Virus record (IMG/VR): IMGVR_UViG_3300027985_000942
Coordinates: 1 to 41,603 of that record
Source of the DNA: a virus
Direction: 5' to 3' (one strand)
Length of the DNA stretch: 41,603 nucleotides
Both the position numbers and the translations under genes were made by a program. Below the pieces are notes generated by a model. The model was not told the DNA's origin, made no database searches, and was given only the letters and a program-made list of their open reading frames with translations. Below are positions 1-41,603 of the stretch, piece by piece. Each line of letters starts with the position of its first letter. Position 1 is the stretch's first letter.

Positions 1-144
1 CCCTACTGCATAACGCCTATTCAATAAAGCAGTACCGTTAATCATGTGATTGTGAAGCCTTGAACCTGATAATGTATCAATAACGTTCCTTTGACCTTCT
101 ATCCAATCAGTACCATCGAAACAATAATAATACCCCCCTCTTGT
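1..144. repeat. Terminal direct repeat, copy 1 (contig overlap)
   Basis: Bases 1-144 are identical to bases 41460-41603. The repeat lies inside a coding gene whose frame continues exactly across the join, far from the terminase genes. This is what a circular assembly with a residual overlap looks like, and it implies a unique length of 41,459 bases. A true short terminal repeat of a T7-type genome is the alternative, but a GpA-type terminase makes it less likely. Confidence 0.9.
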
Positions 145-429
145 AGCTTCAATTATTACTGGTTCATTATCCCCAATTACCCATATTTTGTAACGTCCGT
201 TAATGTATTTTACATGCTCGCAAGCCTTTTGCACCGTTGAAGGTGTACATTTGATTCTTTTAGAAATGGATCCTTTTGAGCCCTTAAAAAAATATCCAGT
301 TGTCATATCCTTACAATACAAATTACTAGCTACTTTACCACGTCCTTTATATTTTGGCGGTCTAGTTTTCTGATTACCAAACCACCAATCAGTTATTTTA
401 CCCCTATTTGGTGCAACGTTAGAGTGCAT
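1..429 (-). CDS. Three-module HTH-like DNA-binding protein, N-terminal part (gene crosses the contig junction)
   Basis: Reading starts at ATG 429-427, overlaps the end of the upstream XRE gene by 11 bases, stays open to base 1 and continues at 41459 down to a TAG at 41229, giving 219 residues in total. I see three modules of about 45 residues (roughly 37-84, 100-142, 167-216), each with two short beta-like stretches, a helix resembling S-I-x-x-x-x-C-x-x-S-T-V, and an ending like G-R-Y-x-V. This resembles the NUMOD/IENR-type DNA-binding repeats that accompany homing endonucleases, but no nuclease motif is present. The gene sits directly upstream of the helicase-methyltransferase gene, with an 8-base overlap. 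Function unknown; a DNA-binding regulator is inferred. Confidence 0.7.
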   Translation of the reverse strand, partial: MHSNVAPNRGKITDWWFGNQKTRPPKYKGRGKVASNLYCKDMTTGYFFKGSKGSISKRIKCTPSTVQKACEHVKYINGRYKIWVIGDNEPVIIEATRGGYYYCFDGTDWIEGQRNVIDTLSGSRLHNHMINGTALLNRRYAVG

Positions 430-634
430 TTAATCGCTCCTTAATCTGTTCCGAAGCGTCTGGGCATTCTTTGTCTAAAGATTCAAGTAAAAGTGTATAA
501 AGCGGTTTAACTTGTTTCTCTTCTGCCTTTTCCCAATTCTTAATTGATTTAGGAGTAACGTTTAAAAGATAAGCCATATCGTTTTGGGTTAATGCTTTTC
601 TAGTTCGCAACTCCTTGACTTGTTTACCTGTCAT
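419..634 (-). CDS. XRE/Cro-type helix-turn-helix regulator
   Basis: A 71-residue protein. Residues 5-37 fit a classical XRE helix-turn-helix: a first helix with K-x-L-R, then L-T-Q-x-D-M-A-x-L-L, V-T-x-K-S-I and a W-E close, followed by a short acidic/leucine tail. It overlaps the upstream gene by four bases (ATGA) and the downstream junction gene by 11, so it is translationally coupled in the early operon driven from the 1.8 kb promoter. It has no peptidase domain, so it is Cro-like or an accessory regulator rather than a full CI repressor. It is a candidate ligand for the TATTGCAATA palindromes, but the sequence does not prove that. Confidence 0.75.
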   Translation of the reverse strand: MTGKQVKELRTRKALTQNDMAYLLNVTPKSIKNWEKAEEKQVKPLYTLLLESLDKECPDASEQIKERLNAL

Positions 635-819
635 TTTCCCACCTCATTAAATGCCTTTTCCAATAGCTCCCTTTTTCTGTAAAGTTCGTGTATTTCATCA
701 CTTCCAATTTTACATTTAGAAATGATTCTGTCTAGTTGATTGATTTTTTTTAGCCATATGGCTTTCATGCACACCTCAACAACATTAACTGGTAATGCGT
801 AAACACCTGTATTTTCCAT
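631..819 (-). CDS. Small hypothetical phage protein (62 aa)
   Basis: Starts at ATG 819 behind a strong GGAGGAA site placed 7 bases upstream, which lies inside the end of the preceding gene. It stops in a 4-base ATGA overlap with the XRE gene. The C-terminal two thirds look helical, with regularly spaced Leu/Ile and a K-R-E-L-L-E-K stretch. I recognise no family. Its place directly before the XRE regulator in the early operon is the only functional hint. Confidence 0.65.
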   Translation of the reverse strand: MENTGVYALPVNVVEVCMKAIWLKKINQLDRIISKCKIGSDEIHELYRKRELLEKAFNEVGK

Positions 820-823
820 TTTT

Positions 824-1222
824 TTATTCCTCCATTCCTAAAACTTTAATTTGTTCTTTTGTTGCCAACCTTATATCTGAATAATCTGCAAATTCATATA
901 TTGAACCCCATGTGTCAGTAATATCTTTAGAGGTAACTTTGTCTACTTTGCAAACAGTTACTTGTTCTTTATCTGTAGTACTTATATAGATCATATCTCC
1001 TTTTTTAAACGGCTCTGGTAATGCTAGAAAATCGGCTTGTGTTATTTCTTGATATTCTGATTTTAAATAATCTTCTGCAAACCCTAGGGTCATATGTGGT
1101 TTTGCAACAAAAATGCATGGCGCATCTAATACAATATCTTTTCCCATATTGTTCCAATGATAACCCAGCCTAAATGCTTTCTCTTGAACTTCTTTACTAT
1201 TAACTAATTTGTAGTTTTCCAT
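824..1222 (-). CDS. Hypothetical phage protein (132 aa)
   Basis: A 132-residue acidic protein with no recognised domain. The first half has a G-Y-H-W and A-P-C-I-F-V pattern, and the second half, from about residue 70, looks like a small beta domain (D-M-I-Y-I-S, V-T-V-C-K-V-D-K-V). The start at 1222 is fixed by an AAGGAGAT site placed 5 bases upstream, which is itself preceded by a UUCG-capped hairpin. It ends 5 bases before the next start. It is probably an early host-interaction or accessory protein, which is inference from position only. Confidence 0.65.
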   Translation of the reverse strand: MENYKLVNSKEVQEKAFRLGYHWNNMGKDIVLDAPCIFVAKPHMTLGFAEDYLKSEYQEITQADFLALPEPFKKGDMIYISTTDKEQVTVCKVDKVTSKDITDTWGSIYEFADYSDIRLATKEQIKVLGMEE

Positions 1223-1227
1223 TTCCT

Positions 1228-1251
1228 ATCTCCTTATAGCCCCGAAGGGCT
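1228..1251 (-). promoter_or_regulatory. Hairpin plus Shine-Dalgarno unit, copy A
   Basis: On the minus strand AGCCC-TTCG-GGGCT forms a 5-bp stem with a UUCG tetraloop (1238-1251), followed after two bases by AAGGAGAT (1228-1235) and then the start at 1222. A near-identical unit precedes the next gene upstream in the operon (1503-1526). The lack of a U-run argues against a terminator; a role in mRNA processing or in exposing the ribosome site is inferred. Confidence 0.6.
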
Positions 1252-1267
1252 TAATTGTCACCCAATC

Positions 1268-1498
1268 TTAAATAAAATTATCCTCAATTGAGTTTGATAT
1301 AATTTTTACCTTAAATTTATCCCTATCAAGATCACAATAATTATCTAAATTCAGTGTTATACAAATAGGAACTTGAACGCCATCATTATTTTGGCTATAA
1401 ATTACTAAAAATTCTTTATCTGCTATAATAACTAAATCATTAACGGTAATCCTCATACCCATCATTTGGATTGATTTGATTATCCTTCTTTTTTCCAT
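1268..1498 (-). CDS. Hypothetical phage protein (76 aa)
   Basis: A 76-residue protein with a basic N-terminus (M-E-K-R-R-I-I-K) and alternating hydrophobic residues suggesting a small beta-rich fold (V-N-D-L-V-I-I-A, F-L-V-I-Y-S). No family recognised. The start at 1498 follows an AAGGAGAT site and a hairpin at 1503-1526. It is the second gene of the early operon beginning at the 1.8 kb promoter. Confidence 0.6.
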   Translation of the reverse strand: MEKRRIIKSIQMMGMRITVNDLVIIADKEFLVIYSQNNDGVQVPICITLNLDNYCDLDRDKFKVKIISNSIEDNFI

Positions 1499-1502
1499 TT
1501 TT

Positions 1503-1526
1503 ATCTCCTTATAGCCCCTAAGGGCT
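1503..1526 (-). promoter_or_regulatory. Hairpin plus Shine-Dalgarno unit, copy B
   Basis: The minus strand carries AGCCC-TTAG-GGGCT (1513-1526) followed by AAGGAGAT (1503-1510) ahead of the start at 1498. It matches copy A at 1228-1251 in stem, spacing and flanks (both are preceded by AATTA and followed by ATA), differing mainly in one loop base. Confidence 0.6.
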
Positions 1527-1533
1527 TAATTTA

Positions 1534-1773
1534 TTATAGATGTTTTAATAAGAAATCTTCTTCATATTCATATAAATCAAAAAAACCATGTTCTATACAA
1601 TAGGTTTTATTCCCCAATTCAATAGCTATAGATGAGTTTTCATTCTTTACCGAATCTATATTTATTGCATTAATACATTCAGTAAATGATCCAAAAAAGT
1701 TTTTACCTTGGTTATTGAACCAACCTAACACCCCAATAATTTGTTTTTTACTTAATAACTCTAATTTTTCCAT
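1534..1773 (-). CDS. Hypothetical phage protein (79 aa), first gene of the early operon
   Basis: The reading frame is open from 1791, but ATG 1773 is the better start: it follows AGGAGAT at 7 bases, whereas the upstream option is a TTG with no site. The 79-residue acidic protein contains W-F-N-N-Q-G-K and an E-Y-E-E-D-F ending, and matches no domain I know. It is the promoter-proximal gene behind the TTGCAA/TATAAT promoter at 1804-1832. Early promoter-proximal small genes in phages often encode host-takeover factors; that is only inference here. Confidence 0.6.
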   Translation of the reverse strand: MEKLELLSKKQIIGVLGWFNNQGKNFFGSFTECINAINIDSVKNENSSIAIELGNKTYCIEHGFFDLYEYEEDFLLKHL

Positions 1774-1803
1774 TTCTCTATCTCCTCTCAACCTTATATA
1801 ATA

Positions 1804-1834
1804 ATTATAGCATTGCTATATCATTATTGCAATA
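1804..1834 (-). promoter_or_regulatory. Early promoter with palindromic operators
   Basis: Minus-strand -35 TTGCAA (1832-1827), 17-bp spacer, -10 TATAAT (1809-1804). The -35 sits inside the perfect palindrome TATTGCAATA (1825-1834), and the inverted repeat TATAGCA-T-TGCTATA (1806-1820) covers the -10. The same design recurs at 7372-7402 and 12759-12789. It drives the operon that runs through the contig junction to the helicase-methyltransferase. Repressor binding is inferred. Confidence 0.75.
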
Positions 1835-1861
1835 GGTCAAAAGAAGATTTTTACACTTTTT

Positions 1862-3016
1862 TTACTTTATTTTTACTGTTCGTGATTCTTGCCCTATTTT
1901 TAAATAACCTTTTCTTTTTAAATACGAGAATGTCTGTTTGTCATTAAGCTCTAGCCATTTAATAAATGATAGTTTCCCAGTGACTTCTTTATCAAGTCCT
2001 ATTGACTCCCTAGCTGAATTTATCCGCCATTTGGCTATTGTGTCGCTTCCTATCATTAAGGAATCGTAATCTTTTAAATAAACGCTCATTGCGTCAAGGC
2101 AGTCTTTTTCCACAGATTCCCAATTCTTTTTTTGCTGTACCGCTTTTTTATATTCTTCTTTAATTTCTAATAATTTGTCCGCTAAATCTCCAGATACTGT
2201 TAAAAAGTCTTTTTTGATATCAGGGTACATTTGAACAATATCAGCTTGACAAATAGACAGTTCCTTAGGTGGTTTTCTTAGTCTTAGGTATTCTAGCATT
2301 TTACCTACAACGTTAAAAATCCTTTGTTGCCACTTTTTATCTTCGTCTATCTTCCAAACTTGAAATTCAGAGGTATTATACAATAATGGTAAATAACCTG
2401 TTTCAACCTCAAACAACCCCATACCGTACTGCATTTGAACATAGTGTTTTAAAGGGATTCCTTTCCAATCTGTTAGGTCAAAATCATATCCTTTTACAAG
2501 ACTGTCGCCTCTTTTAACTGATTCTTGCCTCGCTGATTTAGCCTCAACATAAAAAGGTTTTGATTTATCGACTGTAATTCCGTTTACTGTTACTTTACCA
2601 GCTCCCTCTTCCCCTAAATAAATCATATCAGGATGAACTACCATTCCATCGACAATATACTCTACATTATGCCTGAATAGTCCTACTTGGTGTTTTTCCG
2701 GGTCGGTTCGGTCTGACATTTCGTATAGCATTTTTTGTTTAATAAATTCCTTGGCTATTTCACTATCAAAAAAAGTCCTGATAAAAAGCTCTAAAGATTT
2801 ATTCTCTAAAAAATGCCCCATTTCCGCTGGTAAAGAGTAAGTCCATTCTTTGCCGTCTATTTTTTCGTAATATTTTGTTACTGCTGTATTATCATATCCT
2901 GCAAGTGATTCTGTTGGTTTTTCAGGATTAGGTATTAAAGCGGGAACATCACTCGCCCCCATTCTCATTTCCCTGGATTTTTCAAAATTAGTTATGTATG
3001 TGTAGTTTTGTATCAT
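1862..3016 (-). CDS. YqaJ-like viral recombinase / lambda-exonuclease family 5'-3' exonuclease
   Basis: 384 residues with the lambda-exo/YqaJ core: R-x-G-A-S-D at about 18-23, G-H-F-L-E at 67-71, an aspartate in V-D-G-M near 122, the catalytic E-x-K (V-E-A-K) near 157-161, and Q-M-Q-Y-G near 193. Family enzymes degrade one strand of dsDNA from an end so that a RecT/Beta-type protein can anneal the exposed strand. The likely partner is the RecT-like gene at 12943. The C-terminal 150 residues are helical and longer than in minimal members. It overlaps its upstream neighbour by four bases (ATGA) and is the last gene of its operon. Confidence 0.9.
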   Translation of the reverse strand: MIQNYTYITNFEKSREMRMGASDVPALIPNPEKPTESLAGYDNTAVTKYYEKIDGKEWTYSLPAEMGHFLENKSLELFIRTFFDSEIAKEFIKQKMLYEMSDRTDPEKHQVGLFRHNVEYIVDGMVVHPDMIYLGEEGAGKVTVNGITVDKSKPFYVEAKSARQESVKRGDSLVKGYDFDLTDWKGIPLKHYVQMQYGMGLFEVETGYLPLLYNTSEFQVWKIDEDKKWQQRIFNVVGKMLEYLRLRKPPKELSICQADIVQMYPDIKKDFLTVSGDLADKLLEIKEEYKKAVQQKKNWESVEKDCLDAMSVYLKDYDSLMIGSDTIAKWRINSARESIGLDKEVTGKLSFIKWLELNDKQTFSYLKRKGYLKIGQESRTVKIK

Positions 3017-3309
3017 TTATCAAATATCCCCAAACTTGGTTGATGACTATATCCTAAATCCTCATTACTTAAAATAGAATCTAGCTCCTTGGTGTCCGGT
3101 AAATCAATTATTTCCTGTTGGTCATAATAAAGATTTAATTCAATTTTTTTTATTTTTCCTGTAGGTTTTTTGTTAGCCTTAACATCATTAAAATAGGCTA
3201 CAACATCAATAATGTCCTGATCGTCAATTGTCATTGAAATTGTTGAACCTGTCCGGCTGTTACGCCCTATCTTACAATCTACCCCTGAAATTCTAGTTAT
3301 TGTTTTCAT
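3013..3309 (-). CDS. Hypothetical phage protein (98 aa), exonuclease neighbour
   Basis: 98 residues with a basic N-terminal part (K-I-G-R-N-S-R-T-G-S), then D-D-Q-D-I-I-D-V and E-L-N-L-Y-Y-D. No family recognised. ATGA overlaps on both sides lock it between a small 59-residue protein and the YqaJ exonuclease. A role alongside exonuclease or recombination is suggested only by position. Confidence 0.6.
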   Translation of the reverse strand: MKTITRISGVDCKIGRNSRTGSTISMTIDDQDIIDVVAYFNDVKANKKPTGKIKKIELNLYYDQQEIIDLPDTKELDSILSNEDLGYSHQPSLGIFDK

Positions 3310-3485
3310 ATGCCTTCCTTTTTTATTTCATCTATAATTTCTTGTATAACTTTTACCTTATTACCCCACCTGTTAAGCATTGTTTTGAATTCATCTAAAG
3401 CTTCTTGGGTATAAAGGTAATCTCCGTTAAAAACAGTTGCATCTATTGAATCGCATAAATTATCAAAATACTTCTTATGATCCAT
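3306..3485 (-). CDS. Small helical hypothetical protein (59 aa)
   Basis: A 59-residue frame from ATG 3485 to TGA 3306, behind an AAGGGGG site that lies in the end of the helicase gene. It overlaps the next start by four bases. The protein is charged and helical (E-A-L-D-E-F-K-T-M-L, V-I-Q-E-I-I-D-E-I-K-K). No family recognised. Tight packing and the good ribosome site support it as real. Confidence 0.6.
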   Translation of the reverse strand: MDHKKYFDNLCDSIDATVFNGDYLYTQEALDEFKTMLNRWGNKVKVIQEIIDEIKKEGI

Positions 3486-3486
3486 A

Positions 3487-5043
3487 CTACCCCCTTAACG
3501 CCTCTTCAAATAAAGATCTTCTAATTCCATTTGCAAATAACCCCTTTTGGATTATTTTTCTCTTTTCAAATATATCTATAGTTTCTAATTTCGCCTTTTC
3601 CTCTTTTTCTTTTTTTATTTCCTCCTGTATCTCTTTTTTAGCTTTATCAGTTCGTGATTGTATCTCATGTAATTGTCCATCTGTAGTTACTGCTATTAGT
3701 TCACCATCGACCACTGTCGGCAAGCTCCTGCCTCTTTTTTGATAACTAGGACAACCTGGTAACATGAGCCATAAAGGGCAGTGGCAAAATAAAATACATT
3801 CGCCTTTTTTCCAATTCTTACATCTTCTACAAGTACCTTCTTTTTTCCCATCTTCTGTTAAATCTGCATTACACCAATGACAATTAGTATTTTCGATTGA
3901 GTTATATACTCCACAATCTGGGCAAACCGTAAAAGGTGTTTCGTTGGTGTCTTGGTCTTTAATTTCCTCTCCATCTAAAGTCCATTTTCTTTCTGATGAT
4001 GGATGTCCGTGTATTATGGCATTTCCTGTATAATCGACAATAATACAATATTTTTTCCCTTGATATAGTCTTTCCCCCCTGCCTATAAATTGAGTCCATC
4101 TTATAGGGCTTTCGGTTCTACATGCCCATAGTACACCCCATAAACCCTTTATGCTTAAACCCTCTACGCCTATCCCAACCGTAGACAATCCATTTATAGA
4201 TTGATTATCTATTCCTTTTAATATCCTTTTTCTTTCGTGTTTTGGCATTCCTTCGCTATGAACATGCTCAAAATTCCATCCCGCTTTGCAGAATATTTCT
4301 TTAATTAGATTAGCTTGCTCAAATGTTGCACATGGAACTATAACAGGTCTGCCATTAAATAATCTTTCATAATCGTTAACCATATCGCCATAAATTGTGG
4401 TTTTTCCTAATAACCTAGCCTGTTTTTTCATGTCGTAGTTTTCATCTAATATTGGAATTTCAAAATCTTTTAAATAATTTTTTGGTTCTATTAAAATAGA
4501 CTCTGTTATATACCCTTTTTCAATTGCCATTTTTTTTGTAATGGTCTGAAATGTTTCTTGAATATAAGGCCTGAAAGTTTCACCAGAAATATGATATAAA
4601 GTTGCTGTTAATCCTAGAATAGTGGCATTATGGAAAAAATCACATATAGATTTAATTGTAGGACTTAATAAATGTTGCATTTCATCCACTACAATAACAT
4701 CTGGGTAAATATTTTTATCTATTAAATTTAAAATACCAATCAAAGACTGAAACATGCAAACATAAACCTTTCTATTGGCTCCCCTTATCCCCTCATCATT
4801 AACATATCCGGGATTAAGTCCATGTTCAGATAATTCTTCCAACCATTGTCCATGGATTTCAATTTGAGGTACTAAAACAAAGATCGTTTGATTTAGCTTT
4901 ATTCTGTCCTCAATAATACGTGTCGTTGTTAAAGTTTTACCTGTTCCGCACGGTGCGATATAAGCTGAATTGATTTTTTTATTTAAAAACTTGTTAGCTA
5001 TTTCTCTGGCTTGCTGTTGTTCTGGGTATAGTTTTTTACTCAA
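3487..5043 (-). CDS. DEAD/DEAH-box superfamily 2 helicase with C-terminal zinc fingers
   Basis: 518 residues. Walker A (A-P-C-G-T-G-K-T) at 30-37, DExH-like D-E-M-Q near 124, motif III G-L-T-A-T near 146, and motif VI Q-F-I-G-R-G-E-R near 318 define an SF2 ATPase of the UvsW/RAD3-like phage group. The C-terminal quarter has two cysteine clusters (C-x2-C with C-x2-C near 370-391, then C-R-R-C with further cysteines near 404-430) that probably bind zinc. It overlaps the HNH gene upstream by four bases. Roles in replication, recombination or DNA remodelling are family-level inference. Confidence 0.88.
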   Translation of the reverse strand: MSKKLYPEQQQAREIANKFLNKKINSAYIAPCGTGKTLTTTRIIEDRIKLNQTIFVLVPQIEIHGQWLEELSEHGLNPGYVNDEGIRGANRKVYVCMFQSLIGILNLIDKNIYPDVIVVDEMQHLLSPTIKSICDFFHNATILGLTATLYHISGETFRPYIQETFQTITKKMAIEKGYITESILIEPKNYLKDFEIPILDENYDMKKQARLLGKTTIYGDMVNDYERLFNGRPVIVPCATFEQANLIKEIFCKAGWNFEHVHSEGMPKHERKRILKGIDNQSINGLSTVGIGVEGLSIKGLWGVLWACRTESPIRWTQFIGRGERLYQGKKYCIIVDYTGNAIIHGHPSSERKWTLDGEEIKDQDTNETPFTVCPDCGVYNSIENTNCHWCNADLTEDGKKEGTCRRCKNWKKGECILFCHCPLWLMLPGCPSYQKRGRSLPTVVDGELIAVTTDGQLHEIQSRTDKAKKEIQEEIKKEKEEKAKLETIDIFEKRKIIQKGLFANGIRRSLFEEALRG

Positions 5044-5693
5044 TTTATTTTAGCTCCTTTAGAAAGATTATCAAACTTCCATAATGGTTGAAGGTTGGTA
5101 TAATGAAAACATTTTTTTTGCTCTTCGATATCAGTTAAATTAAAACTAATGCATGGCATTATGTGGTCTATATGCCATTCTCCATGATTTTCCCATGACA
5201 TTCCATCATAAAATAAAGACTCTATGTATTGTCTTGCATAATCAAGTGAACATCCTAATAACTCAGTAGTACTTTTGCTTTTTTTCGCGTCTTGATTCTT
5301 TAAAGAATTTAATATTCTTCTAGATATTGTTTTTTTTAATTTTACATGCAAATTTTTCTTAACATACAAAGACTGTTTTTTTAAAATATTCTTTTTGTTA
5401 TTTTTATAATACTTATCTCTTATTATTTTATGAGCTTCTTTGTTTTTTATATACCACTCTTTATGGTAATTAGAAATTTTATATTTATTATTTTTTGTGT
5501 AATCTGCGTTTATTTTTTTTGCTTTTTCTAAATTATCTAGTTTCCATTGTTTTTTTCTTTTTATTTCACAATCAATGCACGTCCACGATATTCCAAAACT
5601 GCATCCTTTTGCAATTGTAAAAAACTCAAAATTTTTTACAGTGCCACATTTTTTGCATTTCCTAATTTTATTATTTATATCTTGATACTTCAT
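5040..5693 (-). CDS. HNH endonuclease, probably free-standing homing type
   Basis: 217 residues from ATG 5693 (GGGGTG site just upstream; a GTG at 5705 is the alternative). The N-terminus has a zinc knuckle (C-K-K-C ... C-I-D-C), the middle is strikingly Lys/Asn-rich, and the C-terminus has the HNH core: W-H-I-D-H-I-M-P, then C-F-H-Y-T-N-L-Q-P-L and N-L-S-K-G. The base composition is visibly more AT-rich than the flanking helicase. A possible private promoter (5766-5794) and inverted repeats lie directly upstream, consistent with a mobile insertion between two nuclease/helicase genes. Confidence 0.85.
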   Translation of the reverse strand: MKYQDINNKIRKCKKCGTVKNFEFFTIAKGCSFGISWTCIDCEIKRKKQWKLDNLEKAKKINADYTKNNKYKISNYHKEWYIKNKEAHKIIRDKYYKNNKKNILKKQSLYVKKNLHVKLKKTISRRILNSLKNQDAKKSKSTTELLGCSLDYARQYIESLFYDGMSWENHGEWHIDHIMPCISFNLTDIEEQKKCFHYTNLQPLWKFDNLSKGAKIN

Positions 5694-5749
5694 ATCACAC
5701 CCCACGAAAGTGTTTATTTAGGTACTCAAAGTTCGTGGCTTCTTTCCCT

Positions 5750-5794
5750 ATAATGTAATAATAACATTATATTTATTATCTAACAATACCCCAA
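5750..5794 (-). promoter_or_regulatory. Candidate promoter and inverted repeat ahead of the HNH gene
   Basis: Minus-strand TTGGGG (5794-5789), 17-bp spacer, TATAAT (5771-5766). The inverted repeat ATAATGT-N7-ACATTAT (5750-5770) overlaps the -10. A second inverted repeat, CCACGAA/TTCGTGG, flanks about 25 bases immediately before the HNH start. The -35 is only a partial match, so promoter strength is uncertain. Confidence 0.45.
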
Positions 5795-6156
5795 TGGATT
5801 AAAATTCCTTTGCATTGTTCTAAAGACCTTACAATAGCATAAGGTATAAATGTTTTTTTACAATTACTTTCAAATATAATTTGACCCTTAGACTGTTTGC
5901 CTTTATCTGTTTTAAGCTCTATGCAAAATGCTTTACCGTTTTGCAATATAATTAGATCGCTGATTCCGGGCAAAAAACCCATTTTTCCCATAAAACCATT
6001 TATCATAAAAACTGTTTTTTGTGGTACTTTGAACATAGATAACACCATATTAGTACCTTCTGACATTGGAGCAAAAAATATAAAATTGTTTTTATTTGCA
6101 ATAACTGAAAGATACCCTATTATTGCTTGCTGTAATTGACTTTCTGTCATTGTCAT
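5776..6156 (-). CDS. VRR-NUC domain nuclease
   Basis: 126 residues from ATG 6156, chosen because AAGGAG lies just upstream; the frame is open further but overlaps the neighbour. The core follows the VRR-NUC (PD-(D/E)xK) pattern: G-I-S-D-L-I-I near 80, C-I-E-L-K about 15 residues later, and G-K-Q-S-K-G-Q next to it. Phage members of this family are small stand-alone nucleases, often found beside helicases; Holliday-junction or flap cleavage is known for relatives. Here it lies next to the SF2 helicase and HNH genes. Confidence 0.85.
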   Translation of the reverse strand: MTMTESQLQQAIIGYLSVIANKNNFIFFAPMSEGTNMVLSMFKVPQKTVFMINGFMGKMGFLPGISDLIILQNGKAFCIELKTDKGKQSKGQIIFESNCKKTFIPYAIVRSLEQCKGILIHWGIVR

Positions 6157-6268
6157 TCTTCTCCTTTCTCTCCAACATTTTACGCATTTTTTCATTTAAT
6201 AAACATTCATCGTAATCGCATTGACCTGCGGAATTTCCCGGACAATTTAATTCAGTACAATTTGCCAT
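6092..6268 (-). CDS. Small cysteine-rich protein (58 aa)
   Basis: ATG 6268 follows GGAGAG at about 9 bases. The 58-residue product begins M-A-N-C and has C-x4-C ... C-x4-C-type cysteines within the first 30 residues (N-C-T-E-L-N-C-P, G-Q-C-D-Y-D-E-C), suggesting a single zinc or disulfide knuckle, then a basic tail. It overlaps the VRR-NUC gene by about 65 bases in another frame, so its exact end relative to coupling is notable. No family assigned. Confidence 0.55.
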   Translation of the reverse strand: MANCTELNCPGNSAGQCDYDECLLNEKMRKMLERKEKNDNDRKSITASNNRVSFSYCK

Positions 6269-6794
6269 GTAGTTCTTCTCTCCCATCATTGTATAAAGTT
6301 TTTGCCTTAATATGGCTTTCAATGTCAATATTGTTTTCATTGCAGTAAAAAACTAAAAAATTAACTATAAAGCTTAGTTGACTGTATTTTGGATCAGTGA
6401 GTGATAAGTCGCAAACCAGTAACACTAAAGAACAAAATATTTTATTCCAACTGTCAATTTGGCCATGAGTAATATTCTCTAAAACTATCTCTATTTCGTA
6501 ATGACTTGCAAAATTATAGAGTCTTATTATTATGTCGGCCAATTCATCTTCAAACGTGCCTAAATAATGACCTTTAAAATATTGTTCAAAATCAGTTTTT
6601 TCGTATTTCTCCAACACTTCTGATATAGTAAATCCTAGCCCTTTTGATTTAGCTGTATTACCTATTCGGAATTCCTCATACGCTTCGCCGATCTCTGAAA
6701 CAATACCCATTATATGATCTTCTACTGTTTCGTGTGATTGATAAAATCCATGCTCTATTGCTATCTGATACATTTGTTTTTGGTTAATGTTCAT
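6252..6794 (-). CDS. MazG-like nucleoside triphosphate pyrophosphohydrolase
   Basis: 180 residues with the all-alpha NTP-PPase signature: S-E-I-G-E-A-Y-E-E at 33-41, F-E-D-E-L-A-D-I-I-I-R-L near 97-108 for the metal-binding E/D cluster, and a C-terminal K-x3-Y-N-D-G-R substrate-side motif. The family hydrolyses (d)NTPs to NMP plus pyrophosphate. Phage copies are thought to adjust nucleotide pools or lower ppGpp signalling. About 30 extra residues separate the two motif blocks compared with minimal MazG domains. It overlaps the genes on either side, so it is co-translated. Confidence 0.85.
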   Translation of the reverse strand: MNINQKQMYQIAIEHGFYQSHETVEDHIMGIVSEIGEAYEEFRIGNTAKSKGLGFTISEVLEKYEKTDFEQYFKGHYLGTFEDELADIIIRLYNFASHYEIEIVLENITHGQIDSWNKIFCSLVLLVCDLSLTDPKYSQLSFIVNFLVFYCNENNIDIESHIKAKTLYNDGREELHGKLY

Positions 6795-7194
6795 TTATTA
6801 GTTCCTTAATTTCTTCCCATGATTTATCTGTGGCTTGTTCTATAGCTTCTATTTTATCAACTAAATCCTGTAAGGCTTCCTGTCCGTTTTTTTCTTTAAT
6901 GTACAATTTTTTATCTTGTATAGATTCCCTAATATTTATTGTTGGATGGTATTCTCTAATTATTTTTTCTTCCAGCAAAACACTTTTTATTAAAACTTTC
7001 AGCATTTCCGGTGCTGTTGCTATTAGTTTAGCGTTAGCAGAATCAGCCGTAATTACTTGACAATACTCACCATGCGCTGATCCATCGTTTATTATTTCAT
7101 CACCTTCACTATCCACCATACAATCAAATTCCTCATGTATTTCCCACTTCCATGGTGCTTTAGTTATCCCTAACTTTTCTATAATGTTATTCAT
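6784..7194 (-). CDS. Phage protein, paralog of the 8657-8968 gene (136 aa)
   Basis: 136 residues. It starts M-N-N-I-I-E-K-L-G-I-T-K-A-P and ends near K-S-W-E-E-I-K-E-L. The same two blocks frame the protein at 8657-8968, while the middles differ. The centre has N-A-K-L-I-A-T-A-P-E-M-L, a phrase common in small phage proteins of unknown role. ATGA overlap with the Cro-like gene. Duplication with divergence of the central part is directly visible. Confidence 0.7.
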   Translation of the reverse strand: MNNIIEKLGITKAPWKWEIHEEFDCMVDSEGDEIINDGSAHGEYCQVITADSANAKLIATAPEMLKVLIKSVLLEEKIIREYHPTINIRESIQDKKLYIKEKNGQEALQDLVDKIEAIEQATDKSWEEIKELINEH

Positions 7195-7352
7195 TTTATC
7201 ATCTCCTTAACCATCTTCTCATAAGCTTTGTTAATCTTTTTCCCATCTAGCCAATTTTTTACAGAATTGGGGCTAACCTGTAATTTTTTTGCAATTGCAT
7301 AAACGGTTAATCCGTTTTTTTCTTTGTAATCAAGTAATTCTTTTTGAATCAT
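7191..7352 (-). CDS. Cro-like small helix-turn-helix protein (53 aa)
   Basis: A 53-residue frame from ATG 7352 to TGA 7191. It reads as one HTH: L-T-V-Y-A-I-A-K-K-L-Q-V-S-P-N-S-V-K-N-W-L followed by a basic helix. The start follows AAGGAG, which directly abuts the palindrome TATTGCAATA (7365-7374); a second copy covers the -35 (7393-7402). Two operator copies at its own promoter make autoregulation in the style of lambda Cro likely (inference). It overlaps the next gene by four bases. Confidence 0.8.
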   Translation of the reverse strand: MIQKELLDYKEKNGLTVYAIAKKLQVSPNSVKNWLDGKKINKAYEKMVKEMIK

Positions 7353-7363
7353 TGTGTAACTCC

Positions 7364-7573
7364 TTATTGCAATAATAACACCGTTAAATCATTATTGCAA
7401 TAGTTAATCACCCATGTATTTATTTTTATTGTAGTTACTGAAAACTTATTTCGTGCTTCGTGATAGCCTTGACTCTCAGCTTCATGGATAAGTTTTTTAA
7501 TAATGTTTTTTTGGGCTTCAATATATCTAGTGTCTGTAAATGCTAGTATTTGACTAGTTAGTTTTTTTATCAT
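7364..7573 (-). CDS. Hypothetical phage protein (69 aa)
   Basis: 69 residues, helical and basic in the first half (A-Q-K-N-I-I-K-K-L-I-H-E-A-E). Its last 13 codons contain the operator/promoter of the next gene, so its unusual C-terminus (N-Y-C-N-N-D, L-L-L-Q) is partly dictated by regulatory DNA. No family recognised; coding is plausible from spacing and coupling. Confidence 0.55.
   Translation of the reverse strand: MIKKLTSQILAFTDTRYIEAQKNIIKKLIHEAESQGYHEARNKFSVTTIKINTWVINYCNNDLTVLLLQ
7365..7402 (-). promoter_or_regulatory. Promoter with two TATTGCAATA operators ahead of the Cro-like gene
   Basis: Minus-strand -35 TTGCAA (7400-7395), 17-bp spacer, -10 TATTAT (7377-7372). The palindrome TATTGCAATA occurs twice, at 7393-7402 over the -35 and at 7365-7374 between the -10 and the ribosome site. 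Centre-to-centre distance is 28 bp. The first 15 bases match the 1.8 kb promoter (TATTGCAATAATGAT). Confidence 0.75.
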
Positions 7574-7577
7574 TGTC

Positions 7578-7901
7578 TTACTCCTCCAATTTAATTTTTA
7601 TAGGTTCTTCGCATACAGGACATTCCCCTAGCGATAAACTCATTGTCCTTGAGAAGCTCCACGATTCAATCTCTTTTATATCACTTTCTATGATAGGTAA
7701 AACCTCTCCAGTATAGATACCTTTTATGTCGTAATAAATACCATTTATTTTTGTTACAACATGGTTTTTTCTTTTATTAAAATACGGAGTTGCTTTCGGA
7801 AATATTGTTTTTAGCACTAAATGAAATTGATAACACCCGTATATAGACTCTATATATCTATCTGAATTCCTTAATGTGTTTATGAAATTTAGTATATCCA
7901 T
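7578..7901 (-). CDS. Hypothetical phage protein with C-terminal CxxC (107 aa)
   Basis: 107 residues. The middle reads like a compact alpha/beta domain (F-H-L-V-L-K-T-I-F-P, N-G-I-Y-Y-D-I-K-G-I-Y, I-E-S-D-I-K-E-I-E-S-W-S-F). The end carries C-P-V-C-E-E-P, half of a zinc knuckle. Neighbours are other small proteins, one with a zinc ribbon. I recall similar proteins from diverse phages but know no function. Confidence 0.6.
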   Translation of the reverse strand: MDILNFINTLRNSDRYIESIYGCYQFHLVLKTIFPKATPYFNKRKNHVVTKINGIYYDIKGIYTGEVLPIIESDIKEIESWSFSRTMSLSLGECPVCEEPIKIKLEE

Positions 7902-7902
7902 T

Positions 7903-8154
7903 CTATTCCTCCAATAATCCTAAATCTTCAAACGCCTGTTCGTATGCCTTATATTTTTGCTCTGTATAATCATCTATATAACTCATATTATCTCTGCTTC
8001 TTCGCAAATATAAATATTCATAGCTCTTCTCAAACATAGCCCTTATTTCGGCTAGGGTGTATTTTTTAAGAATTATCTTTGGGTCGCATGTTGGACAAAA
8101 CACTTGATTTACCTCTTGATTACATCTAGTACAATATGTTTTACCTATTTCCAT
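7903..8154 (-). CDS. Small zinc-ribbon protein (83 aa)
   Basis: 83 residues. C-x2-C at 8-11 and C-x2-C at 20-23 form a clear N-terminal zinc ribbon, followed by a helical, tyrosine-rich tail. It lies one base from the 107-residue gene within the same operon. A nucleic-acid or protein-binding adaptor is the usual reading of such a layout, but there is no direct evidence of a partner. Confidence 0.6.
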   Translation of the reverse strand: MEIGKTYCTRCNQEVNQVFCPTCDPKIILKKYTLAEIRAMFEKSYEYLYLRRSRDNMSYIDDYTEQKYKAYEQAFEDLGLLEE

Positions 8155-8169
8155 TTTAATTCATCTCCC

Positions 8170-8391
8170 CTAAATCTTATATATTTCTACATCTTCAATG
8201 TAATAATGTTCATATTTCCATTCTACCTGATTAAAATATGTATCTTCTGTAAAATCCCTGCAATATTCTGAATTCATATCAATATCTAATACCTTCTTAA
8301 TTATAGATATATTATTGCTTAGTTTTGTATCTACAACATAGCTTTGCATATCCTTGTAATTTCTATCTTGTATCACTACTCTTTTAAGCAT
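8170..8391 (-). CDS. Hypothetical phage protein (73 aa)
   Basis: 73 residues starting M-L-K-R-V-V-I-Q-D, acidic and aromatic towards the end (W-K-Y-E-H-Y-Y-I-E-D). No recognised domain. Spacing (15 bases either side) and AGGGGA sites upstream fit the operon pattern of its neighbours. Confidence 0.55.
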   Translation of the reverse strand: MLKRVVIQDRNYKDMQSYVVDTKLSNNISIIKKVLDIDMNSEYCRDFTEDTYFNQVEWKYEHYYIEDVEIYKI

Positions 8392-8406
8392 TTTATTTTA
8401 TCTCCC

Positions 8407-8664
8407 CTAAATCTTTATTTTTTCTAACATGTCGAGTCTTTCATTTACCTCTTCAATCCATTCTTTTTTTATTTTTTTTGCCTGTTCTTTTAAGGCTTTT
8501 CTGTCTATTCCTAAATAATAATGATAATTGTAAAATACTAGAGGCATATCGTCTTTTTCGTGATATTTTAGCCATTTTACGAACAAATCCCTTTCCCTTA
8601 AAAGATTTATTTTTATTTCACATTTTTCTTTATCATGGTATAAACTGTAATATTTTTTATCCAT
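8407..8664 (-). CDS. Hypothetical phage protein (85 aa)
   Basis: 85 residues, highly charged, with Tyr-rich N-terminal half (Y-N-Y-H-Y-Y-L-G) and a helical Lys/Glu C-terminus. Overlaps the upstream paralog gene by 8 bases. No family recognised. Confidence 0.55.
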   Translation of the reverse strand: MDKKYYSLYHDKEKCEIKINLLRERDLFVKWLKYHEKDDMPLVFYNYHYYLGIDRKALKEQAKKIKKEWIEEVNERLDMLEKIKI

Positions 8665-8968
8665 TGCTTATCTCCCCAAAAAGCTCTTTAATTTCTTCCC
8701 ATGATTTACCTGCCACTTTTTCTATAATATTTAATTGTTCGTGATATGTAATGCTAAAACTATTACCAAGATTTTTACACTTTAATTCCGCAATAACTAA
8801 AAAATCAATCAAAGCTTCTAACATTTCATTACGTTGTTTTTCTGTTTCCCTTAAACGTGGATATAATTTATCATCTATATCATCTATATAGTCATTTATA
8901 CATCCATAATTATGACTATTGTAATACGGTGCTTTCGTTATCCCTAATTTTTCTATAATGTTATCCAT
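8657..8968 (-). CDS. Phage protein, paralog of the 6784-7194 gene (103 aa)
   Basis: 103 residues that begin M-D-N-I-I-E-K-L-G-I-T-K-A-P and end with K-S-W-E-E-I-K-E-L-F, matching both ends of the 136-residue protein at 6784. The middle contains R-N-E-M-L-E-A-L, the counterpart of A-P-E-M-L-K-V-L in the other copy. It overlaps the antirepressor gene by 16 bases. Confidence 0.65.
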   Translation of the reverse strand: MDNIIEKLGITKAPYYNSHNYGCINDYIDDIDDKLYPRLRETEKQRNEMLEALIDFLVIAELKCKNLGNSFSITYHEQLNIIEKVAGKSWEEIKELFGEISNG

Positions 8969-9684
8969 TTTATAATCTCTCCTGTAATAAATTCCCTTCC
9001 CTTTTCTGTCCAGACAGTTTCGTGCTTAGTTTCCTTTTCTTTTTTGCTGTTAAAATATGGAACTGTTCTAACCCCAGTATAACCCAAGCCTTTATACTTA
9101 CTGTAAAGAAAATATTGACCTGACTGTTTGTACTGGATTTTTTGCTCGCAAAGTATTTTGTTTAACTTTTGAGCTGTTAACCCTAATCCACTTGCAATTT
9201 GAGTTACAGTAAAACAAGATTTAGAGTCTAGGACATTGTCGCAGTATTCAACCTTTGGAGCTTGTAATTTTAATTGAGCTTCCTTTTGCTCTATAACTAA
9301 TTGCTGTTCGTAAGCTAATTTTAGAGCTTCGGCAAATGAGTTTGGAAGTGCTGGTTTTAATTGTCTTTCAAGATATTCTAGCCGGTCAATTATTTTTGCT
9401 CGTAATTCTACTGAATAACCACTAACCAAAATTAATGTTTCTCTTTTAGGAAGTTTGTAGCACCTGTATTTCTGTTTGTTTTGTTCATTTATATAGGTAT
9501 CCTCAAAATTGGGGATACCTTCTAGTTTAGATAGCATTAACTTAATGTCTCTTAAAATATGGTCGTGCCTTTTTCCTGTTAGCTCTGCTATCTCTCGGCT
9601 GTCAATTCTAACCTCGAAATTATCTTCTAGGTTAGTTCCTTTTTGTAAATACCCGTACTTGAATAAATCAAATTCATTTTGCAT
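8953..9684 (-). CDS. Phage antirepressor, Rha domain plus KilAC/ANT C-terminal domain
   Basis: 243 residues from ATG 9684; a GTG at 9699 is possible because GGAG lies within it. Residues about 25-110 match the Rha/pRha pattern (I-D-S-R-E-I-A-E-L-T-G-K-R-H-D-H-I-L-R-D-I, then Y-x-L-P-K-R-E-T-L-I-L-V-S-G-Y). The C-terminal 110 residues match the KilAC domain (T-V-T-Q-I-A-S-G-L-G-L-T-A, W-T-E-K-G-R-E-F-I). Such proteins counter repressors or host regulators. It is the first gene downstream of the structured element at 9700-9809. A second Rha protein lies at 29799. Confidence 0.85.
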   Translation of the reverse strand: MQNEFDLFKYGYLQKGTNLEDNFEVRIDSREIAELTGKRHDHILRDIKLMLSKLEGIPNFEDTYINEQNKQKYRCYKLPKRETLILVSGYSVELRAKIIDRLEYLERQLKPALPNSFAEALKLAYEQQLVIEQKEAQLKLQAPKVEYCDNVLDSKSCFTVTQIASGLGLTAQKLNKILCEQKIQYKQSGQYFLYSKYKGLGYTGVRTVPYFNSKKEKETKHETVWTEKGREFITGEIIKWITL

Positions 9685-9699
9685 AAAAAAAATCTCCAC

Positions 9700-9809
9700 T
9701 TCTTCCTAGTAGCACCCCTGGGCAAACCACTAAAGGAAAATTTGCTGGGCTAGGAAGAAATCGAGATTCTTCGGAACCCTTTAGTTTTGTAACTCTCTGC
9801 TATAAGAGT
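9700..9809. ncRNA. Candidate structured RNA element with pseudoknot
   Basis: Base pairing visible by eye: a 10-bp outer stem TTCTTCCTAG (9700-9709) with CTAGGAAGAA (9750-9759); inner CCC (9715-9717) with GGG (9747-9749); GCAAA (9722-9726) with TTTGC (9741-9745). The apical loop ACTAAAGG (9729-9736) is perfectly complementary to CCTTTAGT (9778-9785), an 8-bp pseudoknot. A C(TTCG)G loop (9769-9774) and the hairpin ACTCT/AGAGT (9792-9809) follow. The region is richer in G+C than its surroundings. On the minus strand it would be the 5' leader of the antirepressor; the UUCG loop would favour the plus strand. Confidence 0.5.
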
Positions 9810-9834
9810 AAGCCAACGGCCTATAAAAATATTA

Positions 9835-10314
9835 CTACTTAATAAGGTATATGTCAATAAGAATAGGAATAGCAAAACCGATTACAAAACTAACAGGAAT
9901 GGTTATTTTTAATGCTAGAATGTAATTATCAATCTTCTTCTGCATACTTTTCAAAGATACCTCTAATTTCGTTATAGACTGGGATTGACTCTTCATAGTT
10001 TTTTGTGAGTCTATCAACTCTAATTCTAAGTCTGAGGTTAATATCTTCCTGTCCTCTAATTGCCTCTCTAAGCTCCATGTTAGCGCCTCTGAGCTCTGCA
10101 ATAGTTTCTCCATCTTTTTTATCTGACTCGTTGAGCTCTCCAATAATTTCGATAGATTTATCGATTCTTCTTGTGAGCTCTTCGTTTTCACCTCTAAGTT
10201 TAGAAACAAGGTCTGGAGTCTTTGCCAGTCTGATTTCTTGATAGATATGGTATCCGATGGAAATAACCAACAAGGAAGAAAGAACAATAATAGCAACAGT
10301 TTTTTTATCCACAT
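9835..10314 (-). CDS. Signal-peptide, coiled-coil, C-terminal TM protein; spanin-like, overlaps another gene
   Basis: 159 residues from ATG 10314 behind GGGGGA. It has an N-terminal signal-like stretch (basic M-W-I-K-K then L-L-L-L-L-F-F-L), a long Ser/Lys/Leu/Glu coiled coil (about 25-125) and a C-terminal membrane segment (I-P-V-S-F-V-I-G-F-A-I-P-I-L-I). No proper lipobox surrounds its cysteine. The whole 9929-10312 gene lies inside it in another frame. Its final 30 codons, where no other gene overlaps, still encode a clean membrane helix, which supports real coding. Location after the holin-like and peptidase genes points to the last lysis step (inference). Confidence 0.6.
   Translation of the reverse strand: MWIKKLLLLLFFLPCWLFPSDTISIKKSDWQRLQTLFLNLEVKTKSSQEESINLSKLLESSTSQIKKMEKLLQSSEALTWSLERQLEDRKILTSDLELELIDSQKTMKSQSQSITKLEVSLKSMQKKIDNYILALKITIPVSFVIGFAIPILIDIYLIK
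9929..10312 (-). CDS. Rz-like inner-membrane spanin candidate, nested in an alternative frame
   Basis: 127 residues from GTG 10312, two bases downstream of the ATG of the overlapping gene and using the same GGGGGA site. The N-terminal membrane anchor (T-V-A-I-I-V-L-S-S-L-L-V-I-S-I-G-Y) is followed by a charged heptad coiled coil (E-N-E-E-L-T-R-R-I, E-L-R-E-A-I), the classical shape of an i-spanin. Position directly after the holin-like gene also fits. A 127-codon open frame with a correctly placed anchor is unlikely by chance in such AT-rich DNA, but one of the two frames could still be incidental. Confidence 0.6.
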   Translation of the reverse strand: MDKKTVAIIVLSSLLVISIGYHIYQEIRLAKTPDLVSKLRGENEELTRRIDKSIEIIGELNESDKKDGETIAELRGANMELREAIRGQEDINLRLRIRVDRLTKNYEESIPVYNEIRGIFEKYAEED

Positions 10315-10511
10315 TTTTCCCCCGAATTATTATTGTCTATAACTTTATGCCCCATCCCAATTAAAGATGTACCTGTAACTAGGAATACACCAACCAATGC
10401 CCATAGCTTCAGTAATTCAATATCATACTCCAAGAAGCCCCCTATAAGGCAAGATAAAAGAAATATTGTTCCCACCATAACCTTGAAAGATTTATACCAT
10501 GGTTTTTTCAT
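10305..10511 (-). CDS. Holin-like small membrane protein (68 aa)
   Basis: 68 residues: basic N-terminus (M-K-K-P-W-Y-K-S), then two hydrophobic helices (about 11-27 and 35-54) separated by a short acidic turn, and a polar tail. K-P-W-Y-K-S at the start is common in small phage holins. It overlaps the peptidase gene by four bases, and its stop lies within the starts of both overlapping spanin-like genes. Holin function is inferred from shape and position. Confidence 0.6.
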   Translation of the reverse strand: MKKPWYKSFKVMVGTIFLLSCLIGGFLEYDIELLKLWALVGVFLVTGTSLIGMGHKVIDNNNSGEKCG

Positions 10512-10936
10512 TTAAACGTTACCTTAACAAGTCGCCTTGGTTTATCAATAACCTTGAATTTATCATCCCAAACGTCATAAATATAGTATTTCTCACATTC
10601 TTTTTTAATTAGGTTTGTGAAGTGTCCTACTCCAAAATTAAGGAAGTTTACAATATAGAATGAGTTTGAATCATACTCTATTTGTCCTTTATAGTTGTGG
10701 TCTATTTCTGCTCCAAGCAACCTAGAAGCTACTGCCCAAATTATTAAATTATTCTCTGTATAGCCTTTTGAGTTTGTCAACTCTTTATTTAATTCATCTG
10801 GTGTTATTTTGATGGATGGGTGTCTTAGATAAGCTGAATTACATAAAGATGTTAGTAAACATCCTACTTCGCCTATAGTCATTTCTGAATTATTAAGTGG
10901 AATATTTTTCCATTTTGGATCGTTCTGATAATACAT
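10508..10936 (-). CDS. Peptidase C39-like protein, candidate endolysin
   Basis: 142 residues with the C39-like papain fold pattern: Y-Y-Q-N-D-P-K-W at 2-9, G-E-V-G-C-L-L-T-S with Cys26 as nucleophile, G-H-F-T-N-L with His105, and Y-D-V-W-D-D with Asp121. This fits a Cys-His-Asp triad. Related domains occur in cell-wall and phage lysis enzymes. It has no signal peptide, so a holin would be needed for export; a holin-like gene follows directly with an ATGA overlap. No other muralytic domain is visible in the window, which makes it the best endolysin candidate. Confidence 0.7.
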   Translation of the reverse strand: MYYQNDPKWKNIPLNNSEMTIGEVGCLLTSLCNSAYLRHPSIKITPDELNKELTNSKGYTENNLIIWAVASRLLGAEIDHNYKGQIEYDSNSFYIVNFLNFGVGHFTNLIKKECEKYYIYDVWDDKFKVIDKPRRLVKVTFK

Positions 10937-11340
10937 TATTTCCCCCTACTATTATCCATTTCTTTTATGGCTTTAATTAGCTCTTTGGTTACTTCGTTTT
11001 GATGTTCTTGACTCTTAGCATACTGTGATTGTAAAAGAACAATAGAGGTTTGTATACCTTCAAGTTTGGCTTCAACAGATTTAAATTGCATATTGTTTGT
11101 GTGTAAGTCAAATCTTAGCTCTTGTATGGATCCATTATATTGATTCATTTGATGTTTAATTTCGTCATGGGTTTCTTTATGTTCTTTTTTTTCTTCCTCA
11201 AGATTTTTAATTGCGTTTTTAGTTTTGGAATGTTCGGTTGCCATTTTCCAAATAACACCACCCAAGGCTAAAACATAGCCGATATTCAATATTATTTGAG
11301 TAGATTCTGTTAATATTATTTGGCTAGATTCATTAAACAT
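10936..11340 (-). CDS. Membrane-anchored coiled-coil protein, XhlA-like
   Basis: 134 residues. A single hydrophobic segment (about 15-32, I-I-L-N-I-G-Y-V-L-A-L-G-G-V-I) precedes a long charged coiled coil (E-E-E-K-K-E-H-K-E-T-H, then V-E-A-K-L-E-G-I-Q). This resembles XhlA-type haemolysin/holin-partner proteins except that the anchor is N-terminal. TAATG overlap with the peptidase gene. It is part of the lysis module by position. Confidence 0.55.
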   Translation of the reverse strand: MFNESSQIILTESTQIILNIGYVLALGGVIWKMATEHSKTKNAIKNLEEEKKEHKETHDEIKHQMNQYNGSIQELRFDLHTNNMQFKSVEAKLEGIQTSIVLLQSQYAKSQEHQNEVTKELIKAIKEMDNSRGK

Positions 11341-11797
11341 CTTTCTTTAATACCTTTGGAGCGTATGATATCATAATAAAAACAATATAAGCTATTAAAA
11401 GCAATAATGTTTCATTGATATTCATTCCTAAAATTATTGACCTACCCAGTATTCCTGTAAGTATAGTAAAAAATGTGGTTAATAAACCTATCTTATCTTC
11501 ATAAAACCTTAATGCTAAAATAAAAGGAAATACTCCCTGCAAATCTGATTTATCGTCTTGAACTATTGTTAACATTAAACCGGCTATCAAACCAGATAAA
11601 AACAATAAATTATAAAAATCCATAAACAAACTTAAAAATGGTATAACAATAAAAGGCAACCATAAAGGCATAGTTGATAACAAGCTATACCCTTTGTTTA
11701 ACGTTGATATTATGTTAAGTATTGAAATAGATAACGATAAAAATATAAGTATGTATTTAAACCATCCACCCGTTATTAGTTGTACTTGCTCTCTCAA
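11333..11797 (-). CDS. Polytopic membrane protein (about 154 aa)
   Basis: Four to five hydrophobic segments (about 12-30, 43-62, 64-80, 103-122, 130-147) with short loops and a basic end. The only start that keeps the first helix is TTG 11797, inside the end of the upstream gene, so the exact start is uncertain. No family recognised. In the lysis module it could be a second holin or antiholin, which is inferred from position only. Confidence 0.5.
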   Translation of the reverse strand: MREQVQLITGGWFKYILIFLSLSISILNIISTLNKGYSLLSTMPLWLPFIVIPFLSLFMDFYNLLFLSGLIAGLMLTIVQDDKSDLQGVFPFILALRFYEDKIGLLTTFFTILTGILGRSIILGMNINETLLLLIAYIVFIMISYAPKVLKKDV

Positions 11798-12071
11798 CTT
11801 GTGCCTCTGTTAGTTTTTTTGATAGTTTTTCAACCTCTTTTCTTCTATCTTCGCCGTGAGGATAACCTTGCCTATGCTTAGCAATCGCTAATCCACCCAT
11901 ATTCACCATAGTTGGCAAACATTGAATAAATGCTATAGTTAGCCCCTTAAATGCTCTCCATCGACAACCTAGAATTGTTTGCCTTAAATATTTAGGCTCT
12001 GTTGCTTCTCGCTCAAATACTGATTCAAGGGACTTAGTGAACTCTGCCCCTAGCTCTTCGTATAATTTCAT
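11757..12071 (-). CDS. Hypothetical phage protein (104 aa)
   Basis: 104 residues. A basic, helical N-terminal half contains W-R-A-F-K-G-L-T-I-A and one moderately hydrophobic stretch (about 44-62). The second half is charged (R-R-K-E-V-E-K-L-S-K-K-L). It lies between the lipase-like gene and the polytopic membrane gene. No family recognised. Confidence 0.55.
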   Translation of the reverse strand: MKLYEELGAEFTKSLESVFEREATEPKYLRQTILGCRWRAFKGLTIAFIQCLPTMVNMGGLAIAKHRQGYPHGEDRRKEVEKLSKKLTEAQVERASTTNNGWMV

Positions 12072-12089
12072 AATTTCTCCTTTTTCAAA

Positions 12090-12599
12090 TTATACACTAT
12101 ATTTAGTGTGTTCCGCAATATCATAATCTAATGGGTGCGCTTTTATATTACCGGTCATTGGCGTGTAATGAAAAGGTGCATACCACCAGCCAAAGTGTGG
12201 AACTGGATCGCGGTGCCTAATTTGCCATAATATTGATACTGTTATACGATATAAATAATCTCTTGCTTTAGTGCCTAGGCATTTTACACCACCTTTGCCC
12301 TCGATAAAAAAGTTTCCTTCATATCCGTTTTTCAACATCATAATAGCAATAACGCAACCTATTCCTGCACCTAGAGAATGACCATAAATATTAACTTTCT
12401 TTTTACTCATTAAGTCTTTTTCGTACCTGTCAAAAATAACTTTAGCTTGTAAATATACCCCTAGAGATATAAACATCCCCTTGTATAAATACGGCACTAA
12501 TAATAAAAAATCCGATATTAAGTCAAATGGTTCTTTGACGTTTGTACCTTCTAAATGCAAATTGTTATCATGTAAATATGCTGTTGCCTGGTGTTTCAT
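12090..12599 (-). CDS. Class-3 lipase-like alpha/beta hydrolase
   Basis: 169 residues. The nucleophile elbow I-Y-G-H-S-L-G-A-G (Ser75) and the following small-residue helix are typical of class-3 lipases. R-D-P-V-P with Asp131 matches the acid position, and His164 (or His144) can complete the triad. The hydrophobic segment L-L-L-V-P-Y before the active site is as expected. It has no signal peptide. It lies at the head of the lysis cassette, coupled by ATGA to the ribbon-helix-helix gene. An esterase or lipase attacking host membrane or envelope lipids during lysis, comparable in concept to mycobacteriophage LysB, is inference. Confidence 0.75.
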   Translation of the reverse strand: MKHQATAYLHDNNLHLEGTNVKEPFDLISDFLLLVPYLYKGMFISLGVYLQAKVIFDRYEKDLMSKKKVNIYGHSLGAGIGCVIAIMMLKNGYEGNFFIEGKGGVKCLGTKARDYLYRITVSILWQIRHRDPVPHFGWWYAPFHYTPMTGNIKAHPLDYDIAEHTKYSV

Positions 12600-12736
12600 T
12601 TTTCCTCCCTCTTCATTAACTCAACAAGTGCATGCTCAAAAAGTTTAGTAATGCTTAAGTGTGGATAATTTTCTTTTTTGAATTTCTTTATTTTATCTGA
12701 TAATTCAGTGTCTTTAATTTGTATATTTGCTTGCAT
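12596..12736 (-). CDS. Ribbon-helix-helix-type small protein (46 aa)
   Basis: A 46-residue frame from ATG 12736 (AGGAG site upstream) to TGA 12596. N-I-Q-I-K-D near the start looks like the DNA-contacting strand, and two helices follow with L-S-D-K-I-K-K-F and S-I-T-K-L-F-E-H-A-L-V-E-L, the Arc/CopG layout. It is the first gene behind the promoter whose -35 carries TATTGCAATA, so it may regulate that divergent region. Too short for certainty. Confidence 0.65.
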   Translation of the reverse strand: MQANIQIKDTELSDKIKKFKKENYPHLSITKLFEHALVELMKREEK

Positions 12737-12758
12737 GTTTTTGCTCCTATTAAAAATA

Positions 12759-12789
12759 ACCATATACCTAATCTAGTAATATTGCAATA
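12759..12789 (-). promoter_or_regulatory. Promoter and operator for the RHH-lipase-lysis operon
   Basis: Minus-strand -35 TTGCAA (12787-12782) inside the palindrome TATTGCAATA (12780-12789), 17-bp spacer, -10 TATGGT (12764-12759). The -10 is weaker than in the 1.8 and 7.4 kb promoters, but the architecture is the same. The operator also lies just upstream of the divergent plus-strand promoter. Confidence 0.65.
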
Positions 12790-12795
12790 ATTTTC

Positions 12796-12824
12796 TTGAC
12801 AATTTACCATAATATAGCTAATAT
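12796..12824 (+). promoter_or_regulatory. Plus-strand promoter for the recT-like gene
   Basis: Perfect -35 TTGACA (12796-12801), 17-bp spacer, -10 TAATAT (12819-12824). It is the best sigma-70-type match in the window and divergent from the RHH/lysis promoter, sharing the operator at 12780-12789. Confidence 0.75.
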
Positions 12825-12836
12825 TTAATAAATCTT

Positions 12837-12926
12837 GTCCGTATGGACTGATATATTATTAAATCAATAAGCCTTAAATTGATTTTACAAAAATTTAGTC
12901 GTTCCCCATGGCCTCATGGGGTTTTT
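12837..12926 (+). terminator. Hairpin leader ending in an intrinsic terminator upstream of recT
   Basis: Between promoter and gene lie three stems: GTCC-GTAT-GGAC (12837-12848), AAATCAAT/ATTGATTT (12861-12885), and CCCCATG-GCCT-CATGGGG followed by TTTTT (12904-12926). The last is a textbook Rho-independent terminator on the plus strand placed before the recT ribosome site. It either attenuates recT or ends a small RNA of roughly 95 nt. Confidence 0.7.
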
Positions 12927-12942
12927 AATTGTGGAGGTGATT

Positions 12943-13623
12943 ATGGTTTTATGTTGTGGTCAAGAGGCAACAATCCAAGAAGATAGCTATGAAGGAAATA
13001 ACGGCTGGGGTGTTTTCTGTCAAATTTGCGGTCATGCAATTTTTGATATAGATAAAAATAAAGCTATTGCAAATTTTCAAAGAGGGAGTAAAAAAGTGCA
13101 AAATAAAATAGTACCTGTAAGAAATAACTCAATGCGTCAAGTATTTGAGTCTAAAAGGAATGAAATTGAGGCTATCGCAAGCCCTATATTGTCCAACGAT
13201 AAATCCGCCATGGAAAGGCTTTTAACTATCAACACTGAAAGATATCCCCTAACACTAAAGGGCGGTGCATGGGATAATATATGGTCAACAGATGTTGGTC
13301 AATTGTCTATAGTAACTGCTATTGAGGAAGCCCTAATTATGGGCATAGAGCTTGGAAAAATGGGCGATATTGTTCCGTTTGGTGATACGTGTCAGCTTAT
13401 ACCTTCCGTTGAGGCTTTTGAGTTTACTCTTACCAATGGGAATAATGCCCCATTTGAGAACATTACAATCGAGTGTATTTATGATGGCGATGATTACAGG
13501 TCTGGTCGTAAAGATGGGAATTTCTTCCTGGATTTTGAATCATTTGGAAAAGAAAGAAAAAAAGTTATTAACTGTCTATGGAACCTTAAAGAAAACCGGA
13601 CTTGTTATCGGGGAAATGTATGA
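12943..13623 (+). CDS. recT: RecT-like ssDNA annealing protein, N-terminal part (frameshifted)
   Basis: ATG 12943 follows GGAGG at 5 bases. An N-terminal cysteine cluster (C-C, then C-Q-I-C near residues 5-35) looks like a zinc knuckle and is unusual for RecT. From about residue 120 the frame matches RecT (A-L-I-M-G-I-E-L-G, F-G-D-T-C-Q-L-I-P-S, Y-D-G-D-D-Y). After A7 at 13557-13563 this frame loses similarity and stops at 13623, while the continuation lies in the +1 frame (next entry). Partner of the YqaJ exonuclease at 1862. One base too many in the A-run explains the break. Confidence 0.7.
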   Translation: MVLCCGQEATIQEDSYEGNNGWGVFCQICGHAIFDIDKNKAIANFQRGSKKVQNKIVPVRNNSMRQVFESKRNEIEAIASPILSNDKSAMERLLTINTERYPLTLKGGAWDNIWSTDVGQLSIVTAIEEALIMGIELGKMGDIVPFGDTCQLIPSVEAFEFTLTNGNNAPFENITIECIYDGDDYRSGRKDGNFFLDFESFGKERKKVINCLWNLKENRTCYRGNV

Positions 13624-14152
13624 CGCTGAAAGGTTGCTTGAAAAAGCAGAAATTCATTCTTTGCCATATAAAAAGTATATGACTTACATGAGGGCTTATG
13701 AATACCAAAAAAGTGAGGGTAATGTTAAAAAAGATCCAAACGGCAGGGAATATTTTACATATTTTGAAGTCGCTAAAACTGACGATAAATATTTTGAGAA
13801 ATCAGTTGAATATTTTAAGCAAGCTGAAGCCAGTGGTCAACTAAAAACTGATTCTAAAGGTGAATACGCTGTTCAGACTTTACCTAAAAAAGCAGGTGGA
13901 ACTTTTGACAAAAAAATATACCGATACGAAATTGAGGGCGGAATGGCTGAAAAGGTTATATTTGTAGATGAATTAGTAAATCCTTATTCAGGAGCTGACC
14001 AACCTGAAATGCTAAGAAAATCTGCTGGAAAATCTTTTCTTGCAAAATATGCTAAGGTTAGAAATAGTGAGGCTGTTTTGCATGAAGTTAAAACGTCTAA
14101 AGGTGCTATGAAACAAGCCGTTGACCTTGCAGATAGACAGTTTATAGATTAG
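13562..14152 (+). CDS. recT: RecT-like protein, C-terminal part in the shifted frame
   Basis: From the A7 run the +1 frame reads on smoothly: L-L-T-V-Y-G-T-L-K-K-T-G-L-V, M-Y-D-A-E-R-L-L-E-K-A, and finally M-L-R-K-S-A-G-K-S-F-L, matching the C-terminal helix of RecT proteins. Joined to the first part it gives about 400 residues, longer than the usual 270-330 because of the N-terminal zinc-like region and an insert. If expressed separately the only ATG near the break is 13616, with a poor ribosome site, so the pieces belong to one gene (sequencing indel, mutation, or recoding). Confidence 0.65.
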   Translation, partial: KLLTVYGTLKKTGLVIGEMYDAERLLEKAEIHSLPYKKYMTYMRAYEYQKSEGNVKKDPNGREYFTYFEVAKTDDKYFEKSVEYFKQAEASGQLKTDSKGEYAVQTLPKKAGGTFDKKIYRYEIEGGMAEKVIFVDELVNPYSGADQPEMLRKSAGKSFLAKYAKVRNSEAVLHEVKTSKGAMKQAVDLADRQFID

Positions 14153-14155
14153 AAT

Positions 14156-14178
14156 TAAAATGCCCCACGTATGGGGCA
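14156..14178 (-). terminator. Intrinsic terminator for minus-strand (tail) transcripts
   Basis: The minus strand carries TGCCCCA-TACG-TGGGGCA (14178-14161) followed by TTTTAATT. It lies between recT and the lipoprotein gene, so minus-strand transcripts leaving the tail-fibre gene would cross the lipoprotein gene antisense before stopping here. The stem could also act on the plus strand, but no U-run follows there. Confidence 0.55.
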
Positions 14179-14203
14179 AATCGAAAGATAGGAGTGTTTG
14201 ATT

Positions 14204-15076
14204 ATGAAAAACAAACTAAGTATAGTATATATTTTAATTGTGTTATTATCAAGTTGCGAGCAACCTGTAGAGTATAGAGAAACAATAAAAGAGGTTGAAG
14301 TAATAAAAGAGGTGCCTGTTGAGGTTATAGTTGAAAAGGAAGTACCTGTTACTACTGAAACTATCAAAGAAGTACCTGTAACTGTTGAGGTCGAAACAGT
14401 CAAGGAAATAGAGGTTATTAAAGAAGTTCCTATGCCTGTAACTGTTATCAAGGAAGTGCCTGTTCCTGTAACAGTTGAAGTTGAAACAATAAAAGAGGTT
14501 GAAAAAATAGTATATGTTGATAAAATTATTGATAATGTTATACTGATAAGAGAAATAGTTGAAAAGGAGGTTTCGATGGAAACTGCAAGCGATGTAAAAG
14601 AGGTTATTATTCCAAGCCCTATTTTGGAATACACAAATTATGTTAGTTTAGGGGCTGGTTTAGGATTCAGGGCTTTTGGGGTTAATGCTGATGGTTTAAT
14701 TGAGTTGGATGGGATTAGAAAACTGTCTAAAGTTGAAGGTGTTTTGTATTTTGAGTACAAAGGGAATAGCTTTAAGCAGGTTGGTCAAGATGTAACTCAA
14801 ATAGAGGAACTACCTGTTATCGATTCTCCTAGAATTGAATTCGAAAAGGATAATTTCAAGGTAACTATCGGGGAGTACAAAGGAGATACTTTTTCTTACG
14901 TGTTTAATAGGACTCTTCAAGTTGCATTTAAAAATGTTACAGGTGCTTGTATGCGAGGAAACGATTTATTAGTATCAGTAGGTGAAACTATTGCGACTAG
15001 GTATAAAGGGGTCTATATATGGACAGTAAACGATACCGCTCCCCGATTGATTTTTGAGGAAGGTATCATTTTTTAG
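14204..15076 (+). CDS. Lipoprotein with K-E-V-P-V repeats
   Basis: 290 residues from ATG 14204 (GGAG about 9 bases upstream). A short basic N-terminus and hydrophobic core end in a lipobox L-S-S-C at Cys18, so it should be lipid-anchored at the cell envelope. Residues about 25-110 are repeats of (I/V)-K-E-V-P-V and V-E-V-E-T, giving an extended acidic stalk. The last 150 residues look beta-rich (F-E-Y-K-G-N-S-F, D-L-L-V-S-V-G-E-T). A perfect AAGGAGG plus in-frame ATG at 14576 could also make a soluble C-terminal form. Plus strand and monocistronic-looking: superinfection exclusion or host-surface change is inferred. Confidence 0.75.
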   Translation: MKNKLSIVYILIVLLSSCEQPVEYRETIKEVEVIKEVPVEVIVEKEVPVTTETIKEVPVTVEVETVKEIEVIKEVPMPVTVIKEVPVPVTVEVETIKEVEKIVYVDKIIDNVILIREIVEKEVSMETASDVKEVIIPSPILEYTNYVSLGAGLGFRAFGVNADGLIELDGIRKLSKVEGVLYFEYKGNSFKQVGQDVTQIEELPVIDSPRIEFEKDNFKVTIGEYKGDTFSYVFNRTLQVAFKNVTGACMRGNDLLVSVGETIATRYKGVYIWTVNDTAPRLIFEEGIIF

Positions 15077-15085
15077 TAATGGGGC

Positions 15086-16213
15086 TTATGCCCCTACTAT
15101 CACAACAATGTATGAAGCTCCAACAGTAAGCTCTTTAGATCTTGTTGTTGATCCTGTTCTTGGTGTTCCGTTTACATTATCTGCTCTTGGGTCACTTATT
15201 GCATAAACTGTAAGTAATGGTGAATCTTTTGCTTGGAAACCTGTCTGAGAATAACCTGATGGATTATAGTTCCCTCCTGTTCCTGCTTCGTTATTATGCC
15301 AATGCCCCTGAAACCTATCTTCCAACAATGCCCCAAGAGTATCATTATCCCCACCGCTTGATTGTGGCGCAATGTGTCTTGAACTCATATCTATTAAGGT
15401 TCTGATTCCGCCTGTTTCCGGTGCAATGATGTCCAAATATGGATTACCTGACAATAAATTAGTTAATGTTGAATTCCCTGTGACTGTTGAACCGTCTAAA
15501 TGAATTAAATGAAATTCTTTATTGGCTCCATTTATTTGAGTTCTTCCTATTTTTAAATTTTGTCTATAATTTGCGCTTGCTCTGTTATGTATAGTGTGAA
15601 AATCTCCGCTGACCACCTTTGCCCTGTTCGACCATCTTTTTAATGTTCTTACATCTTCGGGTTCATACCAATATAACGCATTATTAGGGTCTGATGGGTC
15701 AATACCTTGATTAGTTGCTTGCCCTGTCGCAACGTATGTAATTCCCTCACGCCTAACTAGTGTGCCTGCTACATTGTAGATAGTTCCCGCATCCCATTGA
15801 GCTATAGCTCCCTTGTTATCTGACTGTATATCCCCTTCTGTTCCTGCAAATATAGCAATTTCGCCCGCAGTAATACTTGTTCCTACTGCTTCAACCCTGT
15901 CTGCAACAGCTTCATCGGTATAGCTTACAACTCCATCGTTCGAGCAATAAGTACCAAAATTACTACCTGATACGTTTAGCTCGACACCTGTATAGGTAAC
16001 GTTTGTAATTCTGATTTTACCATATAGGGTTTTTCCGCTTAAACCTGACTCCTGTGCTGTCGCTTCGGTATCTTCCCCCAATTCGTAGTTACTCGCAGGG
16101 ATAACGGTACTTCCTCGCTTGATAACTATGTCTGATAACAAAAATGGGAAATGGGTATCTAATTTAAAATTAGTCCATTCATTTAGGTTAAATGGCTTAA
16201 TATCTCTTTGCAT
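15086..16213 (-). CDS. Tail fibre / collar-domain protein
   Basis: 375 residues. The N-terminal third looks beta-rich and would attach to the tail; the C-terminal third has the tail-collar fibre signature: L-E-D-R-F-Q-G-H-W-H, Gly/Ser/Asn-rich loops, then T-P-R-T-G-S-T-T-R-S and a hydrophobic beta end (V-G-A-S-Y-I-V-V-I-V-G-A). Such proteins bind receptors or close the fibre tip. It is the last gene of the long morphogenesis operon and converges on the lipoprotein gene, with only 9 bases and a small GGGGC/GCCCC hairpin between the stops. Confidence 0.75.
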   Translation of the reverse strand: MQRDIKPFNLNEWTNFKLDTHFPFLLSDIVIKRGSTVIPASNYELGEDTEATAQESGLSGKTLYGKIRITNVTYTGVELNVSGSNFGTYCSNDGVVSYTDEAVADRVEAVGTSITAGEIAIFAGTEGDIQSDNKGAIAQWDAGTIYNVAGTLVRREGITYVATGQATNQGIDPSDPNNALYWYEPEDVRTLKRWSNRAKVVSGDFHTIHNRASANYRQNLKIGRTQINGANKEFHLIHLDGSTVTGNSTLTNLLSGNPYLDIIAPETGGIRTLIDMSSRHIAPQSSGGDNDTLGALLEDRFQGHWHNNEAGTGGNYNPSGYSQTGFQAKDSPLLTVYAISDPRADNVNGTPRTGSTTRSKELTVGASYIVVIVGA

Positions 16214-16226
16214 ATAAAATCTCCTT

Positions 16227-17684
16227 TTATTCTAAAACCGCAATTGGTTTACTTTGTGTTTCCTGTGGCTGTGATAATGTTTCCTGTGGTTGTGATAATA
16301 CTCCACTAATTATCCTAGGTTCAATAAATCCACTTCGAGCTTCTAATACTAAAACATCCTGTCCAGGGTCTACTTCCCTAACTATCCAATCTCTTTTTTT
16401 GCTAAACACTCTACCGTTAATATTTATATCTAATATTATTTGGTCTAGTAGGTCTATGTCAATTGTTGACACACCTACAGGTAATGTAATAATTTCCGAT
16501 AATTCCCCAAACCTTTGGATCAACCTGTTGCCCAAACTGTTTAAATCTCCTAGGTCGTATAAATCAACCATATAAGTCTTTCTTTCAGGTTTACTAAACA
16601 ATGTATCATCACCAATTAGAATTTGGTTATCGTAAATATTATTTTTTATATCTTTTTCATAAACAAGCTTTACAGATGAATTGAAATATCTTTGAGCTTC
16701 GGCATAATTCTTTTCGGGAAATCGCATTATCTTATCGCTTCCTATTGTATGCCTTTTATATAGTCGCCCCCACCTTCTAAGTGTTAATTTGCCGTTGTTT
16801 TTTGTAAAGAAAAAAGCATTATCATTTTTGAGTACACTGTCAATTAAATCCCTTACTTTACCACCTGCAAAGTAAAAATTGATTCTGCTGTCATTGGATA
16901 TAAATTCGTTTGTTTCTATTGTATCCCAGTTTGTGGCGTTGTAATCAATCAATGCCTTTTCCTGTACTTCTGTTGTGATTATAGAACCTATTTTATTGTT
17001 TGTTCTGCCTGTTACGTCTGCCGATACTGCGTCAATCGATTCTATTCTCTTGGTAGTAACATTAAAATTAAATGCTATGCTGTTTCCATTTGTATCGTAT
17101 ACTGCTGACACGCCTGTTATATACGATTCATCTAGGGCTATATATTCGCTAGGGTCAACTCTGTATACAGGTACATTTTTTAAAGTTCCATAGCCTATTG
17201 GTATAGCTTTATCTTTAACATTATCAAAAACATTAGGGTAATCAGTAATATTAAATGTTCGGCAAGATTCTTGCGTCAACGCCCTTAGTATATTATTTAT
17301 TACTAAAGTAACTGATTTTTCCATGACAACAGGATAGCTTAATTCCCCTGTCATAATAATATCAAAATCTTCTAGTATAGGGTTTTCTTTATTACTTCTT
17401 TTCAGTACCGCAGGTTTATTAAACCAGTCTAAAGTTTCAACGTCATCATATTTCCCATCCTGATTATTTATTGACAGTCTGTATTGAGTTAATAAAGTTG
17501 TTCCACTTATAGAGTCTGATATTTTATTCATAACTGATGGTACGTTAAGCCTTACAGGGTAGTTATATGCATTATCCATTGCGTCCGGATAAGTGGCGTT
17601 AGATTGATCTAAAGGGCTTCTAACAGATGAAGAAAACCTATGAGTTACAGGGTCGCCAATTTCCAGTAAATATCTAATGGCCAT
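16227..17684 (-). CDS. Tail hub / baseplate-type protein with LSQP repeats
   Basis: 485 residues in the position of the hub between distal-tail and fibre genes. Beta-rich throughout, with an L-R-R-W-G-R-L segment and V-R-E-V-D-P-G-Q near the end, as in phage tail proteins that bear the fibre. The C-terminus has tandem L-S-Q-P-Q-E-T repeats, matching L-S-Q-P-G-x-T repeats in the next gene upstream. One-base overlap (ATGG/TAA context) with that gene. Hub function is inferred from gene order. Confidence 0.6.
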   Translation of the reverse strand: MAIRYLLEIGDPVTHRFSSSVRSPLDQSNATYPDAMDNAYNYPVRLNVPSVMNKISDSISGTTLLTQYRLSINNQDGKYDDVETLDWFNKPAVLKRSNKENPILEDFDIIMTGELSYPVVMEKSVTLVINNILRALTQESCRTFNITDYPNVFDNVKDKAIPIGYGTLKNVPVYRVDPSEYIALDESYITGVSAVYDTNGNSIAFNFNVTTKRIESIDAVSADVTGRTNNKIGSIITTEVQEKALIDYNATNWDTIETNEFISNDSRINFYFAGGKVRDLIDSVLKNDNAFFFTKNNGKLTLRRWGRLYKRHTIGSDKIMRFPEKNYAEAQRYFNSSVKLVYEKDIKNNIYDNQILIGDDTLFSKPERKTYMVDLYDLGDLNSLGNRLIQRFGELSEIITLPVGVSTIDIDLLDQIILDININGRVFSKKRDWIVREVDPGQDVLVLEARSGFIEPRIISGVLSQPQETLSQPQETQSKPIAVLE

Positions 17685-18448
17685 TAAAAAGCCTCTCTGA
17701 ATTCAAACCGTTTTGAATATTTAAAACTGTTTATTGCAGATTGAAAAATTAAATCGTTGTCGGTTTCTCCGTAAAATTTTTGTATAGGTAGCCATTTCGT
17801 ATTATCAAAATCTATAAAAAATGGATAGCCCTGCATAGTTTGAGTTACGTATGCCCTTCTGAAATCTTCTATTATCTCTGCATTTATTTTGTATCTAAAA
17901 TCAACTCCAATTTTTCCGCCTCCGTAACCACCGGCAGTTGGTATTACTTGGCCTGATAAACTTCGTCTAGGTGTTACTGATGAATAGAATCCGGGCTCCC
18001 TAGATGGACTTATAGGAATTTTATGGCATTTTCCGACTGCAATTCTGCCCATATAAGATCCATTGTGCGAAATGGTTATTTGATTAGCTGTTACCGATCG
18101 ACCTATTTCATATAATCCGTTTTCAAACTTTTTACCGTTTGGCGAATTAATTATTATAGTGTTATTGATAATTACTACTGTTGCGTCTGTTCCACCAATA
18201 CCAATGCAATCAAATTCGTTTGAACCTGTAATAGCCATAGGTTGCGACAATGTTATTCCGGGTTGCGATAATGTTGCTCCGGGCTGTGATAATGTTCCGG
18301 GAAAAATAGCAAATGTTGAATAATCATTAGGTATAGAAAAATTAACAGTTAATGTGCCTGTATTGGCCACTCTGTCTGCAAGTCCAGGGCTTTTTAAATC
18401 TTCCGGTAAATCAGAAAACTGCAATAAATCGTTAATAAGTATTTTCAT
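17684..18448 (-). CDS. Distal-tail-type protein with LSQP repeats
   Basis: 254 residues directly after the tape measure gene (TAATG overlap), where siphoviruses encode the distal tail protein. After a short N-terminal domain, residues about 50-72 hold three copies of L-S-Q-P-x-x-T; the rest is beta-rich with Gly-rich loops (G-G-Y-G-G-G-K) and ends Y-S-K-R-F-E-F-R-E. No firm family match by eye; assignment rests on order and composition. Confidence 0.6.
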   Translation of the reverse strand: MKILINDLLQFSDLPEDLKSPGLADRVANTGTLTVNFSIPNDYSTFAIFPGTLSQPGATLSQPGITLSQPMAITGSNEFDCIGIGGTDATVVIINNTIIINSPNGKKFENGLYEIGRSVTANQITISHNGSYMGRIAVGKCHKIPISPSREPGFYSSVTPRRSLSGQVIPTAGGYGGGKIGVDFRYKINAEIIEDFRRAYVTQTMQGYPFFIDFDNTKWLPIQKFYGETDNDLIFQSAINSFKYSKRFEFREAF

Positions 18449-21400
18449 TATGCAACTCCCTGAATATTATCACTTGTGATTCTTATATCCCTAGTTTCTA
18501 TTCCTTCGTTTATTATATCAAAAATTGTCTTTTTGTCTATCTGTACAAAGATGTTTTGAGGTCTAGCTTGACTTTCTCCTCTAGGTGTAACAGTTACTTG
18601 TTCACCTGGTGAAACTCTTAACCCTACATTATCAGCTCTTTGACTTCCCATAACTTCAGGTACGGTAAACCCACCCATGGGCGTACCTGTTTGAGCTGTA
18701 GGGGCTGGAGGTAAAGGAATATTTGACATTTGAGATATTAAATTATCGTATGAGTCTGCAACCTGTATGTGCTTGTTTTGGAGTTTATCATACCATGGAA
18801 CCTCTGCCACTGCCTTATCTCTTTCGATTCTTACTTTTGCGACTGCTAAATCTCTGTCGAAAATTGCTTTTTTGTATTCAATGTCTGCAATTTCTTTTTC
18901 GTATTTCTTTTTGGCTTCTTGCTGTGAAGCTAGGGAATTCTCTTTAATTACAGTAATTGCAAGCTCTCTATTTTTAAGGTTTACAAGCTCTTGATTTCCA
19001 GCTTTTTGGGCTTCTTCTATTTCCCTTTTAATTCTATCTGTTGCGGATTCTGAAATTACTCCAGCACTAATCAAAGCTCTTTTTTCTTGTTCTGATAATG
19101 TAGCTATATAAGCTTTTAGTTTTTCATCTTCAATATTTTTAGCATTTTGTACCGCAATATCATATTCTTGCTGTGCTAATAATCTTCTATTGTTTAGTGT
19201 AATTTCAGTTATTCTATTCCCTAAGTCTGTTGTAAGCTCTTCAAATTTTTCGTTTGAATCTCTTATTCCGCTAAGAATTACAGATGTTAATGCTCCTACT
19301 GCCGTACCACCTATTACAGTAAAAACAGCTACTAAAACTTTCTCCCAGTCTTGTGCTCCTGAATCCGTAAATGTATCTGAAATTGCACTAATAAAAGATA
19401 ATCCTAGCCCTACTGCTGAAATTTCAACTGAACCGCTCGCTTTCCCTATTTGTGTTACAAGGTCGGATATTGATTCAAGGTTTAGCTCTTTTTGTCCACT
19501 TGATAATTGTTTAGCTTCTGATAAAATTTGTTTTGCATAGTTTCCGTATTGGTCAAGGCTTTTTTGATTTTCCTTTTCCTTTTCTTTCATCATTTTTTTG
19601 TAATCTTCAAGTATTATTATATTGCTTTTCTTTTCAACTTCGGTAACAATTTCTGCATTATCTACTAGTGTTCCTGTAACTGCTGTAGATGTTTTTTCAA
19701 TTTCTTTACTTGCAACATCGTTCGCTTTTTCTACTTCTTTGATCTCTTCTATTCTTACTTTGCCTTCCGCTAGTACATTAGCTATGTTTTCTTTGGTAGC
19801 GGTATTTACTGCTATCATGTCTTTATTTATTTGATTTAGTTTTGCATTACCCTGATTTACTATTTCCTGTATATTTTTTTCGGATGTTTCAGCTATTGCA
19901 TTTCTTTCTGCTATTGTTCCAGCTATAACTTCTTTGGTGTTATTTTTCGCTTCGTCTGTTAGTGTTTTAAAAGCTGTTCTTACATCTCCAACATTATTTG
20001 CAAGCCCTTTGAATTGATCTCCTACAAAGGGAATTTTACCTGCAACTTCTAAAAACTTTTGAACTGCTCCTAAAACATTGTCAACTATAATTGAACCTAA
20101 AGAAAGAAAAGCTAATTTCAAGGCATTTATAGCAATAGTCCATCCTGCTTTAATATCTACTCCTAGCATTTTAAATTCTTTGGATAATACCTCTATACTT
20201 GTAGATAATGATACTTTTACTTTTTCCCAAACAGATTGTATGGTATTCCCTGCTATCTTAAATGCACCTTCAATAACTTTAATCGTTGTTTGGAATCTTA
20301 CGGATAGCTCTTCTTGATTTTTTACCGCATATATAATTGCTGGAATTAAAACAGTCATTATCGCACTAGCTATAAATATCGCTGGATTGGCTTTCATTGC
20401 AAGATTAAGGGCTTTAAATGCTGTTGCCATTCCCTTTATTGCTGTTGCTCCTTTAGTTAGTAGTAAAAATGTTCCTAATCCTGCGGATACTCCTGCAAGG
20501 GTTATTCCTATTGCTTTAAGGGTCTTATCTAGGTTATCGCCATCGCCTATAAATTTTAATACTTCATTGCCTGATGAAATTACAACATCTAAAAAGCCTT
20601 TCCAATATGGAAGCAATTCTTTCCCTATAGTAGCTCCAATAAGTTTAAATATATCCTTAACAGTAGAAAGTTTTCCTTCTGCTGTTTGGCTAGCTATCTC
20701 CATTCCATTAAAAAATAATCCACCCTCTGCGGTCATTTGTTCAAATGCTGTTGTTAAATCTGCTGATGTTATTTTACCCGCTGATGACATCTTGGTCATT
20801 TCTTCAACTGATACCCCTAATGATTTTGCAAGCTCGGTGTATATCGGTACTCCTGCCTCTGCTATCATGTTTAGGGATTCCATGTCTACTTTATTTTTTA
20901 GCATTGCCTTAGTATATCCACGTGTAATAGATTCTAGCTTTTGGGCATTGCCCCCTGCCGTATCACCTAACATTCTGAAAGTTTCGACTGTTCTGTTAAT
21001 ATCCTGATTCATTACAGGTAACAATTGTTTTGACGCTGACGCTATGTTTTCAAATTGAAAAGGAGTTGTAGAAGCTGTTTTATTTAATTCTCTTACTAGT
21101 TCTTCGGCTTTCGCTGTACTTCCTAATAGTGGCGTGAATGAGGCCTCTACCATTTCAACGGATGAAGCTAGTTTAACCATTCCAATAGCTCCACCAGCCA
21201 CTGCAACACCTAAGCCTAATAATGTTTTTCCTGCTACATTACTAGCTTTTTCCATTCCCTCGCTTGCTAGTTTTGTTTTATCATATTCTTTCTGTAATCT
21301 GTTATATTCACCTGTAAGTTTTTCGACTTCTTTACTTTCAGGGTCTAAACCGTTTTTTATTAACTTTATACTTTGATTTTCTAATGCTTTTTGTTGTGCA

Positions 21401-21609
21401 ATTATTGCAGAAATATCATTCTTGTTAGCCTGTATTCCTGCACCTAATCGCCTATTTTTGTCTATAAAACTATCAATACTATTTGATTTAAATTGCTCTT
21501 GATATTTTTCAATTTGTTTTCTAGTCCCCTCTGATATTGTGCCAAATGTCTTAAGGTCTTTAGAGGCTTGGGCAAAATCACTTTTTACCTTTAAATTTAT
21601 CTGTGCCAT
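18448..21609 (-). CDS. Tape measure protein
   Basis: 1053 residues, the longest gene, directly after the G/GT chaperones. Residues about 140-340 match the conserved tape-measure domain (F-T-P-L-L-G-S, T-P-F-Q-F-E-N-I, G-V-P-I-Y-T-E-L-A-K). Hydrophobic stretches near 365-435 may cross the membrane during DNA entry, and long Ala/Lys/Glu helices (about 590-950) form the ruler, interrupted by a second hydrophobic patch near 715-770. At about 1.5 angstrom per residue, a rule from lambda, the tail would be near 150 nm (inference). Confidence 0.92.
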   Translation of the reverse strand: MAQINLKVKSDFAQASKDLKTFGTISEGTRKQIEKYQEQFKSNSIDSFIDKNRRLGAGIQANKNDISAIIAQQKALENQSIKLIKNGLDPESKEVEKLTGEYNRLQKEYDKTKLASEGMEKASNVAGKTLLGLGVAVAGGAIGMVKLASSVEMVEASFTPLLGSTAKAEELVRELNKTASTTPFQFENIASASKQLLPVMNQDINRTVETFRMLGDTAGGNAQKLESITRGYTKAMLKNKVDMESLNMIAEAGVPIYTELAKSLGVSVEEMTKMSSAGKITSADLTTAFEQMTAEGGLFFNGMEIASQTAEGKLSTVKDIFKLIGATIGKELLPYWKGFLDVVISSGNEVLKFIGDGDNLDKTLKAIGITLAGVSAGLGTFLLLTKGATAIKGMATAFKALNLAMKANPAIFIASAIMTVLIPAIIYAVKNQEELSVRFQTTIKVIEGAFKIAGNTIQSVWEKVKVSLSTSIEVLSKEFKMLGVDIKAGWTIAINALKLAFLSLGSIIVDNVLGAVQKFLEVAGKIPFVGDQFKGLANNVGDVRTAFKTLTDEAKNNTKEVIAGTIAERNAIAETSEKNIQEIVNQGNAKLNQINKDMIAVNTATKENIANVLAEGKVRIEEIKEVEKANDVASKEIEKTSTAVTGTLVDNAEIVTEVEKKSNIIILEDYKKMMKEKEKENQKSLDQYGNYAKQILSEAKQLSSGQKELNLESISDLVTQIGKASGSVEISAVGLGLSFISAISDTFTDSGAQDWEKVLVAVFTVIGGTAVGALTSVILSGIRDSNEKFEELTTDLGNRITEITLNNRRLLAQQEYDIAVQNAKNIEDEKLKAYIATLSEQEKRALISAGVISESATDRIKREIEEAQKAGNQELVNLKNRELAITVIKENSLASQQEAKKKYEKEIADIEYKKAIFDRDLAVAKVRIERDKAVAEVPWYDKLQNKHIQVADSYDNLISQMSNIPLPPAPTAQTGTPMGGFTVPEVMGSQRADNVGLRVSPGEQVTVTPRGESQARPQNIFVQIDKKTIFDIINEGIETRDIRITSDNIQGVA

Positions 21610-21615
21610 TTTGCG

Positions 21616-21906
21616 TTAAGCCCCCCTTTTTTTGTTTAGAAAATATTCTATTTCCTTATGGATATAGTTAAAATATTTTAAAAAATCTAAAACCCATGGC
21701 AACTCGTCAATCGTTCCCCGCCCATGCGGTAGAATCTTAAACACTTGCCAATTATCAAAAATATTATAGTAAAATTCAAAAATATAATAGGTATTTTCAT
21801 CCACTATTATATCTATTTGTTTGTTATTTTCATCTGTAATTTTAAAACTTTTGTGACTCATAAAATTACAAATTTCTTTATTCTCAATATAAACATTTCC
21901 TGCCAA
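21616..21906 (-). CDS. Tail assembly chaperone gpT-like part, made by -1 frameshift from the G-like gene
   Basis: Listed from the TTG at 21906, but the same frame is open back through 22002, where it meets the end of the G-like gene. The extra 32 codons read as ordinary protein (T-L-S-T-I-Y-K-L-R-C-C), and no ribosome site precedes the TTG. The natural product is therefore a GT fusion of about 245 residues, as in lambda, binding the tape measure during tail assembly. The T part ends 7 bases before the tape measure start. Confidence 0.75.
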   Translation of the reverse strand: MAGNVYIENKEICNFMSHKSFKITDENNKQIDIIVDENTYYIFEFYYNIFDNWQVFKILPHGRGTIDELPWVLDFLKYFNYIHKEIEYFLNKKRGA

Positions 21907-21992
21907 TTCCTCTAGGTCATCGGCAAAAAATGCATCCTCGTAAATCTCCCTATCAAAACTACAACATCTTAGTTTGTAAATTGTCGATAGGG

Positions 21993-22355
21993 TTAATTTT
22001 CCCCCTCGGTCATCACCTCTTGGGTTTCCAATAAATAATTTCTTATTTCTGCAACTAAAGGCTCTAATTCAAGAGCTTTTGAACTTGCAAGAGATGAACC
22101 GTTGGTAATAACTTCTTCGTTGTCTAATTCTAGGTTTTTAATAGCACCAACAAAGTTTTTTAATGCATAGGTATCATCGTAATTTAGCATTACGTTTGAA
22201 CCGTCATCAAACTTAAACTTTTTTATTTTGTTGATATCCTGCAATCCTGGAAACCCTTTAATATTAACAATAATTTGTTCATTTTCCGGTAAATCTTTAT
22301 TTCCATTAAACTCTGGAATAAAAACATTTTCCCTCTTAAGTGTTCTAATTTTCAT
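21993..22355 (-). CDS. Tail assembly chaperone gpG-like protein with frameshift site
   Basis: 120 residues from ATG 22355 behind AGGAG. Between tail tube and tape measure, it has the position and size of lambda gpG. The last codons are GAG GGG GAA AAT TAA; slipping back one base in the G5A4 run gives GGG GGA AAA TTA and joins the T frame before the stop. The slip site is not the canonical X-XXY-YYZ of lambda (GGGAAAG), so P-site slippage on the G run is inferred. Confidence 0.8.
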   Translation of the reverse strand: MKIRTLKRENVFIPEFNGNKDLPENEQIIVNIKGFPGLQDINKIKKFKFDDGSNVMLNYDDTYALKNFVGAIKNLELDNEEVITNGSSLASSKALELEPLVAEIRNYLLETQEVMTEGEN

Positions 22356-22380
22356 AATTTTCTCCTATCTTTCTAAAATG

Positions 22381-22989
22381 CTAAAATACTGTTTCTGTGG
22401 CGTTAGTGGTTCTAATGTATGCAGTAGCTCCACCTTCTCCTTTTGTCCACGCAAAATCGAAATTCTGTACACCTTTTAATGGATTGTCTAAAGTGTTAGA
22501 TGTTAATATCGCTGGTACAATAAGCCATACTTGTTTTCTTCCTGTAGCTGTTGAATCACTGTTTTTAAGAATGAATAACAATACATCGCTGTCATCTTTA
22601 CCGGTAATTGTATAAACACCTTCTCCGTCATCTTCAACAACTGTAAAAAACCTGTTAAGGTAATCTTTTTGGGTTATTACTAATGAGTCATCTGTTTCAT
22701 TAAACTTTATGAATCCACCTGCTGATCCAGATATTGTTGTAAATCCATCAGTAATCATTTGATTATAGCCATCTGAACAATCATCTGTTGTATCTATGGT
22801 TCCTGTTTCTGCTGAAAATGAAGCGTCAACTTTGCAAACTTTTGTTAAAGTTATTAGCTGTACATCATCACCAACTGCGGGTGTAATTTGGTTCGCTAGG
22901 TCTGGACTTTTAAAAACATATCCAGCGTCAACTGGCAATGTTGAGGTTCCTGCTGTTTTAACTACATAAAACCATGAGTTAACGGCCAA
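22381..22989 (-). CDS. Major tail tube protein (gpV-like); 5' end probably disrupted
   Basis: At least 202 residues from TTG 22989. The acidic, Thr/Gly/Asp-rich beta composition, the G-T-I-D-T-T-D-D-C pattern and the position between tail terminator and G/GT point to the tube subunit. The same frame reads back as plausible protein (V-G-K-Q-A-V-L-F-N-A-T-K-G) to about 23065 with no start codon, while a perfect AAGGAGG (23078-23084) with ATG 23068 sits in the wrong frame and stops after five codons. One inserted base near 23050-23068 would restore a full-length gene. Confidence 0.75.
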   Translation of the reverse strand: MAVNSWFYVVKTAGTSTLPVDAGYVFKSPDLANQITPAVGDDVQLITLTKVCKVDASFSAETGTIDTTDDCSDGYNQMITDGFTTISGSAGGFIKFNETDDSLVITQKDYLNRFFTVVEDDGEGVYTITGKDDSDVLLFILKNSDSTATGRKQVWLIVPAILTSNTLDNPLKGVQNFDFAWTKGEGGATAYIRTTNATETVF

Positions 22990-23054
22990 TGGTGTAGTTC
23001 CATCCCCTGTGATTGTTGCTCCTTTAGTTGCATTAAATAAAACGGCTTGTTTAC

Positions 23055-23165
23055 CTACTCTTGTACATTTTTGTTTACCTCCTTGATAGGCTTTTCTTTT
23101 TCTTTTTTCTCTGGTAAAGGATTATACCGTTTACCACATTTTTTTACTGTAACTTGCTTTGGCAT
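23055..23165 (-). CDS. Tiny basic protein (36 aa)
   Basis: ATG 23165 follows GAGGAG at 5 bases and lies 2 bases after the terminator-gene stop. The 36-residue product is Lys/Glu-rich (M-P-K-Q-V-T-V-K-K-C-G-K-R-Y) and its end overlaps the tail tube ribosome site. Real translation is likely from the strong site. If a sequencing indel lies here it could instead be fused to the tube gene. Confidence 0.5.
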   Translation of the reverse strand: MPKQVTVKKCGKRYNPLPEKKEKEKPIKEVNKNVQE

Positions 23166-23167
23166 TT

Positions 23168-23575
23168 TTACTCCTCGCAGTCATCTAATTCTGTTGAAAA
23201 TATTATACTAAAAAAAACATAGCTTGTCATCTGTCTGTCCGCTGGCATGAAATCAGCTATTATTGAATCCCTGTTAGTAAATCCAATAGATTCAGGCTTT
23301 ATGTTGCTTTTAATATACTTGTTAATAACATCAAAGTATTCTGGAGATTTATCAATACCGTATAATTGAGCCTTTACAATAAAAGCCCTTTCCAATCGGT
23401 CTGTTGAATCCTTGCTATAATCTGCATATACGCATAGCTCTATGGAGTTAGATTTTAATTCTCTACCTGAATTGTAAGATTCGAAATTACTTAATCCCGC
23501 TGTTGTTAATAAAGCCGGCAATCCGGTAGAAAACGATGTAACTATTGTGTTTATTTGATCTTCAATGTCCATCAT
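23168..23575 (-). CDS. Tail terminator, gpU-like
   Basis: 135 residues: M-M-D-I-E-D-Q-I-N start, a G-L-P-A-L-L segment, a central S-I-E-L-C-V-Y-A-D-Y strand, and a repeated strand/helix pattern ending in acidic D-D-C-E-E. Size and position (after the gpZ-like gene, before the tube) match gpU-type proteins that cap the tail tube and join it to the head. Four-base overlap with the preceding gene. Confidence 0.6.
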   Translation of the reverse strand: MMDIEDQINTIVTSFSTGLPALLTTAGLSNFESYNSGRELKSNSIELCVYADYSKDSTDRLERAFIVKAQLYGIDKSPEYFDVINKYIKSNIKPESIGFTNRDSIIADFMPADRQMTSYVFFSIIFSTELDDCEE

Positions 23576-23997
23576 AATTTATCTAAATCCTTTTGCATTT
23601 TCCTGTCGTATTCAGTCGCATAGCTTGCCATATTACTCATAATGTCCTGTTTTAATTTACCGGTAATAATATATTTCCCAGCCTCTCGGCTTCCATCTCT
23701 TAAACCTCGCCCTTTTTCAAACAGGTTAACAGGATAGGAATAAATCTTAGTTTCAGTTCGAGATTTATTAACATCGCTCGCCAATAACCTACGTCCAACA
23801 CTATCTTTATCATCGCCCCATTTTCCATTCGTAAAAAGGTTTAGTTCTTGTCCAGATAGATACTTTTCTTTTAAAATTGTTCTTGCTCTTGATCCAACCA
23901 TTCCCAGAAATCCACCGGACAACTGGGGTATAGTTTTTTCAATTGCTCTGATAAAATCGGTTAATTCATACTTGATTTGAACACTTAGTTCATCCAT
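23572..23997 (-). CDS. Tail completion / minor tail protein, gpZ-like
   Basis: 141 residues with R-T-I-L-K-E-K-Y, W-G-D-D-K-D-S-V-G-R-R-L, and a C-terminal G-K-L-K-Q-D-I-M motif, the style of HK97-gp10/gpZ tail completion proteins. Genes on both sides overlap it by 4 and 13 bases. Assignment from size, order and this motif style. Confidence 0.6.
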   Translation of the reverse strand: MDELSVQIKYELTDFIRAIEKTIPQLSGGFLGMVGSRARTILKEKYLSGQELNLFTNGKWGDDKDSVGRRLLASDVNKSRTETKIYSYPVNLFEKGRGLRDGSREAGKYIITGKLKQDIMSNMASYATEYDRKMQKDLDKL

Positions 23998-24302
23998 AGT
24001 AAGCCTTGCCCCATTTCATCAATATCGTAAAAAGAAAAAGTATAGGTATCAATACCGTTTTCCCTGACTATTTTTGTTGATCTTTCAGTAAGTCCTGATG
24101 GCCTTTTAGCAACCATGATTCTAGCATGTATATTTTTTTCTGTTACATGTCCGGAATCTTCTGATTCATTAACCGCAGACTTATCAAAAATCCCTTTAAA
24201 TGTTGATCCACTGCCAACTATAGTAAATGTTTCACTGGATGGGCTGTTTTCTACTGCCTGTTCCCTGTGATATTCTAAAATTGACAGTGTATCTAAACTC
24301 AT
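23985..24302 (-). CDS. Head-tail joining protein, gpFII-like
   Basis: 105 residues between the capsid region and gpZ-like gene, where lambda has FII. N-terminal acidic helix, then beta-rich G-S-G-S-T-F-K-G-I-F-D with D-T-Y-T-F-S-F-Y-D-I-D. Starts in an ATGA overlap with the small Cys protein. Function by position and size. Confidence 0.6.
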   Translation of the reverse strand: MSLDTLSILEYHREQAVENSPSSETFTIVGSGSTFKGIFDKSAVNESEDSGHVTEKNIHARIMVAKRPSGLTERSTKIVRENGIDTYTFSFYDIDEMGQGLLWMN

Positions 24303-24454
24303 TTTTTAGGACTTCCTTTTTTACAATCAGCATGGTCTTTGCAAGTTCTACATTCTTTAGTTACCTTTCCCCATGGGTAACTTTTAAAGCAGTCTTTAAA
24401 GCCCTCCAGCTTTTTTACAACTGGAGCTTGCTTTTTTACTTCTGGCTTATCCAT
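24299..24454 (-). CDS. Small cysteine-rich protein after the capsid gene (51 aa)
   Basis: A 51-residue frame from ATG 24454, sharing one base with the capsid stop (TAATG), to TGA 24299 in an ATGA overlap. Basic N-terminus, then F-K-D-C, E-C-R-T-C-K and A-D-C-K-K: four cysteines that could bind one zinc. It occupies the place of lambda FI between capsid and FII genes but has no visible similarity to it. Confidence 0.65.
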   Translation of the reverse strand: MDKPEVKKQAPVVKKLEGFKDCFKSYPWGKVTKECRTCKDHADCKKGSPKK

Positions 24455-25521
24455 TAAGCAAATGTACCTGTACTTTTTACAGTGTGGTCAATGTTGCCAT
24501 ATACGAACATATGTCTTGTTTGACTTCTTACCCAAATTGTTACAGGGTCTTTATCTGTGTAAGAATCTACAACCATATCGCCCACTCTTCTTACTGCTCT
24601 ACCCATATCGTCAAGAGCGTTTACACCTCTGTTAATTCTATAGGTTTTGTCATTTAAAGAAAATGCAAGGGCTTCTGTTGCTGGAACAAATGGGGCTGGG
24701 GTAGCTCCCTCATATGCAACATATGAAGTTGCTGGAGTATAATCAAGAATCCAAAATGGGGCTGTTGCTCCAATTGGCTTGTATTGAGCTATCACGTATA
24801 AACCGTCAACTTCGCCAAATTGTCTAGCAAATCTTTCCTGTAATAGGATATCATTGCTTCCGTTGGCTTTCATTACTTCTAATACACCTGAATCGCTTCC
24901 AAATTGAGCTAACCAATCTGAACCCATGATTATAGCTCTGTTTGTTTTTGGAGTACCGCTTGCGTCCATTTTTTGGGAGATATCAAGTAACGCTTCGTTG
25001 AATGTTGCTCCTACTGCCGTAAAGTCATAGGTTATTGAGTTTCCACCTGCTCGACCATGGTCGTAACCTAAACCTAAATCAACACCATCATCACCAAACG
25101 CAGGGAAAACACCAGTAGATAAAACAGTAATTGCCTGTTTACATCTTGTCATGTAGTTCCCTTCCAAGTGGTCGCCCATAATTTGGTCAATGTTTTTGGC
25201 TAATGCCATTTTCTGCCCTTGTGTAGGTTCCATTCCAACTGCTATTGCGTCCTGTAACTCTTCGTTGATAGGAGTTTTTTCGCTTGCAATTGGAACCTCA
25301 ATTAGCTCTGTGGTTCCAGGTTGGAACCTTCTAACTATTGAACCGTTGTTAAGGTTTCTATAGGACAATCCAAATGGACTAGAAATGTATCTATCCATTC
25401 TAAAACCTGCGGACAAATCATTATCCTGTGTATTAAAAATTAACTGGTCAATTGTTTTGCCTGTTAATTTTCTTTCTTCGTATGCTCTCGATACTGTTCG
25501 TGTAATTAAGTCTTTACCCAT
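24454..25521 (-). CDS. Major capsid protein, gpE-like
   Basis: 355 residues from ATG 25521; AGAGG precedes it and the frame upstream overlaps the decoration gene without reason. The lambda gpE pattern is visible: R-T-V-S-R-A-Y-E-E-R-K, P-F-G-L-S-Y-R near 40, N-R-A-I-I-M-G-S-D-W in the middle, and the C-terminal T-Y-R-I-N-R-G-V-N-A-L-D segment. It assembles the procapsid around the scaffold. Preceded by decoration and protease/scaffold genes in lambda order. Confidence 0.88.
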   Translation of the reverse strand: MGKDLITRTVSRAYEERKLTGKTIDQLIFNTQDNDLSAGFRMDRYISSPFGLSYRNLNNGSIVRRFQPGTTELIEVPIASEKTPINEELQDAIAVGMEPTQGQKMALAKNIDQIMGDHLEGNYMTRCKQAITVLSTGVFPAFGDDGVDLGLGYDHGRAGGNSITYDFTAVGATFNEALLDISQKMDASGTPKTNRAIIMGSDWLAQFGSDSGVLEVMKANGSNDILLQERFARQFGEVDGLYVIAQYKPIGATAPFWILDYTPATSYVAYEGATPAPFVPATEALAFSLNDKTYRINRGVNALDDMGRAVRRVGDMVVDSYTDKDPVTIWVRSQTRHMFVYGNIDHTVKSTGTFA

Positions 25522-25522
25522 T

Positions 25523-25855
25523 TTAAACCTCTTTAATATAGAATCCAGAAGCTCTATAATCTGCAATTAAAGCATCTGTCAATACTAGCCTAACGTTTGC
25601 ATCCGTTACTAGTGCAGAATGGGCAACTTCCCCAGCTACTACTATATTATCTTCACCTTGTGCGGATAATACTCTTCCATCTGTTCCATTGTAAATACCT
25701 GCTAATGCACCTGTGCTTAATGCAGAAAATACCCCATCGGTTTCTTCTAAAAGCATTCCTACGTAGTAGGTATCTGCTGATAGGATACATTGTCTAGTAG
25801 AAAAGAAATTACCTGCTTGTAATGACTTTCCAGTAAATAAGCTTTCTTTAGCCAT
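25523..25855 (-). CDS. Head decoration protein, gpD-like
   Basis: 110 residues, starting in TAATG overlap with the protease gene behind AAGGAG. Matches the gpD fold pattern: a flexible N-terminus, then beta domain with G-A-L-A-G-I-Y-N-G-T-D-G-R and V-V-A-G-E-V-A-H-S-A-L-V. Such trimers stabilise the expanded capsid. Position between protease and capsid genes is as in lambda. Confidence 0.85.
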   Translation of the reverse strand: MAKESLFTGKSLQAGNFFSTRQCILSADTYYVGMLLEETDGVFSALSTGALAGIYNGTDGRVLSAQGEDNIVVAGEVAHSALVTDANVRLVLTDALIADYRASGFYIKEV

Positions 25856-26220
25856 TATTTATTCTCCTTTTTTCCATAAAAACTGTCAAGAAAATCATCA
25901 TATGAATCTTTTCCGTCTTTGTTGACTTCTGCACTTTTTGGGGTCTGTTCAACATTAGTTAAATTACCCAAGTTATCAGATGGCGTTTTTACAATTTTTT
26001 CATCTCTGTTTTTTATTTCAGCAATTGCAAAATCACCAGCAGACATCCCCTCTGCATAGGCTTTCTTTAAACTATCAGATACGGTTTTACCACCTATTGA
26101 TAATAGCTTGCTCCCTCTGTCCCTCTCTGCCGTTATGGCTTCGTCAACTCTAGCCTTTACGATATCATCGTGTTGCTTTTGAGCTTCGGGATTGTCTTTT
26201 AATAAGTCTGCTAAATCCAT
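25855..26220 (-). CDS. Internal scaffold protein, Nu3-like (nested in the protease gene)
   Basis: Within the protease frame, ATG 26220 follows GGAGG (26226-26230) at 5 bases. The resulting 121-residue product starts M-D-L-A-D-L-L-K-D and is charged and helical (D-E-A-I-T-A-E-R-D-R), ending in an acidic/basic tail with F-Y-G-K-K. This is exactly the lambda arrangement, in which Nu3 is made from an internal start of gene C. The internal site is stronger than most gene-start sites here. Confidence 0.7.
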   Translation of the reverse strand: MDLADLLKDNPEAQKQHDDIVKARVDEAITAERDRGSKLLSIGGKTVSDSLKKAYAEGMSAGDFAIAEIKNRDEKIVKTPSDNLGNLTNVEQTPKSAEVNKDGKDSYDDFLDSFYGKKENK

Positions 26221-27129
26221 TTTAGCCTCCATTTTAATATTTTTATCCCCATAAAAAGAGGGACTTTCTAAACTTATTGAATCTGTTAAATATTCGTATA
26301 ATTCAGATTCTATCATTTCTTTATCAATTAATCCATTTTCTAGTGATTCGCTAGATATAAAAACTCTACCTTTAAACGATTCTATTTTTTCTTTGCTTAA
26401 TTTATTACTTCTTTTTTCCAAAATGGAATCAACAAATACATTAAAGATATCATTTAATTCCTTAGATAAAACTTGCTGGCCTTCATCTGTCATTAAATCA
26501 GGCCTTTTGTCTTTAGATGAATCATTAGTCAAAACTATTCTTTTTATTCCATATTCTTCATCTTGTTTTGATCTATCTATTATTTCAACCGCTACACCTA
26601 TAGAGCCATAAAATCCTGTTTTTGACAATGAAATTATTTCATCTGTCGCACTTGCGAGCCAATAACAAGCAGAGGCCGACATATTTTTAACGGCTGTACT
26701 TGTAGGCTTTTTCGCATTTTTTATCACTTGGAAAGTTTCTTCACATCCAGATACTACCCCACCACCAGAATCAGAAATATAGAGTATTTTTTTAACCTCT
26801 GGGTCTTTATCCGCTTGTTTAGTAGCTTCTTTGATATAAGAATAGGTAGTTAATGTTTCACCAAAAAAAGCACTGCAAAAATCTACTTTTTGAACTAACA
26901 TTCCAGCTATATAAATAGTTGCTATTCCATTTTGCACACTATATAATTTGCCTTCGTTGTTTTCTAGCTCTGTACTTATATCATAAACTTTGCATTCTTT
27001 CATAATTCCTGCTTTTGCTTCTGATATAGATTTTTCATCCATTTTTGCACGTGATTTAAGTATACTATCTTTAGTTTCTGCGTATTTTTTTACCAAATCT
27101 TCTTGCATAGCAAAAAACATTTTAACCAT
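25855..27129 (-). CDS. S49-family prohead protease, gpC-like, with fused scaffold
   Basis: 424 residues from ATG 27129 (GGGAG upstream; 8-base overlap with portal). The SppA/S49 core is clear: I-S-D-S-G-G-G-V near 135, catalytic-type M-S-A-S-A-C-Y-W-L-A near 170-180, and F-Y-G-S-I-G-V near 195. The region after about residue 300 is the scaffold domain also made separately. The protease matures the head and degrades scaffold. Confidence 0.88.
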   Translation of the reverse strand: MVKMFFAMQEDLVKKYAETKDSILKSRAKMDEKSISEAKAGIMKECKVYDISTELENNEGKLYSVQNGIATIYIAGMLVQKVDFCSAFFGETLTTYSYIKEATKQADKDPEVKKILYISDSGGGVVSGCEETFQVIKNAKKPTSTAVKNMSASACYWLASATDEIISLSKTGFYGSIGVAVEIIDRSKQDEEYGIKRIVLTNDSSKDKRPDLMTDEGQQVLSKELNDIFNVFVDSILEKRSNKLSKEKIESFKGRVFISSESLENGLIDKEMIESELYEYLTDSISLESPSFYGDKNIKMEAKMDLADLLKDNPEAQKQHDDIVKARVDEAITAERDRGSKLLSIGGKTVSDSLKKAYAEGMSAGDFAIAEIKNRDEKIVKTPSDNLGNLTNVEQTPKSAEVNKDGKDSYDDFLDSFYGKKENK

Positions 27130-28549
27130 TATTACTCTCCCTATTAAAAACCTGTTCCGCCTCATATTCTAACGGAACACTAGTATATGCCCTTTGCTCC
27201 TGTTCCCATTCAGGGAAAAAATTATCCCATTCATTGCCGTATTTTGCAGATACATCCGATCGCAATTGAAAACCTTCTTTCACTGCTTCCGCTTCCGCTT
27301 TTACTTCTACTAAAGGGTTAATATGTCCAGGTACTGGAGCCAAATACATTCCTTGTAAATATGCTTGTTGAATCATTTCTCCACCTTGAAAAAACCCTGG
27401 AGCTGAAATATATCCTTGCTGTATTGCGTCTTTTGCTATTTCAAGAATAACAGGGTTCATAACTGTTCTTTGAAATGTAGCCCTTTTCTTTTTATAGCTC
27501 TTAACGAAATCGTTTAACGCTCCCTTATGAGCCGTAAAACTGCTTTCGTATCTTGATAATATCACTTCCGGAGGTGTACCTGTGGCCATAGCAACATAAT
27601 TTAAACCCCATTTCTTGAATGGATCGTAATTGTTTCCCGGGGCTTTCATATCAAGAAATTCCATATTTTCAGTATTTTTAAGATTAACTACGTTTCCGGC
27701 TCCTAATCTTGTTACTGCTGTTTTAACTGCCCCTAGTGCATTGCTAATAGGGTTTTTGTTAGCTTTATTCCTATTAGCCAATCCTTCGGCCTGTCTGTTA
27801 AAATTAGTCCCATCTGTTTTTGTTATGGCCATAATTGTGGCTTCCATAACTGCCCTGTGAGTCATTGCGTCCGTAAATGTATCATCATTTCGTGCAATGT
27901 TAATAATACTGTATGCTAAAGGATAACCTCTCAATTGCCTTGGCAATTCTTTGATGTAAAATTGTAAAAGGTTTCTATCTCCATTTGCGTCAAGAAAACT
28001 AATCTCTGTACCATCGGTTTTAATTATACCTTGCCTTCTATACCAACCGTCATGCTTAATTCCTAATGTGTAGTTTTCGTCTTTATATTCCCAATCTATT
28101 TGGCTATTTGGGGCTTCAATTAGGTCTGCAAGTAATCCATTTTCCCGAAGAAAAAACAGTGGAGAATCTCCAGCGTATAATGCACCCCTAAATAATACAG
28201 ATTGCTTTTCATAGAAATTAAATTTTTGCTGATAGTAATGCACTATTTTCTGAAATTCTTTGCCCCAATCTCTCGCATAATCTTTAGTTAATCCTAATGT
28301 TGACCAATCAGGCTGGCTCCTAAAGACTAATCCATCACCAATTCCATATTCAACTTGTTTATTTATTGCTGACTTTACGGCTCCGTATGTATGATATAAA
28401 GTTGTTGACCTTTGAGATAATAAACCATAGCTAGAGTCAAGAATTTTATTAGCGTCTGACTCGAACAATAGCATATTGTCAAGATCGCCCATTTGTTTTG
28501 AACCATCGTAACTTTGGCCTGTTGATATACCGTTAAACACTCTTATCAT
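27122..28549 (-). CDS. Portal protein, gpB-like (lambda family)
   Basis: 475 residues with lambda-portal features: Y-H-T-Y-G-A-V-K-S-A-I-N near 50, a core with R-Q-L-R-G-Y-P-L-A-Y, the P-P-E-V-I-L-S-R-Y-E-S-S-F motif near 325-340, and W-D-N-F-F-P-E-W-E near the end. It forms the dodecameric DNA gate at one vertex. Follows gpW-like gene and overlaps the protease gene, as in lambda. Confidence 0.9.
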   Translation of the reverse strand: MIRVFNGISTGQSYDGSKQMGDLDNMLLFESDANKILDSSYGLLSQRSTTLYHTYGAVKSAINKQVEYGIGDGLVFRSQPDWSTLGLTKDYARDWGKEFQKIVHYYQQKFNFYEKQSVLFRGALYAGDSPLFFLRENGLLADLIEAPNSQIDWEYKDENYTLGIKHDGWYRRQGIIKTDGTEISFLDANGDRNLLQFYIKELPRQLRGYPLAYSIINIARNDDTFTDAMTHRAVMEATIMAITKTDGTNFNRQAEGLANRNKANKNPISNALGAVKTAVTRLGAGNVVNLKNTENMEFLDMKAPGNNYDPFKKWGLNYVAMATGTPPEVILSRYESSFTAHKGALNDFVKSYKKKRATFQRTVMNPVILEIAKDAIQQGYISAPGFFQGGEMIQQAYLQGMYLAPVPGHINPLVEVKAEAEAVKEGFQLRSDVSAKYGNEWDNFFPEWEQEQRAYTSVPLEYEAEQVFNRESNNG

Positions 28550-28550
28550 G

Positions 28551-28769
28551 TTAAAATCCTAACACTGAGCCAATCCCATAATCAGAATATAATTCTTCAT
28601 ATTCTCTCTGTAGCTCTTTTCTGTAATTTCTCAATGAGTCTAGTTCAGTAAACTCAAAAATTCTTCTACTCGCTCCGGTTCCTATTTCATACCTTTTACC
28701 TGTTTTAAGGACATTTGATATTGCAGTAGAAACTAGTTGTATTTCTGCTAAAAGCTCTGATTCTGTCAT
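28551..28769 (-). CDS. Head-tail joining protein, gpW-like
   Basis: 72 residues. Strong resemblance in pattern to lambda gpW: an N-terminal helix (E-S-E-L-L-A-E-I-Q), L-K-T-G-K-R-Y-E-I-G beta hairpin, F-E-F-T-E-L-D-S-L-R-N-Y-R-K-E-L and a flexible tail. AGAGGTG precedes the ATG. gpW seals packaged DNA and prepares the head for tail attachment. Immediately precedes portal, the lambda order. Confidence 0.88.
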   Translation of the reverse strand: MTESELLAEIQLVSTAISNVLKTGKRYEIGTGASRRIFEFTELDSLRNYRKELQREYEELYSDYGIGSVLGF

Positions 28770-28879
28770 TAGCTTTCACCTCTTAGTTTTCTGAACCTTT
28801 CATCTGTTACTAAAAGTATGTGAAAAGTGCCCCACGCACTTATGTCGTTAGCTGAAACATTTACTGATTTAATGGCCAA
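28769..28879 (-). CDS. Possible short protein before gpW (36 aa)
   Basis: A frame from TTG 28879 to TAA 28769, sharing one base with the gpW start (TAATG). The product reads like protein (V-N-V-S-A-N-D-I-S-A-W-G-T, V-T-D-E-R-F-R-K-L-R-G) but has no ribosome site and only a TTG. It fills an otherwise empty gap. It may be the remnant end of a frame-shifted gene. Confidence 0.35.
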   Translation of the reverse strand: MAIKSVNVSANDISAWGTFHILLVTDERFRKLRGES

Positions 28880-29685
28880 ATTTTTGGTGGAATAATATCT
28901 GGAAAAGGCCTTAAATCCAAATAGTTATTCATTCCTTGAGTCTGTACTCCAAAGTCTTTTTTTTCCACAAAATTTTTTCCAAGCCTTCTTGATACATAAA
29001 CAAAATCACACTCATTGCTTGTTACCGCTTTAGTTACACCGGCTTCACCTCTCCATAAAAAACCCCAATAGCCACTAGGAATAGTATACATAAGTTGTTT
29101 TGTTTGGTTTGAACCATTTACAATCACAGCCAATATTTTATTATGTGTTTGCGGAACTCCTGCGATTACTGTATCGTTGTAATAGGCATAAACAGTTCCT
29201 TGTGTGCTGTTTCCAAAATCAGATTTATTTTCCAATCTAAAACATCTTACAACTGGGTTTCCAGACGGTGTTACAACTGCTTTTTTTGTTTGTCCTTCTA
29301 GGGTTACCTCAAAAGTTTCTGGATTCCAATTGCCTTCGGAATCTATAGTTAAAACGGAAATTTCTATTATTTGATTGTCTGCATTATTTGACGATGAAAT
29401 ATAAAGTGCTTCCCCTGAATCGTTACCCCATGCATAATCCCCACCTAAAGACCATAAATACTCTGGAGTCGTAGTTGTATCAATATCTGGGTTACTTCCA
29501 AATTTATCAACAATATCCATTCCTTCTTCCATACCTAAGGCAACCCTTAATTCAAAAGGTAATGCTGTTCCTGAAAAACCTCCTACTGTTGCAACAAGTA
29601 AAGCCCTTTGCTGTTTTCCTTTTTCATCCTCAGTGGTACAATCAGTGTTATTATTTTCTAAGTAGTTTATATCGCCTTTTGCCAT
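28861..29685 (-). CDS. Putative virion protein of unknown role (274 aa)
   Basis: 274 residues starting M-A-K-G-D-I-N-Y. Beta-sandwich-like: alternating strands, Asn/Ser/Gly loops (I-S-S-S-N-N-A-D-N-Q), no catalytic motif and no signal peptide. It lies between the antirepressor cassette and gpW, has its own possible promoter (TTGACA at 29715-29720), and is inside the structural operon, so a head decoration or capsid fibre protein is the likely role. Function by context only. Confidence 0.6.
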   Translation of the reverse strand: MAKGDINYLENNNTDCTTEDEKGKQQRALLVATVGGFSGTALPFELRVALGMEEGMDIVDKFGSNPDIDTTTTPEYLWSLGGDYAWGNDSGEALYISSSNNADNQIIEISVLTIDSEGNWNPETFEVTLEGQTKKAVVTPSGNPVVRCFRLENKSDFGNSTQGTVYAYYNDTVIAGVPQTHNKILAVIVNGSNQTKQLMYTIPSGYWGFLWRGEAGVTKAVTSNECDFVYVSRRLGKNFVEKKDFGVQTQGMNNYLDLRPFPDIIPPKIWPLNQ

Positions 29686-29691
29686 AAATTC

Positions 29692-29720
29692 ACTTTATAT
29701 TTTTATTTTGTTTTTGTCAA
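29692..29720 (-). promoter_or_regulatory. Candidate promoter for the head/tail operon
   Basis: Perfect minus-strand -35 TTGACA (29720-29715), then an A-rich spacer and either TATAAA with a 15-bp or TAAAGT with a 17-bp spacer. Begins the same as the antirepressor promoter (TTGACAAAAA), which suggests duplication. It lies just downstream of the cassette terminator, restarting transcription of structural genes. Confidence 0.5.
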
Positions 29721-29730
29721 TATAAATAAA

Positions 29731-29750
29731 TGGGAGCTTAATAGCTCCCA
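29731..29750 (-). terminator. Intrinsic terminator of the antirepressor cassette
   Basis: TGGGAGC-TATTAA-GCTCCCA on the minus strand (29750-29731) followed by TTTATTTATATT. 7-bp stem, downstream of the Rha gene stop at 29799. Confidence 0.7.
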
Positions 29751-29798
29751 AAGGTGACAATAAATTAAATGATAACAGGAAAGGTTGACTTCATATTA

Positions 29799-30482
29799 TC
29801 AGTTAATGATAATGCTGTCAATGAATTGTTTAACTTGGCCATATAGTTCTTTTTCATCAATAAAAGAACTATTAAACTCAATAATGTCTGCAATTTTTGT
29901 TTCTAGCTTTTGTATATGCTCTAATTGTTCTTTAGTGAAATAATTCCTATTGTTTTCACCTTTTGGAATATTATTTAATTCTTTCCATTTTTTAAGATTC
30001 ATTCCTAAAACTTTTTTGTAGACTAATCCTGTATAGTTAGAATAAGCAAACTTTTTAAAGTTTCCTCTATCTGGTACATTATCTGTTATTGCTTTTGTTA
30101 GATCATTTCTGATAGAAACTCCAATGTGTCTAGTTTCACCCCTAACTAACAATTCATGTTCCATAAACTCAAATTGTTTAATGAATTCTGTTTTAAACTT
30201 TAATGCTTTAGCTCCGGTAAAACCCATTACTAACAATGTAAAAAATGATTTATTCATTTCATACATTCTATAGGTTCTTCCATTGTTTAAATAAGAAGAC
30301 TCCATCAACTTAAACATAGATGAATCAATCTCCTCATTTTTGTGGAGATCATTTTTTAGGTTATCTATAGCCCTTAAAACTAAATCATGCCTTTTATTAA
30401 ACTTATCTGCCACTAACAAGCTATCTGTAATAGCTGTTGCTTTTGTAATGTCGTTTGTTGTTAATCGAACTAATTGGTTCAT
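29799..30482 (-). CDS. Rha-family antirepressor / regulatory protein
   Basis: 227 residues. Residues about 20-110 match the Rha pattern (V-A-D-K-F-N-K-R-H-D-L-V-L-R-A-I, S-S-Y-L-N-N-G-R-T-Y-R-M-Y-E-M-N-K, F-F-T-L-L-V-M-G-F-T-G), and a distinct helical C-terminal domain follows (K-V-L-G-M-N-L-K-K-W). It lacks the KilAC tail of the other Rha protein at 8953. AAGGTGG precedes the ATG. Own promoter and terminator, set between terminase and head genes: a moron-type cassette. Confidence 0.85.
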   Translation of the reverse strand: MNQLVRLTTNDITKATAITDSLLVADKFNKRHDLVLRAIDNLKNDLHKNEEIDSSMFKLMESSYLNNGRTYRMYEMNKSFFTLLVMGFTGAKALKFKTEFIKQFEFMEHELLVRGETRHIGVSIRNDLTKAITDNVPDRGNFKKFAYSNYTGLVYKKVLGMNLKKWKELNNIPKGENNRNYFTKEQLEHIQKLETKIADIIEFNSSFIDEKELYGQVKQFIDSIIIN

Positions 30483-30552
30483 TCAGACCACCTTAAAATA
30501 GATTTGTAAACTACCGGCAAATAAGGTGTAATTTGCTTTCGTCTACAATATA

Positions 30553-30581
30553 AATATAAAATCTGTTTTATTTTTTGTCAA
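30553..30581 (-). promoter_or_regulatory. Promoter of the antirepressor cassette
   Basis: Minus-strand TTGACA (30581-30576), 17-bp A-rich spacer, TATATT (30558-30553), directly after the terminase stop. The leader down to the Rha start has an inverted repeat GCAAAT/ATTTGC and one TGTAAAC-type box (30505-30511), possible regulator sites. Confidence 0.7.
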
Positions 30582-32153
30582 TCACTCAATCAACCCTAAA
30601 TAATAACTATACCATGTTTCATAGCTCCAGTTGGTAACACCTTCATATTCGGCCATAGCCCACGCATAGTTGAATGTGTCTAAATCTTCGTTTCTTTCAT
30701 GGATTTTTACCCATCCAAATACACCAGGTTTTATTTCCTGATACCTTTCTGATAAAAACCGTTTATATTTATCATCTGGTATAATCTTTTTTTGATTCCC
30801 TATCATTTGCCATTTAGGGAAGTGTATTGTTCCAACCCCTTCTTTTTGTTCTATAATTTCCATTATCATTTCTTTTATTAGTGAAACATGGACATTGTAT
30901 CTTTTTGTCAATGGTGTTCTAATATCGTTAATCTTAGCTTCTTTGATTATTCCAATGGTTTTTTCTGTTGAATACCCCATAACTGCTGTAAATCTATCTT
31001 GTCTAGGATATACAAAATCATAAACAACGTTTGCTTTATTGCTAAAGTCTTTTACTCTTTTGGCTTGTCCGGGGTCATATCCACTATCAATGCCACACCT
31101 CCTAGAAATTCTACACTCTATGCCACATATTTTATATGTATGGTTATATACATAATCGTCTAGGGCAATCCAGCAAGAATCATCTATTGATTCTGGTTTA
31201 CCGTGGAAAATCTTGTAATCTATTAAAGGCCATTTCTCCTTATCAGCTCCAAACCCTACAACGTGTAACTCTAGCCTGTCACCTTGAACATCTACACCAC
31301 CATAAAGAGCTAAAGGGCAATGGGGCATTTGATATCCGCCATAATCTCTCATTTCGCCTTCTGGTACTTCTCCAATACAGTAATCTTCTGATCTGTCCTT
31401 TAACTCTTGCCATTCTGGGGTTTTTGTTGTTGTTGCCCATGCATTACCTAAATAGTTAATAGTGAAGTCTTTAAACTTTAAAACATCTTGGCCAAAATTA
31501 GTATTGATAAATTGTTGGCAAATTCTTTCCCAAGACAAAAAAGGGCTTATTAGTCCTGAACTATGATAAGATACTTTTCCAGCGTCATCGGGTGTATGTG
31601 TAGGGATCCATATACCATTTTCCAACATCCATTGTTTTTTTGAATGATAAAATTCTTTTTTACAAATCTTGCAAACATACCTTACTGATTCAGGAACCAA
31701 TAACTTTTTGCCATTATGATTTTTTTCCCTAGAAAATGTTAGTCCGTAATCTTTACCGGCTCCCATAAGTTCCAATACTTGCAATTCTCCACATACAGGG
31801 CAAGGCATATTATACTGTCTTTGATCACCTTCTAAGTAAGCTTTATGAATTCGGCTAGTCCGCATATCGCTAGGAGTAGAAATATATAAAACCTTGTATC
31901 TTCTAAGTCCCAACGTTCGCCCTTCAATAATTCCGGCAACATCTCCCTGTCCTTTTAGCTCTGCTCCCATTTCATCTACTTCGTCGCAAACTATTAAATG
32001 AAATGTATTTGATTTTAAATCTGCTATAGAATTATACGATGACATTAGCAATTTTATATTTCCAGCAAACTCTTTATAGTTCGATTTATCTCCTGTTTTT
32101 CTCTTCATCCTTTCGGACATAGGTTTAATTTTTAATTTTGCGTTATCAATCAT
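30582..32153 (-). CDS. Terminase large subunit (GpA type), C-terminal part; frame disrupted
   Basis: 523 residues from ATG 32153, but the frame is open back to 32231 and reads as terminase there (R-F-I-S-T-S-T-K-G-I-A-D). Walker B is clear (H-L-I-V-C-D-E-V-D-E-M near 50-60). The nuclease half contains G-G-V-D-V-Q-G-D-R-L near 285-295 as metal-binding motif, and C-x2-C pairs near 118 and 153. It cuts and pumps DNA into the head. The ATPase N-terminus lies in the next frame upstream, so an indel between about 32210 and 32231 splits a normal gene of about 645 residues. Confidence 0.88.
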   Translation of the reverse strand: MIDNAKLKIKPMSERMKRKTGDKSNYKEFAGNIKLLMSSYNSIADLKSNTFHLIVCDEVDEMGAELKGQGDVAGIIEGRTLGLRRYKVLYISTPSDMRTSRIHKAYLEGDQRQYNMPCPVCGELQVLELMGAGKDYGLTFSREKNHNGKKLLVPESVRYVCKICKKEFYHSKKQWMLENGIWIPTHTPDDAGKVSYHSSGLISPFLSWERICQQFINTNFGQDVLKFKDFTINYLGNAWATTTKTPEWQELKDRSEDYCIGEVPEGEMRDYGGYQMPHCPLALYGGVDVQGDRLELHVVGFGADKEKWPLIDYKIFHGKPESIDDSCWIALDDYVYNHTYKICGIECRISRRCGIDSGYDPGQAKRVKDFSNKANVVYDFVYPRQDRFTAVMGYSTEKTIGIIKEAKINDIRTPLTKRYNVHVSLIKEMIMEIIEQKEGVGTIHFPKWQMIGNQKKIIPDDKYKRFLSERYQEIKPGVFGWVKIHERNEDLDTFNYAWAMAEYEGVTNWSYETWYSYYLGLIE

Positions 32154-32527
32154 TACATCAATGGCCGATGAACTCCTAACGTCCGCAATTCCCTTAGTAG
32201 AAGTTGAAATAAAACGCTTCCTAATTGGTAATCAATCCATGATCCTATTGCATTTTCTGCAATTGTAGTTGTATTTAAAGACTGTACTGATTTTTTCATA
32301 GCAACATGGGTAACTGGGTTATCAGGATGTAACATTTCCAATGGTTCTACTAAATGTGGAGCTGTTTTTCTGGAAAATTGCCCGGGAAATTCCGTTGTTC
32401 CTGAAGGTAGGAATCTTTTTTCTTCTGCCCATTCTATAAGTGGCGGAATAAATCCTGTTTCTGGTAGTTTTTTAATTCTTTTTTGTAAAAAATCTATTTG
32501 TGATTCTTTAAGTATATCATCAATCAT
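32153..32527 (-). CDS. Terminase large subunit (GpA type), N-terminal ATPase part
   Basis: 124 residues. W-A-E-E-K-R-F-L-P, G-T-T-E-F-P-G-Q-F and A-P-H-L-V-E-P-L-E are the typical N-terminus of GpA terminases, followed by V-A-M-K-K-S-V-Q-S-L-N-T-T in the place of the deviant Walker A. After I-D-Y-Q-L-G the frame runs into unrelated residues and stops at 32153, while the adjacent frame continues the protein. A one-base shift (-1 sense) at the T-T-A-G-G-A-A-G region rejoins them. Not a natural two-gene layout known to me. Confidence 0.8.
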   Translation of the reverse strand: MIDDILKESQIDFLQKRIKKLPETGFIPPLIEWAEEKRFLPSGTTEFPGQFSRKTAPHLVEPLEMLHPDNPVTHVAMKKSVQSLNTTTIAENAIGSWIDYQLGSVLFQLLLRELRTLGVHRPLM

Positions 32528-32978
32528 TAGATTCCTCTTTCCAGTTTTTGACAGTTTCTTGTTGTTGTCTTTTAATATCCTTTATTATGGCCTCTAAATC
32601 ATGGGTTAATCTGTTTATTAGTTCCATAGGTTGGTTTTCATTGCAAAGATCTTTTATTACAGGTTCTATTTTTCTAAGTAGTCTTAATATTTCAAAGTTT
32701 GTTTTTTCCATAAAACCAAAAAAAAGGAATTCCGCCATATCAAACTTTATCAGCTCTCTAGCTTCTTGCATTAGTTTAAGCCGTTCACGTTCATTTTTAT
32801 ATTTTAGTTGTTCGGCCTTTAAAACTTCCTGTTCTAATTTAGCTTTTGCCGATTCTTCGTACAAATCATCAAATTCCTGTGGTTCTTTTTCAGGTTCTAT
32901 TGGCTTTTCTTTCTTTTTTTTCTTTTCTGGAACTTTTTTTTTGCCCCATGTTTTTTCTAGTTCATCTGCTAGACTCAC
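32520..32978 (-). CDS. Terminase small subunit-like helical protein
   Basis: 152 residues directly upstream of the large subunit (8-base overlap). A Lys/Glu/Pro-rich N-terminus is followed by A-K-A-K-L-E-Q-E-V-L-K-A-E-Q-L-K-Y, the helix typical of Nu1-type small terminases, then an amphipathic helical bundle. It lacks a DNA-binding domain, which is instead in the adjoining gene at 32975. Together they resemble a small terminase split in two genes. Confidence 0.6.
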   Translation of the reverse strand: MSLADELEKTWGKKKVPEKKKKKEKPIEPEKEPQEFDDLYEESAKAKLEQEVLKAEQLKYKNERERLKLMQEARELIKFDMAEFLFFGFMEKTNFEILRLLRKIEPVIKDLCNENQPMELINRLTHDLEAIIKDIKRQQQETVKNWKEESND

Positions 32979-33319
32979 TGTTTAAGCTCCTGTATTATTT
33001 TTGTTTTGATATTTTCAGCTTTTTTCTCTCCAAATTCATCAATTAAAACTTTTTCTGTGGCCTGTATAAGTTTTGATAACTCATTGTTTTTTACTGGAGC
33101 CTTAGGTTTAGCTTTATTTTCTTTCTTTTTAATCAAAAATTTCCATTCATGGTGTTCATTGTCAATGTATAATCCAGGTTCATAAATAATTCCATTTTCC
33201 CTCAATCTTTCTTTGACTTCCACAAAATAAGTAGGCCTTGGAATCATATTTTTGAGTTTGTTAATATATTGCCTAGTTACACCTAATTCTTTACTAGCTT
33301 GGTTTTTGTTTATTAGCAT
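32975..33319 (-). CDS. HTH DNA-binding protein, Nu1-like N-terminal role
   Basis: 114 residues. N-Q-A-S-K-E-L-G-V-T-R-Q-Y-I-N-K-L at 6-22 is a winged-HTH recognition unit as in Nu1-type small terminases. The middle is basic (I-K-K-K-E-N-K-A-K-P-K-A), the end a helical oligomerisation segment. Coupled by ATGA to the 152-residue gene and then TerL. Likely recognises the packaging site; inference from gene order. Confidence 0.65.
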   Translation of the reverse strand: MLINKNQASKELGVTRQYINKLKNMIPRPTYFVEVKERLRENGIIYEPGLYIDNEHHEWKFLIKKKENKAKPKAPVKNNELSKLIQATEKVLIDEFGEKKAENIKTKIIQELKQ

Positions 33320-33333
33320 TTATTATCCCTTGT

Positions 33334-33471
33334 TTAATCAAAATCATAATCTTCTTGACCATTCTTGCATTTTCTATATGTTTCTTCTTCCCATTTATCC
33401 CATCCTCTCCATTTTTTTAATAATTTAAAAGCAATATATAGAGGAAAGAAAATAATTTTTAATATATTCAT
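33334..33471 (-). CDS. Small membrane-associated protein (45 aa)
   Basis: A 45-residue frame from ATG 33471 (GGAGG at 6 bases, inside the end of the preceding gene) to TAA 33334. Hydrophobic N-terminal segment (I-L-K-I-I-F-F-P-L-Y-I-A-F) then a basic/aromatic W-R-G-W-D-K-W and acidic tail. No family recognised. Confidence 0.55.
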   Translation of the reverse strand: MNILKIIFFPLYIAFKLLKKWRGWDKWEEETYRKCKNGQEDYDFD

Positions 33472-33472
33472 C

Positions 33473-33865
33473 CTATCCCTCCATCTTCTCTAATACGTAA
33501 CGGATAGCTTGTTCTTTGGCTTGGTCGCACTGATAAACCATATCACCTTTAAAAAACTTTATAGGACATATTTTTAAAACCTCATTAGTCAAATAACTCC
33601 TGATAACTATTTCCGTATCTGTTTGAACTACTTTTACACTTTTATAATTATTTCTATTTATCCCTTCAATAACTTCTTGCAGAAATAACCTATAGGTAGC
33701 AATTCCCCTAGTCATTACACCATTTTTAATGTAAATTGCATAAACACTGTTTTCCTCTTCCTTAGGTAAATAGTGTATACCTCCATCTGATTCAGGATAT
33801 AACACCCATTCATCTGATAGTATTTTTAATTCAAATATCTTCTTAAACTCTTCTATTGTAAACAT
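33473..33865 (-). CDS. Hypothetical phage protein (130 aa)
   Basis: 130 residues of mixed alpha/beta appearance (Y-P-E-S-D-G-G-I-H-Y-L, V-K-V-V-Q-T-D-T-E-I-V-I-R-S). No recognised domain. One base separates it from the YopX-like gene; both lie before the packaging genes behind the promoter at 34295. Confidence 0.6.
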   Translation of the reverse strand: MFTIEEFKKIFELKILSDEWVLYPESDGGIHYLPKEEENSVYAIYIKNGVMTRGIATYRLFLQEVIEGINRNNYKSVKVVQTDTEIVIRSYLTNEVLKICPIKFFKGDMVYQCDQAKEQAIRYVLEKMEG

Positions 33866-33866
33866 G

Positions 33867-34265
33867 CTATTTTTCCCCTTCGTGTATGTTGCCGATTATT
33901 TCATATTTGTTTGTATCATTAAATATTTTTAACCTAATTATGTGTCCGTTGTATTTCATATACTGACAAAAACAACTCTCTTTAAAAATAACCTCGCTAG
34001 GCTCATCTTTTCCATACTTCACAATATCACCCTCATAAATCTCTTTTCCGTTGCGGTCTTTTAAGCCTGTGTATTGACCTACTGTTTCAGGTTCAACTTC
34101 AATAATAACATCTTTAAATAAAGTTTTATTGCGTAATAACCCTAAATCACATATAAATGTTTTTCCAGTTACTGCTTCATGTATTAAATCACCAAATATA
34201 TGATCCAGTTCATATATACCTGTTTCACTTCCAACTATCTTACCTCTAAACTTAATTTCTCTCAT
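33867..34265 (-). CDS. YopX-family protein
   Basis: 132 residues from ATG 34265; AAGGAGAAGGGG stands just upstream. M-R-E-I-K-F-R-G-K at the start, V-G-Q-Y-T-G-L-K-D-R-N-G-K-E-I-Y-E-G-D-I-V near 70-90, and Y-E-I-I-G-N-I-H-E at the end are the YopX signature. The family is common in phages of Firmicutes and other bacteria; its function is unknown. Confidence 0.9.
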   Translation of the reverse strand: MREIKFRGKIVGSETGIYELDHIFGDLIHEAVTGKTFICDLGLLRNKTLFKDVIIEVEPETVGQYTGLKDRNGKEIYEGDIVKYGKDEPSEVIFKESCFCQYMKYNGHIIRLKIFNDTNKYEIIGNIHEGEK

Positions 34266-34294
34266 TCCCCTTCTCCTTATCACATCTAAATAAT

Positions 34295-34323
34295 ACAATA
34301 ATGCAATGTATACCACATGTCAA
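34295..34323 (-). promoter_or_regulatory. Promoter for YopX-like gene and packaging operon
   Basis: Minus-strand TTGACA (34323-34318), 17-bp spacer, TATTGT (34300-34295). Start of the operon leading to small and large terminase genes. Just upstream lies a set of TGTAAAC boxes. Confidence 0.65.
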
Positions 34324-34326
34324 CTG

Positions 34327-34410
34327 TGTAAACTAAATATTAACTGCATTTAATATAAATATTTTTGTAAACTTTTTTAAAAAACAAAAAAATACACTAA
34401 ATATGTAAAC
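34327..34410 (+). repeat. Three TGTAAAC boxes at regular spacing
   Basis: TGTAAAC occurs at 34327-34333, 34366-34372 and 34404-34410, start-to-start distances 39 and 38 bases. An inverted copy TTTACA follows at 34413. They cover the gap between the replication operon end and the packaging promoter. Binding sites for a regulator are possible; in AT-rich DNA the motif alone is weak evidence. Confidence 0.4.
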
Positions 34411-34636
34411 CTGATTTACAAAAAGTGGTAGAATCTAAAAAGGGCGGGTTCAGCTCTGATATAACATTTAAATCTCTAGGAGAACCTATACACTTTAAAA
34501 TACCCTCTAATTTAATCACTACGGTATCGTAAAACGATTCTTTATACATTTTGGTATCTATACACCTCTTAGTGCGTTTCATGCGTTCTATGGCTCTATA
34601 TCGGTGGATTAACATCCTTGGTATTAACATTGTCAA
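34397..34636 (-). CDS. Hypothetical protein at the end of the replication operon (up to 79 aa)
   Basis: The frame 34397-34636 overlaps the upstream gene by 41 bases, and no start has a good ribosome site, so the true start may be one of several internal ATGs. Basic (R-Y-R-A-I-E-R-M-K-R-T-K-R) then a D-T-V-V-I-K-L-E-G segment. No family recognised, modest confidence that it is expressed. Confidence 0.4.
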   Translation of the reverse strand: MTMLIPRMLIHRYRAIERMKRTKRCIDTKMYKESFYDTVVIKLEGILKCIGSPRDLNVISELNPPFLDSTTFCKSGLHI

Positions 34637-35252
34637 AGTAATCGCTCTTGATTCTCTTCGCTTCTGCTAGCTCTTTAACTGTCATTCCTCCGGTTTCTAT
34701 CCCTCGCCTTGGTATCTCATTACAACAATCTTTACAAGGGCAATTCTTACAATCCTTTCCAGTCTTAAGAGCTATGTCGAACGTTCCCCATGCGTCGCAC
34801 TTAGCACCCATAGGAATCTTTATATCCTTGAACTTCTTACATCCTGGACAATCTCTGTTGATTAGCTTAATCCCTTCCGGATAAACCTTAGCCTTGATAA
34901 TCTCAATCTCTGTCTTAGCTGGCCTTGACTCTTTAATCCTCCATGAACATACAGGACACCCCATCGATATAGCCATGAAGTTACTCTCACAATGCAAACA
35001 ATGGGCATAGTAAACAAAGTTATCCCTCTTTGACTCATATACCCCTGCTTTTTCCATACAAGAAAGAATATCCCCTATTATGGGTGCAGTCTGTTTGTTA
35101 TGGTACCTTCTGACACTATCCCATACTTTCTGTAGCTTTTCCCCTGTGTAGTGTCCAAACTCAGATTGATATAGGCTTGTAAGCTTACTTTCCTTCTCGT
35201 TCGGATAAGTAAAGAACTTACCAATCTGAATGTTAAACTCTGTAATATTCAT
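34596..35252 (-). CDS. Zinc-binding protein with helicase-loader-like N-terminus
   Basis: 218 residues. The first 70 (I-G-K-F-F-T-Y-P-N, L-Y-Q-S-E-F, A-P-I-I-G-D-I-L) resemble the helical N-terminal domain of phage helicase loader/G39P-type proteins. Then several cysteine pairs: C-L-H-C and C-P-V-C (about 85-105), C-P-G-C (about 135) and C-K-N-C-P-C-K-D-C-C (about 165-175), suggesting two or three zinc sites. It overlaps the initiator gene by 20 bases, as loaders commonly do. No ATPase motif is present. Confidence 0.55.
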   Translation of the reverse strand: MNITEFNIQIGKFFTYPNEKESKLTSLYQSEFGHYTGEKLQKVWDSVRRYHNKQTAPIIGDILSCMEKAGVYESKRDNFVYYAHCLHCESNFMAISMGCPVCSWRIKESRPAKTEIEIIKAKVYPEGIKLINRDCPGCKKFKDIKIPMGAKCDAWGTFDIALKTGKDCKNCPCKDCCNEIPRRGIETGGMTVKELAEAKRIKSDYFDNVNTKDVNPPI

Positions 35253-36390
35253 CGTCGAATTCTATCCCTTTGTCTGCTAATGATTTGATACACTGATTCC
35301 TAATTTTATCAAAAGTTTCCTGATCTACATCGTGGTTTTCTTTTAGCCTCAATAGTTGCATGTATGATTCTTCGTCAAGTGTCCTAGACTTCTTTTGCTT
35401 AGGATTATCATAGTTCTTCAAGGGCTCTGCTTCATCTAACCAATTATCAAGGGAATTGATAATAAACCTGTGAAAAGCCTTAGGCCTGTAATTAGGGTCA
35501 ATCTTATCGTAACAGGTATCCAGATTATCAATAGCTTTTAATATCTCTCCATCCCTAAAAACATCGAACTTGGTTTTAACACTTGCAACGTCTGGAAGGG
35601 TAAAGATTGAGTATTTACAGGAAGGTAGATTTTTTTTAGTGTTCCAGTGGTTTATTGCTTCGGTGATTTTATCAGGGAGAGAAAATGAAGGAATGTAGGG
35701 TTTTTCATAATGCCCCTCGTAATCGCTTGTTTCTGTATTTTGTTTTTGTAATGTATTTGAATTTGTATTTGTAATGTTATGTAATGTATTTGTATATGTA
35801 TATGGTAAATGCCCCTTATATGCCCCTTCCATGGGGCTTATATTTATCTGCAAAACAGTTGTTTTATCATATGGTTTTCTTATTTCCTGTAACATTTCAT
35901 CTGTCAATTGGATAAATCTTTCTTTCCATGGGTTTTCAATAATTAGCATTTCTTCTTTGTAAATTGCTTTACCTTTATCATTTTCACCTATCTTTACTTT
36001 TTTTGTGCCATCAAATAAAGGTATTCTAGGATCGTAAAGTAATACAACTAAATTAGGGTTTTTTACTTTTGATAATTCTTTCCTTACTTTTTCGTAAGTT
36101 TTCCAAGATGTATTCTCGTTGTGCTTTCTCCAGTTGATTATACATAATTCTTGTGTATCCATACTATAATGTATTTTTTTATCATCATGAAACTTTTTTA
36201 GGTTTAAAATAAACTCTTCTGCTGATAATCCCAGTTCTGTTGTCGCTTTAATTATTGGAATTTCATATATACCACATTGAGTAGTTTTTTCATTGGTTAT
36301 GATATATAAATAAACTAATTTTTGTTGCGGATTAAGTTTTAAAATATAATCATCTGACCAAAATTCTTTTTGAAAATTAACGTATGCCAT
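35233..36390 (-). CDS. Phage replication initiator (winged-helix replisome organizer type)
   Basis: 385 residues. The N-terminal 120 match phage replisome organizer proteins: F-W-S-D-D-Y-I, L-N-P-Q-Q-K-L-V-Y-L-Y-I-I-T-N, C-G-I-Y-E-I-P, then I-I-N-W-R-K-H-N. A low-complexity Thr/Asn linker (about 195-220) is encoded by the iteron cluster at 35747-35792. The C-terminal domain (P-D-V-A-S-V-K-T-K-F, R-P-K-A-F-H-R-F-I) would bind the loader or helicase. Equivalent in logic to lambda O. Confidence 0.8.
   Translation of the reverse strand: MAYVNFQKEFWSDDYILKLNPQQKLVYLYIITNEKTTQCGIYEIPIIKATTELGLSAEEFILNLKKFHDDKKIHYSMDTQELCIINWRKHNENTSWKTYEKVRKELSKVKNPNLVVLLYDPRIPLFDGTKKVKIGENDKGKAIYKEEMLIIENPWKERFIQLTDEMLQEIRKPYDKTTVLQINISPMEGAYKGHLPYTYTNTLHNITNTNSNTLQKQNTETSDYEGHYEKPYIPSFSLPDKITEAINHWNTKKNLPSCKYSIFTLPDVASVKTKFDVFRDGEILKAIDNLDTCYDKIDPNYRPKAFHRFIINSLDNWLDEAEPLKNYDNPKQKKSRTLDEESYMQLLRLKENHDVDQETFDKIRNQCIKSLADKGIEFDDEYYRV
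35747..35792 (+). other. Candidate replication origin: iterons inside the initiator gene
   Basis: TGTAATGTATTTG occurs at 35747-35759 and 35780-35792, with a third related copy TGTAATGTTATG at 35770-35781. Very AT-rich DNA flanks them, and three ATGCCCC units lie nearby (around 35709, 35809 and 35819), the last followed by an inverted GGGGC. Lambda also has its origin within gene O. No experimental support here. Confidence 0.5.
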
Positions 36391-36950
36391 TAGTTGTTTT
36401 TCTCCTTTTTCCTATTGTATAAAATACCGCCTAACTTAAATAAAACATTTTTTATTTCATAATTAAATCCATTGTAATATGTTTCTATTGATATTTCTAA
36501 AGATTCATAAACTTCTTCAAATCCATACATTCTAATTAGTCTAAGAATTGCAGAATCTTTAAAATATTCATAAGAACTCGCTCCCATATATCTGTAACAA
36601 AGATCATATAAAGATTGTATTTGCTGACTTTTTATGTTTTCAAGCTCCTCTTTCCATTTTAACATCATTTTCATCTGCTCTCTTTTTTCTGACAGCTCCA
36701 CTAACTTCTGTTGTTGTTTTGTTATTACAGCTTCATCTGATAGTTCATTATCCCTTTTGCCTCTATTGCAATCAAAACAAGCAGTAATTAGATTTAAATA
36801 CCCATTATTTCCGCCTTTAGATATTGGCTTAATGTGATCTACTTCTAATATTGCTTTAGGCGCTGAATTACCGCAATATTGACAAGTAAAATTATCCCGC
36901 TTAAAAATTTCAAATCTCTTCTTTTTACCAATAGGCTTTCTTTCTACCAT
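36390..36950 (-). CDS. HNH endonuclease-domain protein
   Basis: 186 residues. Residues 10-70 form a canonical HNH: R-F-E-I-F-K-R-D-N-F-T-C-Q-Y-C, L-E-V-D-H-I-K-P-I-S-K-G-G, N-L-I-T-A-C-F-D-C-N-R-G-K. The rest is helical (K-Q-Q-Q-K-L-V-E-L). One-base overlap with the initiator gene and a TAGGAG site. It could be a replication-associated nicking or a homing enzyme; being co-translated with the initiator favours a phage function. Confidence 0.85.
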   Translation of the reverse strand: MVERKPIGKKKRFEIFKRDNFTCQYCGNSAPKAILEVDHIKPISKGGNNGYLNLITACFDCNRGKRDNELSDEAVITKQQQKLVELSEKREQMKMMLKWKEELENIKSQQIQSLYDLCYRYMGASSYEYFKDSAILRLIRMYGFEEVYESLEISIETYYNGFNYEIKNVLFKLGGILYNRKKEKNN

Positions 36951-36958
36951 AACAACTC

Positions 36959-37135
36959 CTAAACTAAAACTATTTTTTTGTGTCCAGAATTATCTCTTTT
37001 TGAATTTAAATTAAGAGCCTTAACTAACTTGTAATATGAACCATTGTTCAAATTGTATTTTTTCTTAATTTTTTCAACCGTCATTGATTCATAATCCTTA
37101 ATGAATTCTTCTTTTTTGATTTCTACTATTACCAT
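36959..37135 (-). CDS. Small HTH-like protein (58 aa), first gene of the replication operon
   Basis: A 58-residue frame from ATG 37135 (CGGAGGAAG site) to TAG 36959. M-T-V-E-K-I-K-K-K-Y-N-L-N-N-G-S-Y-Y-K-L-V-K-A-L looks like a resolvase-type helix-turn-helix, and the flanks are basic. It is the first gene behind the TTGACA/TAATAT promoter, so a regulator of replication genes is likely. Confidence 0.65.
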   Translation of the reverse strand: MVIVEIKKEEFIKDYESMTVEKIKKKYNLNNGSYYKLVKALNLNSKRDNSGHKKIVLV

Positions 37136-37161
37136 AACTTCCTCCGTTTATATTCTTATTC

Positions 37162-37191
37162 ATATTACAATTCTTTTTCATTTATTGTCAA
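37162..37191 (-). promoter_or_regulatory. Promoter of the replication operon
   Basis: Minus-strand TTGACA (37191-37186), 18-bp spacer, TAATAT (37167-37162). It stands immediately after the terminator at 37198-37225 and before the small HTH gene. Confidence 0.7.
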
Positions 37192-37197
37192 GGTAAA

Positions 37198-37225
37198 ATA
37201 AAAAAAAAGAGCCGTTTCCAGCTCT
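37198..37225 (-). terminator. Intrinsic terminator with GAAA tetraloop
   Basis: Minus strand AGAGCTG-GAAA-CGGCTCT (37225-37208; one G-U pair) followed by nine or more U residues. Ends the operon 38359-37226 before the replication promoter. One of the clearest terminators in the window. Confidence 0.85.
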
Positions 37226-37375
37226 CTAGTTTTTCAATCTCTCATAATCATCGTTGAGCCATATTTCCAAGGCTTTAAGTTCTGGAGTTACCCCATACTT
37301 AATTATTAGATATCCTACAATATCCAGCATTTTATTGTTTAATGCTAACAACCTGTTTTGGATGTCTTTAGTCAT
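37226..37375 (-). CDS. Small helical protein (49 aa)
   Basis: A 49-residue frame from ATG 37375 to TAG 37226, ATGA overlap with the upstream gene and immediately followed by the terminator. Helical (Q-N-R-L-L-A-L-N-N-K-M-L-D-I-V-G-Y) with W-L-N-D-D-Y-E-R near the end. No family recognised. Confidence 0.6.
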   Translation of the reverse strand: MTKDIQNRLLALNNKMLDIVGYLIIKYGVTPELKALEIWLNDDYERLKN

Positions 37376-37863
37376 ATTATCTCTACTTTATGGCCATCAT
37401 ACTCTATCATTATTCCATTTTCGAAAACAGAGCCCTCCAATCCTTCAATTAACATTAGATCATTTAACTTTTTAGTTATCTTTACTACCTCTAAAGATTT
37501 TAGTTTGTATCGGTATTTGTCACCACCTTTAATAAACCTAATCAATTCATAATGCCCTCTAGCAGTTGTACGAACCCACACTTTGTTTGCTAGAGTTTCC
37601 ACCCTATTCAAATCCAACCCCATAATATCTTTAACACTCATGTCTAGCGTAATTTCTTTGTATTCTTGCTCCATTGATTCTCTCCTTTCTAATTCTTCTA
37701 AAAATAATTCATGTACCTTAGATTCATCACCACAAAGCTTAGTTTTTTTAAAAGGACATATGTCGCAGTCTATAAAATCACATGCTATATCTTCCATACC
37801 GCTATATAGGTCTATAGATTTTCTTAACTCATCTGTATCTATCTTACTAAAATCATATTCCAT
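37372..37863 (-). CDS. Hypothetical phage protein with cysteine cluster (163 aa)
   Basis: 163 residues. C-D-F-I-D-C-D-I-C-P-F-K-K-T-K-L-C near 28-44 may bind a metal. A second half is beta-rich (K-V-W-V-R-T-T-A-R-G-H-Y-E, K-S-L-E-V-V-K-I-T). No function assigned. Confidence 0.6.
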   Translation of the reverse strand: MEYDFSKIDTDELRKSIDLYSGMEDIACDFIDCDICPFKKTKLCGDESKVHELFLEELERRESMEQEYKEITLDMSVKDIMGLDLNRVETLANKVWVRTTARGHYELIRFIKGGDKYRYKLKSLEVVKITKKLNDLMLIEGLEGSVFENGIMIEYDGHKVEII

Positions 37864-37864
37864 T

Positions 37865-38359
37865 TTATCTTTTCCCCCTTAAAAACTTCTTTCTTTGCTG
37901 CAAATAATTAAAAATACCTTTAATAACACCAAGATTGAACAAAGCTTCTTTTTCTTTTTGGTATTTCTCTTTTTGATTTAAAAGTTCTTCGTTCATTCTG
38001 CGGTTAATGTATTTTTGTTTTCCTTTTAAAGCGGTAATCATATTTTTATATTTATTTTCCATGCCTGAATAACTGTTTACTTTAATTAAAAGTTCTTCAT
38101 ATTTCTTAGCATGTCTTGTAAATTTTGCCTTACTTTTACCTTCAGGAACAAAAGTAACTATTATATTTTCTCTAACAAAATAATAGATATTTTCACCATT
38201 CCATTCCAGCTCTCTTAGTTCTGATCCATCTTTGTCTACACTTAAAATTTTATACCTACCTATTTCATTTAAAGCAGATAAAAATAAATGATTAAGTGTT
38301 ACATTATACCTTTCTTCTAGTCTATCCATTGCATGTGTAGAAATTTGTAGCATTCCCAT
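37865..38359 (-). CDS. Hypothetical phage protein (164 aa)
   Basis: 164 residues from ATG 38359 (or ATG 38353; GAGAAGG lies upstream of both; the frame above begins with TTG only). A small alpha/beta N-terminal domain (H-A-M-D-R-L-E-E-R-Y, W-N-G-E-N-I-Y-Y-F-V, I-I-V-T-F-V-P) is followed by a basic coiled helix. The R-L-E-E-R-Y start resembles small toxin/RelE-like or DUF4258-like folds, but I cannot assert this. First gene after the 38406 promoter. Confidence 0.6.
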   Translation of the reverse strand: MGMLQISTHAMDRLEERYNVTLNHLFLSALNEIGRYKILSVDKDGSELRELEWNGENIYYFVRENIIVTFVPEGKSKAKFTRHAKKYEELLIKVNSYSGMENKYKNMITALKGKQKYINRRMNEELLNQKEKYQKEKEALFNLGVIKGIFNYLQQRKKFLRGKR

Positions 38360-38405
38360 ACCTTCTCCCCCTTCCAAATCTAAAACAACTATGCTAAAAT
38401 ATAAC

Positions 38406-38434
38406 TTTATATTTTATGTTTATTTATTTCTCAA
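38406..38434 (-). promoter_or_regulatory. Promoter for the 38359-37226 operon
   Basis: Minus-strand TTGAGA (38434-38429), 17-bp spacer, TATAAA (38411-38406). The -35 directly adjoins the plus-strand terminator hairpin. Confidence 0.6.
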
Positions 38435-38438
38435 CGTT

Positions 38439-38476
38439 CCCCTTAAGTTCGCTGTGTGCCATTTAAGGGGTTTTTT
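38439..38476 (+). terminator. Plus-strand intrinsic terminator, possible end of a small RNA
   Basis: CCCCTTAA (38439-38446), 16-base loop, TTAAGGGG (38463-38470), then TTTTTT. No plus-strand gene lies upstream, yet the U-run is on the plus strand. An extended -10 (TGC-TAAAAT, 38392-38400) lies about 45 bases upstream. The flank GTTCCCC and the end GGGGTTTTT are shared with the recT leader terminator at 12904. Confidence 0.6.
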
Positions 38477-38681
38477 ATTTGGTATCACTTTTACTACCCA
38501 TCACAACGAACAGAATAAAACTTACAATACCACCTAAAATTATCAATATCGCAGATGAATATATTTTAACCCATTCATCCTTTTTGATAATACCTTTGTA
38601 TTCCTTGCAATACACAATAAATCTAATATAAGCAATTAAACCTAAAACTAACCACAAACCAATTAAAATACTAAAAATCAT
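38475..38681 (-). CDS. Two-helix membrane protein (68 aa)
   Basis: 68 residues with membrane segments at about 3-24 and 43-62, joined by a charged loop (C-K-E-Y-K-G-I-I-K-K-D-E-W). Eleven-base overlap with the next small gene. No family assigned. It is the last gene of the early operon that includes the helicase-methyltransferase, so a membrane-level host-interaction role is possible. Confidence 0.6.
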   Translation of the reverse strand: MIFSILIGLWLVLGLIAYIRFIVYCKEYKGIIKKDEWVKIYSSAILIILGGIVSFILFVVMGSKSDTK

Positions 38682-38823
38682 TTAATTTATCCTCCTCTTG
38701 TAAAATCAATTCTTTTATTTCTGAAAGAATTCCTATAATCCTTAAAGTCTTTCGTTCTGATTTTTCCTTTTCTTTCATCCAAAATTCGTATTCAGTTCTT
38801 AATGTTTCAAGGTTGTCTTTCAT
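38671..38823 (-). CDS. Small coiled-coil protein (50 aa)
   Basis: A 50-residue frame from ATG 38823 to TAG 38671. Entirely charged/leucine helical (E-T-L-R-T-E-Y-E-F-W-M-K-E-K-E-K). Its end supplies the GAGGAGG ribosome site of the membrane-protein gene. No family assigned. Confidence 0.55.
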   Translation of the reverse strand: MKDNLETLRTEYEFWMKEKEKSERKTLRIIGILSEIKELILQEEDKLNDF

Positions 38824-38975
38824 TCTTTCCCCCTAATCTTAATAGTTTTTCCATATACACAAACTATACCTAAGCTTTTTAAAAACTTTTGTATTCCTTC
38901 TTTATTTTGCTTGCAATAAAATGCAAGTGTGCAATCTTTACAACTGCCCACTTCTTGACTGTATGTTTTGGTCAT
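38820..38975 (-). CDS. Small cysteine-containing protein (51 aa)
   Basis: A 51-residue frame from ATG 38975, ATGA overlap with the helicase-methyltransferase stop, to TGA 38820, ATGA overlap with the next gene. G-S-C-K-D-C and F-Y-C-K within the first 22 residues suggest a metal knuckle, with a basic C-terminus. No family assigned. Confidence 0.55.
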   Translation of the reverse strand: MTKTYSQEVGSCKDCTLAFYCKQNKEGIQKFLKSLGIVCVYGKTIKIRGKE

Positions 38976-41236
38976 ATGTCCAAATCTAACATATCATGTT
39001 TTAAATCAGATTCTGCATTTTTCATGTTGTTAACAAGCTGTTTAAAATATGAGTCCTTAAGTTCAATAAGTATAGCTTTCCTGCCCATTTTTACGGCTTC
39101 GTAACCTTCTGAACCTATACCACCGAATGGACTAGCTACAACATCCCCTGGGTTGCTCCAAAGTTGTATGCCTCTATGTATAACTTGCAATTGAGTAGGA
39201 GTCATGTGTTTCTCATCGGCTTCATCTCTTGCACTTCTATATTGAAGTGTATCACTGGGGTCAATATCCATCCAAACAGGACTCGCATATTTATTCCAAA
39301 TTTCTACCGATTGAAATTCCTCACTATCCCGCTTTTTTATATCGTTAGTTCCAACGTAATGATCAAGTAGTCCGCTTACAGGCTCCATATTTTCCCCTGG
39401 CTTACTCATAGTAACAAGATAATCAGCTAAACCTTGACGAGATACGCAAGAATCTTTTTTTACTTGTTTATGAAGCAATCCAATATGCTTAGTCCTAATC
39501 ATTGCAAGCCCTGGATCTTTCCAAATACAAACTTCACTATGATAAATAAAACCAGCTTCCTGGAATAATCTTATCATGTCGCCCCTAAGGTCTTTAACCC
39601 CTAAAACTCCATCCCTAGCTTTTTGTAAAGTAGTATTCATAACATGGAAAGATAGATTTCTTCCAGGTTTTAATGTCCTATAAAGTTCTTTAATAATAAA
39701 CTTAAAATGTTCATAAAATTCGTTATCATCTTTGCAATTAGATAAATCCCTATCTGAATTACTAAAAGTATATAACGCTGAAAATGGCGGACTAAAAATA
39801 TAATAGCCTACGTGATTGTCTGGTAGTTTTTGAAGTATTTCGCAACTATCTCCATGATAAGCTTCCCAATTATCACCTTTATAGTAATTCTCTTTGTAAT
39901 CAACAAATTCCCTTTCAATCCCCTTGATATTATCTGCGTTAATATCTTTCATGTTTTTAACCATTTCATCTGTCATTATTTTTGCTTGCCCCTCTTTTCT
40001 TTCAATATTTTTAACAACTGCGCCCTCGAGTTCACTTGTAATCATGTAACAATCTACATCATCTTTCTGTCCAAATCTCCAACATCTTCTTACTGATTGA
40101 TAAAACTGTTCGTATGAGTCTGATAATCCTACAAAAGCCATTTTATGGCATACTTGAAAATTCATTCCAAGCCCTGCTATTTTTGGCTTGCTTATTAAAA
40201 CTCTTATTTCACCATTAGCAAAACCTAATAAAGACTTTTTTTTATGTTCGTCTGTATCTGAGCCTTTAACTTCTACACTTCCAGGTATAAGCCTTTTAAG
40301 TGTTTCAGATTCTTCGTTTAGATTACACCAAATAAGCCATATATCAGTTGAACTGTTGACCATATTGGCGGTTTTTATAGCCCTATCCTCAATGGATGAT
40401 TTTCTGGCCTGTTGCCTTTCTTGCAAAGTTTGTGCTTCCATAGCAAATAAAAAACCTGTAGTTGCTTTTTCTGCTTCGACTGTTATTTGGTGCATATTTA
40501 ATTTAGGAAGAATAAACCCTTCATCTGAATAACCTAAATCACTAGGTTTAGTAATCATTACTGCCCAGCTTGCAACCCATCCCCAGAAATTAGATACCGC
40601 ATGTTTTTTCAATCTCCATTTTTCTCCGTTTTTGTTTTGAGCGTCATTGATAAAAAACATTGATAACATTTCATAACCTGTAGCAACTCCCACAAATTCC
40701 GCATGATTACCTAGTTCTGTAAAATCATTAGGTGCAGGTGTCGCAGTACATGCAAGCCTGAAAGCTATGTTTTTTGTTGATTCTATAATTTCATTTCTGT
40801 ATTTCCCTGTATAACTTTTAAGAATACTAGACTCATCTAAAACAATCCCATCCCAAGTTAAATGATTATACTTATGGTACTGTTCATAATTAACGATGTA
40901 TATTCCTGGATTACCAAAAGTATCAGAAACTAACCTTTCTACATCTATATCAATCTTTTTAGCTTCTGCAATTGTCTGCTCCGATACCGCTAACGGTGCA
41001 AGAATTAAAACTGATCCGCCAGTATATTCTTGAACTACTCTTGCCCATTCTAGTTGCATAAATGTTTTACCCATTCCGCAGTCGGCAAATATGCAAGCTC
41101 TACCTCTTTTTAATGCCCATTTAACTATATCTTTTTGATAATCAAATAAAATAGGGTTCAAATCAGGAACTTCTTTTATCCCAGTTGGTACCTCTATAAT
41201 TTTTTTCTTTTTTAAAAACTCTTCGTAACTATTCAT
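38972..41236 (-). CDS. SNF2/SF2 helicase fused to a DNA methyltransferase
   Basis: 754 residues from ATG 41236, overlapping the junction gene by 8 bases with GGGG upstream; the frame above it lies inside that gene. N-terminal half: F-D-Y-Q-K-D-I-V, Walker A C-G-M-G-K-T near 50-56, D-E-S-S near 132, and C-T-A-T-P; then V-R-R-C-W-R-F-G-Q as motif VI, an SNF2-like set. C-terminal third: S-P-P-F (motif IV, N4-cytosine/N6-adenine amino-MTase style), then F-G-G-I-G-S-E-G as the AdoMet motif, in beta-class order. It could modify phage DNA while translocating, protecting from restriction (inference). Confidence 0.88.
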   Translation of the reverse strand: MNSYEEFLKKKKIIEVPTGIKEVPDLNPILFDYQKDIVKWALKRGRACIFADCGMGKTFMQLEWARVVQEYTGGSVLILAPLAVSEQTIAEAKKIDIDVERLVSDTFGNPGIYIVNYEQYHKYNHLTWDGIVLDESSILKSYTGKYRNEIIESTKNIAFRLACTATPAPNDFTELGNHAEFVGVATGYEMLSMFFINDAQNKNGEKWRLKKHAVSNFWGWVASWAVMITKPSDLGYSDEGFILPKLNMHQITVEAEKATTGFLFAMEAQTLQERQQARKSSIEDRAIKTANMVNSSTDIWLIWCNLNEESETLKRLIPGSVEVKGSDTDEHKKKSLLGFANGEIRVLISKPKIAGLGMNFQVCHKMAFVGLSDSYEQFYQSVRRCWRFGQKDDVDCYMITSELEGAVVKNIERKEGQAKIMTDEMVKNMKDINADNIKGIEREFVDYKENYYKGDNWEAYHGDSCEILQKLPDNHVGYYIFSPPFSALYTFSNSDRDLSNCKDDNEFYEHFKFIIKELYRTLKPGRNLSFHVMNTTLQKARDGVLGVKDLRGDMIRLFQEAGFIYHSEVCIWKDPGLAMIRTKHIGLLHKQVKKDSCVSRQGLADYLVTMSKPGENMEPVSGLLDHYVGTNDIKKRDSEEFQSVEIWNKYASPVWMDIDPSDTLQYRSARDEADEKHMTPTQLQVIHRGIQLWSNPGDVVASPFGGIGSEGYEAVKMGRKAILIELKDSYFKQLVNNMKNAESDLKHDMLDLDI

Positions 41237-41603
41237 AAATCCCCACATATCTAACAAACCAACCAGCGCACATCCTTTCTTGTGAGGCTGATGTTCTAAC
41301 AGTTGAATCAGCAACCTGTAAGATTTTAGTAGCTTCTGGTATTGTTAGTTCATATTTTTCATCCCCTTTGCTAATTTCGACCATAGCAAACCCATTCACA
41401 ACCTTTCTTTGTAAGTGCTTTAATTTTTCGTATCTCTCTAAAGCTTCTTCCTTGCTATGCCCTACTGCATAACGCCTATTCAATAAAGCAGTACCGTTAA
41501 TCATGTGATTGTGAAGCCTTGAACCTGATAATGTATCAATAACGTTCCTTTGACCTTCTATCCAATCAGTACCATCGAAACAATAATAATACCCCCCTCT
41601 TGT
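41229..41603 (-). CDS. Three-module HTH-like protein, C-terminal part (continues at base 429-1)
   Basis: Same gene as 1-429, with 41460-41603 duplicating the overlap. The part unique to this end (41229-41459) encodes the last 76 residues, including the third module (I-P-E-A-T-K-I-L-Q-V-A-D-S-T-V-R-T-S-A) and a basic linker (Y-E-K-L-K-H-L-Q-R-K). TAG at 41231-41229. If annotated on the linear contig, a truncated 91-residue frame from an internal ATG at 41504 would be a mistake. Confidence 0.7.
   Translation of the reverse strand, partial: TRGGYYYCFDGTDWIEGQRNVIDTLSGSRLHNHMINGTALLNRRYAVGHSKEEALERYEKLKHLQRKVVNGFAMVEISKGDEKYELTIPEATKILQVADSTVRTSASQERMCAGWFVRYVGIYE
41460..41603. repeat. Terminal direct repeat, copy 2 (contig overlap)
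   Basis: Identical to bases 1-144; see that entry. Removing one copy closes the circle in frame. Confidence 0.9.

Follow-up and report, generated by a model that had tools for sequence, protein, structure and literature searches.

Results

The antirepressor locus

The window, i.e. the whole stretch of DNA analysed here, is a complete virus record (IMG/VR IMGVR_UViG_3300027985_000942) of 41,603 bases with 33% GC and genes that run nearly all leftward. A direct terminal repeat of 144 nt (1-144 and 41460-41603) identifies the record as a circular map or a terminally redundant genome. The terminase is at most 31% identical to that of any known phage, and there is thus no close relative with which the window could be aligned. 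The element studied here occupies the gap between gene 9835-10314 and the antirepressor gene 8953-9684 (Table 1); the product of the latter is matched by the profiles phrog_63 (E 1e-55), PF03374 (2e-27) and PF09669 (1e-18). A sequence-only reading had described a structured RNA at 9700-9809 flanked by a spanin and an antirepressor gene. The antirepressor is there, but the family search gave no match for the gene directly upstream, and the weak Rz-like spanin match is 10936-11340. Elsewhere in the genome, a second Rha-type regulator gene (29799-30482; phrog_2657, E 7e-44) adjoins the terminase and has its own TTGACA promoter without a comparable leader structure, a plus-strand block (12916-15076) with 0 PHROG matches interrupts the otherwise leftward gene order, and another transcription boundary is seen at 37136-37371, where a TTGACA promoter comes after a conventional terminator (GAGAGCTGGAAACGGCTCTTTTTTTTT).

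Table 1. Positions of the antirepressor gene and of the leader features in the window
Feature	Position	Strand	Remarks
Sigma-70-like promoter TTGACA-17-TAATAT	9829..9857	-	10/12 matches; predicted start ~9823
Hairpin H1 (ACUCUU-AUAGCA-GAGAGU)	9792..9809	-	predicted fold
b1 (ACUAAAGGG)	9777..9785	-	single-stranded stretch; upstream partner of the inner-hairpin loop
Antiterminator-like hairpin GGGUU..GAAGAA / UUCUUC..AGCCC	9747..9779	-	mutually exclusive with the long stem
Long stem (P1), 5' arm	9750..9772	-	also 5' arm of the terminator
Inner hairpin P3, GCAAAU(UUUCCUUUAGUG)GUUUGC	9722..9745	-	predicted fold; loop holds b''
b'' (CCUUUAGU)	9736-9729	-	in the inner-hairpin loop
a'' (UGCUA)	9710..9714	-	immediately before the 3' arm of the long stem
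Long stem, 3' arm	9687..9709	-	contains the Shine-Dalgarno sequence GGAG (9697-9694)
U8 tract	9685..9692	-	abuts the antirepressor start codon; terminator tail
Antirepressor gene	8953..9684	-	243 aa, ATG at 9684; Rha (Phage_pRha) N-domain and KilAC (ANT) C-domain

The RNA belongs to the minus strand, which the sequence-only reading had missed: the predicted fold is better on this strand (-42.5 vs -34.2 kcal/mol on the plus strand), three G-U pairs of the long stem are possible on the minus strand only, and the promoter, the U8 tract and the orientation of the gene fit. On this strand, the order is promoter, H1, b1, the long stem around an interior of 40 nt, U8 and AUG. The promoter is supported by the distribution of the ten exact TTGACA-type promoters of the phage, most of which are located in or beside a gap between genes and point towards the gene that follows. 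We set leader-peptide attenuation aside, the frame in H1-b1 being an 11-codon one that starts with TTG and is without a convincing Shine-Dalgarno sequence. A perfect 12-nt complementary pair (TTACAAAACTAA / TTAGTTTTGTAA) links 9781-9792 with 9882-9893. RNA that reads through from the lysis genes would hold b1 in this longer helix, and late read-through RNA and promoter-born RNA may thus fold differently; as an operator, the pair was discarded, its copy number in the window being not above chance.

Long stem and competing folds

The outer stem had been described as having 10 bp. It is actually a stem of about 22 bp: of its 23 positions, 22 are paired (19 Watson-Crick and 3 G-U pairs on the minus strand), and an inverted-repeat search returned arms of 22 nt with 86% complementarity. 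Its role as a putative terminator and as a mask of the Shine-Dalgarno sequence had also gone unnoticed. The minus transcript of 140 nt folds at -47.4, compared with -34.7 +/- 3.8 in dinucleotide shuffles (z -3.3; 3 of 1000 shuffles as good), while the part before the 3' arm alone has no unusual fold (z -1.1); the significance of the fold comes mostly from the long stem. The inner hairpin, CTTCGG on the plus strand and the further hairpin, H1, are present as had been described.

Prefix folding suggests that another structure forms first. The antiterminator-like hairpin (-11.7 kcal/mol alone) is dominant at transcript lengths of 80-115 nt, and the long stem dominates only once its 3' arm is nearly complete (~130 nt). 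The pairing gain of this hairpin is moderately unusual (p 0.018; p 0.29 for the bare duplex). At about 95-100 nt, a nested helix (ACUAAA:UUUAGU) surrounds the GGGUU..AGCCC hairpin. Thus, the complementary 8-mers that had been described as a pseudoknot form one in one fold and an ordinary nested helix in the other, an alternative that had been overlooked; this helix encloses the 5' arm of the long stem and thereby competes with terminator formation.

Complementarity within the leader

The perfect 8-bp pair is indeed there (ACTAAAGG / CCTTTAGT, 9729-9736 and 9778-9785). With one G-U pair included, b1 and b'' form nine pairs (ACUAAAGGG:UCCUUUAGU; shuffle p 0.0175). A second candidate, a1 (UAGCA, 9802-9798), lies in the loop of H1 and can pair with a'' (UAGCA:UGCUA), but this pair is weak, with 5 bp and a shuffle p of 0.15 alone; jointly, with leader and interior shuffled, a and b reach p 0.0025. 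As some perfect 8-nt inverted repeat occurs in 18.5% of shuffles, a statistical claim from the 8-mer alone is ruled out and the pseudoknot needs other support: alone it is weak evidence, and it becomes meaningful only through its position and through parallel pairs in other phages. Within 300 nt downstream, no second a/b target was found, only A-rich matches of 6-7 nt at most.

Searches for homologues

None of 4227 Rfam families matches the element, and for riboswitches, ribozymes, tmRNA and tRNA neither Rfam nor ARAGORN gave a match in the window; the earlier reading had not matched it to a riboswitch, ribozyme or tmRNA class either. Permissive searches with the C4, c4-a1b1 and isrK covariance models returned no match in the window or in the class members described below (for C4 in the window, up to E 10); in a control with phage P1, Rfam detects C4 (68.8 bits) and c4-a1b1. 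Direct homologues were found neither by blastn in phages nor by searching IMG/VR with 17- and 18-mers, where four 17-mer matches lack the element. The Campylobacter Rha homologues (L001-L034) do not have this leader, none of the 30 antirepressor loci in 298 genomes of the Campylobacter phylum has a long stem with T-run and ATG in this layout, and further Vibrio, Proteus, Escherichia and Arsenophonus antirepressor loci showed no class I leader by eye.

Structural relatives in other phages

We therefore sought relatives by fetching antirepressor (KilAC) loci and screening their leaders for structure. Locus L214, whose antirepressor is 37% identical to the window protein, has a stem of some 20 bp that leads into U7-AUG. 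Two further loci, L220 and L222, came from relatives of the L214 antirepressor and have related leaders, and L169 came from the first locus set. All four encode KilAC antirepressors with N-domains that are Rha, AntA or unrecognised. Their sequences differ from the window, but order and spacing are the same: the starts of a1 and b1 are 17-26 nt apart and b1 starts 10-14 nt before the stem (17 and 13 nt in the window). Moreover, sigma-70-like promoters can be placed upstream of all four, and a1 sits in a hairpin loop also in L214, L222 and L169. At L169, a stop comes two codons after the U7-AUG, and the start of the antirepressor lies another 9 nt downstream; the abutting AUG is thus not always that of the antirepressor itself.

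In all five phages, b1 can pair with the stem interior, and the upstream segment a1 can pair with the bases that immediately precede the 3' arm; this second pair is weak in the window. The b and a pairs are GAGAGGUAAA:UUUACCUUUC and GUGACAG:CUGUCAC in L214, GAGUGGUAAC:GUUACCGCUC and GUGACAA:UUGUCGC in L220, GAAAGGUAG:UUGCCUUUC and GUCAGAA:UUCUGAC in L222, and AGCUAAAA:UUUUAGCU and GUGGUGG:UCACCAC in L169. Across the five members 0 pairs are broken and many are altered on both sides. The check that had been proposed earlier, paired changes in related phages, thus favours the earlier reading, but only in structural relatives, as no close kin of the window turned up in the collections. Only L214, L220 and L222 are clearly homologous to each other (74% mean column identity), and their paired changes represent true covariation, whereas all other comparisons are between remote structural analogues; with so few divergent members, MAFFT misaligns the stems.

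Scanned on both strands, the full set of loci (4.2 Mb) yielded 247 distinct long stems, six of which run into a T-run and ATG. Complementarity of both a and b is present in five of these six and in 2.1% of 240 others, by a rule formed post hoc. The joint shuffle p is 0.00025 to 0.002 for L220, L222 and L169, and for L214 0 of 4000 shuffles were as good. Since we had inspected these loci before we defined the class and its spacing rules, the scan and shuffle numbers are supportive rather than definitive. The sixth stem (L122, 9865-9982) lies before a gene for an HNH endonuclease and shows a match for b but not for a (leader-interior pair CAGTAAC:GTTACTG); it is possibly the same device on another gene.

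Discussion

Relation to known RNA systems

The closest anatomical parallel is provided by C4 (RF01695) and c4-a1b1 (RF03163) of phages P1 and P7, a likeness of the complementary pair to a C4-type target:antisense pair that the earlier reading had missed. C4 pairs through its a' and b' loops, occludes the ribosome-binding site and sets the specificity of P1 and P7; its action on ant is a precedent for self-encoded antisense control (PMC5320573, PMC12197685). In P1, a 17-bp stem closes C4, b lies in the loop of the last hairpin (P3), and the last base of a is immediately followed by the 3' arm; the targets a1 and b1 precede the stem, and a2/b2 are located at the ribosome-binding site downstream of it. 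The window has the long closing stem, b'' in the loop of the GCAAAU/GUUUGC hairpin and the antirepressor downstream. A candidate a'' has the same position at the 3' arm (as in L214, L220, L222 and L169), and there are putative upstream a1/b1 targets, with a b1 pair of 8-9 bp and a weak a1 pair. There are also clear differences: C4 has a P2 hairpin whereas the interior in the window folds into one inner hairpin only, the RNase P GG motif at the base of the C4 stem is replaced by CCGAAG at the 5' base without GG, and the downstream a2/b2 is lacking. Instead, the stem in the window is itself terminator-like and masks the antirepressor Shine-Dalgarno sequence, unlike in C4, and the class has b1 starting 10-14 nt before the stem compared to 74 nt in P1.

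Further precedents for such control are termination by CI/seqA and the case of IsrK on an antirepressor (PMC4825925, PMC10111431). In phage P4, CI pairs with seqA and seqC and thereby causes termination (PMC4825925), and the Rfam profiles of C4 and isrK detect relatives of CI and seqA (PMC10111431); the same profiles do not match the window. Both CI and the window RNA lie in the leader that they control or may control, have an upstream target and act, or in the window are predicted to act, by premature termination (PMC4825925, PMC10111431), but CI controls a replication operon and has a downstream target, seqC. IsrK of prophage Gifsy-1 has its own promoter and terminator, and its read-through RNA, with two alternative structures and a masked ribosome-binding site, encodes the antirepressor AnrP (PMC4825925). 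The putative signals in the window are alike; in IsrK, however, the masked site is that of orf45 and not the antirepressor start, and the short form of IsrK is an activator of translation. Finally, the sar RNA of phage P22 also represses an antirepressor by pairing with its target (PMC12197685), but as a separate antisense transcript, whereas the window RNA is part of the leader's own stem. A stem abutting the antirepressor AUG is in none of the descriptions of C4, P4 CI and IsrK (PMC5320573, PMC12197685, PMC4825925, PMC10111431). The element is thus C4/CI-like in its anatomy and probably in its function, and lies outside Rfam C4 and isrK by their own models.

A probable self-targeting attenuator and its rivals

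We think that the element is probably an autoregulatory, far-diverged antisense attenuator of the C4/CI type, an immunity RNA module in the antirepressor leader, rather than an isolated pseudoknotted RNA. Its parts, their order and complementarity, their recurrence and the paired changes can be read directly from the DNA; from them we infer the transcripts, their termination, the action in trans and the sign of this action. Transcription from 9857-9829 would produce H1 with a1, followed by b1 and the C4-like hairpin. Closure of the long stem would make the polymerase stop at U8, and copies that read through would have a buried Shine-Dalgarno sequence, so that no antirepressor is made. The terminated product of about 138 nt would show b'' in a loop and a'' single-stranded. 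If, on the other hand, the nascent RNA first forms a1:a'' and b1:b'', or the overlapping GGGUU..AGCCC hairpin, that helix would sequester the 5' arm, the stem would close too late and the antirepressor would be expressed. A pre-existing short RNA, e.g. in a lysogen, could pair in trans with a1 and b1 of new leaders and favour termination, resulting in self-specific silencing as with P1 C4 and P4 CI. The earlier suggestion of either an antirepressor leader or an independent small RNA was essentially right: with the promoter, the terminator before the AUG and the Shine-Dalgarno sequence in the stem, the element is probably both. It is tempting to go further and to propose a distinct RNA class, with antisense RNA, target and Shine-Dalgarno-masking terminator combined in a single self-targeting element at the start codon that recurs in unrelated phages and freely changes the recognition sequences that set immunity groups; this wider proposal we regard as somewhat doubtful.

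The main rival is a purely cis-acting attenuator or translational switch, riboswitch- or IsrK-like, whose two exclusive folds answer some signal without any role in trans. The exclusive folds of the prefix folding and the Shine-Dalgarno sequence in the stem agree with it, as does a constrained ON fold that has H1, GGGUU..AGCCC and the inner hairpin together at a junction. We nevertheless consider it unlikely: there is no Rfam riboswitch match, and the a and b sequences vary freely with their complementarity kept, which fits recognition by base pairing better than a conserved ligand pocket. An ordinary strong terminator or insulator that separates the antirepressor operon from the late lysis genes, and whose internal complementarities arose by chance, would suit the location at a late/early boundary, the large share of the long stem and U8 in the folding energy and the frequency of perfect 8-nt repeats in shuffles. 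Yet the stem is separated from the lysis gene by a promoter, a structured interior of 40 nt is unusual for a terminator, and the joint a and b pairing in the window and in five of the six T-run-ATG stems makes this reading improbable. That the RNA is an independent small RNA which ends at U8 and targets other mRNAs of the phage or the host, while the antirepressor is expressed by other means, is very improbable indeed: it would have its own promoter and terminator, its loop CCUUUAGU is complementary to SD-like AAAGG sequences and ACTAAAGG occurs seven times in the window compared to 2.1 expected, but the Shine-Dalgarno sequence of the antirepressor is part of the stem, the strongest pairing partner lies within this leader, and the downstream gene is an antirepressor in all five phages.

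Implications for phage immunity

Antirepressors influence both the awakening of a resident prophage and the ability of an incoming related phage to break immunity. Among RNA immunity systems, C4 and CI are the classic ones, and their relatives are found with Rfam profiles. The leaders described here appear to keep the a/b recognition logic while escaping these profiles, and RNA immunity at antirepressor genes may thus be more common than annotated. The element is compact, and compensatory swaps of b1 and b'' are predicted to change the immunity specificity with the protein unchanged.

Other leaders of antirepressor genes

At L250 (Vibrio phage 1.100.O), the stem AAAGCCUCC/GGAGGCUUU abuts the antirepressor ATG before the CDS at 801 and buries GGAGG, a short version of Shine-Dalgarno masking in a cultured phage. 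A second leader type precedes KilAC antirepressors at L217 and L221 (both 1345-1482), L223 and L225. Here, a leader hairpin and the terminator have 7-nt loops that are exact complements of each other (GAAUCAG:CUGAUUC); at L221, with nearly identical flanks, this pair is replaced by GAUCAAG:CUUGAUC, and L219 and L232 have similar loop pairs. This second type looks like a kissing-loop attenuator with swapped specificity.
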